In this document: in pieces, positions 1 through 64,000 of the stretch
Layout of the letters: every line of letters starts with the position of its first letter
Position numbering within the stretch: the first letter of the stretch is position 1
NCBI RefSeq assembly: GCF_019649055.1
Contig: NW_026570224.1
Coordinates: forward strand, 1,302,001 to 1,366,000
DNA from: Paramacrobiotus metropolitanus
Lineage: Eukaryota; Tardigrada; Eutardigrada; Parachela; Macrobiotidae
Length of the DNA: 64,000 bases
Direction: 5' to 3'
Notes under the pieces: model-generated
Database searches by the model: none
What the model was told of the DNA's origin: nothing
The model's input: only the letters and a program-made list of their open reading frames with translations
Position numbers and translations under genes: made by a program

Positions 1-1511
1 AAATGCAAAAGCCATTCAATTGCCGCATTCTGTTGTTAGTTAAACGTGATTGAATTAGAATTTGCAGACAACTGGAGCATTATACGTTGGATTTAACATA
101 ATTCTAAATTATGTACATATGATCTTATATGTACAATAGTATGCATATCACACCCAGCGAAAACCATCGCACAGTTTGGTGACGATTATTCCAAATATAT
201 AGGCGCGTGCATTAGAATGATATGAGTGTTAACTAGTTGGCACTAACTTTGAAGTAAACGACTAAATGCGATCTTCCACAGCTCAATATATTACGTAAAA
301 CGAAGGCGCTGAACCAACTAATTTGTAGCAGCTCAGTTTTCCCACAATCGGTCCATGGAGTATAAATTATGCGAGGCTGAATTATGATGATATATATCTA
401 ATAATCGGTAGCATAATGTGTAAAGACATTGTAATTCTGAAATGAATCGATTGCGTCGAGGTTTTCACACGGCTTCGGGATGTGGTTAAAACGAGGTCAA
501 AATGAAAGTGTTTTCCATTTTATAAGTCTTCCTACAGGTGAGTCGCTGAGCTTCGCTAACGCGTGCAACGTGTTCAGTCATATTCCGGTTTGATGTGGAG
601 TTTGTAGACCAAGTCTACAGAGTAGCACCTATAGCGATATTTGGCGCTTGGCGGCGCTCGACGTGGACAAGAGTCGACAGAAAAAACGAGGCGCTCGACG
701 CAAAATCACAGCGGAACTATTAATTTTGGACTGTACCTGCTTCTACCGCAAATCCAAAGTAATAGAAAATGGTATACAGCGTTATGAAAGTGAAAACAAC
801 ACTGGACGGTATACTTGTACATGTACGGTACAGACCGTAGATCTGATGCGATATTATAGGAAGTAGAAACTGAGCGTAAGCCGGCGACACGAACCAAACC
901 GGTTTCACAGATGACCATAAACGAGTAATCACCACCACATGTAACTGTGAAATGTGCTTTCACATTGGTAAAGAAAACAATGAATTATTATTAATAATAA
1001 TAATTTATTTATTATTATTATTAATAAAGTAAGTATTATTTTTGTAAGCCTCAAGTTGCAGGACTGCCTGTATCAATTTATCAAACCAAAAAATCTACAT
1101 CTATCAAACCAAATCTACTTGTATTTAAGTGCTTTAAATTGAGTTTAAACTTTAAAGCCATGCTTTTGAGCACTGTATTCTGCACAAGCAGCACAACTTA
1201 TACGGACTACTCTAGATATTCCTGCACTAATTGTACATTTTAATACAAGCTGTACGTATTACAATTACTGATTTACCGTTAAATACAATTTGTAAGCATT
1301 GTCCATTAACGACGTAATAAATAAATAACGACAAGATTTCGCTATGCCAATTTTTATTCAAACTTGGAGAGTAAAGTCATCCGTGCTTTTACATCCATGC
1401 TTTTACAAGAGCTCAAACAATGATCACATTCATTCTAGAATAAAACAGTAAAAATTAACCGAAAGTTGTCACATAAAAGTTTATACCGGTGGCTGCGCAT
1501 TTCTGGCCGAC
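1..1511. other. AT-rich gene-free stretch downstream of MRPS31
   Basis: I see no supportable gene here. Short open frames on both strands (for example near 648-866) lack splice signals, family similarity or any compositional change. The stretch holds a trinucleotide AT repeat with inverted symmetry (see separate entry). Its right end would contain the 3' untranslated region of MRPS31, which is transcribed leftwards. Confidence 0.6.
982..1027. repeat. ATT/AAT trinucleotide repeat with inverted symmetry
   Basis: Runs of ATT units are followed by AAT units and then ATT units again, so the tract can fold back on itself. It is a simple-sequence tract with no coding potential. Confidence 0.85.
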
Positions 1512-3364
1512 CTAACACTGTGTTTTGTTCTCTTTTACCGAAGCTACCGTTCCCATTTCTTGGCCCATCACATCGACAATAAGGTCCTGTTTTTTCATAA
1601 AATATTCTCGAAACCAGTCAACATGTTCTTCTTTCTCTCGTACGGTAAGGAAAGGATTTTTCGATAAGGCGTACACAGCGATATCCATAAACTGTCGGAT
1701 AGGACCCTTTTTGGGAAAACCAGCAAGCAGGTGGTGAAGAAATACATGTTCAGAGAAATCCACATTCTTCTCGTGATCAAGTACCCCTGCATCACAAAAC
1801 AAAAACATGATTTTCTCGTTTTACAATTATACATGTTATTTAAGAGCGGATCAGTTGCAGGAACTGACCCTTTCTAAAACACATTGTTTCTCACATCTCG
1901 CGCGTTAAACGATGTTAACACCTTATTGTTAGCTCAATTTCAGTTTCCAAAGCACAAACATACTGTTCAATTATTAATTATCATTGCCATCACTAAACAC
2001 AAACCTTGTTCATTATCAATAGGAAAGTTCCAGAGCTTGCCTTCTTTGGTCCAATTCACCATTTCTTCAAATGCATTCCTGGGAGGCAGAGACATTAGCG
2101 ATTGCAGAGACTCTTCTTCGAGCTGCTGCCAAATCTTTAGCCTGAACTGAGGCTTTGCCCGTAATGATTCCACATCCTTGAATATTTCCAAAGGCCGACC
2201 ACCAAATATGTCTATTCGTTCCATCCTAAAACATCCAAAAAGTGAACGTAGTTGTAGTGCACACTGTGCACCGAAATGTTCACAGCGATGCAAGCATCAA
2301 AGTGGTTTGAGAGTTGAAAGTACAAATCTCGTGCAGCATTGGAGGCACACTACACGCAACGGAAAGCGCTTTAGAAATTCAAAATACTGAAAAGGTGTTA
2401 CCATAACTGGGAAAAATTGTATGTGGCTTACACAGGCGGGGGCTGTCGAGGTCGAGCCCGATCGCTTGCTGCGGGTACGGCACTATCGTTCATAACGGTC
2501 TCCATCATCGCTCGGATAGGCTTCTGAGCAGTTTCCTCAAAAGCCTGGAAGGGCACCTGAGCTCCCACTTCGACGGGGGGTTTCGATCTGTCGATCTTCA
2601 TTCCCGCTATTAGATGACTGTAAACAAAGATACGTAGCGGCTTTATTGCCTGCTTACAGTTCACTGGCTAACAGAAAATAACACTTCACTGGCATATAAA
2701 TTGTGAGCACCTAAGAAACAAACGGGCAAAAGACCGCAACATTACAATTCAGCCAGACAAAAACCAACCTTAAATCAGCAGCTGACGCTTTAGCTTTATC
2801 CGTCTGCTCGGCATGATCGAGGAGTTTAGCAAGCAATTCCGATTTTACCGTGGCCGGGTCGATTTTCGGTGCAAATGCCAGAGATACTTTTTCCACGGCG
2901 TCCACTAACTGAGGATCCACCCTGAGATGCAATTAGATGTACAAGAAAACAAAAACACAGGACTTTTACTGGTGCTTCATTTTCTGCAACCCAATCATAA
3001 ATATTTACCGCGGAGCAGCGGTCGTCGACTCTTCCTTGCGCGGAACGTCTGCTGTATGGGTAAAAGCAGGCCGTTTTCGCACATCCTCTCTTTCTCTTTC
3101 ATCCACCGATGACTGTTTGCTGCCATCGACTTTCATACCAGCCAGTACAGTTTTCAGTTTAGATATCGGAGATGGATGTGGACGATCAGTCTTGGGAGTC
3201 CGCAGATCCAGGACAAGCGGCTCCTTATCCTTCTTGGAATCATTATCCGATGGTCTCATCGCGACCGCGGTCGTGGATGCAGTCCTCGCTTGCAGCACAC
3301 CACCAGCATGCAGGCGTGCTGATTCTATGCATCGAAGATACAACAAAATACTACGATGCGACAT
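1512..3364 (-). CDS. MRPS31: Mitochondrial small ribosomal subunit protein mS31 (MRPS31)
   Basis: Component of the small subunit of the mitochondrial ribosome. Five exons join in frame: 3364-3009, 2921-2769, 2617-2432, 2225-2005, 1786-1512, all with GT-AG introns. The start at 3364 opens an Arg-rich, acid-poor N-terminus (MSHRSILLYLRCIESARL), a typical mitochondrial presequence. The middle is low-complexity and poorly conserved. The C-terminal half carries the family signatures: FEEMVNWTKEGKLW in exon 4, then HVFLHHLLAGFPKKGPIR, LSKNPFLTV and the EHVDWFREYF region in exon 5, matching the conserved end of animal MRPS31. The stop is TAG at 1512-1514. Predicted length is about 396 residues, the same class as human mS31. 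The next gene to the right points away from it. Identity is secure; the N-terminal exons rest on frame and splice signals only. Confidence 0.9.
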
Positions 3365-3657
3365 GGTCAGTAAACTTCGGCTGCTGAAGTTCTCGAATTC
3401 GTCTTCGTCGAGTAAAATTTTGCAAGGAATCAGCCAGATTTCAGACCCGACAAACGTCAGGCAGACCCAAGGACTATAAATTTTGTAAACAATGATTCTG
3501 GAGCTCCATAAAGCTACAAACAGGGCACCGAATATCGTAAGGAAGAAATCTATCTTGCAATTTCATTTACTGTTAACTGGTATACTGTGAAGTGTATATG
3601 AGCATGCAAAGCCACTATTTACAATTAATTTGTAACTAACGAAATCCTACAACAAAA

Positions 3658-3903
3658 ATGGCAAAAGGCACAAATGCTAAAAAATTAATACATAGTAGAA
3701 AAAAGCAAAAACCTCAACACGAACGCAGGAACGCTGTAAAAAAGTATAGCTTAAAAGCCTTAAAGCCCATAGCGGTATATGTGCACTACCGTGGCGAGGC
3801 AGTCACTGTATGTATCCGAACGTCTCGTGGATACCCCTGTCTCACGTTTCAACTTCCAAAAATCGCAACAAATTTCATTAAAAAACGTGTTGTTGGTGCT
3901 TAG
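3658..3903 (+). CDS. Unrecognised small basic ORF, 81 residues
   Basis: An open frame starts at an ATG in a good context (AAAATGG) 294 bases from the divergent MRPS31 start. The first 30 residues are very rich in Lys, Arg, Gln and His (AKKLIHSRKKQKPQHERR), which would suit a nuclear or RNA-binding protein. The rest has no motif I recognise, and no membrane segment or signal peptide is visible. It could be a real short gene sharing a promoter region with MRPS31, the first exon of something longer, or chance. I assign no function. Confidence 0.3.
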   Translation: MAKGTNAKKLIHSRKKQKPQHERRNAVKKYSLKALKPIAVYVHYRGEAVTVCIRTSRGYPCLTFQLPKIATNFIKKRVVGA

Positions 3904-5141
3904 CCGTTTACAAGCTTAATATTTTCGCAGACTTGCTTATTTAAATTTTACGAAAATAACAGTTTTTTTTCGCTCGAAACTATGGTGTAAAAAAATAATA
4001 TCGTACAGCAGAGTCGCACCTGATCATGTACCGTACAGGTACATTGTACACTGGTACTACTTCTGCCATTAATGACATGTCAGTCATTTTCCAAAAATAA
4101 TGTAAAAACGCTTTAAAAAATTAAATGTAACCATATTAATTAAATACTTGTACTACTGTCGATGTACGAGTATCATGTATAGACCATATATTTATATTTG
4201 TACTTCCATATTACTTTGTAGATGGAATACGAGCAAACTGGAACAGTGGCGATGTTGCGGGCAGCACATACGGGCGCCAAGAAGCATGAGGCACGACGCG
4301 TTTCCGCCACGCGCCGGTACGGTTTTGTGTATCGACGAAAGCAATCCCGCGCTCATCAGTCAGTTAATGTGCACACATGGTTTCCCGCCTGCCGCCAACA
4401 GGCTTTGCAGTTTGTACAGGGGATGCTGTATCCTTTTGGATTGTTGCACGATGCCTGCTGATAGGCTGCTGGCGCAAAGTAGGGGTTGGCCTTCCACTGC
4501 AGTTTGATCCCATTTTATGCGCACGCTTTCTGGGATGTCCCGACCCGCTACTATGGGTGATTCTGGAATCGTATCATTGATTTTTCTTCCTGGTTGCCGA
4601 GTGTATCTAGGTGAATTTTCATTCTTTTAGTTGGCGGTTTAGTTTCAGTTTTATTCATTTTGTTTGGTGAAGCGTTCCAGTCCGGCTTGTGTATTACATA
4701 TGTATATTCTATTTTGTCTTAGTTCACTTTAGCTTTCGCTTATGTTAGTAGTGCCATCAATGTAATCTTTATATATACGCGTCTATTGTTTCAGTTCGGT
4801 TGATCGGCTGATTTTAATTCAGTAAGGTTTTGTTTTATCAGACTATCGTTGTTCATCACATTTTGTTTCTACATGTTATTCTATACTCCTTATTTATTAT
4901 TGCGTAATTTTTCTTGTAGGTTATTTTATCAATAAGTTCCATCCTTATTTGACCGAGCGCGCGCGAGACTATGGCACCGCGTAGCCAAAACGTTCCATTG
5001 GGTAACTGCAGGCTCTGGCCGGCGTTGGAATATATTGATTTTTCTCAATTGAAATTACTTCGTCGGTTGTGTTAAAAATATTTTGTGCATGTGGCGTGCT
5101 ATTGAATATTTGTGTTGACATTAGTTTTTATTTGTTTTTAA
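3904..5141. other. Intergenic / probable 5' region of the ELAV gene
   Basis: No supportable coding gene. A patch at about 4222-4570 is clearly richer in G+C than its surroundings and is open in more than one plus frame. It could be a 5' untranslated exon or upstream coding exon of the ELAV gene, or a non-coding RNA. From about 4600 to 5140 the sequence is T-rich, with pyrimidine tracts typical of tardigrade introns and untranslated regions. Confidence 0.5.
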
Positions 5142-11030
<5,889 letters not shown>

Positions 11031-11834
11031 CCATCCACTTTAATCTGGTACATATGCTAACCGTTCACGGAGGATAGCTGAATCTCACTGGACAGCGTTC
11101 AACTCTTAATTTTCGTCTTCTCGTACATGTATTCTCAGTGCAGCCGGAAGAAGGATCTTGATATGATTATTTCATTATATCGACGTAACTCGTTTTTGGT
11201 GTACTGAGTTCAGTAGTGTTTTAAATTTATTTTATGTTTATTTGATTCAGTTGAGTTTTAATAATTACTCGGTGCTATTAAGTTATGTGCGTGCTGTTAT
11301 TTGTGTTTTATGTTCTTAGTTCCGTGCTAATAATACAATCGTCATTTTTCTGATTTTCCATTTTAAACATTCGAGCACTCAAAGCATACCAAAGCAGCAG
11401 AGTCTAAGGAGCTAGTCGCTTTTTGTTTTAATTTTCAGTTATTAATACGCCCATATTTCCCGTTTGTGCTAATTGTCGTTTTAGGTGCATTTTGTATGTG
11501 TTGTTATGTGCACCGTTGTTAGTTAAGTAGCATGCCATTGCACAAATACTGTAACTGGCATTCCAACTTCGTCATGCATTCCATGGGCGAGCGTCTGACT
11601 GATGACCGTTGGAGCACGGAAATGTTCCTATTTATTCCGTTTAACCTTTTAAGCGGTGATATTGTTAATTTGTAAATCCTGTGTTGTGTATTTAATCTTT
11701 GAAATTGTTCCCGTATATCCTTAAATGGATGTGGGGCAATCCAGCTTCAATTGATCTCAATTTGTGCGTTAACATTCCTGTTTCGCATAAATGTTTTATC
11801 GTATTTTAACTGGATTCTGGTACACCTCAATAAA
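11031..11834 (+). promoter_or_regulatory. Probable ELAV 3' untranslated region, U/GU-rich
   Basis: After the TGA the plus strand is strongly enriched in T and GT runs (especially about 11200-11500) with no open frame. An AATAAA polyadenylation signal lies at 11829-11834. U-rich 3' regions are the substrates of ELAV proteins, and Drosophila ELAV is known to regulate its own transcript through its 3' end, so feedback on this transcript is plausible. The exact 3' end is an inference. Confidence 0.55.
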
Positions 11835-12935
11835 TAATTAATGCTTCGTCGCAAATGTTAGTCGGTAGTGGCGATAAATTTAATTCGTCCCTTGTAAGTG
11901 GAGAAAAACATGTCTTCAATAGTTCAGTTGATCCCAGATTTTATCGTTACTTGCGTTTCCTGGGTACATGCAGATTATCGTTTTCTGTTCAAAAAACCCA
12001 TTTCCCTGCGAATTATAATTACGGCTTAAAAGCAGACTTTTGCAAAGAAAATGCTGCAGTAAAACATTTTAGTTGTGAAGAATTTACACACATCATAGCC
12101 GATATTGGTGGGATACCCGATATGGGAACAGGCTATATGTGCTAATCGGAAATGTGTTTTCCATTTGGACATATGTTTTATCAACAATATGCCTGGAAAA
12201 ACGTGTTCCCCAAGTGTTTGACCACAAATGCATGTACCGCGGTTAGTAACAGCGACCAACCGCAAAACGGAAGACCTTCCGAGTTCAAGTGATATTAATT
12301 ATTGTGCTATTCTAGTATTCTGGCACTTTTTAACTACGTTTCTACGCCATCACGGTAGTATAAATTTTTGAAGTTTATAACTGCAATTTGTGACAACTTC
12401 TGTGTAAAGATGCAAAACGATACCTTTTTCGAGGCAGATGCAATTTTTTATAAGACATCATCCTGTTTTCTAATTTAGTATAATCTATAAATACAGTGTA
12501 CCTAGTATAGATAGCTTCGGTCAAGTTCAGAACAACATTAATTTTCAAAGGTCGTCACGAGCACCTGCTGATGAGCTAAATGTTACAACATACAAAGAGT
12601 TTCGACAGCCTTACTAAAGATGTCGACAAAACGGACACATCAGCGGCAACAATTGCTCATGGTAACTGCAGTCGCAGATTATCGTGGAACACACAGACGT
12701 AAGCGGAAAAAATTCATGCAGACAAAGTAGTGCAGGGTATGTAACTCTGTACAAATTGTAGCAGAATTTACAGTTCTCACTGAATGAAACTGGCAGTAAC
12801 GATTTTTAATTTAGTACTAATTACACAAAATCGGTAAGCTGTATACACGTTGCAAAAGTTTCGCCAAAAGATTTCTCTTTGTCGTCCGCGCCGAGAGACC
12901 TGAAGACTGTCGACTCGGTGTACGATTTCCATCTT
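11835..12935. other. Gene-free stretch between ELAV and CAHS 3' ends
   Basis: No supportable gene. ORFs such as 11855-12145 (plus) have no recognisable content. The right end should contain the 3' untranslated region of the first CAHS gene, which is transcribed leftwards, so this is a convergent intergenic space. Confidence 0.55.
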
Positions 12936-13751
12936 TTACTCGTGTTTGCCCATGATGGCTTCCTTGATCTTCGCACCGATTGATTTGTGATCAGCCCCGA
13001 TACTGTCGTGTGACTGATAGTGCGTGACAATATTCTGAGTTTCGCTGACCGTATGTCCGGCCACGGTGTCCAGATTAACTTGGATGTTGGCATGATGACG
13101 ACTCCGCTCCAGTGCTTCCATCGCCAGCGTCCGTTGTCGCTCCAACTCCTTCGCAGCGTACTTAGCCTCCAGGAGGATCTCCTCTTTCTGACGCGCCACT
13201 GCTTCCTGCACCAACTTCTCACGAAACTCCACATCGCGGGCATGCTGCTTCTCCAGTTCTTTCCGGATCTTTTCCGCTTCGGCTTCCGTCTTTCTGCGGT
13301 ACTTTTCCGTCAGCTTCTCCACTTCCTTCTCATACTTTCGGGCAATGGATTCCTGTTCGCGGCGATAATGCTCGAGATCTCGGAGTTTCAGTTCGTAGGT
13401 TTGTGGCGATTCGGTGATGGTGGCGGCGGATCCGGCTGAAACATGCACACTAGCGGCCGACGCCTGAAATCCGTCGGCCACAATTTCCTGGGCCAGCCCC
13501 GTGGCGGTGGATATGACGACAGGTTGGACATTGCCCAAACTGGGTTTGCGGGCGTCCGTGTGCGTGTATACAGTCTGCTTTTCTTGGAAGGATGACTGGT
13601 GGGAAGAAGTAGGGGAATGGTTGTCGTGTTCGCGGAGGGCCTCATACGTCGATCCAGGCTGATCTTTAATCACTGTTTCGGTCTCCATACTGGTATACGT
13701 GCGGCCAGCGGCACTATCCACCGCTGTTTTACGAGTTTCCGTATGTTCCAT
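12936..13751 (-). CDS. CAHS: CAHS protein (cytosolic abundant heat-soluble), intronless copy
   Basis: Tardigrade-specific, largely disordered protein that accumulates in the cytosol, forms gels or filaments on water loss and protects cell contents during desiccation. The ORF is continuous, 271 residues, ATG at 13751. The N-terminal ~110 residues are low-complexity and polar, without a signal peptide. Residues about 115-225 form a highly charged predicted helix with the family pattern ([59 protein letters not shown]). The conserved tail [14 protein letters not shown] follows, then a short basic end. It lies 949 bases from a second CAHS gene in the same orientation and is clearly a tandem paralogue. 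Unlike that copy it has no intron in the shared GLAQEIV segment. Family assignment is secure; the subtype number is not. Confidence 0.95.
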
Positions 13752-14700
13752 GTGTTGACACTAATGTTTTCCGCTGAAATGTAATAAAATAAAGTGTAGC
13801 TTCGGCAGGTCAGAGGGGAGTACACGCTAGGTTTGAGAGTAAGAGCATGTGACGGGAAAACAATAATGCACTCATAAAGTCATAATCGCAGAACAGCTAA
13901 GAGGGATGTTGTTTTGAGGATGGTGTGCAGCTAGCAGAATTGCAAATGTCAATCGATCAGGCAGACTACATGATGAAATATTCACAGCTGGGATCTAATA
14001 TACAACGGGACCGAGTGCGCCACTGTGCGGTACTCTGTCGGTCAGCTTCTTGATAGGATAACTGCCGGTCCCGTATAAAACCGTTCATCGTCGCAAATTC
14101 TGCTACGGGATAACGGGAGCAAGCAACAACGTTTGCCTTCCTGTTTACAGCGCCTCGGTTTAGACTACAGTTTAGAATAAAGTTTAAATTTGGTGTGAAG
14201 ATTAGAATGATGAAAAATTAAAGAAACAGTCATGTTTTGCCGGCGGTTTCGACTGGGTTGCACCAGCGCGTTAGACTGCAGTTGTGACTCCGAAGTACAA
14301 ACCGCCTGATTTCCCAGTCCAAGGGCTGGTCGGCGTCCATATTGAAAGCGGCAAATGCCGACAAGTGTAGTTGTGTAGGTACTTGAGTATCGATTTATTC
14401 ATAAACCGTCAGATATTCCCGTAATATCGATTGCTTTTCTTGTTAAGCCTGATGTCGGCCGGGTGCCCTTCACGGTTAACCCGCGCGCATGAAGGAGGAT
14501 ATTAGCGGAAACGACAATACGCCTAATTGCTCTGATAATGCGGTAACGCTGTAACGCGCCTATGCAGTTGACTTGAAATGCTTTACTAAAGCACTTAGTA
14601 AACAACCGCGAAGATAATCCTGTCGAGACATTTTAACACCGATTTAAAAATATTGAAGTATGGAGACGGCACACTGAAGTAACAAATAAAGATTTTCAAA
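13752..14700. other. Intergenic region between the two CAHS genes
   Basis: No coding feature is supported. This interval must hold the promoter of the left CAHS gene and the 3' end of the right one. A TATAAAA at 14075-14081 is on the plus strand, the wrong orientation for the CAHS genes, so I do not assign it. Confidence 0.5.
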
Positions 14701-16018
14701 TTATTTACTGGTAAAAGTATCACGCAATTTCGCACTCAGCGATTTATGAGGCTCTTTTTGATCAGCCGGGATGTCGACCACTTCCATCTGCTGGCTCTGA
14801 CTCTGGCTTTCGCTGACCGTGTGGCCGGCCATTGTGTCCAGATTGACCTGGACATCCGCTTGTTTTTTTGTCTTATCCAGTGCCTCCATTGCCATCTCGC
14901 GCTGCCGTTCCAGCTCCTTGCGGGCATATTTTGCTTCCAGGGCGATTTCCTCTTTCTGCCGCTCTATGGCTTTCTCCATCAGTTCCTTGCGGAATTCAAT
15001 ATCGCGCTCATGCTGCTTTTCCATCTCTTTACGGATTTTCTCCGCTTCCTGCTCGGTTTTCTTGCGATATTCTTCGTTCATCTTTTCGACGGCGCGTTCA
15101 TATTTACGCACCAAAGCTTCTTGTTCTTTGCGGTAGTTTTCTTGTTCACGGAGGTATTTTTCCTGGGAAGTCAGTGTCTCGGTCACGGTGACCTGCGGGC
15201 TGGCTCCGGTCACGCGTGCCGCGGAGGCAGAAAAGCCTTCGCCAACAATTTCTGCAAAATGTACAGATGAGCGTAATGTTTTCTTTAAAAAATGTTATAA
15301 TATAATTGTACGGCGAGTCTTCAACACGAATAATCCAGCATCTACCAGTAATTCAAATACGTACGTAATTATATAGCATACAAGCAGTACTACACCTATT
15401 AAGACGAAACAATAAATTTTAGGGATTGTCACGTCTTCAGGATAATGGGTGCTCTATATTTACGTTTTTTTTCAAAAATGATTTAGAATTTGAATTGGTT
15501 TAATGCATTTGCTGAATTTTGCACTGCCAGCCATTAGTTTATCAAGTATAATAGCTGTGCAACCACTTTAGGAGGATCGTTAACAGTTCACAGTCGTAAA
15601 GTCACTGGGAAGAAATGGCCTACAGGTTACTGTATGAAGAAAGGTTAATACTGTACAACTGCAGTTTTATAACGGTACAGGTGGACCATAGACTTGCTGT
15701 TTTACATACACAGACAGCATGGGAATTTAAACCTGGGAAGCATGGGAACCTAGATAGTTAATTATTAAATACAATACCTTGTGCCAATCCCGCAGCCGAG
15801 GAAATGATTAATACTGGTGCTGGCGGGTTGATTTGCGGTGTTCGGACATCAGTGTAAGTATAGCTGACATTTTCCTTTTTTTCGCTTTGGGAGTGTCCAG
15901 ATGATGTGGCCGACGGAGCTCGGAACTCGCACTTTAGCTCAACTGTTTTCTCGAAGCTACCGCCTTCTGCATCGGAAAAGTCCGTTCGGTGCTCAGAGTG
16001 ATTGACTTCTTGCGCCAT
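14701..16018 (-). CDS. CAHS: CAHS protein, copy with one intron
   Basis: Second member of the tardigrade desiccation-protection family in this window. Two exons, 16018-15778 and 15251-14701, join in phase 1 (CAA G|AA) to restore GLAQEIV and give 263 residues ending TFTSK. The first exon encodes a polar disordered N-terminus with the shared YTYTDVRTP motif, aligning with YTHTDARKP in the left copy. The second encodes the charged helix (KYERAVEKMNEEYRKKTEQE, EKQHERDIEFRKELMEKAIE) and the conserved tail NLDTMAGHTVSESQ. There is no signal peptide and one Cys (ELKCEF). The 526-base intron sits at the position where the left copy is continuous. CAHS genes are commonly stress-responsive, but I cannot identify an element here. 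Confidence 0.95.
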
Positions 16019-16887
16019 GCTCGCTGTATATAGGTGAAATTATTTTAAAAAGCAAGAATCAGCTTTGTATTATTTGCGTTGTATTTTTTGCGGAAGTGAC
16101 TGACATACTTATGCAGACAGTGTTGACGGGCAGTACTCTGCATTAAGATGTGTATTTGGGAGACGTTGCTAGACACCAACAGTCAAACAGATACAGTAGT
16201 ACTTACTATAATGATTATTAAGATGTGAAGCCTTCACATAGCCTTCACGTAGTCCTTTAAAGGACTATGCTGTATGTTTATGCAACAACAACAACAACAA
16301 GATGTGAAGCAGTAGTGTAATGCTGGCAAAGTACAGTAGTAACTAGTACTTAATAATTAGTAAGTACTCTCACTTATTTCAAAAAATAAAATAAGGGTAA
16401 GTCGGATCAGCCGCCAAAACCCGATATTTCTTTTCTGTAGCCATGACAGTAAGTACTCGCACCAGAATAACAGTAAGTAAGTTTGACCCGAGTGGTTTCG
16501 CTTTTCGCCAGGTGGATATCATCAAAATCCTGTGATAATGACTCAAATTACGAGGATTTTGCTTTAAACGATTAGAACATCTGTACAAAATTAGTAATTT
16601 GCTCTCAACATATCAAAGGAAAAATTAATACATTCTGAGTGTCGGCATTTACAGATACTTCTAGTATACTACTTAATTATAACATTTCTTTTGAAAGTAA
16701 CAGCAGCTAAGATATCCGTACATGTGCTTGCTCAGACAGTGGAGCTTACAATGTTAGAGGGAAGATATAGAAGCCGTCAACGACGAAACAATGCTTCTGA
16801 CAGCTTCGTTTCGAAGCGCCTTCGACTGGTAATAGCCAAACATTGATATTATTATATGTCCAGTACATGCCCAAACTCGAGTTGGGT
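16019..16887. other. Intergenic, with small hairpins and a CAA repeat
   Basis: No gene is supported. The interval contains an ATGTGAAG-C-CTTCACAT hairpin (about 16223-16239), the 16-base perfect palindrome AGTCCTTTAAAGGACT (about 16250-16265), and a short CAA microsatellite ending near 16300 that is followed by a second copy of AGATGTGAAG. The nested inverted repeats could be a decayed small transposon, but no terminal repeats or target duplication are clear. Confidence 0.5.
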
Positions 16888-19800
16888 TTATATCGTAGTC
16901 AGCCTTTCTCTGGAACCTTCGACCCAGTATGTTAGGACGTTGCCTTTTCCTTTGACCTTTACAAAACCCCTTGGGTAGATGTCGAAGAGGTTCGGAAAAT
17001 ATTCTCTCAGAATATCTGCCGATGCGGTGCTTATCTGAATTCTGGAAGGTTCTCCTGTGCTCTGCATTCTCGAAGCCGTGTTAACAGTGTCACCAAATCT
17101 GCAAAAAATCGTGCTGTACTCTGTAGTGATACAGGTAATACTTGTGTTACGCAGCGGTTATACTATTTTTCAGAGTGTGGCAGTAGTGCAAAGAGAAGAT
17201 TTTTGGTTCATAGCCTTAAGCAAAGCTGCTTTGATTTTGTGAAATTTACACAGTTTTACATCGTATAATTATACTTATCAGTATTCACTTGTTTTTGGAA
17301 ATTATTACAGATGAAAATAACATACAAGCAATATCGAGGCTTTTGGTTGCCCACCACAGCAGCGACACACGGCCCTAAAGAGGAATCACTTTCTCACAAT
17401 CGTTAGTTGTGAAATCCAAAGCGCCAAAATCTGGATTCCAAAGAATTATTTTTACCAGAGTTGGCTCCACTTCGCAGTTGTAGTTCAGTTGATTTTGCTG
17501 CGGCAGTGTCTGTGAACTTATTGTGCAGCGACACAACAAACGAACAAATTTCTTTGGTGTGAAAGACATCATTGCGCTCGGGAACGCCACTTGAAACCTT
17601 TAATCAGGTCCACACTTTAAATGTAACTCGTAATTGGACAACGGCAAATTTTGGTGTTTGCAAACGAAAACGTGTAATAAACTCTAATGCTACCATGTAT
17701 GTCTCCAAAATCGTTTCCACTTTGTACACATCAAACCGATGCAGAGTCCTGTCGAATAAGGAATAGATAGTGTTCAACAGATCAGTAATAGCCGAAGGTG
17801 TCGCCTTCCCAGCAAAACCGTCGAATCCAAATATACTCGTAAAGAGTATCGTGGTAGAATCAAATGTTTCGGGAAGCACGCTGTAGCCGGTACGTAGTTG
17901 CTCCACAACATACCTTAAACAAGTTGCAGTAAAATATTCTTCATGTTAAGTTAAACACTGTATTATGTATCACGTCGTGCAAGCATAAAATTGTGCGTAC
18001 TTTGGCAACATTTCTTGAAGGAGATTATCACATTTCCTCCTTTCGGCAACTATTGCCTGTGTGCGTGCTGCAACTTCGTTTTCCAGTGTTTCCGCATACG
18101 CTTGCAGGCGATCCCAGATTTCATCAAGAAGATTTCTCTGACGACCTTTCATATCGAGAGCGCGCAAGGTGTCATGGCGAATCGAGTTGATATCCCGGCG
18201 GTTTTTTGGATCTTCCGACCAGCACTGCTCGATTACCGGATTCAGCCGACCGGCTAGATTGCCGTCATGGGACAGCATGGGTCGCATCAAGTATTGCTGT
18301 TGACCGCCATTTTCAATCGCAAAAATAATTTCTGTTATAAAACGCCATTAATTACTAGCCAAAAACGTTTCCGTTCTTCAAATCAACGAAATAAAAAAGC
18401 CGAAACCAACAAGCAAAATTTTATAAAGCGTTCGCTCCATTCAAACCAAAATTTTTGCAGGCCGACTTAATTAACCTTATAACTTAACTTAGTTTACAAT
18501 TAAATTAGGTTATTATTATATAGCGAAATAAGTAAAATAAAAAAGTCGCTAGGCTTTGCCCGTCCGTTCGGTGAATCGACAAAACGGTTTGCACTTTGCA
18601 CCTACCGGAAGACGTCAATCGATTGTATTCCACATATGGTAACGAATTCCATAAAATCTCATTGAGGATTATACCAAGTGAGTAGATATCCGTCAAGCTT
18701 GACAACGGTGCTGCACCCCTGAGTACTTCCGGTGCTGTCCAAAATTTTCTCCAGATGTCAGATTCTTGAACTGCCGGACTTAGCTTGCCGTAATGCTGGT
18801 GCGTTAGCAGGTGATAATAGCCAAACTTAGCTATTTTTAATGAGAAATGTCTGTCAATTAAGCAGTTCCATCCTGTAAGAGTGCCGTGAAACGCCAGAGG
18901 AGATGAGTGGATCCAGTGCAAACCCTGTCGTCACCATTTCGTATGAAATGACATTATTCTATACACAATTACAAGAAAATTATAAAATGTCCTCAGCGGG
19001 CTAAACATAATTGAAGATATCCACCTCTATTAAGTCCAGAATGAACGAGATGCGTAGCTGATCTTCGAAAAACGGCTGCTCAAAAAGGTCGTGTAGAGAT
19101 CCTTTGGAGCAAAAGTTGCTCACGAAATATAATGATTGATGTTCCCGATAGCCGCACATGCCAATAAATTTATTTATATGCTCCTGTGGCGCTTCTTTCA
19201 TCTGACAAAAACACATGATTTAGAGGATACCTGTGTGCGTATGAAATCCTTAGCTTCCTGTCACTTTCTCAGCTCGCGATCGTAGGTACAGTGCAACTAA
19301 AGTAATGAAGTGGATGTACTGCCTCTTTAACGTACCACTCGTAATATTTTTATGATTTCCTTAGGATATTTGATTAAGTGCTGCTTATCGCGCTGTCTTA
19401 AAGTTTCTCCATCGTCAAAAACTTTAGCCGCTTCCATCGGGACAGGAATTCGATCCGCCCAGACATCCATTTCTTGGTATCTTGCATGACCTTTTGCCGG
19501 AGTATTATTCACCATAATATCCTGTAAAGGCGACCTGCCGGTAGGCGCATACATACAGAGACTGATGCAGTTGATTTTTCGCGTTACTGTATTGTCCAGA
19601 ACTTTTCGTGTCGAATTGGGTGTAATCAGAATAGTGGAGATCGCTGACTGTTGGGGTTGTCGAAAATACAGCTGCGGACGATCAAGCAACCACCACGTGC
19701 TCCGAAGCTCGGCTGCTCGGCGTACTTGTCTGTGCGCAACATAACAATTAATTTTTCATGATTTTTTTACGTTAGCGATCAAGAAAATAAAATCCTTAAA

Positions 19801-22800
19801 CCTTCAAGCAAAATATGATTGAAGAACTAAAAATTTTATTACATTGCGTTAAATACATTTGCACAGGCGAACGATGTGTACGTAGTACCTAATTATACAT
19901 GCTGATGCAATTAAGATGAGAAGTAGCCCTGAAACCGGTACTCCCAGAATCAATCCATAAAACTGGCTCAGGGAAAGTGTATCTGGAATAATATAAAGAA
20001 ACGGTTAAACAGTGCGTTCGAAAGGTGAGTGCTAGCATGAGCAAAAAGGTTACGTAATTGCCTGTTCTGGTGGCACACGATCCATGATCGCCTCGATAGC
20101 CGCAGACCGGCTCATTGGGAGGAACGTCAACGCTGCTACGCTTTCCACCCCAATCCATGGGCTTTACTGAACGTAATGTGCGAGAACTTTCGTCTTGATA
20201 CATTGCGACCTGCCCAAATATCATTAGTTTCGCATTTAATAGCTCTAGCTAAGTGTTTGTGTTTGCAAAATGCAACACAATACAATAAACAAATCCGGCT
20301 TTCGTAAAATCAAAGTAAATACTGGTACTGCAGGACTGCACAGTACTATTCTTGCTGCCTACCTGCCATAATCCTGTTTCTGGATTAAGGTCATTCACCA
20401 TGCATTTCGTGCTGCGTTCGCCGGCTATGTCAATATAGACATCGGTGAAATTGAAATGAAATTTCGAATCTTGAAACTGTGCTGCAAGCATTGTGCCATC
20501 CTTCCAGTCGAAGTCCGGCTCGGATTCGTAAAGGTCACTGACAACCTATGCGAAACATTGTTATTGGTGCCTTGGTAAGTAATACATACGGTTTCCACAC
20601 GACCACTGTTTCTCGTATGATTTATAGTTTACAAAGTACATCGTGTTTTGTGTGATGCGTCAAGGACGTGAACCGTACCTGACCAAATATTACAACCGCC
20701 AAATAGGTAGATGTTACTGCCGGTTGTAGCTGCAAAAAAATTTCTTGTTATTTCACAGAAACACAGTAAATGGCGTTGTGCATATATTTTTCCAACGATT
20801 AGCAGGAACTTTCTGTACTTTGTTCTCTAAATCTACTTCTACTCTACCTAGGAGCTGGACTAACCGTATACTGTATAATTATAAATACGAGTATGTATAG
20901 CTTCTCAGATGTTTAATTCGAAATATCTGTTGCAGATTTAAACAATCCATATGAAATTTATGAATAGCATTATGAAGAGCTAAAGTATTATGAAGAGCTA
21001 AAGCGTTATGAAGAAGGGCTTATGTACCTTCTTTCAGATTTCTACTCGGATCTGTTAATCTCTCCTAAATGTTTTTGTTAGCAGAAAATTGTTTTTGTTC
21101 GACCAGACTTGAAGTCTGCTCTTGTGCCGTAATAATTATAATAATTATAATAATAATAATAATAATAAAGTTTTGTTCTGGCATACAAACTCGTTATATG
21201 GTTTTACCCCTTCGTCCGGTTTGTACAAATAACCAAACTCTTTCCAAGATTGCTCTTTCCATTTCTCCACCAACGCTACGGACGGAACATTGTAAATAAC
21301 TGGATCATTTTCCACAAAAATTAATGATCGGTAAGCTTCTTTGGCAGCGGTATCGAATCGGTCTCCAAAGTGCCAGCTGAAATTGCCGAATTCATCAAGG
21401 TCATGGAAGGATGCTTGCGTAAGGTAAACCTACATTGAAAAGTGTATTCTAACTTTTTTATAATTAAAAATTCGATATTTTATTCGATATGGTTTATTGA
21501 ATGAATTTATCAGTACAGGGCAAAAAAATGAATTTGCTGCTTGCGCCGCTTATTGTTACTAGCTTATGCAAGCCTAAAAAAACTCGGAAGCGCCAGAAAG
21601 TAAATTAAACTTACATATTCTCCATTTGTCATATTAAGGGAATGTGCTCGCAACTGCAACATTTTAGATGTCTAAATTAAAGTGCATGATGAATGTATTT
21701 TTATATCCTTTTATCATCTTAACCCAGCTAGCTGGATAGAACTATTCACACGTACAGGTACTTGGATAGATTATTTGTAAATAAAATATGTTTTATACTG
21801 ACCATAAATTTCCTCAAGACGTTAGAGTGAGAGAAGAAGAAAAGCACTGTAAATAATAAATTATTGCTTCGTTATATGCTACTACTGTATATATGTTTTA
21901 ATCGCAAGGTTGGACACTGATGTAAAGTAATATCGGAACTGCAGAATAAAAAACCATAGTACTCTGTACTTGCCTCTGCTGGTTGTGTTGAATTCCTTTA
22001 AAATTTCTGTGTCATTTTCCACCTTTGTAGAGCGTATTCGTCTAATTGTTAACTGACACCCAGGTACTAGATCCGGCAGATATTTTGCCAGTCCTTCCAT
22101 TCCAACTTGGTAAGACCGACTGGCATCAAGATCCAGAACGACAAATAGATTCATCCAGTGAAAGTACTTGAAGACGTTTGAAGCAAGTAATAAGTAATTT
22201 GTCGGAGACGTTGAGACTGCAGCCACCCATGTGGGAGCAATTGTTTTATTGCGCTGATCTACAAAGCTTGAGGAGCTGAAACCACAAAATTAATATTTCC
22301 TTATTCAATTTGATATGAAAGTTACTAAAGTTGTGAAGCTTTAATATAGATTAAGGAAAAATTACAAGAAATGATTGAGGACGCAAACGATTTTCGTTTT
22401 GTAAAGCGCACAGCTGACAGCGGCATAGTATATTATTAACATAGGACAATAAAATCAGTTATGTTGCACAAGTATATTTCATAAGTTAAATTTGTAGAAG
22501 AAGTACGTGGAAAGACTGTACTGCATCTAAAGGCAGGCAGTCTACTTTAAACAATACTCGTATACTACAGGGGATAAAACTATTCTCTAGTTTTTGACCT
22601 TTATAGTGGACCGAAAATTCGATTGCAGAAGTATCCCAAGATAGAATTAAATTACTGTCGTCCGTACATCGTATGACATGTCACGTTAGATTAATACATA
22701 CGCGATACCCTAATGATTCTGCTATTACGAGAATTTCTGCAGAAATATAACGTTGAAGGGTTGCTACCATTAGCGCAGTGGCATTCACCTAGTTATCAAA

Positions 22801-23718
22801 AGGATGTTCCAGGAAGCTGCTAACCGATTAACTTCCATACTTTCATCACATCCTGCAAATGATATGCGTGCAAAAGTTGTAAAGGACCATTTTTGTGTGT
22901 ACATAATTTTAAAAAATTTAGCTACAGCGCAGATATACCGGTAGATCTGTATTTACGATTAGATCTGTGTTTGTATTGTAGCAGTTGTTTACTGTACTCG
23001 CTCATAAGCAAATTGAAAAGAATTCGAACTAATCCTATCAATCCAAACATCAAACAGGAATGCAAACCACAAATAAAACATTAATTTGGAAGTATTTGAG
23101 AGCTGAAGACTATAAAGAGCTTAATACACTGTTATTCAATATTTCAGCATTCAATAATTATTAATGACTCAAATACCTTGATTAATTGCTTTATCATTTC
23201 ATAACTACATTATTCAGTTAAGCAGTGTTATGGCATACAGATATAAAAAGTATAAACACGTAATAAACTCAAATCCGTGTTAGTTTGACTTATACGATTT
23301 CATCTTTGGAAATTTCATTGTTATTGTCTACTTTAAGAAGCTCTCCTTTTCGATAGTTACCTGGTTCGATAAAGGCCGTCAAGTCCGGTATGCTTGATCT
23401 TGTGTAGTACCATTTCGATAAAGCATAGGATGTATTGGATTCGATCATTCGACAGACAGATGAGTTATCAGAATTTTCCAAGTACAAGTATGTATGCAAA
23501 AAGTTAATTTTTTCGCCATATTTTCGTTGAATCTCTTCCACAGCAGAGTCCATAGCCGGCGCCGAATACGCCAATGAGGAGTAACTTACAGGTTCACGAA
23601 ATCCCAGAGTCAGAATTTCCACTGTGAAGGTACAGCTGGCAACATGCAAACAGTGCAAAAAAATGAAACGATTCAGCAATAATGGCCCTGAGCTCGATGA
23701 AGGTATAACGGTTAACAT
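16888..23718 (-). CDS. Receptor-type guanylyl cyclase, copy with altered metal site
   Basis: Single-pass receptor of the natriuretic-peptide-receptor type. Nineteen exons: 23718-23361, 22852-22789, 22275-21974, 21846-21803, 21653-21615, 21429-21208, 20729-20679, 20545-20363, 20209-20062, 19982-19889, 19729-19588, 19521-19336, 19201-19025, 18924-18606, 18331-18001, 17913-17694, 17597-17456, 17374-17326, 17098-16888; 1093 residues. Order: hydrophobic leader; extracellular ligand-binding domain to about 465; membrane segment (FYGLILGVPVSGLLLILIAS) in exon 10; kinase homology domain (GSLHDLF, GTLTGWNCLIDRHFSLKI, FWTAPEVL); linker helix ending LLQEMLPK; cyclase domain from about 887. In the cyclase, the first metal Asp is Ser913 (FTSIFGF for FSDIVGF) and the second is Glu957 (ILETYM for IGDAYM). 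The purine pocket (KVET, PRYC) and catalytic Asn/Arg (GDTVNTASR) remain. It probably cannot make cGMP alone. Introns 3 and 9 use GC donors. Tandem paralogue of the gene at 24344. Confidence 0.93.
19522..19587 (-). other. 66-nt stopless intron in the receptor cyclase
   Basis: GTAACG...TTTACAG lies between WWLLD-containing exon 11 and the ARYQEMDVWAD exon. The paralogue has a 67-nt intron at exactly this place (26981-27047), which supports calling it an intron. It is a multiple of three and has no stop, so if retained it adds 22 residues without breaking the frame. Confidence 0.75.
20970..21016. repeat. Tandem 18-bp repeat in a cyclase intron
   Basis: The unit ATTATGAAGAGCTAAAG recurs two and a half times within intron 6 of the left receptor cyclase. 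On the plus strand it happens to be open, but it lies inside a minus-strand intron and has no splice or start context. Confidence 0.8.
21130..21170. repeat. AAT microsatellite in a cyclase intron
   Basis: An imperfect ATA/AAT trinucleotide run lies within intron 6 of the left receptor cyclase, just beyond the end of exon 6. Confidence 0.85.
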
Positions 23719-24343
23719 GACGTCTGGTTAAAAAATGGTGATGCGTTGACCGACCGGTAAGAATCGAGCACTGATTCCCGGTTAGATGCGTATGGGCTTT
23801 CATCACCGGAATGCAATTTCATCGGATTATCATGCAGGAAGGACACGTCAAGAAGAGGAACCGGAAATTCATTGTATTCAGTGCATCACGAAGTATTAAT
23901 AATGCGGCTTCAGATTGGGATTTCCCGTCATTCACCTTTTGCAGAGTTACGTTTCAATAACTGATATATGCAGAATTTTTCTGTGCTACATCCAGTTTGC
24001 ACTACATGTTTTTGCTGTGCAGTCTGGCGGTTATTAATTTTCCGTTTGGATTTCGTAGAAAAGTCTCATTTAGACGGAGATGAAATTTATTGATTTTGCT
24101 ATTGAATGAAATTTTATGTTTGGATATTTATACCGATATGGTGATACCCATCGTAGTAGTTCTTCTGGCGGTTTTGTAATGCACGCTTCAACAATAAAAT
24201 GAAATACTACAGCTCTGAATACTACGCAAGTTATTGGAGAAGTTATTGAAGACACGGCATAATGTCTCGCTTCTTTGCGACGCGGCAATATTAACCGGCA
24301 GACAGATACAGCCGCAACAATATTCTTGCTGCATGCATGCGTA
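23719..24343. other. Spacer between the two receptor cyclases
   Basis: The 625 bases contain no supportable gene. The left part should carry the promoter of the left cyclase and the right part the 3' untranslated region of the right cyclase, both transcribed leftwards. I see no shared element that would suggest a polycistronic unit. Confidence 0.5.
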
Positions 24344-27300
24344 TCAGTTATTTAGCCAATATGTATTGACGTCGCCTTTGCCTTTAACAAAAACGGTACC
24401 GCGTAGTACAATGTCAAAATATGGATGGTAATCCAGTAAAATCTTCCGGGTTGTTTCGGTTATCTGCACTCGATTGGGTAATCCTGTACTTTCCATTCTT
24501 GAGGCGAAATTGACAGTATCTCCAAATCTGTTAGCAACAATTGCCCAAAGATTACAAGCTCATATAGTATAGCAAAGCGGATAGCATAACACGTGATAAC
24601 GGACTTACAAACAATACCGCGGTTTTTGAAGACCAACGACGCCTCCAACACAAGATCCTGGTAACACACAAATGCATACTTTTACACATTTTTCATTGGT
24701 TGCTTTTACGCCGACCGGAAGTTAAAGGTCACGGTACCAAAATTCTCATTGATATTTTTTGGTTTACTGAATAACAGGCGAGCTTGTTGTATTCGTTGTT
24801 TACAAGTCGCATACAGTAAAACAGCAAATTTTCAACGACTGGGTTAATTACCGGAGTTAATTCCACTCCGTAAAGAAAGAAAATGGGCGAAATCACTAGC
24901 GGCAAAATGCTGCTGCAGTGCAAGGGCTAAAGAGCAGATTTCTTTTGCGTGGGCAATACCGTTACGTACAGGCACACCACTAGCTACCTGTCAAAATAAA
25001 AGCATTAACTTATATTTTCCGCAGTGATACTGTTTTCAATGATGGGAAAGTTGAAAATATGAAGAATATTGGTATATTGGTAGCACAGTATATAAATCGT
25101 ACCATATACACTTCCCCAATCGTCTCCACTTTGTACACGTCAAATACAACAAGGACTTTGTCGAATACCGAATAAACCGCATTGAGCAATTCCGTCACAT
25201 CCGTTGGTGAAGACCCTGCCGCGTACTGGCTGAAGCCGAACATATCGCTAAACATTATGGTCACCGAATCAAAGTTTTCCGAGTTAACGGTATGTCCGGC
25301 TCGAAGTTGCTCCACAACAGACCTAAGACAATAACAGCAAATATTAAAAAAGTTAAAGAAAACGATTTTTCATATGATTTCTTACGACGGCAGCATTTCC
25401 CGCAAAAGGTCATCACATTTTTTCCGTTCGGACATCAGCGCATGGGTGCGACTTGTCACATCCCGTTCCAGAGTCTGAGCGTACCTGTCACCAGCAGCGA
25501 ACAACATAACTTGTACGTTCAAGTTTAACAGAGTCTGGGCGTACATTTCCAGTCGCTTCAGAATTTCCTCCATGAGATGCCCGCGCCGTCGATCTTTGAT
25601 ATTCAAAGCAAAATAAACTTCGTTGCGGACGGCTTGGATAGTTTTTCGTCTTTGTGGTATTTCGTCCCAGCAGTTTTTTATCACAAAATTCAACCGTTTT
25701 CCTAAGTAGCTGCTCTCGGAAAGACTTGGCCTTGGCGTCGTTTGAAGGTTCTGGCCTTTTCGTATTTGCTCCAACAAATCTGTAACAACCAAACAAAGGT
25801 CACGGCTGAAAATGGCATGCTACAGCGCTGCTTGCCGCTAAATTATTAAGCACATCATTCACAATACAACGCTGGTTTTAATCAATTTAAAATTTGCATT
25901 ATGTAGTGACATGCCAATTGCTGCCAAGTATTCTTTCAGGTCGTTGTATGGCAGACTGCTGCAGATTATCTGGTTAAGGATGACTCCCGTAGCGAAAATG
26001 TCTGTAGCACTGTTGGGAGCCGTTATGGCCATTTTAAGGAGTTCCGGTGCCGTCCAAAAGAGCTTATCGGTTGGTAATTTCTCAATGGAGTACGGCATTG
26101 TTTTATAATACGGCTGGTCGAGCAAGTGATAATAACCAAATCGCCCAATTTTCAGCGCAAAATGTCGATCAATAAGACACACCCATCCCGTGAGAAAACC
26201 GTGAAAGCGCACAAACGATGAGTGTATCCAAACTAGACCCTACAACCAATTGGGAAGAAAGTCAGGCTTATCGGCATTTTGCTTTCCGGTCAAAGCACGA
26301 TTTGCTCCTTCGATACTCAACACGTGATTAAAACTATATTACGTATTTATAGACTATTAGTTATCAATAATGTGAGAATAAACATAATGTTCACGTTCAC
26401 CTGCAGCAGCATTAAGTACGGTAGTTGATAATCTTTGGTTAATACTTGGATTATTGGATACTCCAAGCGTGTCGTTTAGCACGTTTCAGAATTCTACGAG
26501 TACTTAACAGTCGTACCTCTAGCAAATCGAGAATAAGGGACACTCGAAATTGATCTTCAAAATACGGTTGATGAAATAAATCATGCAGGGATCCCTTATG
26601 ACAATAATTACTAATGAAAAATAGCATTCGATGGTCTGGATATCCACACATCCCAAGAAACTTGTTAATGTTGTCGGAAGGAGCGTCGCGCAGCTATACA
26701 AGTATATATATTTTAATAAACAGCAGAGAAAAATAGCCGCGCTCACCAATCATGTGCACTGCCTACGTATTGCATATTATATAGCCGTGTACAAATTATC
26801 GAATACCGTTCGCAAAATATCCAAGACGGATGCAGAAAAATTTATACGGCCAAAACCTCTCCGTATTTTCTCCCCGTCGCTGAACATCTTGTCGGCATCA
26901 TCCGGCAAAGGTATTTCGTCGGCCCATACTTCCATGTCCCTGTATCGCGCCATACCTTTTGTTGGCTTCATATTTTGTCCCTAGGATTGCAGATTAAATC
27001 CACTAAGTTAAATTTCTTATTGCGCATGAAAATGCTTTGCGGCATACTAAGTATTGGAGATTCGTGTTTTCCGCTGCCGAAATACGACTCCCAGCAGTGT
27101 GAAACTGCAGGTACGTGCGGTCAATCAGCCACCACGCATCCCGGAACTGTTGGATATACCGGTAGCGCCTGTTAATCGAAAGAAATAAGGCATGTTTAGT
27201 ATTTCTACCTGATAGCCGGTTTAACTAAATTGTCAAAAGATTGCCGACATAAATCAGGCACAAATTCGCAAAATTAGCTATCACTAAACAAATTATATAA

Positions 27301-30300
27301 AAAGATCAATCTATCAATTTTACTTTTATCCTTTATAGTAAATTTCTTGTGCATTATTTTGTAATTAGTGATTGCAAAACCTAATCCCTTATACATTTAC
27401 GCAATTAAAAAAAGCAATTTTGCAGTGCTTTGTATGTGTGCTTTGCTTACGCTATTTTGGGACCTTAGGAAACTATAGTTTTTGTTTTTGATATGCGCAC
27501 AGAAAATAGACATGCTATTTATTATATAGTTTGTGACCGAGAATCGAGCGGTATGAAAGTGCCGGAAACAGTAATAACTGTTTATAAAATGCTTTATCAT
27601 TGCACTGACCTGATGGCAAATATGGAGCACAAGAAAATCACCAAGAGAACGCCCAAAAGCGCGCCGAAAATGGTTGCGTAAGTTCTTTTTTCGTCCGCTG
27701 TTTATACAGTACTGCATTAGTTTTATTATGTTGACCCCGACAACATGGTTCTCTGTTCGAGTCCGCGTTTTTCCAGTTACAGTGCTTACTAGATATCAGT
27801 GCACAGGGACCTCGATTGCCTCTGTAACCGCAGATTGGTTGATTCAAGGGACTGCTGTTGCTTTTTCCTCCCCAGTCAATCGGCAATACGGCATGCAAGC
27901 GGCGAAATTTTTCATCTTGAAACATGGCGACCTAAAAAAAAGGAAAAACGCGGTCCAAGTTTATATGACTCGTCACATCATCCAATTTGCAGTTTTGCAC
28001 CAGCTTTTTATAACAAATAGAATGCAGAAAATTTTTTTGACTGACGATAAGAATGTCATCTTTATTTTACGCACCTGGTATTTTCCAGTTGTATAATTAA
28101 GGTCATTAATCATTATTTTTGTGCTGCGCTCTCCGGCCAGATCAAAGTACACGTCAGTAAAATTAAAATGAAAACTGCTGTCGTAAAACTGTGATGCTAA
28201 TAATGCTCCATCGGATATATTGAAGTCCGGCTCAGCTTCTAGTGTATCGCTTATGACCTAGACAAATTCGCAGCAGCGCACTATTGTTAATGCAGTCATG
28301 ATTAAAAACCATTTCTCTTTCTCTATAAACTTCAAGGTACCTGTGCGAATATGAGGATGGATAAGTAAGTGGCGGTGACTACTGGATTCACCTGTAGACA
28401 TGTACAGATGCAGGTAGTAAGCTAATCCAATATACATACTTCTGTGCGCAAGTGCATGGAGAAATAATTCCATCGTTAAGTAATTCCAGCGCCAGGGACA
28501 ACAAGCAGGCCGCAAAACATTTTAATAAGTTATTAGAATCACCTCTTCATTGTTTTCGTATTTAAAGTGAAAATTTGCGAATGATTGCCGTTTCCATTCG
28601 TTGACCAGTTTTGAGGATGGTGTACTGTAGATGACTGGATCACCTTCGATAAACAGTAGTGATCGATAGGCTTCCCTGGCAGTTTCATCAAACTGGTCAC
28701 CATAATGCCAGCTAAAATTTCCGAACTCGATAATGTCGTGGAATATTTGCTGAGCGACATAAACCTAGGGTAAACAGAAACCACATTACGGTATATCCCA
28801 GAGAAAATAGCATCCACTTTATTCTTTTGTAGCAAAATCTTGGAATAAACAAAATTACAAATAAATACACTACATGGATAGGAGTACGTACGTATTCTCC
28901 ATTCGTCATGTTCATCGCGTGAGCTTGCAGCTGAGAAAAATTGACAAGGTTTAGTGAAGCACAGTTCTACCAAAGTGGATCACTAAGCTTACCATAAATT
29001 TTCGTAGATTATCCGAATGAGAAAAAAACAGCAACACTGAAAAAAGGTTTTTATTAGCCAATTTTTATCAAAATGCGGCAACAATAAGCATTGCGACATG
29101 TTATATGAGTACAAACCTCTGCTGGTGACATTGAATTCCAGCAGTATGGCGCGGTTATCGATGCCGGCGCTTGACCTGACCGAGATTACCGTTGACTGAA
29201 AACCGGGAATCTGGCTAGGCAAATACTTCAAAATTCCATCCACACCAGCATGGTATGATCGACTGGAATATTTTATAATCATTATTACGAGTATTATACG
29301 TAATATACGATGCTTTTGTGGCAATCATGGTGCACTTTACCATGGTGCACTTTACCATGATCCCCGCTGGTGGATGTCAGTTTAAGTTACTGATGCAGAT
29401 ACTGGATACTCCACCCTTTAACTTGGTTTACAATCATCAGATCAAAATATTATCTCACCTAGAATCCAAATCTAGGACCATAAAAATGTTTGTCCAATTG
29501 AAGTATTTAAATAAATTAACCGGAAGGAGAATGTAATTTGTTGCCGATGCCGAAACAGCGGCTATCCAGGTTGGAGCAAGAGTTTTGTTGCGTTGATCAA
29601 TTCCACTTGCAGAACTGTAATGAGCAGATATAGATATAAAAGTTAATTTCACTAGCTGCAATAAAGAATAATTAATTGTTATGCCATGCGATGTTATAAG
29701 CTCGGCATATTCAATAAGCTTATGTCAACACTACGTAGTAAATACAAAACCTCGTAATCATTAGAAGATTCCATGCGGCAACCAGTTGGTTTATTTGATA
29801 CATATCCGAACATGCTGAAAAGGTCAGCGGGTCATAATCAAGGAAATAAGTAAGTATCGACACAGTAGTAGAATTTTTGGAATAATATAATTGCTAAATA
29901 AATATGAGATATGATCTGTCAAAACATAAATTAGAGTGCTTAGAAGGTGATTCGTTGCATGCTTCTTACTTGGGGCGATGTACGCTGCCGCATCCCATCG
30001 TTCTTTTGAATTGTAGTACCACTCGGACAATGCATAAGCAGCTTGGGCTTCAATCTCGTAACAATCCATTGTTCCATTTGGTAAAAACAAGAACGTATGC
30101 AAAAATTCAAAGCGTTCCTTGTATTTAGCTCGTATCTCGACCATGGCAGAGTCAATGGCAGGAGCCGAAAATGCCAGCGAAGGATAGCCGATCGGCTCGC
30201 GATATCCCAGTGTGACGATCTCTATGGTGCGGACACCGGAAACATCGTCATCAGCGCGTTGCACGTGAATTCCTTGCCAAAGAACTGAGGTAATCCATAT

Positions 30301-30327
30301 AAAGACCTCTACGTAAGTCCGTCTCAT
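24344..30327 (-). CDS. Receptor-type guanylyl cyclase, second copy
   Basis: Makes cGMP from GTP in response to an extracellular ligand; tandem paralogue of the gene to its left. Twenty-one exons: 30327-29970, 29814-29751, 29614-29459, 29262-29117, 29036-28993, 28930-28892, 28764-28543, 28391-28341, 28257-28075, 27931-27790, 27697-27610, 27168-27048, 26980-26807, 26693-26517, 26239-25915, 25779-25545, 25484-25386, 25322-25103, 24987-24852, 24657-24609, 24527-24344; 1070 residues. Leader and ligand-binding domain fill exons 1-10, with conserved CSDMYQINQLVAAWNLL in exon 2. The membrane segment is in exon 11 (IFGALLGVLLVIFLCSIFAI), then kinase homology (GSLHDLF, GFLTGWVCLIDRHF, FWTAPELL) and cyclase. 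The first metal Asp is kept (FSDMFGF, Asp901) but the second is Glu945 (IGEVYM). Purine-binding KVET and PRYC and catalytic VNFASR are present. Intron 15 uses a GC donor. Two introns are absent from the paralogue. Confidence 0.93.
25485..25544 (-). other. 60-nt intron bounded by 16-bp direct repeats
   Basis: Within the linker helix of the right receptor cyclase, GTACGCCCAGACTCTG (25544-25529) begins the insert and GTACGCTCAGACTCTG (25484-25469) begins the next exon. The insert starts with GT and ends with ACAG, so splicing it out restores EMYAQTLERD, which aligns with the paralogue's QAYAETLENE. The paralogue has nothing here. It is a multiple of three and open, so an exonic insertion cannot be excluded. 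Confidence 0.7.
29263..29458 (-). other. Copy-specific intron with a 15-bp tandem repeat
   Basis: This intron splits the ligand-binding domain of the right cyclase. The two flanking exons (156 and 146 nt) add up exactly to the single 302-nt exon of the paralogue. It carries the unit CATGGTGCACTTTAC twice in tandem plus a trailing CATG at about 29326-29359. Confidence 0.85.
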
Positions 30328-31936
30328 ATCATGATCGCAGAATGAACTACTAAGAAAACAGCACTAGCTGCTCTGAAAGAATACGGCATTAATAAAGGTC
30401 ACTTGAATATATGAGTGGCGCTTTGAATGAGCACTTCCGCTTGAACAGCATCGTGCGTTACAGTCACATGAACAGAATGAGGTTGTAGTAAGTACCAAAG
30501 AGACAATTCAATGAAATGGACAGTCACGACAGTCACGCAGCAAAAGAAATGCACGATCCGCAAAAAAACACAGCGAGGAACATCGGATCATACTCCGACA
30601 TTCGGTCCGATTTTTACTATTAATCTTTACGATACTACGTAGATCAATGTACAAGTAAGTACGTCAATGTTGTAAAGCAAGATTGCTGTTCGATATTAAG
30701 CTATCATATTTCCAGAACAAACAGGTTATTGATGCAGGAAGTGTGTCTATTAAGGAACGAACTCAATCAGGAAAAGGAATATCCCGTCCCATCGTAAAGC
30801 GATGTGGAGTCGATCAAACGGGGCTTTCACTGTTAATCCCAGTGTTATGAGCCCATCATGGCTGGATGTTGTAATCCAATGTAATGGAACTTAACTGCAT
30901 TTGCACTCTTTACTGACATGCGAGTAGCAGGTGTTTTGTCAATATTTCTAGTGCCCTTCGTCTAAGGTGTGACAAATAATATTGAACACTGGTCAAAAAT
31001 ACGTACGAGCTACTTGATACTCGTGAAGGTAGCGGATTTCGGTGATTGCTCGTTCGCTACAAAATCTCTCGCGGTCTTCAAAGAAACGTAGTCATTGCCA
31101 CAATATTAAGATGTTTTTCCTGAATGAATTAGTGTTTTCCATTTGATTCGTCCCTTTCGAGATCACTTATTTACCGGTTGGGCTGCAAAACTAAAAAATT
31201 TTAGTTGCACTTACACATAATTACATTTCGCATTCCTTGAATCCAAAAACCATACAGTATATACGAATACATTGGCAATTTGGTAATCAGCACCTGGCTG
31301 GACACTATCGATATTAAACCACTGAGGCGAAGCAAAACATCCCATTTTTTAATTATCAATATGTTAATCATAAATTTGAAATAGTGTGAATTAAAACACT
31401 CTTATAACTTTACTCGCTTACAAATAGCGAAAACTGTGCGTGTAGAAGTGTTTGAACTTTAGCTGAACATTGCACAGTTGCACTTAACGTTACAAACGTT
31501 TTCGCGCCGTTTTCTGAGCTGCGCAAATTTACGCACGCACCGTGCTATTTTGCACTTGCTCGTTAGAAGGCTGAGTGTCATCCCAGCTCAACCTTATAAG
31601 CACATGACGTAAGAATTGCCGAATTTTTTATCGTTAATCACACTCGTGGGAATTTGAGAGAACTTACTTGAACTTTATTTGTTTTAAATTTTTAAGTTGC
31701 AGTAACCGACAATTCTAGCGCCACAAATTTCATTGTCTTATGTACAATTAGGGCTGTTATTGTTTTATTATTTGACGAAGTGCCGCAAAACTGACTGTCT
31801 AATGAAAAAATGCAGGGTTTAACGTATTTCAATGGATGGACTATGTTGACAGATTCTTGTCAGTAGCAGCTCACTATTCAGCGTTCTCCCAAAAGTCTGC
31901 CATTAGCTGATAACAATCCCATTTGCTTTTGTAGTC
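30328..31936. other. Intergenic region between cyclase and CCCH gene
   Basis: No supportable coding sequence. It lies between divergent genes, so it should hold the promoter of the right receptor cyclase on the left and upstream exons or promoter of the CCCH gene on the right. The CCCH gene must start in this interval or be initiated from an exon I cannot recognise. Confidence 0.45.
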
Positions 31937-32584
31937 AACGCAGGATACGGACGAACTTGGGGTTATGGATTGGCTGCTGGAGGGAATGGAGCGCACTGGA
32001 AGCCGCCGGGCTGGCGTACGGAACCGTGCCCGTACCAGGCATACGGTGTAGTGTGTCCGAACGGCAACAGGTGCCCCAACCTCCACTTCGCTCCGCAGGA
32101 CGCTGAGAATCGCCAGCGTCTGCGCCCGCTGATTCTGCAGCTGGCCAAGGCGTTCAAAAAGAGTTACGAGGATTATATCGCCTATCACGCTCATTTTCAG
32201 CACCAGGCCCAACAGTACCGGGGTGAGCAGTGGAACCATCAAAGCGACGCTCGCCACTACAAGGGCACGGACCCGGTTGCACCGGTAAGGATCGTAACGG
32301 GTGACTGGTCTTGCTTGTCAGTGGTCTGTAAGGTTATTACGGTCTTTCGTATGTCCTGTATCCGGTGGTTGAATTTATATAATTTTCAGCTTATCCGTTT
32401 TCTTGAAAATGTACTTGTTTTGTTTTTAAACATGCTTTAGTTTCTATCAAGAAGCGTGATATATTTTCGATTTTTTGTAGGACGGATGGTACAGTGATCG
32501 AAATTGGCAGCGTAACTATCCCGTATTTCCGGGGAACGGCGGCACAAATACAGCATGGATCCTGCCTCCACCATTTGCGCCCAG
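31937..32584 (+). CDS. CCCH zinc-finger protein, partial model
   Basis: Two exons are clear: about 31937-32286, after the acceptor TTTTGTAG, and 32481-32584, after TTTTTTGTAG. The first encodes CPYQAYGVVCPNGNRCPNLH, a C-x8-C-x5-C-x3-H zinc finger of the RNA-binding CCCH class, preceded by a Gly/Tyr-rich start and followed by a charged helix with HAHFQHQAQQYRGEQW. The second encodes DGWYSDRNWQRNYPVFPGNG and ends PPPFAPR at a GTACGG donor. No ATG is found in the first exon, so the start lies upstream. The 3' end is unresolved: reading through the last donor gives a stop within about 50 bases. One finger suggests RNA binding; I cannot name the orthologue. Confidence 0.6.
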
Positions 32585-33293
32585 GTACGGTTTTTTTCTG
32601 ATGATGACTGTTAGTTGATTAGCTGTATATAGTGATTAGTGAGCAAGCTTAACTTTCAGATTCTGCAGCTAAAGCCGCGGTTTTCAAGTTTTTGGCGCTC
32701 GGTGTTAAAAGGGAAGAGCGTTGCCCATGTTTTTTTGTGTTATTTCCAAATGCAAGTCTCCGGCGAATTTCTTGATTCTCTGTTAGCCTGATCTTATTTT
32801 TTTACAGTCTTATTTGTTATTCATTGTGCATATACTCTGTAAAGCTCAGTCGAACCTGGACGGTGGCAATTGTCCCAGTAAAAATGTACGTTGTACATCA
32901 TTAGAAGCCTCAGAAATCTTTAGCGCTGTGAATTTATTATTCGTGGTCCATAGTAATACTGGAAATCTTATTGCAGTACAAAAATAATCAGCAAAATTGA
33001 ACTGTCATGCACTATCACCGAGGAAGCACAAAAAAGTGTTGTTTCAACATGTTAAAGGCACAATTACAGCAGAACTACAGTAGACGATTATAAAACAGAA
33101 TGGTCCGCCGACAGAGATTACTGAATTTCAGATTCTAACCAAAATATTATGGATAGGCACTACGCATCAAACAATATAAAACCTATAACAAAATGTGCTA
33201 ACGAGCGTCAAGCGGTGCAAATTCCTTGGTCCTGTGCATCAAAGACTTCTAATATTATCGAGAAAATCCAACAAACGTCACTCCTAGCGAACC
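32585..33293. other. Gene-free stretch, CCCH 3' side to afadin 3' end
   Basis: No clear exon is visible. Convergent ends meet here: the CCCH gene from the left and afadin from the right. A possible acceptor (TTTTTACAG, ending about 32807) opens a short hydrophobic frame, but nothing supports it as coding. Confidence 0.45.
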
Positions 33294-36200
33294 TTATGGT
33301 GTAACAAACGCAACTTCCAAATCCCTCTGTTTACTAGATGCCATAATGCGATCCTTTGGATCTTCTCCCACGGTCGACGCAAACATCCGCATCTTATCCT
33401 TGAAGGACAATTTCTCCGGTGATGTTTCATCCACAACAGGCAGTCTTGTTTTCGCATTCAAAATTCGGTTCCGTGGATCATTGTAAACTTCATGAATACC
33501 GACTACAGCCACTGCCGTTGGTCGCGCTGCCTCTACTTCCTGACGGATTTCCATGCCGGTTGTCTGCCGTTTGACAACAGTTACAGGAACATCAGTACAA
33601 TGACTTCCGTTCATCTCAGCAACATGTTTGGAGCCGTTTGTGAAGTTTGGCGACGTCTCCCGGCCCGTAGCCACTGCAGGCAACGGGTAAGTTGTTTCTT
33701 GGACACGAACATATTGGACGCCATTACTGCCGTTGTTCAAATGGTCCCGACTTCGTCGCATTGCTTCGTTAATAGCATGAGCCTCTTGTCGACGCAGAAA
33801 CTGGTCATAGTCCTCCTGCTGTTTGGTCCGGTACACCTCTGGAGCCGCGGCAGCAGCTGGGTGATGCAGATGGGGAGCGCTCTTCGGAACGGATGTTTTT
33901 GGAACAGGTACAACGTTAACCGGAACTTGCCGAAGGTTAGGCGTTTGTTCATCATCGTCCTCGGCTTCCTCCTCCTCGTCTTCGCGGTGCAGTACTTCTT
34001 CCGCTCGGCGTTGAAAATCTCGTTCCAGCAGGAGAGTTCGCAATCGCTCCTCTTCATGTTCACTGAGATCGCCCCGGTTCTGTAAAGCGGCGATTTCATT
34101 ATCTCGAACTCTGCGGGCTTCTGCGATGCGTTCTTCCTTTATCCGTTGTGTTTCTTCGCGGTTCCATGGAGATGATGTAGGTGAGCCACCATTTTCGCCG
34201 CGTTCTTTAAATCCACGAGACCACGACTGGATTTCTTGGGCTATCGGAACTCGAGCAGTTGAGTTACCGGGATGTGGAGGCACAGCAATGCGAACTGGCT
34301 GTTCTGTTGGACGTACCTAGAAGACCACAATCATCAAATTCACTCAACACAACCCTTTTGGCACGTAGCTTTCTAATAAAATCTAGAGATTATCAAAAAT
34401 TACAAATTTTCAGTTTCCAAAACAGCGAGCTGTCCATGCATTTGCAGTATAATCTGGAAACTGACCTATTGGTTTCAGTGTCAGTAATAATTAAACTGCA
34501 AAACCACAATACAGGCTTCAATGCACACAAGTCTGTATATAAATTCGACAACAGCATGGTATCATAAATTCAACTGTAACATTCCGCCTGTCTTGTGAAT
34601 AACAACAACTAAAAACGCAGCAAAAAAAACTAATGAAAACCTTTAATTTTCATTACCAACGCATACCTGCTGCACATTGACAGGATGAAGTTGAATCGTA
34701 GGGCTAGGAGACTGGTTAGGACTATCAACTGCCCACTGCACCCGTTTCTCGCCTGGTGGCCTTCCCGTTTTGTCCATCCGCTCCATGCTCACGCTGCGCT
34801 GAGAACCGCCCAACGGTCGTGCTACAACAGCGGGAGGCGGACGAGTGACGGGGACCGGAGACCTTTCTCTAATCGAATTCTGATGAATCTGTTCGCGACG
34901 TCGACGCAATTCATCCTCCATTTCCAGCATCTTTGCTTCCTGACGGATTTTATCCCTTTGCGAATGCATCTGCGCGGCAATCAGCTCGCGGACCGGAGAT
35001 GGAGAGCGCACGGTCACTGATCCCTGCGGCGGCTGATATCCATCAGTCTGGAACTGGAAACGATTTGCGGGCGCTTGATTAGGTGATTTCACATCCGTAG
35101 GCGGCTTTGTTACACGCAATTTATTCACTTCCGGTGGCATGAATTCCGTGAAATTCTGGGATACGTAACCGCTGCCATTGCGCAAATAGGGATTGGATTC
35201 CCGAGTCAATGACAAGGTGTTGCGATCGATACCGTTCGCAATGGGAGGCTTCACTGCTACATAAAAAATGTTGAATTAGCGCTGCAGGATTACAGATACG
35301 TATCGCATCACGCTAACAAACCAGTTGGAGGAGGTGAAGGGCTGTTGAGCATAGTGGCAAGGCCATGAGCGAATGCTCCCTGTTTCAGCACTTCCAAATG
35401 AACTGTTTGACCGCTCTGGGCGATCAATTCAGCGGCACGATCCTGACTTACTCCGATCAGACTTTTTCCGTTTACTTTCAACAACTGGTCACCCGAATAC
35501 AAACGTCCATCCTAGAAGCGCCGAAAAATCAATGGCACAACAGAAAATAACCAGTAGTAAGAATTCAACTGTTCTCTAGCACCATATCTAAAACAGCTAC
35601 AATGAAACCACCCTTTCATAGAAGCGGATTTCGATTTACATACGTAATTATAAATTTGCCCTCTTTTATGTATCTGACTGCAAATTTGCACTTACATGAT
35701 CAGCAGCGCCACCACGAACAACGGATTTAATATAGATCCCTTGCTTTTCTTGCCCTGAGCCCTGGTGAATACAGGAGCACAAGTTACGTAAATAAGATAA
35801 CATTATCGAGGATCTGGAGAGATTTTCGAAACAACATGAAAAGTTGAAAACATAAAGATGTGAACAAATGCCCCACTCACTCGCGCTGCGACAATGCTCA
35901 GTCCAATACCGCTGCTGCCTTTCTGGAAACTTATTTCCATTACGTTTGGGAGGTGTTGCGTGGGATGCATGACTCGACCATCATACGATGTCTGTAAAGA
36001 AAAGAAACATGCATATAAATCAGCACCAACCGTACTCGTATTCAAAGTGCTGTATATTATGCCTACCATAAAAGTACACTGTGCAACAAAATCTGATAGA
36101 CTCCGGATCGCACCGTCACAAATGAAAGATAAATTTAATAAGGTGGTTTACAGCCATCCAAAAATCGCTAATTTCAGGAAAAAAATAAAAGCTGTGCATA

Positions 36201-39200
36201 ATCCGCCGCATAAGATTGTTAAATCTGGCAAGTTCATGTGGATCCACTCATTCACAACTGAACTTACCAATACATACAATTGTAAAAAACCGTCGCGAAC
36301 AATGACGGATCAGCAAATAAACAGTCCTCACTCAAACTGTCCTACACGAGTCGCTCGTCGCTCGAAGCGTTTTGGTTTGTTAAATCGCCCCCACACACCG
36401 TAGTGAAAGCCAGCTTACGACCGTGAAATGACTCAACTGACCAAGCTACTGCACCAAACAGGCTAGTAGCATGTACGCATTCAGGTAGTGCTTACACAAT
36501 AGGTAAAGAATTTTGTATGAACATAGGAGCATGCATATTCTATTAATAACTTTCACTGTTTTAATAAACGATAAGCAGCCCTGCTGATAATTTACTGTTA
36601 ACTTACTGAAGGAGAGTGATTTCCAGATGAAGGTGTCAGATAGACAGTCCACAATCCTTGGGAGAACGGGTGAACACTCATTTCGCAAATTTCTAAAACA
36701 TCAAAACAAACACTAGCACCAAATTCGTTATGCAGTGCAAAATGGATAAGCAGTACTTGAGCGGCACAGTGGTTCAAGGAACTCATGAAGTCCAGTTGGA
36801 ACGCCACACACAACGTCCACAGAGTAACCGTCTTCTGGAATGAGAAACTGGGCCGACAAAGCCATGTCTTCCTCTAACTGCACCGTTGATCCATTCAGTT
36901 GGGCCGGCTCATCGACCAGATTCTTGGCGATGGATACCACGTTGTCGACTAGATCACGCGTGACGTATTCCTGTGGGGCGGGCATGTAATGCTCCATAAT
37001 AAAGCGCACTTGAATGGAATTGAGCCGATAACAGGCCGAAGCAAAGTTGGCGAAAAACGACTCATCCTTAGGCAAATCGAGCAGATTAGTGACCTACAGC
37101 ATAAATCTCAGTAAACCACCAATCCAAAACACGTATCTTCTTCTGATAGAAATCAATTTCATACGAAATTTTCCATTCTGGGCATACAACTCACAAGTGA
37201 CTGCAGAAATGTGACAAGCACCATCGCCAGTGATTTCAGCTAATTCTAAAGAAGCATTCTATTCATACCAACCTGAATAATTTTACTGAGATGACAATCA
37301 GCAGCCAATTCCAAGCCCTGCTTTTCAGCCCACTGTAGAACATGATCCAATCCAGCTCGTAACCAATTCCCAAAATGTCCATTACAGTGTTCGGGATGTC
37401 GGATCAAAGCATTGAAAAGCCACACATTAACGAAATGAAATAGACGCGAGAATAGCTGAATGGTAAGCGCGGCGTTGAGTCGGCATCGCCGCAATAGCGA
37501 CATGGTCACTGAGAGGACATTCAAAACATCACCTAATGAAAGTGACACTAGTTAAACTTCTTGATTTAAAACTTTTTACATTCTGTACAAAAGACTGAAA
37601 TCAACATCATTCTGAGGGTGCAATATCTTGCTTAACGAAATCGTGTCTATAGTGCATCTCCAAATTTTCAATAATAAGACAAATGTTCAGTCAAAATAAT
37701 ATTTACGCAAACAGCCTTCCAAAAGCAATAAATAAAAATGCGAAACGAATCTGCCAGATGTCTAATCTCTTCACCCTATGGCTGTTCAAACTTATCACAC
37801 AAGCATGCTAACCGTAAGTACTACCCAATAGAGGAATAATCAGATCACCATACGATCTACACTACACACACCACACTGCGACAAACATACCCCAGCCGCT
37901 GTCGGATGAGACAAGCTTGAATAGCCCCGGTAATACACCAGCCAACTGCTCCTGCTGTTGGAGTGTCAGGTGATGAAAAGCCATATGAAGGCAATCGGCC
38001 AGTATGTCATGGGCATCTGCTCCATACGGCGACATGTGGCGGTCTAGCTTGAGGAGATGGAGCAGCTCGGAGGCATTAGCCAGCCAAAACGCCAAATATT
38101 CCCCATCCATTGCGTGCTCTTCCACGACTCTCACGAAAACGGTAGCCATTTTGTGGAGAAATTTGGTCAGCAGGTGGGCACGCTCCGTGGGAACAATCTC
38201 TGGGCGGAAATTGGTCGAAGCACGATATCGGGCGGCTATGTACAGGACATAGGCGGGAGATAATTTGAACGTGATCTGCATGGGATTTGAATGCAGAATG
38301 ACCCCGGCCAGGAAAATATCTTCGTGATCTTCGCGGAATTCAATTGTGGCCGGAAGAATAGGCAATTTGCTGGATAAGCCGTTATGACGACCAAAAACAT
38401 GCACATCCGGAGACGATCGATGACTAAAAATATCGGTAAAATAAGTGCAAAAATAAGGCAAATATGCCCGCATCACTTAAACCACTCTTGAAGACCACAC
38501 CCAAGAAATACTGCGTGGTGCACATAATCTAAAGGCAGTACATACTGAAATAATTACGTAATCTTTCCATATGTCATCTACACATTTTTTTCAAAAATCC
38601 GGAAAACTTTATGTAGCAAATTTACCAGATCCAGATTCCAGACTGATGTATTTTACCAACTAATGGTAAGAATGATTTCCTGCAAAGCTTTAGTAAAGAC
38701 CGGCGATAACTCTGAATGATTAATTTTCAAGAAAATGAGTCACCAAATAAGTTTAATTGGGGGCATTGTTGATCTGACCGACAATGCCCATGATGACCGG
38801 TTCCACCTGCTTACCTGTGCACAGAAGATCCAGTATCCATCATGTCATGCTCACTCGTATCCATTTGTAAGGCCACATGTTTTCGCAAATCACCATCCGG
38901 AGATCGTTTCGGCAGCGCAACCGACGCGAGAGGAAGCTGTAATTTGTCGCGGTTTAAAGAAGGAACCGGTTTAGCTGTCTCATTGAAACTCTGTGGAGAA
39001 AAGAAGCGGAAAACATGGCACTGCCCAATTCGAATAGCCACCCCATTCTCCACAATTGCACGATTTTCAATTTTCCTTCCATCAATGGTGAGGAAAGCGC
39101 TTGGGACCGCTGGACAAACAGTCACTGTAGCCTCCAGCCGGTTAAATACACAATGTATGGGCAAAACATCTATAGCCCAACAACAAGAAATATACTAAAT

Positions 39201-40801
39201 CATCAGGATTTACTGACATAGAATTCTATCTAAACACTGATGAACGAGGGTTAGAAATATTAATTAAAAATAAGTTCTAAGCTAAATGAACGTAAATTAC
39301 AACGATATTAAAATCGCGGAGAAATCTTGAAACTGCAGAGAGTCAACACAGAATGCCTATTTTTTACCCAACCGAGTTGAAAAATATGGTAATAAGTTGC
39401 CAAGCTGTTTTCCGTTTTTTAATTAATAACAATAGGGAGGGTGGAAGTGGGTAATGCCGGAAATTTATTATTTTACCAGAAAACAACCAATTCTAAAACA
39501 TCTGAATCTAAAAATGACCGAGCCATTTATTCACTTCCTGCTTAATGCTACCCACCTGGAGAGCTGAGATGGAAAAAGTTGGCAGCGCCCAGTCGCAAAT
39601 GATCATTTCCCACTTCAGTAATTCCAGGAAATAACTGCACCGCCTGTCCGAGCCCATTCGGCAATACCTCCACCAAATATGGATTATGGGACAGCAACGG
39701 TCTGGTGATTCCGTTTTCCGTTTTATGGTCATTCGCGATTAAATCGGACCGTTTCTTCAAATTAAATATCAATATACCCTCTTGAGCAGGAAATCTCATC
39801 AAAATCTGCAGCGGACAATCGGACGGTGAGAGTATTTTTTCCTTAATCAGACTGGGATCAACGGTGCCAGCATCCGATCCCACCGGCAAAACGGCCTGCA
39901 CCAGTCGATAATCGGAGTAATCGTCACGTTCCAGACCATATTTCTCCAGCGTCTGTTTAATGACCATTTCCGCTGTGTCGTTGATGGACAGCAGCAGTGT
40001 TTTGTATGGAACATCCGGATTAATACTCTCACCAAAGATTTTCAAAGTCCCACCCGTATCCGGACCACCATCTTTACTTTTGAATTGCTGTAATTTCTTT
40101 TCCAGTTTCTGTTGCCGTCTACGACGCATAACGGCTTCCGGATTGGAGATGCTGCGATGGAAACTGGTTTCCGGAAGCTGCTTAAACAGGCGTTCCGCAT
40201 CATTTTCTTTTGAATCGTAAACAATACCCAGAGCTTCGTTAGCTTTCTTCAATTTTTCCTCCTTTTCCTTCTTCTTCAGTTCCTTCTTTTCTTGCTTCGA
40301 CATAATCCGAGCAGACTTTTTCGAGTGCTCTCCATTTTTTGTTTTTTCGGCACCGTCGTCATTTTTCAACAGAAATCGTCCCTCTCTGTCATCTTTGTGC
40401 CAGTTCAGCTGAACTAACAGAGGCTTTTCGTCGTCACGTAGTCTCCTTTCCTCACCATTGGCATGCACTTCATAGATGCTAAAATGAGGAACTGATAACA
40501 TGCGCATATCGGGTCGAAATTTCTCGATTAATATTTCGACGATTTCGCGCACAGTTTGCGCACTGCACACTCGAATGCATTTGGTGGCAATTTTCTGAGA
40601 ATCATCTTGGAAATAAAAGCGCATTACGCCGTAGAACTGCATGTTATCATCAGGCTCACTCAGTTCAAATAAGTCCAGACGATTGGCATTCCACTGTGCA
40701 ATGATCGTCCGCAGCGTATCACGATCATGCGATCGTGGATCCATCACGACGTTGGTTCGGCTGGGTCTTACAGCAGCTACCATCCCGTCAGGAGCTCCCA
40801 T
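33294..40801 (-). CDS. cno: Afadin / Canoe, actin-linked adherens-junction scaffold
   Basis: Links nectins, Ras/Rap GTPases and actin at adherens junctions. Eleven exons join in frame: 40801-39556, 39169-38815, 38423-37891, 37532-37273, 37093-36757, 36692-36607, 35991-35881, 35761-35696, 35511-35322, 35256-34667, 34316-33294; 1598 residues. Domains in order: two Ras-association domains in exon 1 (first about 50-145; second from GGTLKIFGESINPDV, about 250-355), FHA across exons 1-2 (about 375-480), DIL domain in exons 3-6 (LIPEDGYSVDVVCGVPTGL), PDZ in exons 7-9 (carboxylate loop GSSGIGLSI, then GIYIKSVVRGGAA and GDQLLKVNGKSLIG), and a long proline-rich, coiled tail with acidic EDEEEEAEDDDE. 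The tail ends with LSFKDKMRMFA, matching the conserved LTFKERQRLF near the end of vertebrate afadin. It is complete and divergent from SMC3. Confidence 0.95.
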
Positions 40802-42137
40802 TTTATGGCTCTTACACGATCATCCACGAAGCAAAATTGCATTGTCCGAAAATTAAAGCTGTTGGGTTTATTTGATGACGATCAATTCAGATTGACTCTG
40901 ATCCGCGTTGCACTTGCACAGATTAACTCCAACGGTCAAGTCAGCAAGCGTAACAGTAGTCTGAGTAGTGAATCATATCCAGCCAGCACTAACTCATTTT
41001 CAATATCGATCGAAAATTTTTTGTACGCTTAAGCTTCCCCGAGCAAAAATATTCCATAAATGTACTTGACGCAAAGGAATTCCGGAATGCATAAAATTCT
41101 GATAACATCATAACACGATTACCCGATAAGAATCGTAAACTTGCAGCATATGCGCACTGCAGAGCATCTTGACAACGTCAGTAGCTGACGACGGATGGAG
41201 GAACATTTCAAGCTTCAAGCGGATCTTTCTTGTAAATGGGAGGAGTCAACCGACTAACTTATCGGATTTATATTGTTGTGAACAAAAGGATACTGGACTA
41301 CATATACACATACGGTGCTGAATTTCAATTTTAATCGAAATAATATTCATATTCAGGTAAGGAGAACAGTCAGTGCACAACTGTATCGCCGCTCACAGGA
41401 ATAGTAGCAGGAGCTGCAGGACGACGAGCAAGGCACTTAAATCGGTCAAAGAGCGAGACGGAGCGTCCATGCGTTCACTTGAGTGTGTCCGCACACACAG
41501 CGTAGACACAATCGTGCGCCTCGTTAGCTCCTCCTACTTTAAAGTACAGTACTTAGAGCGCAGAGGCCATCTTGACCTTGCGGCTGATTCAGCATCCTCT
41601 GCCAACGCATAGGTATAGATACTGCAGATACGGTGTGTAAGCAGCGGTAAAGTGTAAACTGTAAACCAAGATGCATAATGGGTATATATACCCATCACCC
41701 ACCCACCTTATATATATATACCCACCCTTGCAATATACCCACCCACCTTATATATATATACCCACCCTATATACACTTCGATGTGATCAGAACTGCAATG
41801 AATTCGATAGTGGTCACTGGTCACTAATACTATTGGTCACTAATTAGTAAGTTTGGATTCTGCTACTTACTTCATGTGTAAGAACATGGCTGCTGACAGC
41901 CCCTCGCGGCTCGCGGTGTACGGAGTTGTTGCCGTACTTGCGGAAGGCAACCCCCAACAAGGCCCACAATCAAACACCAAAAAATTTGAAAGCGGAAGTC
42001 AAAGCTACTATTGTGACAATGATTTCACTTACGTGCAGAACAAAATGTGTTGTACGACGTTATTCTTTGTTCCACAATAATTATCGTTGTTTTAATGTTC
42101 CACAGTTAAGTTGCTGCCTCACCGATGCCCGGGCAGA
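40802..42137. promoter_or_regulatory. Divergent intergenic region between afadin and SMC3
   Basis: The 1.3 kb between the two start codons must contain both promoters. It has no supported coding sequence. The middle holds a tandem repeat described separately. The region just upstream of the SMC3 ATG contains TGTTCCACAG, an acceptor-like sequence that may end a 5' untranslated intron. Confidence 0.5.
41681..41775. repeat. 40-bp tandem repeat of CCCACC and TATA blocks
   Basis: The unit CACCCACCTTATATATATAT starts at 41701 and again at 41741, giving a 40-bp period with a partial third copy. A perfect palindrome, GGGTATATATACCC, lies immediately left (41681-41694). Confidence 0.85.
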
Positions 42138-47291
<5,154 letters not shown>

Positions 47292-48080
47292 GCTTCGACT
47301 TCGTGACGCCTTGAATGTTATTGTTTTTGTTGTTTTTTTTGTTTCTGCGCCCTGTCAGTTCCATGATGGCAAACACTGCTGAACGCAGCGGGCACTCCAG
47401 TTTTATTTTAGTTTTAAAATTTCCAGGGTGTTGCACAAGCAGTATCAGTCCGAAATAAGTCAGGCGTGCGTTGGGGTTGTTTGTAAATTAAGCCAATGTG
47501 CTGTGTGCACATAATTTACAAATCAGATTTTCTTTGATGTGTTTTTCATTTTTATTTATAACGTTCCTACGTGACTCTGTGCACGGTACAGTGGCAAGAC
47601 AGGCGGAAAAAAACCCAAAGGCAGATGTTTTTCTCTAAGCACGAAATTATAAAAGCGTCCGGGAAAAACACATGGCGTGTTCAATTGCACATTTAAAAAT
47701 GCCGTTATTGCAGTCTGAATCCGATACCTGTTTAATTCAGATTTATAACTTCACCCAAACGGAGATCGACACCAGTATTGTGCAAGCAAATAATTCAACA
47801 AAATACTCGTACTAATAAACGTTTGCAATTATAAATAGTGCAAAAATGCGCTCAAAACCGAAATAATTACTTATTTTCTATCATAATCAACATTTCGCCG
47901 AGGCTATTCCGTAAGCACTAAACAGCTTATGCAAAAGAGACCGTAAACAGAACTGTACAGAATTTAAACAGTGTCAACTGACAAGCTTCCAGTTTCAGAC
48001 GATCAACTACGATTATTGAAGTCGATTACTGAAGTAATTTTTCTGCTTTATCATTATTACTTATTATTACGTAACTACGT
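47292..48080. other. Convergent 3' region of SMC3 and the TMEM42-like gene
   Basis: No gene is supported. The left part is the SMC3 3' untranslated region, and the right part should carry the 3' untranslated region of the TMEM42-like gene on the minus strand. A T-rich run at 47320-47345 follows the SMC3 stop. Confidence 0.55.
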
Positions 48081-48539
48081 TCAATCAGTCTTTTTTGTGC
48101 GCTCTTCATTATCGGAGGAAGCTTCTCCGGGCAATAACACGTGTCCAGTATTCATCAATATAATTCCAACAAGCATCAATGAAGCGCCAAATAACCAGGT
48201 AACCGTAATGTAGTCACTGAAGAGAAAATACCCAAACAAAGCGGAGCACATAAAGTTGCATGCTGTATTAATCGCCAGTGCTTGCAAGGAGTTTCTTGAT
48301 AACCGGAGAGCCCTGACATAAAAGAACCACATTATTCCATTCATGAGCAGAGTGAGCAAGATGAATGTCAATCGGAAGACAGCCAGCAAGTACAAGGACG
48401 GGATTCCACTCGGAACAATCAAAGTAAGAAACTCAGGAGCATCTCCCATCACAAACTTCGCCGAAACTGACGCCAGAGCTCCCGCGAATCCCGCGGTGGC
48501 GGAAAATAGAATGTTCAAGGGAAGCTGTAAAGCAGACAT
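48081..48539 (-). CDS. TMEM42: TMEM42-like multi-pass membrane protein
   Basis: Intronless ORF of 152 residues, ATG at 48539, TGA at 48081. It has four to five hydrophobic segments: about 6-24, 39-65 (SGIPSLYLLAVFRLTFILLTLL, interrupted), 66-82, 92-108 and 110-132. The hydrophilic tail ends EERTKKTD. The layout and the pieces NGIMWFFYVRALRLSRNS and ALFGYFLFSD resemble animal TMEM42, a half-size member of the EamA/drug-metabolite transporter fold of about 160 residues. Transport activity and location are not established for that family. It could instead be another single-EamA protein; size and conserved central block favour TMEM42. Confidence 0.7.
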   Translation of the reverse strand: MSALQLPLNILFSATAGFAGALASVSAKFVMGDAPEFLTLIVPSGIPSLYLLAVFRLTFILLTLLMNGIMWFFYVRALRLSRNSLQALAINTACNFMCSALFGYFLFSDYITVTWLFGASLMLVGIILMNTGHVLLPGEASSDNEERTKKTD

Positions 48540-49199
48540 GGCGTTTATACTACCAACTTTATCTTTATAGTACGATTTATATAGATAGATTACTTACGAT
48601 ATATTAGAATACGGTTTTTTTGTAATAGCCGTCTTACCATTAGGATGCAGCGGTGCAACTGGAAATATCCTATTATTCAATAGCATTAGTGCAGTAAAAA
48701 ATACAAAGCAACAACGCAAGTCGCTCCGCACAAGGCAAAATTTCTGAACAGAAAACAATCAAGAACATTAATTTCACTAACTCGTAAATACTAATAATAA
48801 AAACTGAGCACTCGCATTTTCTTCCGTTAAATTTTAAAATATATTTTTAGACTGCAAAAATTAATATACTGTAATATAATTACACGAGTGGTCGTCGCAT
48901 CAGGTAGTTCGACCTTCGGGGCGGTTGCAATAAACTTTGTCAAGCACACCTCTCCAAGGGCGGTCGCGTGTATATAACGAGATGAATCAGGTACGTGCCG
49001 TTCGGTGACAGACTTTTGCCACAGATTCGGCATGCGCTTTGTGATACAAGGTTAGGCCAGTTCTTGTTATCATTTTACGTAACTTTTGTAATGCTATTGT
49101 TCACAATTTATCCCCAGTTTGTGACCACCTCCAATAAGTTGTATATACCAATAAACTATCGATCTATGACCATAAAGTCCATAATAAAATAAAAAAATG
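48540..49199. other. Intergenic, TMEM42-like promoter side
   Basis: No gene is supported. The left end should hold the promoter of the TMEM42-like gene. The minus strand at 49191-49197 is a T run directly after the tRNA 3' end and would serve as its RNA polymerase III terminator. Confidence 0.5.
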
Positions 49200-49271
49200 C
49201 ACCCCTGGTGGGGATCGAACCCACGGCCTTCGGTTTAGGAGACCGACGCGCTTCCACTGCGCTACAGGGGC
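49200..49271 (-). tRNA. trnR-CCU: tRNA-Arg, anticodon CCT
   Basis: Read on the minus strand, all four arms fold. Acceptor is GCCCCTG with CAGGGGT (one G-T pair). The D arm is GCGC/GCGC. The anticodon arm is TCGGT-CTCCTAA-ACCGA, giving anticodon CCT, which reads AGG. The T arm is GTGGG-TTCGATC-CCCAC. The variable loop is five bases, no intron is present, and the discriminator is G. A run of seven T follows, a polymerase III terminator. Confidence 0.95.
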
Positions 49272-50786
49272 TACGCGTTCAACTAGTTTGGTTTAATTCT
49301 TTAAGCAACAGAAAAGCACATTACGATTCATGAAGTTAAAGAGAAACTAAAGCCTAAAGGTTTTACGTATACGTAGAACTAATACTCACATAAACGGTTT
49401 TATTTTAATGTTTTCTTTTACTGATACTTGTGTAATTCGTTTTTCAATTAAAAAGTTAAGATACATAAATACTTTGCTTTTATGTTTGTTGAATTTGCTC
49501 CTTAACAGTTAACGCTATAAAAAATTCAGCTGAAGGTGGTGTTTGTATGAAAACAATCACTATGGTGCTGCATTTTTAATTACTATGTACAATGAATTTT
49601 AATTAGGTATTATGTTGCTGTCATTTAAATCTAATATGCAGTTTTATACGTATTCTTACGTACAGTCTGTATGCACCACAGAAGCCAAACATATTTACGC
49701 GGGAAAATATTTTCGTAGGCTACGAGTTAGCATAAATAGTCACAGTACGTAAATTGAACATGTAGCCACGCATAAATAATGGAATCGTGCGTACAAGTAC
49801 GCAGTATTATTAACATAAATATAGCAAACTGAAGCATGCATATGGTGACCTTTATAAACTGCAAACTCGCGCGAATGCCTGTTTTGTGTCGTAATCTGCA
49901 CTCTGCAGTACGATCGTGAACACTGCATGTCAGTACCGGATGAATCCCAAGGGTGTATGGCGTGATCTGGACAGATTTTAATCACTATATAATTATTGTT
50001 ATTATGCTTTATATGCCATTTTTATGGCAGTGTCTAGGAACATGTAAAGCTTAAGCCGCACGTAAATATCGAATAAAGCATCACGAGCCTCAGTAGGTGT
50101 CTTGTTGCAAATGCACAATCCATTTGTTGCCCTTCCATTCGGGGTCCATTACATAACAAAAGAATACGTAAGTAGAATAGGATGACAGGTGTCTTGTATC
50201 TTTTAACCCTTTCATTAAACGCATAGGATACCTAGCTGCAACCTCCATCTGTTACCGTCCTAATTATAAGTACACTATGAACTTGGATACCGATGATTCA
50301 GATCGTGATCAAAGCGTATCGCGCACTTGTAAAGGTTTTCTCTTTCGGTTCAGCAACCTTTTCTTTTTCGTTAGTGAACATTCGCTGACACAAAATATTT
50401 CTTGGTTACAGTGTATCTACATTTGAAAGCAACGAAATAGAATTTTGTTTCTTCTCGCAGCCGGCCCAGCCAAATCATTAATTTTATGTGACAAGATTTA
50501 TATATTTATGTAATTACTGGAATTAACCGCATGCTGACCTTGGCGTTTGCTGTTATAATTATACTCTACTTACTTTACCGTTATTAGTCTGTCACGGTTG
50601 TATATGCGGATTGATATACAGGTTTGGTTATCCGGATTTCTAAAACCTCTCCTGGACACTTGGTGAAAATATTTCTTTGGAAAAGCACTGCATTGTACTT
50701 TGATTTGTACTGCACTCTAACCGTTACTTGTGCTGTATAAAAGAAAGAGATATTTTTACAAGTAATTTTAATAGTTATCGCTGACA
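49272..50786. other. AT-rich intergenic region upstream of the ankyrin gene
   Basis: No coding or RNA gene is supported. Short open frames near 49740-49985 (minus) and 50584-50796 (minus) lack recognisable content. The right end should contain the promoter of the ankyrin gene. Confidence 0.55.
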
Positions 50787-52151
50787 ATGACTCCATCGAA
50801 TGAACAAGAATTTGATCCTAGAACGATTGAGTGGGATTACCATCCATTACTGAAGGCCGTGGAACACGGTAATTATTCCTTATTGGTGAAATTCCTGGAT
50901 AATGAAAAACGGAAGCGCTTCGGTTTGGATCGGGTCACTTGGGCTCGTACAAAATCTGGACAGACACCTATTTTAGTTCTACTGTGCAAGACCCAGAAAA
51001 CCAAACCAAAGACGCTGTATCAAGTTTTACAAATTTTGCTGGAAAAATTTAAAATCGATCCAAACGCCATTGATAATCAAGGAGACAATGCGCTAATGTA
51101 TGCCGTGCGGTATGGTGCAGATCTCGAAATCGTCAAACTTTTGCTGCGCAATGGTGCCGATCCAAAGCTGCAGAACCACAACCAACTGTCAGGACTGATT
51201 TATGCAGCTGCTAAATTGCGTACCGACGTTGTACGACTGATTTGCCCAGATTATCGGGCTAAAACATGTGCAGCCTTACAACTGAAATTTATCAACTTGG
51301 ATATTTGGACTGAAAAATTACGTCTGAGTCCCAGAGGAGACCGCTTAGAAGTTCCAGCCATGTTGGAAGGGTCACCCAAACGTAACGTGTTTGCCGAGAG
51401 TTCCAATTCACCGCTGAGTGGAACGCCTATTAACGGTATTCGCTTTCGGGTGTCACCATGTTCACCCGCCTCCAGTAGTAGTCCTCTATCGATGGTGGTC
51501 AACCAACCTCGAAACTCCGCTGCGGAGACGAGACGGACCAGTGAAGACCGCACGAACACCACATCGACATCCAAGTCCGGTACATGTGACGTGAATTTCT
51601 CAAAGGTCATGCGGCGCGTCTGCAGCGCAACCTTTGACGTGCGCTTGTTCAAAGAGACTTCCGGTGCGTTGCAGTTCGCACAATTAACGCACAATTTATG
51701 TATCTACCTGGACGAAACGGATTATCCGTTCGACAAAACTCCAGAACCCCTGGAGAGCGAACAGGCCGACGTGCTTGGCGACATTGAGGAAGAAAGCACC
51801 GAGCGGGAGCCGCGCCGCACTTCACTGCCGGCAGCTTCGGCTCCAATTTTAATCAAATCACGCTCCGTGGAAGACTCCATTAATAAGCCACGGGATATGT
51901 CGGCGGTATTGATTCGGGCTTTGCCTCGGGAATGTAGAAAAAATGCATTACAAGGTGGTCATTTAATAGAACGGCAAGGTTCCGCTCCGCAGCTGCATCT
52001 CAAACGGAAACCCCGAAGTACTAGTGAATCGTCGGATTCTTCTTTCTGTCCATCGCCAGTTTCTGGATTATCGGTGAACACCGGCCGACAGCACAATTTG
52101 ATGATATCACCCTTAGCGGTTACAAAACTGCTACCGAAATCCGATTCCTAA
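50787..52151 (+). CDS. Ankyrin-repeat protein, ANKRD34-like
   Basis: Single uninterrupted exon, 454 residues. The N-terminal ~170 residues hold ankyrin repeats: HPLLKAVEHGNYSLLVKFL, then SGQTPILVLLCKTQ, GDNALMYAVRYGADLEIVKL and NGADPKLQN, followed by LSGLIYAAAKLRTDVVRLIC. The order (LLKAV start, a lengthened second repeat, ADP motif, then a region rich in Ser/Thr/Pro) recalls vertebrate ANKRD34 proteins, and the late LIERQGSAPQL resembles their LLERRGS element. The rest is Ser/Pro-rich and probably disordered, with several SP sites. There is no signal peptide or membrane segment. ANKRD34 proteins have poorly defined roles, so no function is assigned. The lack of introns stands out beside its intron-rich neighbours. 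ANKRD34 is a best guess. Confidence 0.8.
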   Translation: MTPSNEQEFDPRTIEWDYHPLLKAVEHGNYSLLVKFLDNEKRKRFGLDRVTWARTKSGQTPILVLLCKTQKTKPKTLYQVLQILLEKFKIDPNAIDNQGDNALMYAVRYGADLEIVKLLLRNGADPKLQNHNQLSGLIYAAAKLRTDVVRLICPDYRAKTCAALQLKFINLDIWTEKLRLSPRGDRLEVPAMLEGSPKRNVFAESSNSPLSGTPINGIRFRVSPCSPASSSSPLSMVVNQPRNSAAETRRTSEDRTNTTSTSKSGTCDVNFSKVMRRVCSATFDVRLFKETSGALQFAQLTHNLCIYLDETDYPFDKTPEPLESEQADVLGDIEEESTEREPRRTSLPAASAPILIKSRSVEDSINKPRDMSAVLIRALPRECRKNALQGGHLIERQGSAPQLHLKRKPRSTSESSDSSFCPSPVSGLSVNTGRQHNLMISPLAVTKLLPKSDS

Positions 52152-54061
52152 ATCTCTGCAATTTTTTACAGGTCGTGGTTTTGACGATATTCGCCCCCAT
52201 ATTGTCAATCGGTTTCTTTTCAAATTCCACATCATTATTCGTACCGCATGCATGCATATAATTATTAAAATGTACGTTATATTGTATGCTATCTGTACTC
52301 TTGGAGCCGGTTTAACAGCATTGTTCTTTAAATAGGAATATTCGTAATAGTGCATTGATATTGACGTTGATATTGATTAGTTCGTTGATATTGCGCTCTG
52401 CGCGCTACAATCACACCCGTGCTATTTTAAACAGATCGAATACAATAGCAATACTTCGATGCCATACGTGAACAATTAAAGGTAGAAAGAATAATCGTAC
52501 CGGTTTCTATTTGAGAATTTTCAGCTGCTTCAACGCTGAACTAAACAGTTATATATACAGCAGCGTAAGCTGTAATCAAACATAAATTTTATGTCAGTGT
52601 TGTAGGTACCATGCACCTTTGTTATTTTCATTTACTTGTGGAAGATCAGTTAGCATCTTGCGAATCGGCTTGTACTAGACAGTTGATCGATCCGCCTAAA
52701 CTTACGAAGTATCATAAGCGAAAAGTCTTCGTACGCGGTGACCTGATTTAATTTTACAGCTAAATTTTAACTTATAATATACAGTAAATGCGGTTACTTT
52801 AACTTGTGTACAGGTACCGTGAAAAAATAATATAATAAACTCTGTAGGCATGCACTATGCAGCTTATTTCTCACTGTGGTCGAACCACTGCTAATGACAG
52901 CCATTTTATAACTTATAAAATGCAATATTTTATTGTAGTCGACTAGTCGGCCTTAGTAATCAGGATCAGTTAACGTTCACGATATGAGCGCAAGAAATGC
53001 TTGCGAAGTAAATACCAAACTGAATAGTCAAATGAGACTTTCCCACTGCAACTGTACTACTGACTGCGTACAGCAATTAGGATTACCAGTAAATTACAGT
53101 AAACGTGCCGGCTTCCGCTTTTGATGCGGTGTTTGAAATTAATTTAAGCTCTGACAATAAGGTTGCGCAAATTTTCTTGACCATTAATTGCGAAATTGTA
53201 GTACCGCACCACACTATATATTTTCAGCATAACAGCAAGCGGATTGTTTCCAGGCATCTTGACTAATCGTAAGATCTCCGCAATAATCATAAGCGCTGCT
53301 GTCTGCATGTGCAGGAGCGAAGATTCATGCCGTGAGCAATGTTTTCGTACAAGGACTTCAACCAAGCATAAGAGACAGAAAAGACACTACTACTATGGTG
53401 TACAACTGCACTCCAAAAAAGGTCCTGATCCAAGAAAGGACTTCCTAAAATACGCACACAGTAATTTAAGCCATGAAGTCGTTCTTCACGCGTATCATAC
53501 GACGGAGCCACAACCGAAAGATATTCCATCGTGAATCTCGTTTTCTCATCTGCTGCGGACCAGCGTTACCCGCCTATGCCGGCCGTGCACAACTGCTGTT
53601 TGCTTGTAGTCAGTCAGTCGGCTGCTCCGGGTTGACACACACGTAATAGATCGCGCTGTTTAACACATATGCTGGGCGCATATACAGCTGACTGAAGCAA
53701 ACAAAATGGGCAGGAACATTTCCGAATCTAAAAATTCTCACCACTTAGACTACCAGACATCGGAGGCAAAAAAACCCGAGCGCGAGATCGCATGTATTAG
53801 AGAAGTCGGCAACACATGTTGGGTGCATGGGGTGTATAGATAGCCATCCGTAGATTCCCGTTAACAGAAGAGAGCAATTCTGCACAATTGCTGTCGTGCT
53901 CTTCGCCAGCTTTCAGCTGCTCTGACGGTTCACTGCTCTCCTCAAGCTTGCGCCTAGGCGTTAACCTGACCACAGCTGTCCAGTAATTCCTCTTACCAAC
54001 CACCGGATATTAACTGCTACTCTTTTGTTCTTGTGGATCAGTTCGATAACCCGTTCGGACG
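52152..54061. other. Intergenic region and paramyosin promoter side
   Basis: No supported gene. Around 52353-52392 a TTGATATTGA-type motif is repeated imperfectly. Opposing frames at 53244-53534 and 53287-53529 overlap and have no recognisable content. The stretch 53530-54061 is richer in G+C and leads into the paramyosin start codon, so it probably includes its promoter and 5' untranslated region. Confidence 0.5.
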
Positions 54062-57000
54062 ATGGATTTCTCCGCATCCAGGTATACAACATCCACCAAG
54101 GGAACCAGCGCGGCCGACATCGGGGTGCTGTCCCGCCTTGAGGTAAGCTATACAAAAGACGGTGTGACCACATCCTCTTCTAGGACAACGACAAGTGCCG
54201 CTGATATTGGGGTGCTGAGCAGACTGGAGGTAAGTGTTGGGCTGCAACATGGCCAACGGTTCATGTCCCCGTCCGTGTCACCTGGCTCGTGCGCGTGTCA
54301 CCCAGGTCAAGATGTCCTTTCTCCTGCTGTCCGCTATTTAGCCGCACCTTCAATAGTTTGTGTGTTAACACACCCGTTCATTTTTTCCTGGGTTTTCCGT
54401 TCTGTTCGAAGCGCAACTGACCATCGGTATTTTTCAATGCTCCTTCCGATGCCTGTACATTGTTTGGTTGAATTTAATTGTATATCAATCTAGTTGCGCT
54501 TTATCAGATAACGTTTTCTTTCGTTTGTGATCTCATGCGGCAACAGAAAATATTTTTTCGAAACTTCCGGTTTAGCTCCGTGCAACCGTATCGTTTTTTA
54601 AAATATGTGACATTATTAAGGATATAGTCGCCGGTTTTCTTTAGCAAGTTTGTGCTTTGCTGCGTTTTGCTCGTTAGCATTACCGCTCGGCCTTTGAATA
54701 ACCGAAGAGGAGATAGTATTAAAATTTCGACATAATTACGTATAAAAGAAATCATAAATTAATTTTAAATTATGGTTTAGTATTAAATTATGGCATTAAA
54801 ATGGTACCGAAAAGATTAAATTATCTGAAAAATTACGTACTTTATTCTGAATTAACGCATTGATATCGATTGTATCACCCAAAGTGAGTCTACTGGTTTT
54901 AGGCGGTAGGAATAGATCGCGCCTTGATTGAACAGTTTCGAAGCAGTTCCCAAGCTTGCCGCCCATCGTTTGTCATCACACTGCAGGCGTAGAGCCAGGG
55001 TTCTGAAAATAACTTTCTTCCGTTTACCATATCTGAAAATTGCGCGTTTTCGGCGGATGCTTTCGTAATGTTTAATTTAGACTCGCAAAAGATCGCGCGC
55101 TACTATTGGAGAGGGTCTATATGGCAGTTTACAGTAAAGCACAGGCTAACAGACCCAGTGTCAAGGCAAAATTTCTGGCTGTTTTCTGGCAGGAAATACC
55201 ACAAGATATGTAGCGAGGCGGCAGTATTTTGCAACTAATCCTTGGAATATGAATCTGTTACGAAATCAGTCCCGGTCTAATTAGATAGCAGACGTTATGT
55301 TACCTAATCGGAAAATGTTCCAGCCACCTGCATTAAGTTTACAGTGGCCTCGACCACCTGCCTTGAGTTTACAGTGGCAAGTCGTACTCAACGCCGCACA
55401 AGCGTTATGCTGGTGCAAACTTTGCGCGGTGAAGCATCGTTTTGATTGCCTCGCACCCTGTTAATTGCAAGCCCATTGAACTTCCACCCGGACGTCCATG
55501 TTTTGCCGGCTGCTTCCATTTCCTTCCCTTCTGCTCCACCCAATCAGCCCCAGTTGTGTTGACCTTTTGTGTTACCATATACAACTAAATTGATTTAACT
55601 CTACTTACTTACAAACATGGATGTTTAGGACAAAATCAGGCTACTGCAGGAAGATCTCGAAACTGAACGGGAGCTGAGAGCCCGGGTAAGGTCATCGTGT
55701 ATCTGCCGGTACTGTACAGACCGTAATCAATTTTAATTTTTTTTATTCATCATCAGATTGAGCGGGAACGATCCGACTTAGCCGTTCAGCTGGTCCAGCT
55801 GAACGATCGCTTGGAGGAAGCTGAAGGAGCTCAGGAGGCGCAGGTAAACCATGGAGCACGTTCGAGCAGAAGAAATCTAGCAACAATTGCGTCGTCAGCT
55901 AATAGTATGAAAGGCGTTTACTGACGAGGCATTACATCTTTGCAGACGGAACTGAATCGCAAACGTGATCAGGAGCTTGCCAAACTGCGAAAATTGCTTG
56001 AAGATGTCCACCTGGAAGGTGAAGAGACCACCGCTGGACTCCGCAAGAAGCACAACGAATCACTGGTTGAACTGCAAGATCAAATTGACCAGCTTCAGAA
56101 ATCCAAGCAAAAGTACTTCTTGAAATTATAAAATTTTCCTAACTATTTTCTGAAACCTGATGTTTTTAGGGTGGACAAGGAACGCAGCCGCATTCAGGCA
56201 GAGGTCATCGATTTGGTCGCCCAAGTGGACCATCTGCGCAGCGAACGGGTAAACGATAACTGCAAATGATATTACGATGTTTAAATGTTTAAGTCGTTGT
56301 TCATTAAATACTAAATTTTCGGAATATTTAGGACCAAGCTGAGAAGAAGTACGACAAGGCGGAAGCTGCGGCCGCCCAGGCTACTCAGCGTGCCGAAGAG
56401 TACAATCGGCAAGTGCAGGATTTGAACAACCACAAGACTCGGCTGGTTCAGGAAAACAACGACCTGATCCGTGACATGCAAGAACTGAAGAAGTCCATTG
56501 AAAATCTTGACTTTATGAAAACGACTCTGGCTCGTCAACTGGAGGATACCAAACGCAAACTGGAGGAGGAAGAGCGAGTATGAGAGATACGTCCGACATA
56601 CAAAACGGTATAGCGCTGAACAGTAAAATATTTTCCAGTCTCGCCAAACTCTGCAAACAACTGTCCACAACCTGGAGACGGATATTGAGACCTACCGGGT
56701 CCAGATTGAAGAGGAGTCCGAGTTCCGTATGGAGATCGAGAAACAGTTGTCGATCTCTAAGACGGAAGCGTCCACCTATAAGAGCAAATACGAAGCTGAA
56801 CTGTCTGCCCATCAGCTGGAAGTCGAAGACATCAAGTAAATCTACGTGGCATTGTGACAATCAGCTGTATCTTTATTAAGATATGTTTTAGGAAGAAGTT
56901 CCATCTCCGCCTGGTGGAAGCTGAAGAACAGGTGCAGAACGCTTTAGCCCGTGCATCTAACCTGGAGAAGCAGAAGAGTCGTCTCCAGGCCGAAGTTGAG

Positions 57001-59291
57001 ATCTTGATTGTTGATCTGGAGAAGGTACGCAGTTATTACAACGGTCAAGCGTAATCATGGCACTGTATTATCAAGACGGTGTTTATTTTTATGTGGACGT
57101 CTTTTTAGGCTAACTCAGCTGTTCAGCAACTGGAAAAACGCAATGCTGCTTTGGAAGACACCGTCAACAGCTTGAAACGTCGCATCGATGAAATCAGCCT
57201 GGAACTGGAAACCTCCCAGCGTGACCTGCGCGCTGCTCAGGGTGAAGTCAACCGACTGAAACAAGCTGTCGAGAAACTGACCGAGCAGCGTGACGCTCTG
57301 GCTCGGGAGAAAAAGAAACTTGAAGGTAAATCATATAAGATGCTTACGAGGTACTAGACTAATCACCGCATTCATAACATGTGCACAGATGACCTCCACG
57401 AGTCCAAGGAAGCTCTGGCGGATGCCACTCGCCGCTTCCATGAACTGGAGATCGAACTGCGTCGTGTGGAAGGCGAACGTGATGACTGGCGTCTGGCTTA
57501 TCAAGATGCCGAATCTCTTCGTAAGCAGGAAGAAGCAAAGGTCATCCGCTTGACTGCTGAGAACCAACAGATCCGTGTTGAATACGAACGTCGTCTCCAT
57601 GACAAAGAAGAGGAATACGAAGCAATGAGGTAAAACTTATTGCGGTGTTTATCTGGCCATTTTGCCAATTTGGCCATTCGACCATTTTTGGTTTCCGTTC
57701 CGATTTAATAATGCATACTTTTGAACTGTGACCTTCGATCTTTCCAGGAAGCAACTGACCATTGAAATTGAGACACTGACTGCCCGCTTGATCGATGCCG
57801 AAACTAAGTTGAAGACCGAAGTTGCACGCATCAAGAAGAAGATGCAGGCTCAGATCACCGAATTGGAAATGCAGTTGGACAATGCCAACCGCGCCAATCT
57901 GGAAGCCCATAAGACCATCAAGAAACAGCAACTGCACATTCAGGTCTGCACGGTTATGCATTACAGGATTAAAAAAACGTTAATCTGCAGCAGAAAAATT
58001 TACATTGACCAGCCTTTGGTTACAGGAACTCCAAGTTCATTATGAAGATGTCCAGCGTCAGTTACATCAGACTTTGGATCAACTGACCATCATGCAGAAA
58101 CGTGTCCAGACTCTTCAAGCTGACAACGATGAGCTGCGCGTCGCCGCGGAACAGGTGCAGCAGTAGCTTGATCTCCATTAAACTGTTCACCACCCACTTT
58201 ATTTGTAGGGGCTTAACGAATACATTATTTATTTACAAAGTTTACCAACTTTGAATATATGTAAGGTCTATTTCTAAACCTGTTGTTACGGTTTGTAGGC
58301 GCTTCGTGGCCGCAAGGCTGCAGAGGCTCAGCTTGACGAGGTCTCGGCTCGCGCTCAAGAACTGACCACCTTGAATGCTACTCTTCTGGCCGCCAAGAGC
58401 AAGCTGGAAACTGATTATGGCTCACTTCAGTCTGACTTCGATGAAGTCAGCCGTGAATGGAAGGGTGCTGAAGAACGTGCAACTCGGGCTCAGGTAAGAG
58501 GCGAAAAGTCGCATACTGTTGCGTGACATCAAATGCCTACCTGCACATAATTTAAATTTTGATAACATCATTCGCAGGGTGATTTGAACAAAGCCGTGGA
58601 ACAAATGCACGAGGAACAAGAGCGGGCTATGAAATACGACACCATGCGCAAGGCTCTTGAAGGTCAGGTTAAAGAGCTGCAGGTCCGCCTGCAGGAGATG
58701 GAGGCGTCTGCTCTCATTGGTGGAAAACGCTTGGTCTCCAAACTCGAGGGTCGTGTAAGTTTTCAGTCTTCGGTGTGTACTCTAGTTAACAGGAAACGTT
58801 AATCAAGTCGATCTGTAGATTCGCGATATGGAAGCCGAATTCGAAGAGGAACGTCGTCGCCACGCCGAAACCCAAAAGATCTGCGCTAAGAAAGAGCGAC
58901 GCATTAAGGAAGTCCAGCTTCAGGGAGAGGAGGACCGCAAGAATGTTGTTCTCCTTCAAGATTCAGTTGAAAAACTGACCGAACGATGCAAGCTGCTGAA
59001 ACGTCAAGCTGACGAAGCCGTATGTAGTTATCAACATCTTAGGGTCACCGGTGTTGTACATCAGAGAATTACTTGCAGGAGTCTCTGGCTCTACAAAATG
59101 TTACCAAAGTACGAAAATTCCAGCGGGAGATGGAAGCTGCCGAAGATCGGGCTGATATGGCTGAAAGCAACCTTTCTCTAATCCGTGCCAAACACCGAAG
59201 CACCGTAACTACCAGCTCTGGGGGCGCTGCTCGCGGAAATGTTTATGTCCTTGAAGAACGGGCAGATTACACGTCAAGCAGAAATTATTAG
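54062..59291 (+). CDS. prm: Paramyosin, thick-filament core protein
   Basis: Core rod protein of invertebrate muscle thick filaments. Sixteen exons: 54062-54229 (or ending at 54142), 55629-55685, 55757-55843, 55946-56112, 56170-56248, 56332-56577, 56639-56835, 56892-57024, 57109-57325, 57389-57629, 57748-57943, 58026-58154, 58299-58493, 58578-58754, 58819-59019, 59079-59291 (TAG). This gives 900 residues with the long first exon or 871 with the short one; Drosophila paramyosin is about 880. A short Ser/Thr-rich head leads into [16 protein letters not shown], then continuous heptad coiled coil with paramyosin landmarks: [44 protein letters not shown] and the [21 protein letters not shown] end, then a non-helical tail. 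It has no motor domain and all frames are intact. Confidence 0.96.
54230..55628 (+). promoter_or_regulatory. First intron of paramyosin with repeated E-boxes
   Basis: This 1.4 kb intron is much larger than the others in the gene. At 55324 and 55354 a 25-base unit beginning CCACCTG is repeated with a 30-base period; each copy contains CACCTG, the E-box favoured by muscle bHLH factors. First-intron enhancers are common in muscle genes, so an enhancer role is an inference worth testing. Confidence 0.45.
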
Positions 59292-59851
59292 AAGAAAGTC
59301 ACTCACAATAATTTAGTTTAACTTCCAAAAGCATGCGCTAATTAATGTCGTTAAGGTGTCGTCACTGTTGATGAGATTAGACGTCAGTTTCATAGAGCTT
59401 TCGAGCTTTTCGATTGGTTGATGTTGTATGTTAGACGGGCCTCCTTGCAACGACGGAGGCAGAAAACCTAATGGGCAGCGGTTTTTTTCCAACATCCGCA
59501 ATTTCTATGCTTTTCCCATATTTTTCTGTTTGTGGTAGTCACTTTAATTATGCGTAGATGTGGCTTTATTTAATCGAAAGCCAATATTCTAGTAAGTCTT
59601 GTTACCGTGAGTATTAACTATTTGTCTATTTCGACATCCCACTTGATCCACAACCACAACTGTAATAAAAACGTTAATGTTGTTTTGCATACCGGTGGTC
59701 AGCACGTAACGTGATACATCTCCTTTGTTTTGCATTGGACAACTCGCTACCAAGTACCCGCATATCTCAGCCGTCGTAATTTAAGGTTTAACTAGTGCTT
59801 TACGGTGTTTGAGTAAAAAAGGATCACCCAGTACATGCATGATACTTTTTT

Positions 59852-59892
59852 TGGAGTGTATACGTTTTTTAGAGCGTATACGTTTTTTTAGG
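59852..59892. repeat. Short tandem repeat of GTATACGTTTTTT
   Basis: The motif G(T/C)GTATACGTTTTTTAG occurs twice in close succession. It is non-coding and of unknown significance. Confidence 0.7.
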
Positions 59893-60130
59893 TGTACTGT
59901 ACAGATAAACGTATAACTGATAAGTTGATAACTAAAGGAAGCACAGCTTTACCGTTTTGTGACCTTGAAGTACGTAGCCATTTTTTGAAACATTTTGATT
60001 AATTCATAGAGCACCAGTAAATAACAGATAAATTATAGCTCGAAGTCAAATGCACTTTATGCTCTAACCTTGAACGTTGACAGGCTTCCCCTCAGAAAAT
60101 TTTCCTGTTTTCTTTGCTAATAAAGTAGTT

Positions 60131-60168
60131 AGTGGGAATACCTAAAACATAATCTGATCGGCAATGTT
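60131..60168. repeat. 38-bp dispersed direct repeat, copy 1
   Basis: The sequence starting AGTGGGAATACCTAAAAC and ending GATCGGCAATGTT recurs at 61060-61097 with one mismatch. It may be the remnant of a dispersed element. Confidence 0.8.
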
Positions 60169-61059
60169 TCAGTAGGCGTGGCTAAAACCCAATTTAAAGG
60201 ATAAAGGTACATTTAATGATAACTCATACTTGTGTTCTAAAGGCACTTTATCGTATACTCGTATATTGTCTGTGTACAACTTACACTCCTGGTTCGTCGG
60301 TGAAATGTATTTTTTAGCATAGTGTCTGCTGCCCGTTGATTTCTATTGATCTTGAATAATTTGTTAAACGGTTTGCCAACATAAACGTTTTAGGAAATTT
60401 TCCCACTTATCGAGCTCTGAGATGCGTACTACGCGGACTTCACCAAACAATACATGCAATGTCATGCATTATAGCGCCAAATGCTAGTCATTAAGGCGAC
60501 AAGGGAAAACGCAAAATTAAGGATTGTATATTGCCAAGTCACTTATTCAAGGAAAATCGAGTGAGGAGGCAAATTTGCAGTGATAACGGGTAATCTTAGA
60601 GTAGGCCCAAAAAAATATTTTCACCGGCGAAATAGGAGCAGTATCTGTACAGTATAGTAAGTACGAGTAATACGGTACATTGACAACACATACGCTACTT
60701 TTATTTTAAATTGATTTTTTGCCATGCCCACTGGGCCATTGCCGATGAAACCATTTTTTAAGTACTTGCACTGCCTACTCTGTCTTCAAACAAAAGATAA
60801 AATGTTTTTGAGGAGGATCTCGCGCTCCCTGAATTTAATTCCCATGGATCTTTATGTGAGTACTTATTATTTGGGAGACTGGATTCTGCATGGTCCACGT
60901 CAAACCCGAATTGAATGTCTAACACTATTTACGTTCTGTATACCATAATTATTTTTATTAAAGCATGGTAAATCTAAAACATCTGATTCGTGTCCACAAG
61001 CGCACTGCATCGGTTCGTTACTTTTTATGTTCGTAATATAGGACACAGAATTTAAAATT

Positions 61060-61097
61060 AGTGGGAATACCTAAAAAATAATCTGATCGGCAATGTT
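61060..61097. repeat. 38-bp dispersed direct repeat, copy 2
   Basis: Second copy of the unit at 60131-60168, 929 bases away, same orientation, one substitution (C to A). The flanks do not match beyond the unit. Confidence 0.8.
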
Positions 61098-64000
61098 CAC
61101 CGATACAGAATTCTGTGCTCTTAATTCCGTATATAGAACTACAGTACATGCCACTGCAACAAACAACAGCGACATTAATAAGGGCAGTTTATCAAGGTTA
61201 CCTGCATATGCAGAAGCTCATAATTTACACAACTGTAATAAAATATAAATATTTAAGTGCTTGTATGGGAACAAGAACTGGATCGACCCTGAACGAGACT
61301 GGAACCGGTTTATGGTTCTCTGTTACTGTACAGTCTGTACTTACTTCTGCTGTATACAAACGTGAAATTGTCTGTGCGGCAAAAGTATTTGAATTGCCTA
61401 AGCTGATATACGTTTTCCCCGCGTAAAAAAATTTCGAGAAGTGCGTTTATACCAATTGTTACCAGAAATTCGAAAGCCGTTAGTAATACTCTACCACTTC
61501 TTTCTCCTTTAATCCTAATTGCATTGTTTTTTTGTGTCACTAGTTAGTTAGTTTTTCTTACTTTAAGTGTATTGCATACCGGTAATCCACAAAAACAGAA
61601 GTACCGGTATACGAATAATTTACACGCTGCATACGGAAATAAATCTTGTAAAACATATATACGTAACAAGCAAATCCACAACTGCCTCGTACAGTATATA
61701 TCAAAAATTTGAAGATCACAACTCACCTTAAACGGTTGGTTATTCTAACTTCATTTACTTTTTATGAGAAGTAACGAATTGGCATTGTGGAACTGTTTAT
61801 GAAAGGACGCACTGAATGATTTCAGAAAGGCCATCAGATTTCGATGCTAAAACTATGCTGTGCGGGCCTACAGAGTTGAACTTCGGAATCCAGAGTCATA
61901 CAATGAGCCTGAATGAGGGCATTTTACAAGTAATGCATCAAATCTAAATCTTTATGTACCAGTACAGATGTTTATTGTTTGCTTTGCTCAATTAATGATC
62001 AAGCACACCAAATTAAACTGTTTCACACTGAAAACAACAGCTGTGAGAAATGTTAATATTTCACAGGTGTTGCGCTTTTCTTCATGTAACTGTTATGATG
62101 TACTGCACGGTTAGCAGGTGCAAACTCAGAAGATCAGCCGGAATTCGAAAATAACACTGGCTTGGACATTGGAAATTAAGTACTGTAAATGCAATTAATG
62201 CATATCGCAATAAGATGTTGTTTACACTGTTGGGACTTCTGGATTAATCAGCTGCAATTCTTTTGCAAAACATCTCACAAAAAATTACCGGCAAGCATTT
62301 CTCTCAAACTGCGTTGCCAAAGTCATATGGATGGGTTTTCAATATAAGCGCTGAACTAAATACGCAGTTAGCAAGTAAATCAAAAAATCCACGACCGCCA
62401 AATAAGAACTAAAAATAGAATGTTTTACTCGCTCTGAACAACTGCAAAGAACCGTCATCCATGCAGTTCACCGTAAACCATCACATACAAACGCGTTCAA
62501 TAAAACCCAACAGAACATAACCCGCGTCACACTGACATTTTCTCGCTCCCAAATACCCTGAACTCGTTTTCTTAACGCCACTGCTAGTACGTCTCAAATG
62601 CGCCTGCCGGAACATCCCGCATCCTGCACAGACCGACCACGCTCTCAGCCAATGTTAAATATTCATATTCCGAAAATTCTGCTGACACAGCACAAGCAAC
62701 CACATTGCAGCATTCGTTTTTCCCAAACAGTTGTTGTTGATGATTGTATTCCCCGCCACGGCAATGCAATGGCGTGATTATTATTAAAGTATCCTGTGAC
62801 CACTCGTCTTTTGATGATACTGCGCACGTCAGCGGATTGTGCAGCTGTTGACCTTTACAGTATCCAGTAGATAAAAATGTCCTACCGCACATCCCGCCAT
62901 TCAGATCACGTAAGCTGAAATTTTCTTTTAGATATGCAAAATGCACAACGGCCATATTGGTTGTGTTTAGTTTGGCACTCGATCAAGTGGCTCATCCGCG
63001 GACTATCAGACGCCATCTTCCAGACGGTATTCGGCGGTACGTGAACGTATACTGTACATCTTCAGCGCTGTAAAACGCGATTAATTTGAATGATATTTTT
63101 GGTAAGCATTACTGCCGCATTAGTAATAAGATTTCCGACTGTATGCCGCTATGGCACATGATAAGTTCAGATTCGCTGGCTGAACGGTCGAGTATGTGCA
63201 CACTTGAAGTGCTGCGCAGATGTTTATAAGCTGGACTGTTATTTACTTTTGATGATGACTAATAAAAAAACTTCCGGTCGATTCTGTGGCCGAGAAAAGG
63301 AAATATCCAGTAGAGAGGAAACGTAATCGGACGATTTTTTACTTGTTCAACATTTAGCCTAGATTTAATGGATCAGGATTGCTTGCCCACAAATATTTCA
63401 TTGAGCTCGAGTAGTGACTACCGGTCAGTTTGCGAATCCAAAACCTTAAGCCTTTAAGTATTGTTGGGCACGAGGATAATTTACCTCCAATCGTTCTGCC
63501 GCTATTTTTGGCTGTGAAACGTGGATTTGAGTTGCTCAACCACTTAAAATACCGCGTGTGACTTCGAAACGCGATAGATGTATTTTCCGGTATGATAACC
63601 GCTGTATCTTGGCCGGAAAGACATTCGTGCTCATCTCAAAAGACTGGGACTGTTGTGCAACATAATATACGTAATGTGTTTTACGCTTGTTCCTTTTGAA
63701 AGTTGGAACTTATCTGCGGCATTACTTATTTGCGCATCTGAGCAGTTAGCTTTGTGATACAGCAGGATTACGAAGTCCAAGACTTTTGCTGGCAACGCTT
63801 GCATATAAGAGTACGACGTACATAAGTTGGTCTAGTAATATTCTGTTATATTTATTATTCTGTTATTTCTGTTATAAATATTTAACACTGGGTTAACTTA
63901 GTATTCTGCCGTATTATGTACTTGTATATCGATTAATTATAACAGAAGTTCAAATTTGTTTTTGACGCTTGCAATTTGTGCCACCCATTTAAAATAACGT

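Follow-up and report, generated by a model that had tools for sequence, protein, structure and literature searches.

The left of two neighbouring guanylyl cyclase genes in the tardigrade Paramacrobiotus metropolitanus is read as encoding a receptor guanylyl cyclase subunit of beta-like (C2-like) type, within a very large family whose class III active-site halves appear to have been split between genes repeatedly; the probability given to this reading is about 0.68. This reading is based on the residue pattern, the one-sidedness of the losses across the family, their repeated origin, the architecture of both genes and the lack of decay signs in the left one. What was first noted for one unusual pair extends to a division of the active site across the family.

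The window analysed is a stretch of 64,000 nucleotides (contig NW_026570224.1, positions 1,302,001 to 1,366,000), in which the two genes lie head to tail, both on the minus strand. By spliced model and Pfam, the left gene (16888..23718) encodes an ANF receptor domain, a kinase-homology domain, a coiled-coil linker and a cyclase domain. The right gene (24344..30327) has 20 exons and 1053 aa in its spliced model and matches the same three families. ANF_receptor, Pkinase and Guanylate_cyc each scored above the Pfam cut-off in both genes, the families found being four (ANF receptor, two kinase models and cyclase); a transmembrane segment was placed in the models by eye only. With three domains in one chain, both genes have the architecture of receptor guanylyl cyclases. 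The haem (H-NOX) domain that marks membership of soluble guanylyl cyclase (sGC) beta was not found by Pfam in the left gene, and the best PDB sequence match of its cyclase domain was GC-A.

The outer limits originally predicted, 16888 and 30327, coincide with the stop codon of the left and the start codon of the right spliced model. For the left gene, the start codon (23718-23716) and a predicted signal peptide were inferred from the reading of the frame. The two spliced models are identical at 549 of 1013 aligned codons. No stop codons were found within the aligned frames, which is a mild statement since the aligner is blind to frameshifts and could place an intron across a stop. The cyclase domain is encoded by four exons with GT-AG limits in each gene, at 16888..17913 on the left and 24344..25322 on the right. 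In the right spliced model, the intron following the exon that ends at 25915 is GC-AG, the GC donor being required for the frame. A 60-base intron (25485-25544, minus strand) in the coiled-coil linker of the right gene has no counterpart in the left gene. Its first 16 bases resemble the start of the next exon, GTACGC[C/T]CAGACTCTG, and it has the look of an intron gained through a tandem duplication on the spot, or else of an in-frame insert that was retained.

Residues were assigned to half-sites following a solved guanylyl cyclase structure, in the published description of which each site takes Asp482, Asp527 and Arg571 from one monomer and Asn599, Arg603 and Lys640 from the other (PMC2576301). 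In the left gene, the position of the first metal-binding Asp (Asp1) carries Ser (AGT, 17835..17837, in FTSIFGF) and that of the second (Asp2) carries Glu (GAG, 17703..17705, in KVETILETYM), both determined by strand reading and from the spliced exons. Retained on the same strand are the guanine-recognition Glu in KVET (GAA, 17715..17717), the triphosphate Arg in LRSG (CGA, 17472..17474), the guanine-recognition Cys in PRYC (TGC, 17328..17330), Asn (17082-17080) and Arg (17070-17068) in VNTASR (17068..17082), and the phosphate Lys in KGKG (AAA, 16951..16953). The substitutions and the kept KVET, PRYC and VNTASR motifs are as the original prediction had them.

Scored for Asp1, Glu, Asp2, Cys, Asn and Arg, the left gene reads SEECNR, plus Lys: metal Asp residues lost, Glu, Cys, Asn, Arg and Lys retained. 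The guanine-specific pocket (Glu in KVET, Cys in PRYC) is present; both metal Asp residues, as in a catalytically complete homodimeric cyclase, are found in neither gene (Ser/Glu on the left, Asp/Glu on the right). Judged by these residues, the left gene is a half-site subunit of the sGC beta or adenylyl cyclase C2 type. The earlier claim that it is beta-like is supported, with adenylyl cyclase C2 as a still closer pattern; so is the claim that it cannot work alone, as its residues predict an inactive homodimer.

Sequencing error was considered as the source of the left Ser and rejected: AGT differs from the Asp codons GAT and GAC at two or three positions, so a single base error is not the explanation. 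A hidden alternative exon was likewise rejected, as the flanking introns of 87 and 96 bases offer little space for one of 220 bases.

In the right gene, Asp1 is retained (GAT, 25244..25246, in FSDMFGF) and Asp2 is replaced by Glu (GAA, 25112..25114, in KVETIGEVYM); both residues, as first described, were confirmed on the minus strand and in the spliced exons. Asp2 being changed here too, the standard metal pair is present in neither gene. KVET, PRYC and the Asn..Arg motif are present as in the left gene, the six-residue string being DEECNR with Lys also retained. An alpha-like partner would keep both metal Asp residues and lack Asn/Arg, which DEECNR does not. The genes had been proposed to form an alpha/beta-like pair; since the right copy has Asn, Arg and Lys together with Glu at Asp2, they are not a reciprocal pair of this kind. 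An obligate heterodimer in which the right copy supplies Asp1 and Glu, and the left copy the nucleotide half, is possible but not favoured. The copies are tandem sister genes (tree support 99) of the same architecture, the right one carries Asp1, and Glu could bind metal. Against this, the right copy retains the whole nucleotide half and so is not alpha-like, and Glu at Asp2 otherwise occurs in copies without Asp1: this Glu is found in five loci, and Asp1 is lost in the four besides the right gene, the left gene included, and Asp1 combined with Glu at Asp2 is found in the right gene alone among 162 loci. Glu at Asp2 thus tracks metal-lost copies, and the right copy may itself be impaired.

Simple decay of the left gene, as a pseudogene in progress, is most improbable, in line with the earlier argument against it. 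A large family with recent duplicates would supply such genes, but the frame and domains of the left copy are intact and its protein evolves no faster than that of the right copy (Tajima counts: 66 left-unique and 75 right-unique changes). The dN/dS analysis originally proposed was carried out with a three-taxon codon model of the left gene, the right gene and locus L164, in which the left/right profile covered 937 columns (mere parts in L163, L165 and L166). On the left branch, omega = 1 was rejected over the whole gene (933 codons, 2dlnL 13.6, p 2.3e-4), barely so over the cyclase domain by itself (p 0.031) and not over the extracellular domain by itself (p 0.26); left and right omega did not differ (p 0.30). 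With synonymous change between the two genes saturated and many fits at the bound on branch length, omega for single branches is weak and rough. NG86 likewise showed saturated synonymous sites between the two genes; none of the close beta-like pairs came through the cut-off, and the values for some distant ones were odd (omega about 0.5 at dS about 1) and carry no interpretation here. A maximum-likelihood codon model was therefore used instead of NG86 on 20 chosen paralogue pairs (11 Asp1-lost), and omega = 1 was rejected in 20/20, several of them at the upper branch-length bound.

The genome search for the cyclase domain gave at least 200 exon-wise matches, and 167 with the left gene as query. 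From the listed matches, 162 loci starting near the Asp1 exon were fetched (160 plus L161 and L162), making 164 with the left and right genes; two adenylyl-cyclase-like loci (L025, L056) were left out, giving a family of at least 162 loci. Further unlisted matches exist, so all family totals are lower bounds. Cyclase domains were spliced with an own profile aligner. In 12 loci one or more of the six residues was missing from the model, and 150 were counted. Receptor architecture was examined in the left gene, the right gene and a few other loci. Near-identical pairs on different contigs (L139/L154, L136/L148) are possible haplotypes, and L085 was counted as complete although its splice at the Asn/Arg segment is doubtful.

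All six residues were complete in 80/150 loci. Asp1 alone was lost in 44, Asp1 and Asp2 in 6 (the left gene among them), Asp2 alone in 8 (the right gene among them), Asp1 and Cys in 2, Cys alone in 1, and Asn and/or Arg with both Asp residues kept in 9. A metal Asp is thus lost in 60/150 fully read loci, Asp2 being retained in 46 of the 60; among all 162 loci, the Asp1 position is not Asp in 53. Kinase-homology exons were found upstream in 6/6 beta-like copies tested. On a tree of 163 rows built without the eight catalytic columns, Asp1 changed state at least 14 times, a rough figure since 54/157 inner branches were open in the first tree.

Several groups within the family stand out. L004 and L005 (C1:1328457 and 1346827), 18 kb apart, are identical in their modelled parts, through either very recent duplication or an assembly effect. 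Together with L006, L007, L045, L068 and L069 they form a clade (support 97) that keeps Asp1 and has Ser at Asp2 (IGSSYM), resembling the C2 half of adenylyl cyclases. Ten related receptors (L091-L098, L140, L156), eight of them on C68, form a stable metal-lost clade with Ser at Asp1 and the site otherwise complete.

Loss in the 60 metal-lost copies is confined to one side of the site. Glu, Asn and Arg of the nucleotide half are present in 60/60 each, Cys in 58/60 and the phosphate Lys in 57 of the 58 read. On the tree of these 60 rows, Glu, Asn and Arg changed 0 times and Cys and Lys once each; the median column changed 19 times, Asp1 24 times and the metal-half Arg 17 times. Besides Glu, Asn and Arg, 7 other columns of 190 showed no change, and the terminal branches total 35 changes per average column. 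The metal-half Arg, which was not used to define the classes, is non-basic in 16/60 metal-lost copies vs 0/90 others (Fisher 1.1e-7, relatedness ignored). Decay should alter both residue sets, which is not the pattern seen. In two Asp1-lost copies (L127, L138) the pocket Cys is Ser, which counts against the preferred, beta-like reading.

A metal Asp and Asn/Arg were never lost jointly (0/60 vs 9/90, p 0.011; 0/60 vs 7/88, p 0.042, without L119 and L146). This exclusivity comes down to about three events and would be weak alone; independent-pairs sign tests on the tree had 5 and 1 usable pairs and no power.

The same residues bear on two further explanations of the left gene. A pseudo-cyclase, able to bind nucleotide or ligand but serving outside catalysis as a decoy, a scaffold or a dominant-negative partner, would agree with a metal site that is gone and receptor and kinase-homology parts that are intact. 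It is nevertheless unlikely, as a non-catalytic subunit has no evident need for the transition-state Arg, the ribose Asn and the phosphate Lys, and these are near-frozen, each changing at most once in the 60 metal-lost copies. An active homodimer whose metal chemistry is altered, through Glu at Asp2, a single metal or Mn, could draw on the acidic Glu at the left Asp2 position. The substitutes at Asp1 across the family are nine (Ser, Ala, Gly, His, Tyr, Ile, Thr, Lys and Glu) with no single replacement, and the metal-half Arg is variable too, which makes this explanation very improbable. The assignment of the left gene as a beta-like half-site subunit is well supported by the residue comparison, and that it is maintained by selection in this role is most likely.

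The mirror class, with both Asp residues kept and Asn and/or Arg lost, comprises L029, L030-L032, L067, L119, L130, L131 and L146. Asn alone is lost in L029 and L119, and L067 carries Thr..Lys for Asn..Arg. In the seven copies in which the Lys column was read, Lys is absent in L031, L067, L119 and L131; its presence in the other three (L029, L030, L032) counts against the preferred reading of split halves. Of six mirror copies searched for kinase-homology exons upstream, four had them (L029, L030, L067, L130), while antisense control stretches gave no match at E 0.05; L031, L032 and L131 cluster with L030 and L130 (support 98). Seven of the nine are thus probably receptors. L119 (C80, without Asn) gave no kinase-homology match upstream and L146 (C144, without Asn and Arg) one of 26 positions only; lacking a clear upstream kinase-homology domain, these two were not counted as alpha-like receptors and are perhaps soluble cyclase subunits. 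As a class, the mirror copies are closest to GC-A (median identity 56.7% vs 46.1% for complete copies).

Neighbourhood does not point to a partner for the left gene. Among the fetched loci, 29 groups of neighbours within 50 kb were found. More than one class occurred in 6/29 (C4, C6, C10, C16, C72 and C74, the left/right pair included), and 23/29 were of a single class among fully read loci, a further point against the dimer of left and right copies; in C21, a beta-like locus adjoins an incompletely read one. A rule that a beta-like copy adjoins its partner was therefore rejected, adjacency being no evidence of pairing. Elsewhere, 80 complete copies and 9 that lack Asn/Arg could serve as partners, and one of these, alpha-like or complete, would be at least as likely a partner as the right gene.

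In the preferred reading, the left subunit would bring Glu and Cys for the guanine pocket, Asn and Arg for the ribose and the transition state, and Lys for the phosphate, and the metal-binding Asp residues would come from a partner. The heterodimer would have one working and one dead site, as in sGC and transmembrane adenylyl cyclase. A dimer of the left copy with another receptor, cGMP synthesis by that dimer and the identity of the partner are inferred; candidates are any copy with a working metal half, namely alpha-like receptors (few in number), complete copies, or the right copy if Glu can stand in for Asp2. The same pattern in dozens of relatives suggests that many receptors of the family function only when paired with a different one.

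As a tentative extension, with well under an even chance of being correct, the family may work as a combinatorial receptor system, in which a small number of conserved alpha-like (metal-half) cyclases would be shared hubs for dozens of divergent beta-like receptors, the left one included, with one active site per pair and a logic analogous to that of a co-receptor. Metal loss would have recurred because a dead second site neither binds GTP nor inhibits the first, an idea based on the NeoR/RGC1 mutant cited below, which suggests inhibition by the second site. If true, obligate heterodimers of receptor cyclases would not be peculiar to nematodes: another animal lineage would use them as a major mode, arrived at many times within a single genome (about 14 state changes on one tree), and the question would arise why a homodimeric enzyme would surrender one of its two sites. 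The number of stimuli encoded by a large receptor set that works pairwise could far exceed its number of genes, and the mirror classes offer ready partners for reconstitution. Receptor cyclases are not the sole candidate chemoreceptors, as gustatory-receptor-like genes (36 matches to 7tm_7, many in one open frame) and 6 matches to the odorant receptor family 7tm_6 are also present.

The kind of arrangement proposed is already known. The original prediction knew of no such arrangement among membrane receptor cyclases; precedents are ODR-1/DAF-11 (PMC5225109, PMC8045692) and NeoR/RGC1 (PMC12264004), as far as their published descriptions go. Its scale, repeated origin and mirror classes in one genome were not found described in the literature searched, which for tardigrade guanylate/guanylyl cyclases comprised titles and abstract openings and few subscription papers. 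A study of tardigrade ESTs is reported to have found no homologues of nematode-specific cyclases among them (PMC1435932).

In C. elegans, several receptor cyclases are described as lacking Mg- or GTP-binding residues (PMC5225109, PMC8045692). ODR-1 and DAF-11 are reported to be obligate partners that each contribute residues to the heterodimer (PMC5225109), and signalling by their chimaeras as requiring both (PMC5225109, PMC8045692). By this published description, the likeness lies in animal receptor cyclases paired as obligate heterodimers. The difference lies in number: C. elegans has 27 genes, and the tardigrade at least 162 cyclase loci, with 60/150 metal-lost and a mirror class in addition.

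The chytrid NeoR/RGC1 is described as a membrane heterodimer with one active site, in which NeoR has Thr..Lys for Asn..Arg, as in L067, and removal of the RGC1 metal Asp raised activity ninefold (PMC12264004). It differs in its rhodopsin sensor, in belonging to a fungus and in keeping the metal Asp residues in both subunits. According to the same source, NeoR did not regain activity when Asn and Arg were put back, and RGC2 by itself was inactive (PMC12264004); RGC1 and RGC2 are stated to retain all known residues yet to need NeoR, as obligate heterodimers (PMC8815786). From this behaviour, residues alone do not settle who dimerises.

The earlier comparison with sGC holds for alpha-1, which keeps both Asp residues and has Thr..Lys for Asn..Arg like L067, and in part for beta-1, which has lost Asp1 (Gly) and kept KVET like the left gene. 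Beta-1 retains Asp2, however, whereas the left gene has lost both Asp residues, which counts against the preferred reading; sGC is, moreover, soluble and haem-regulated. The closest match to the left pattern is the C2 half of AC5, with Ser at Asp1 (FASIANF), Ser at Asp2 (IGSTYM) and Asn, Arg and Lys kept, in an enzyme that differs in carrying the C1 and C2 halves in one chain and in being adenine-specific.
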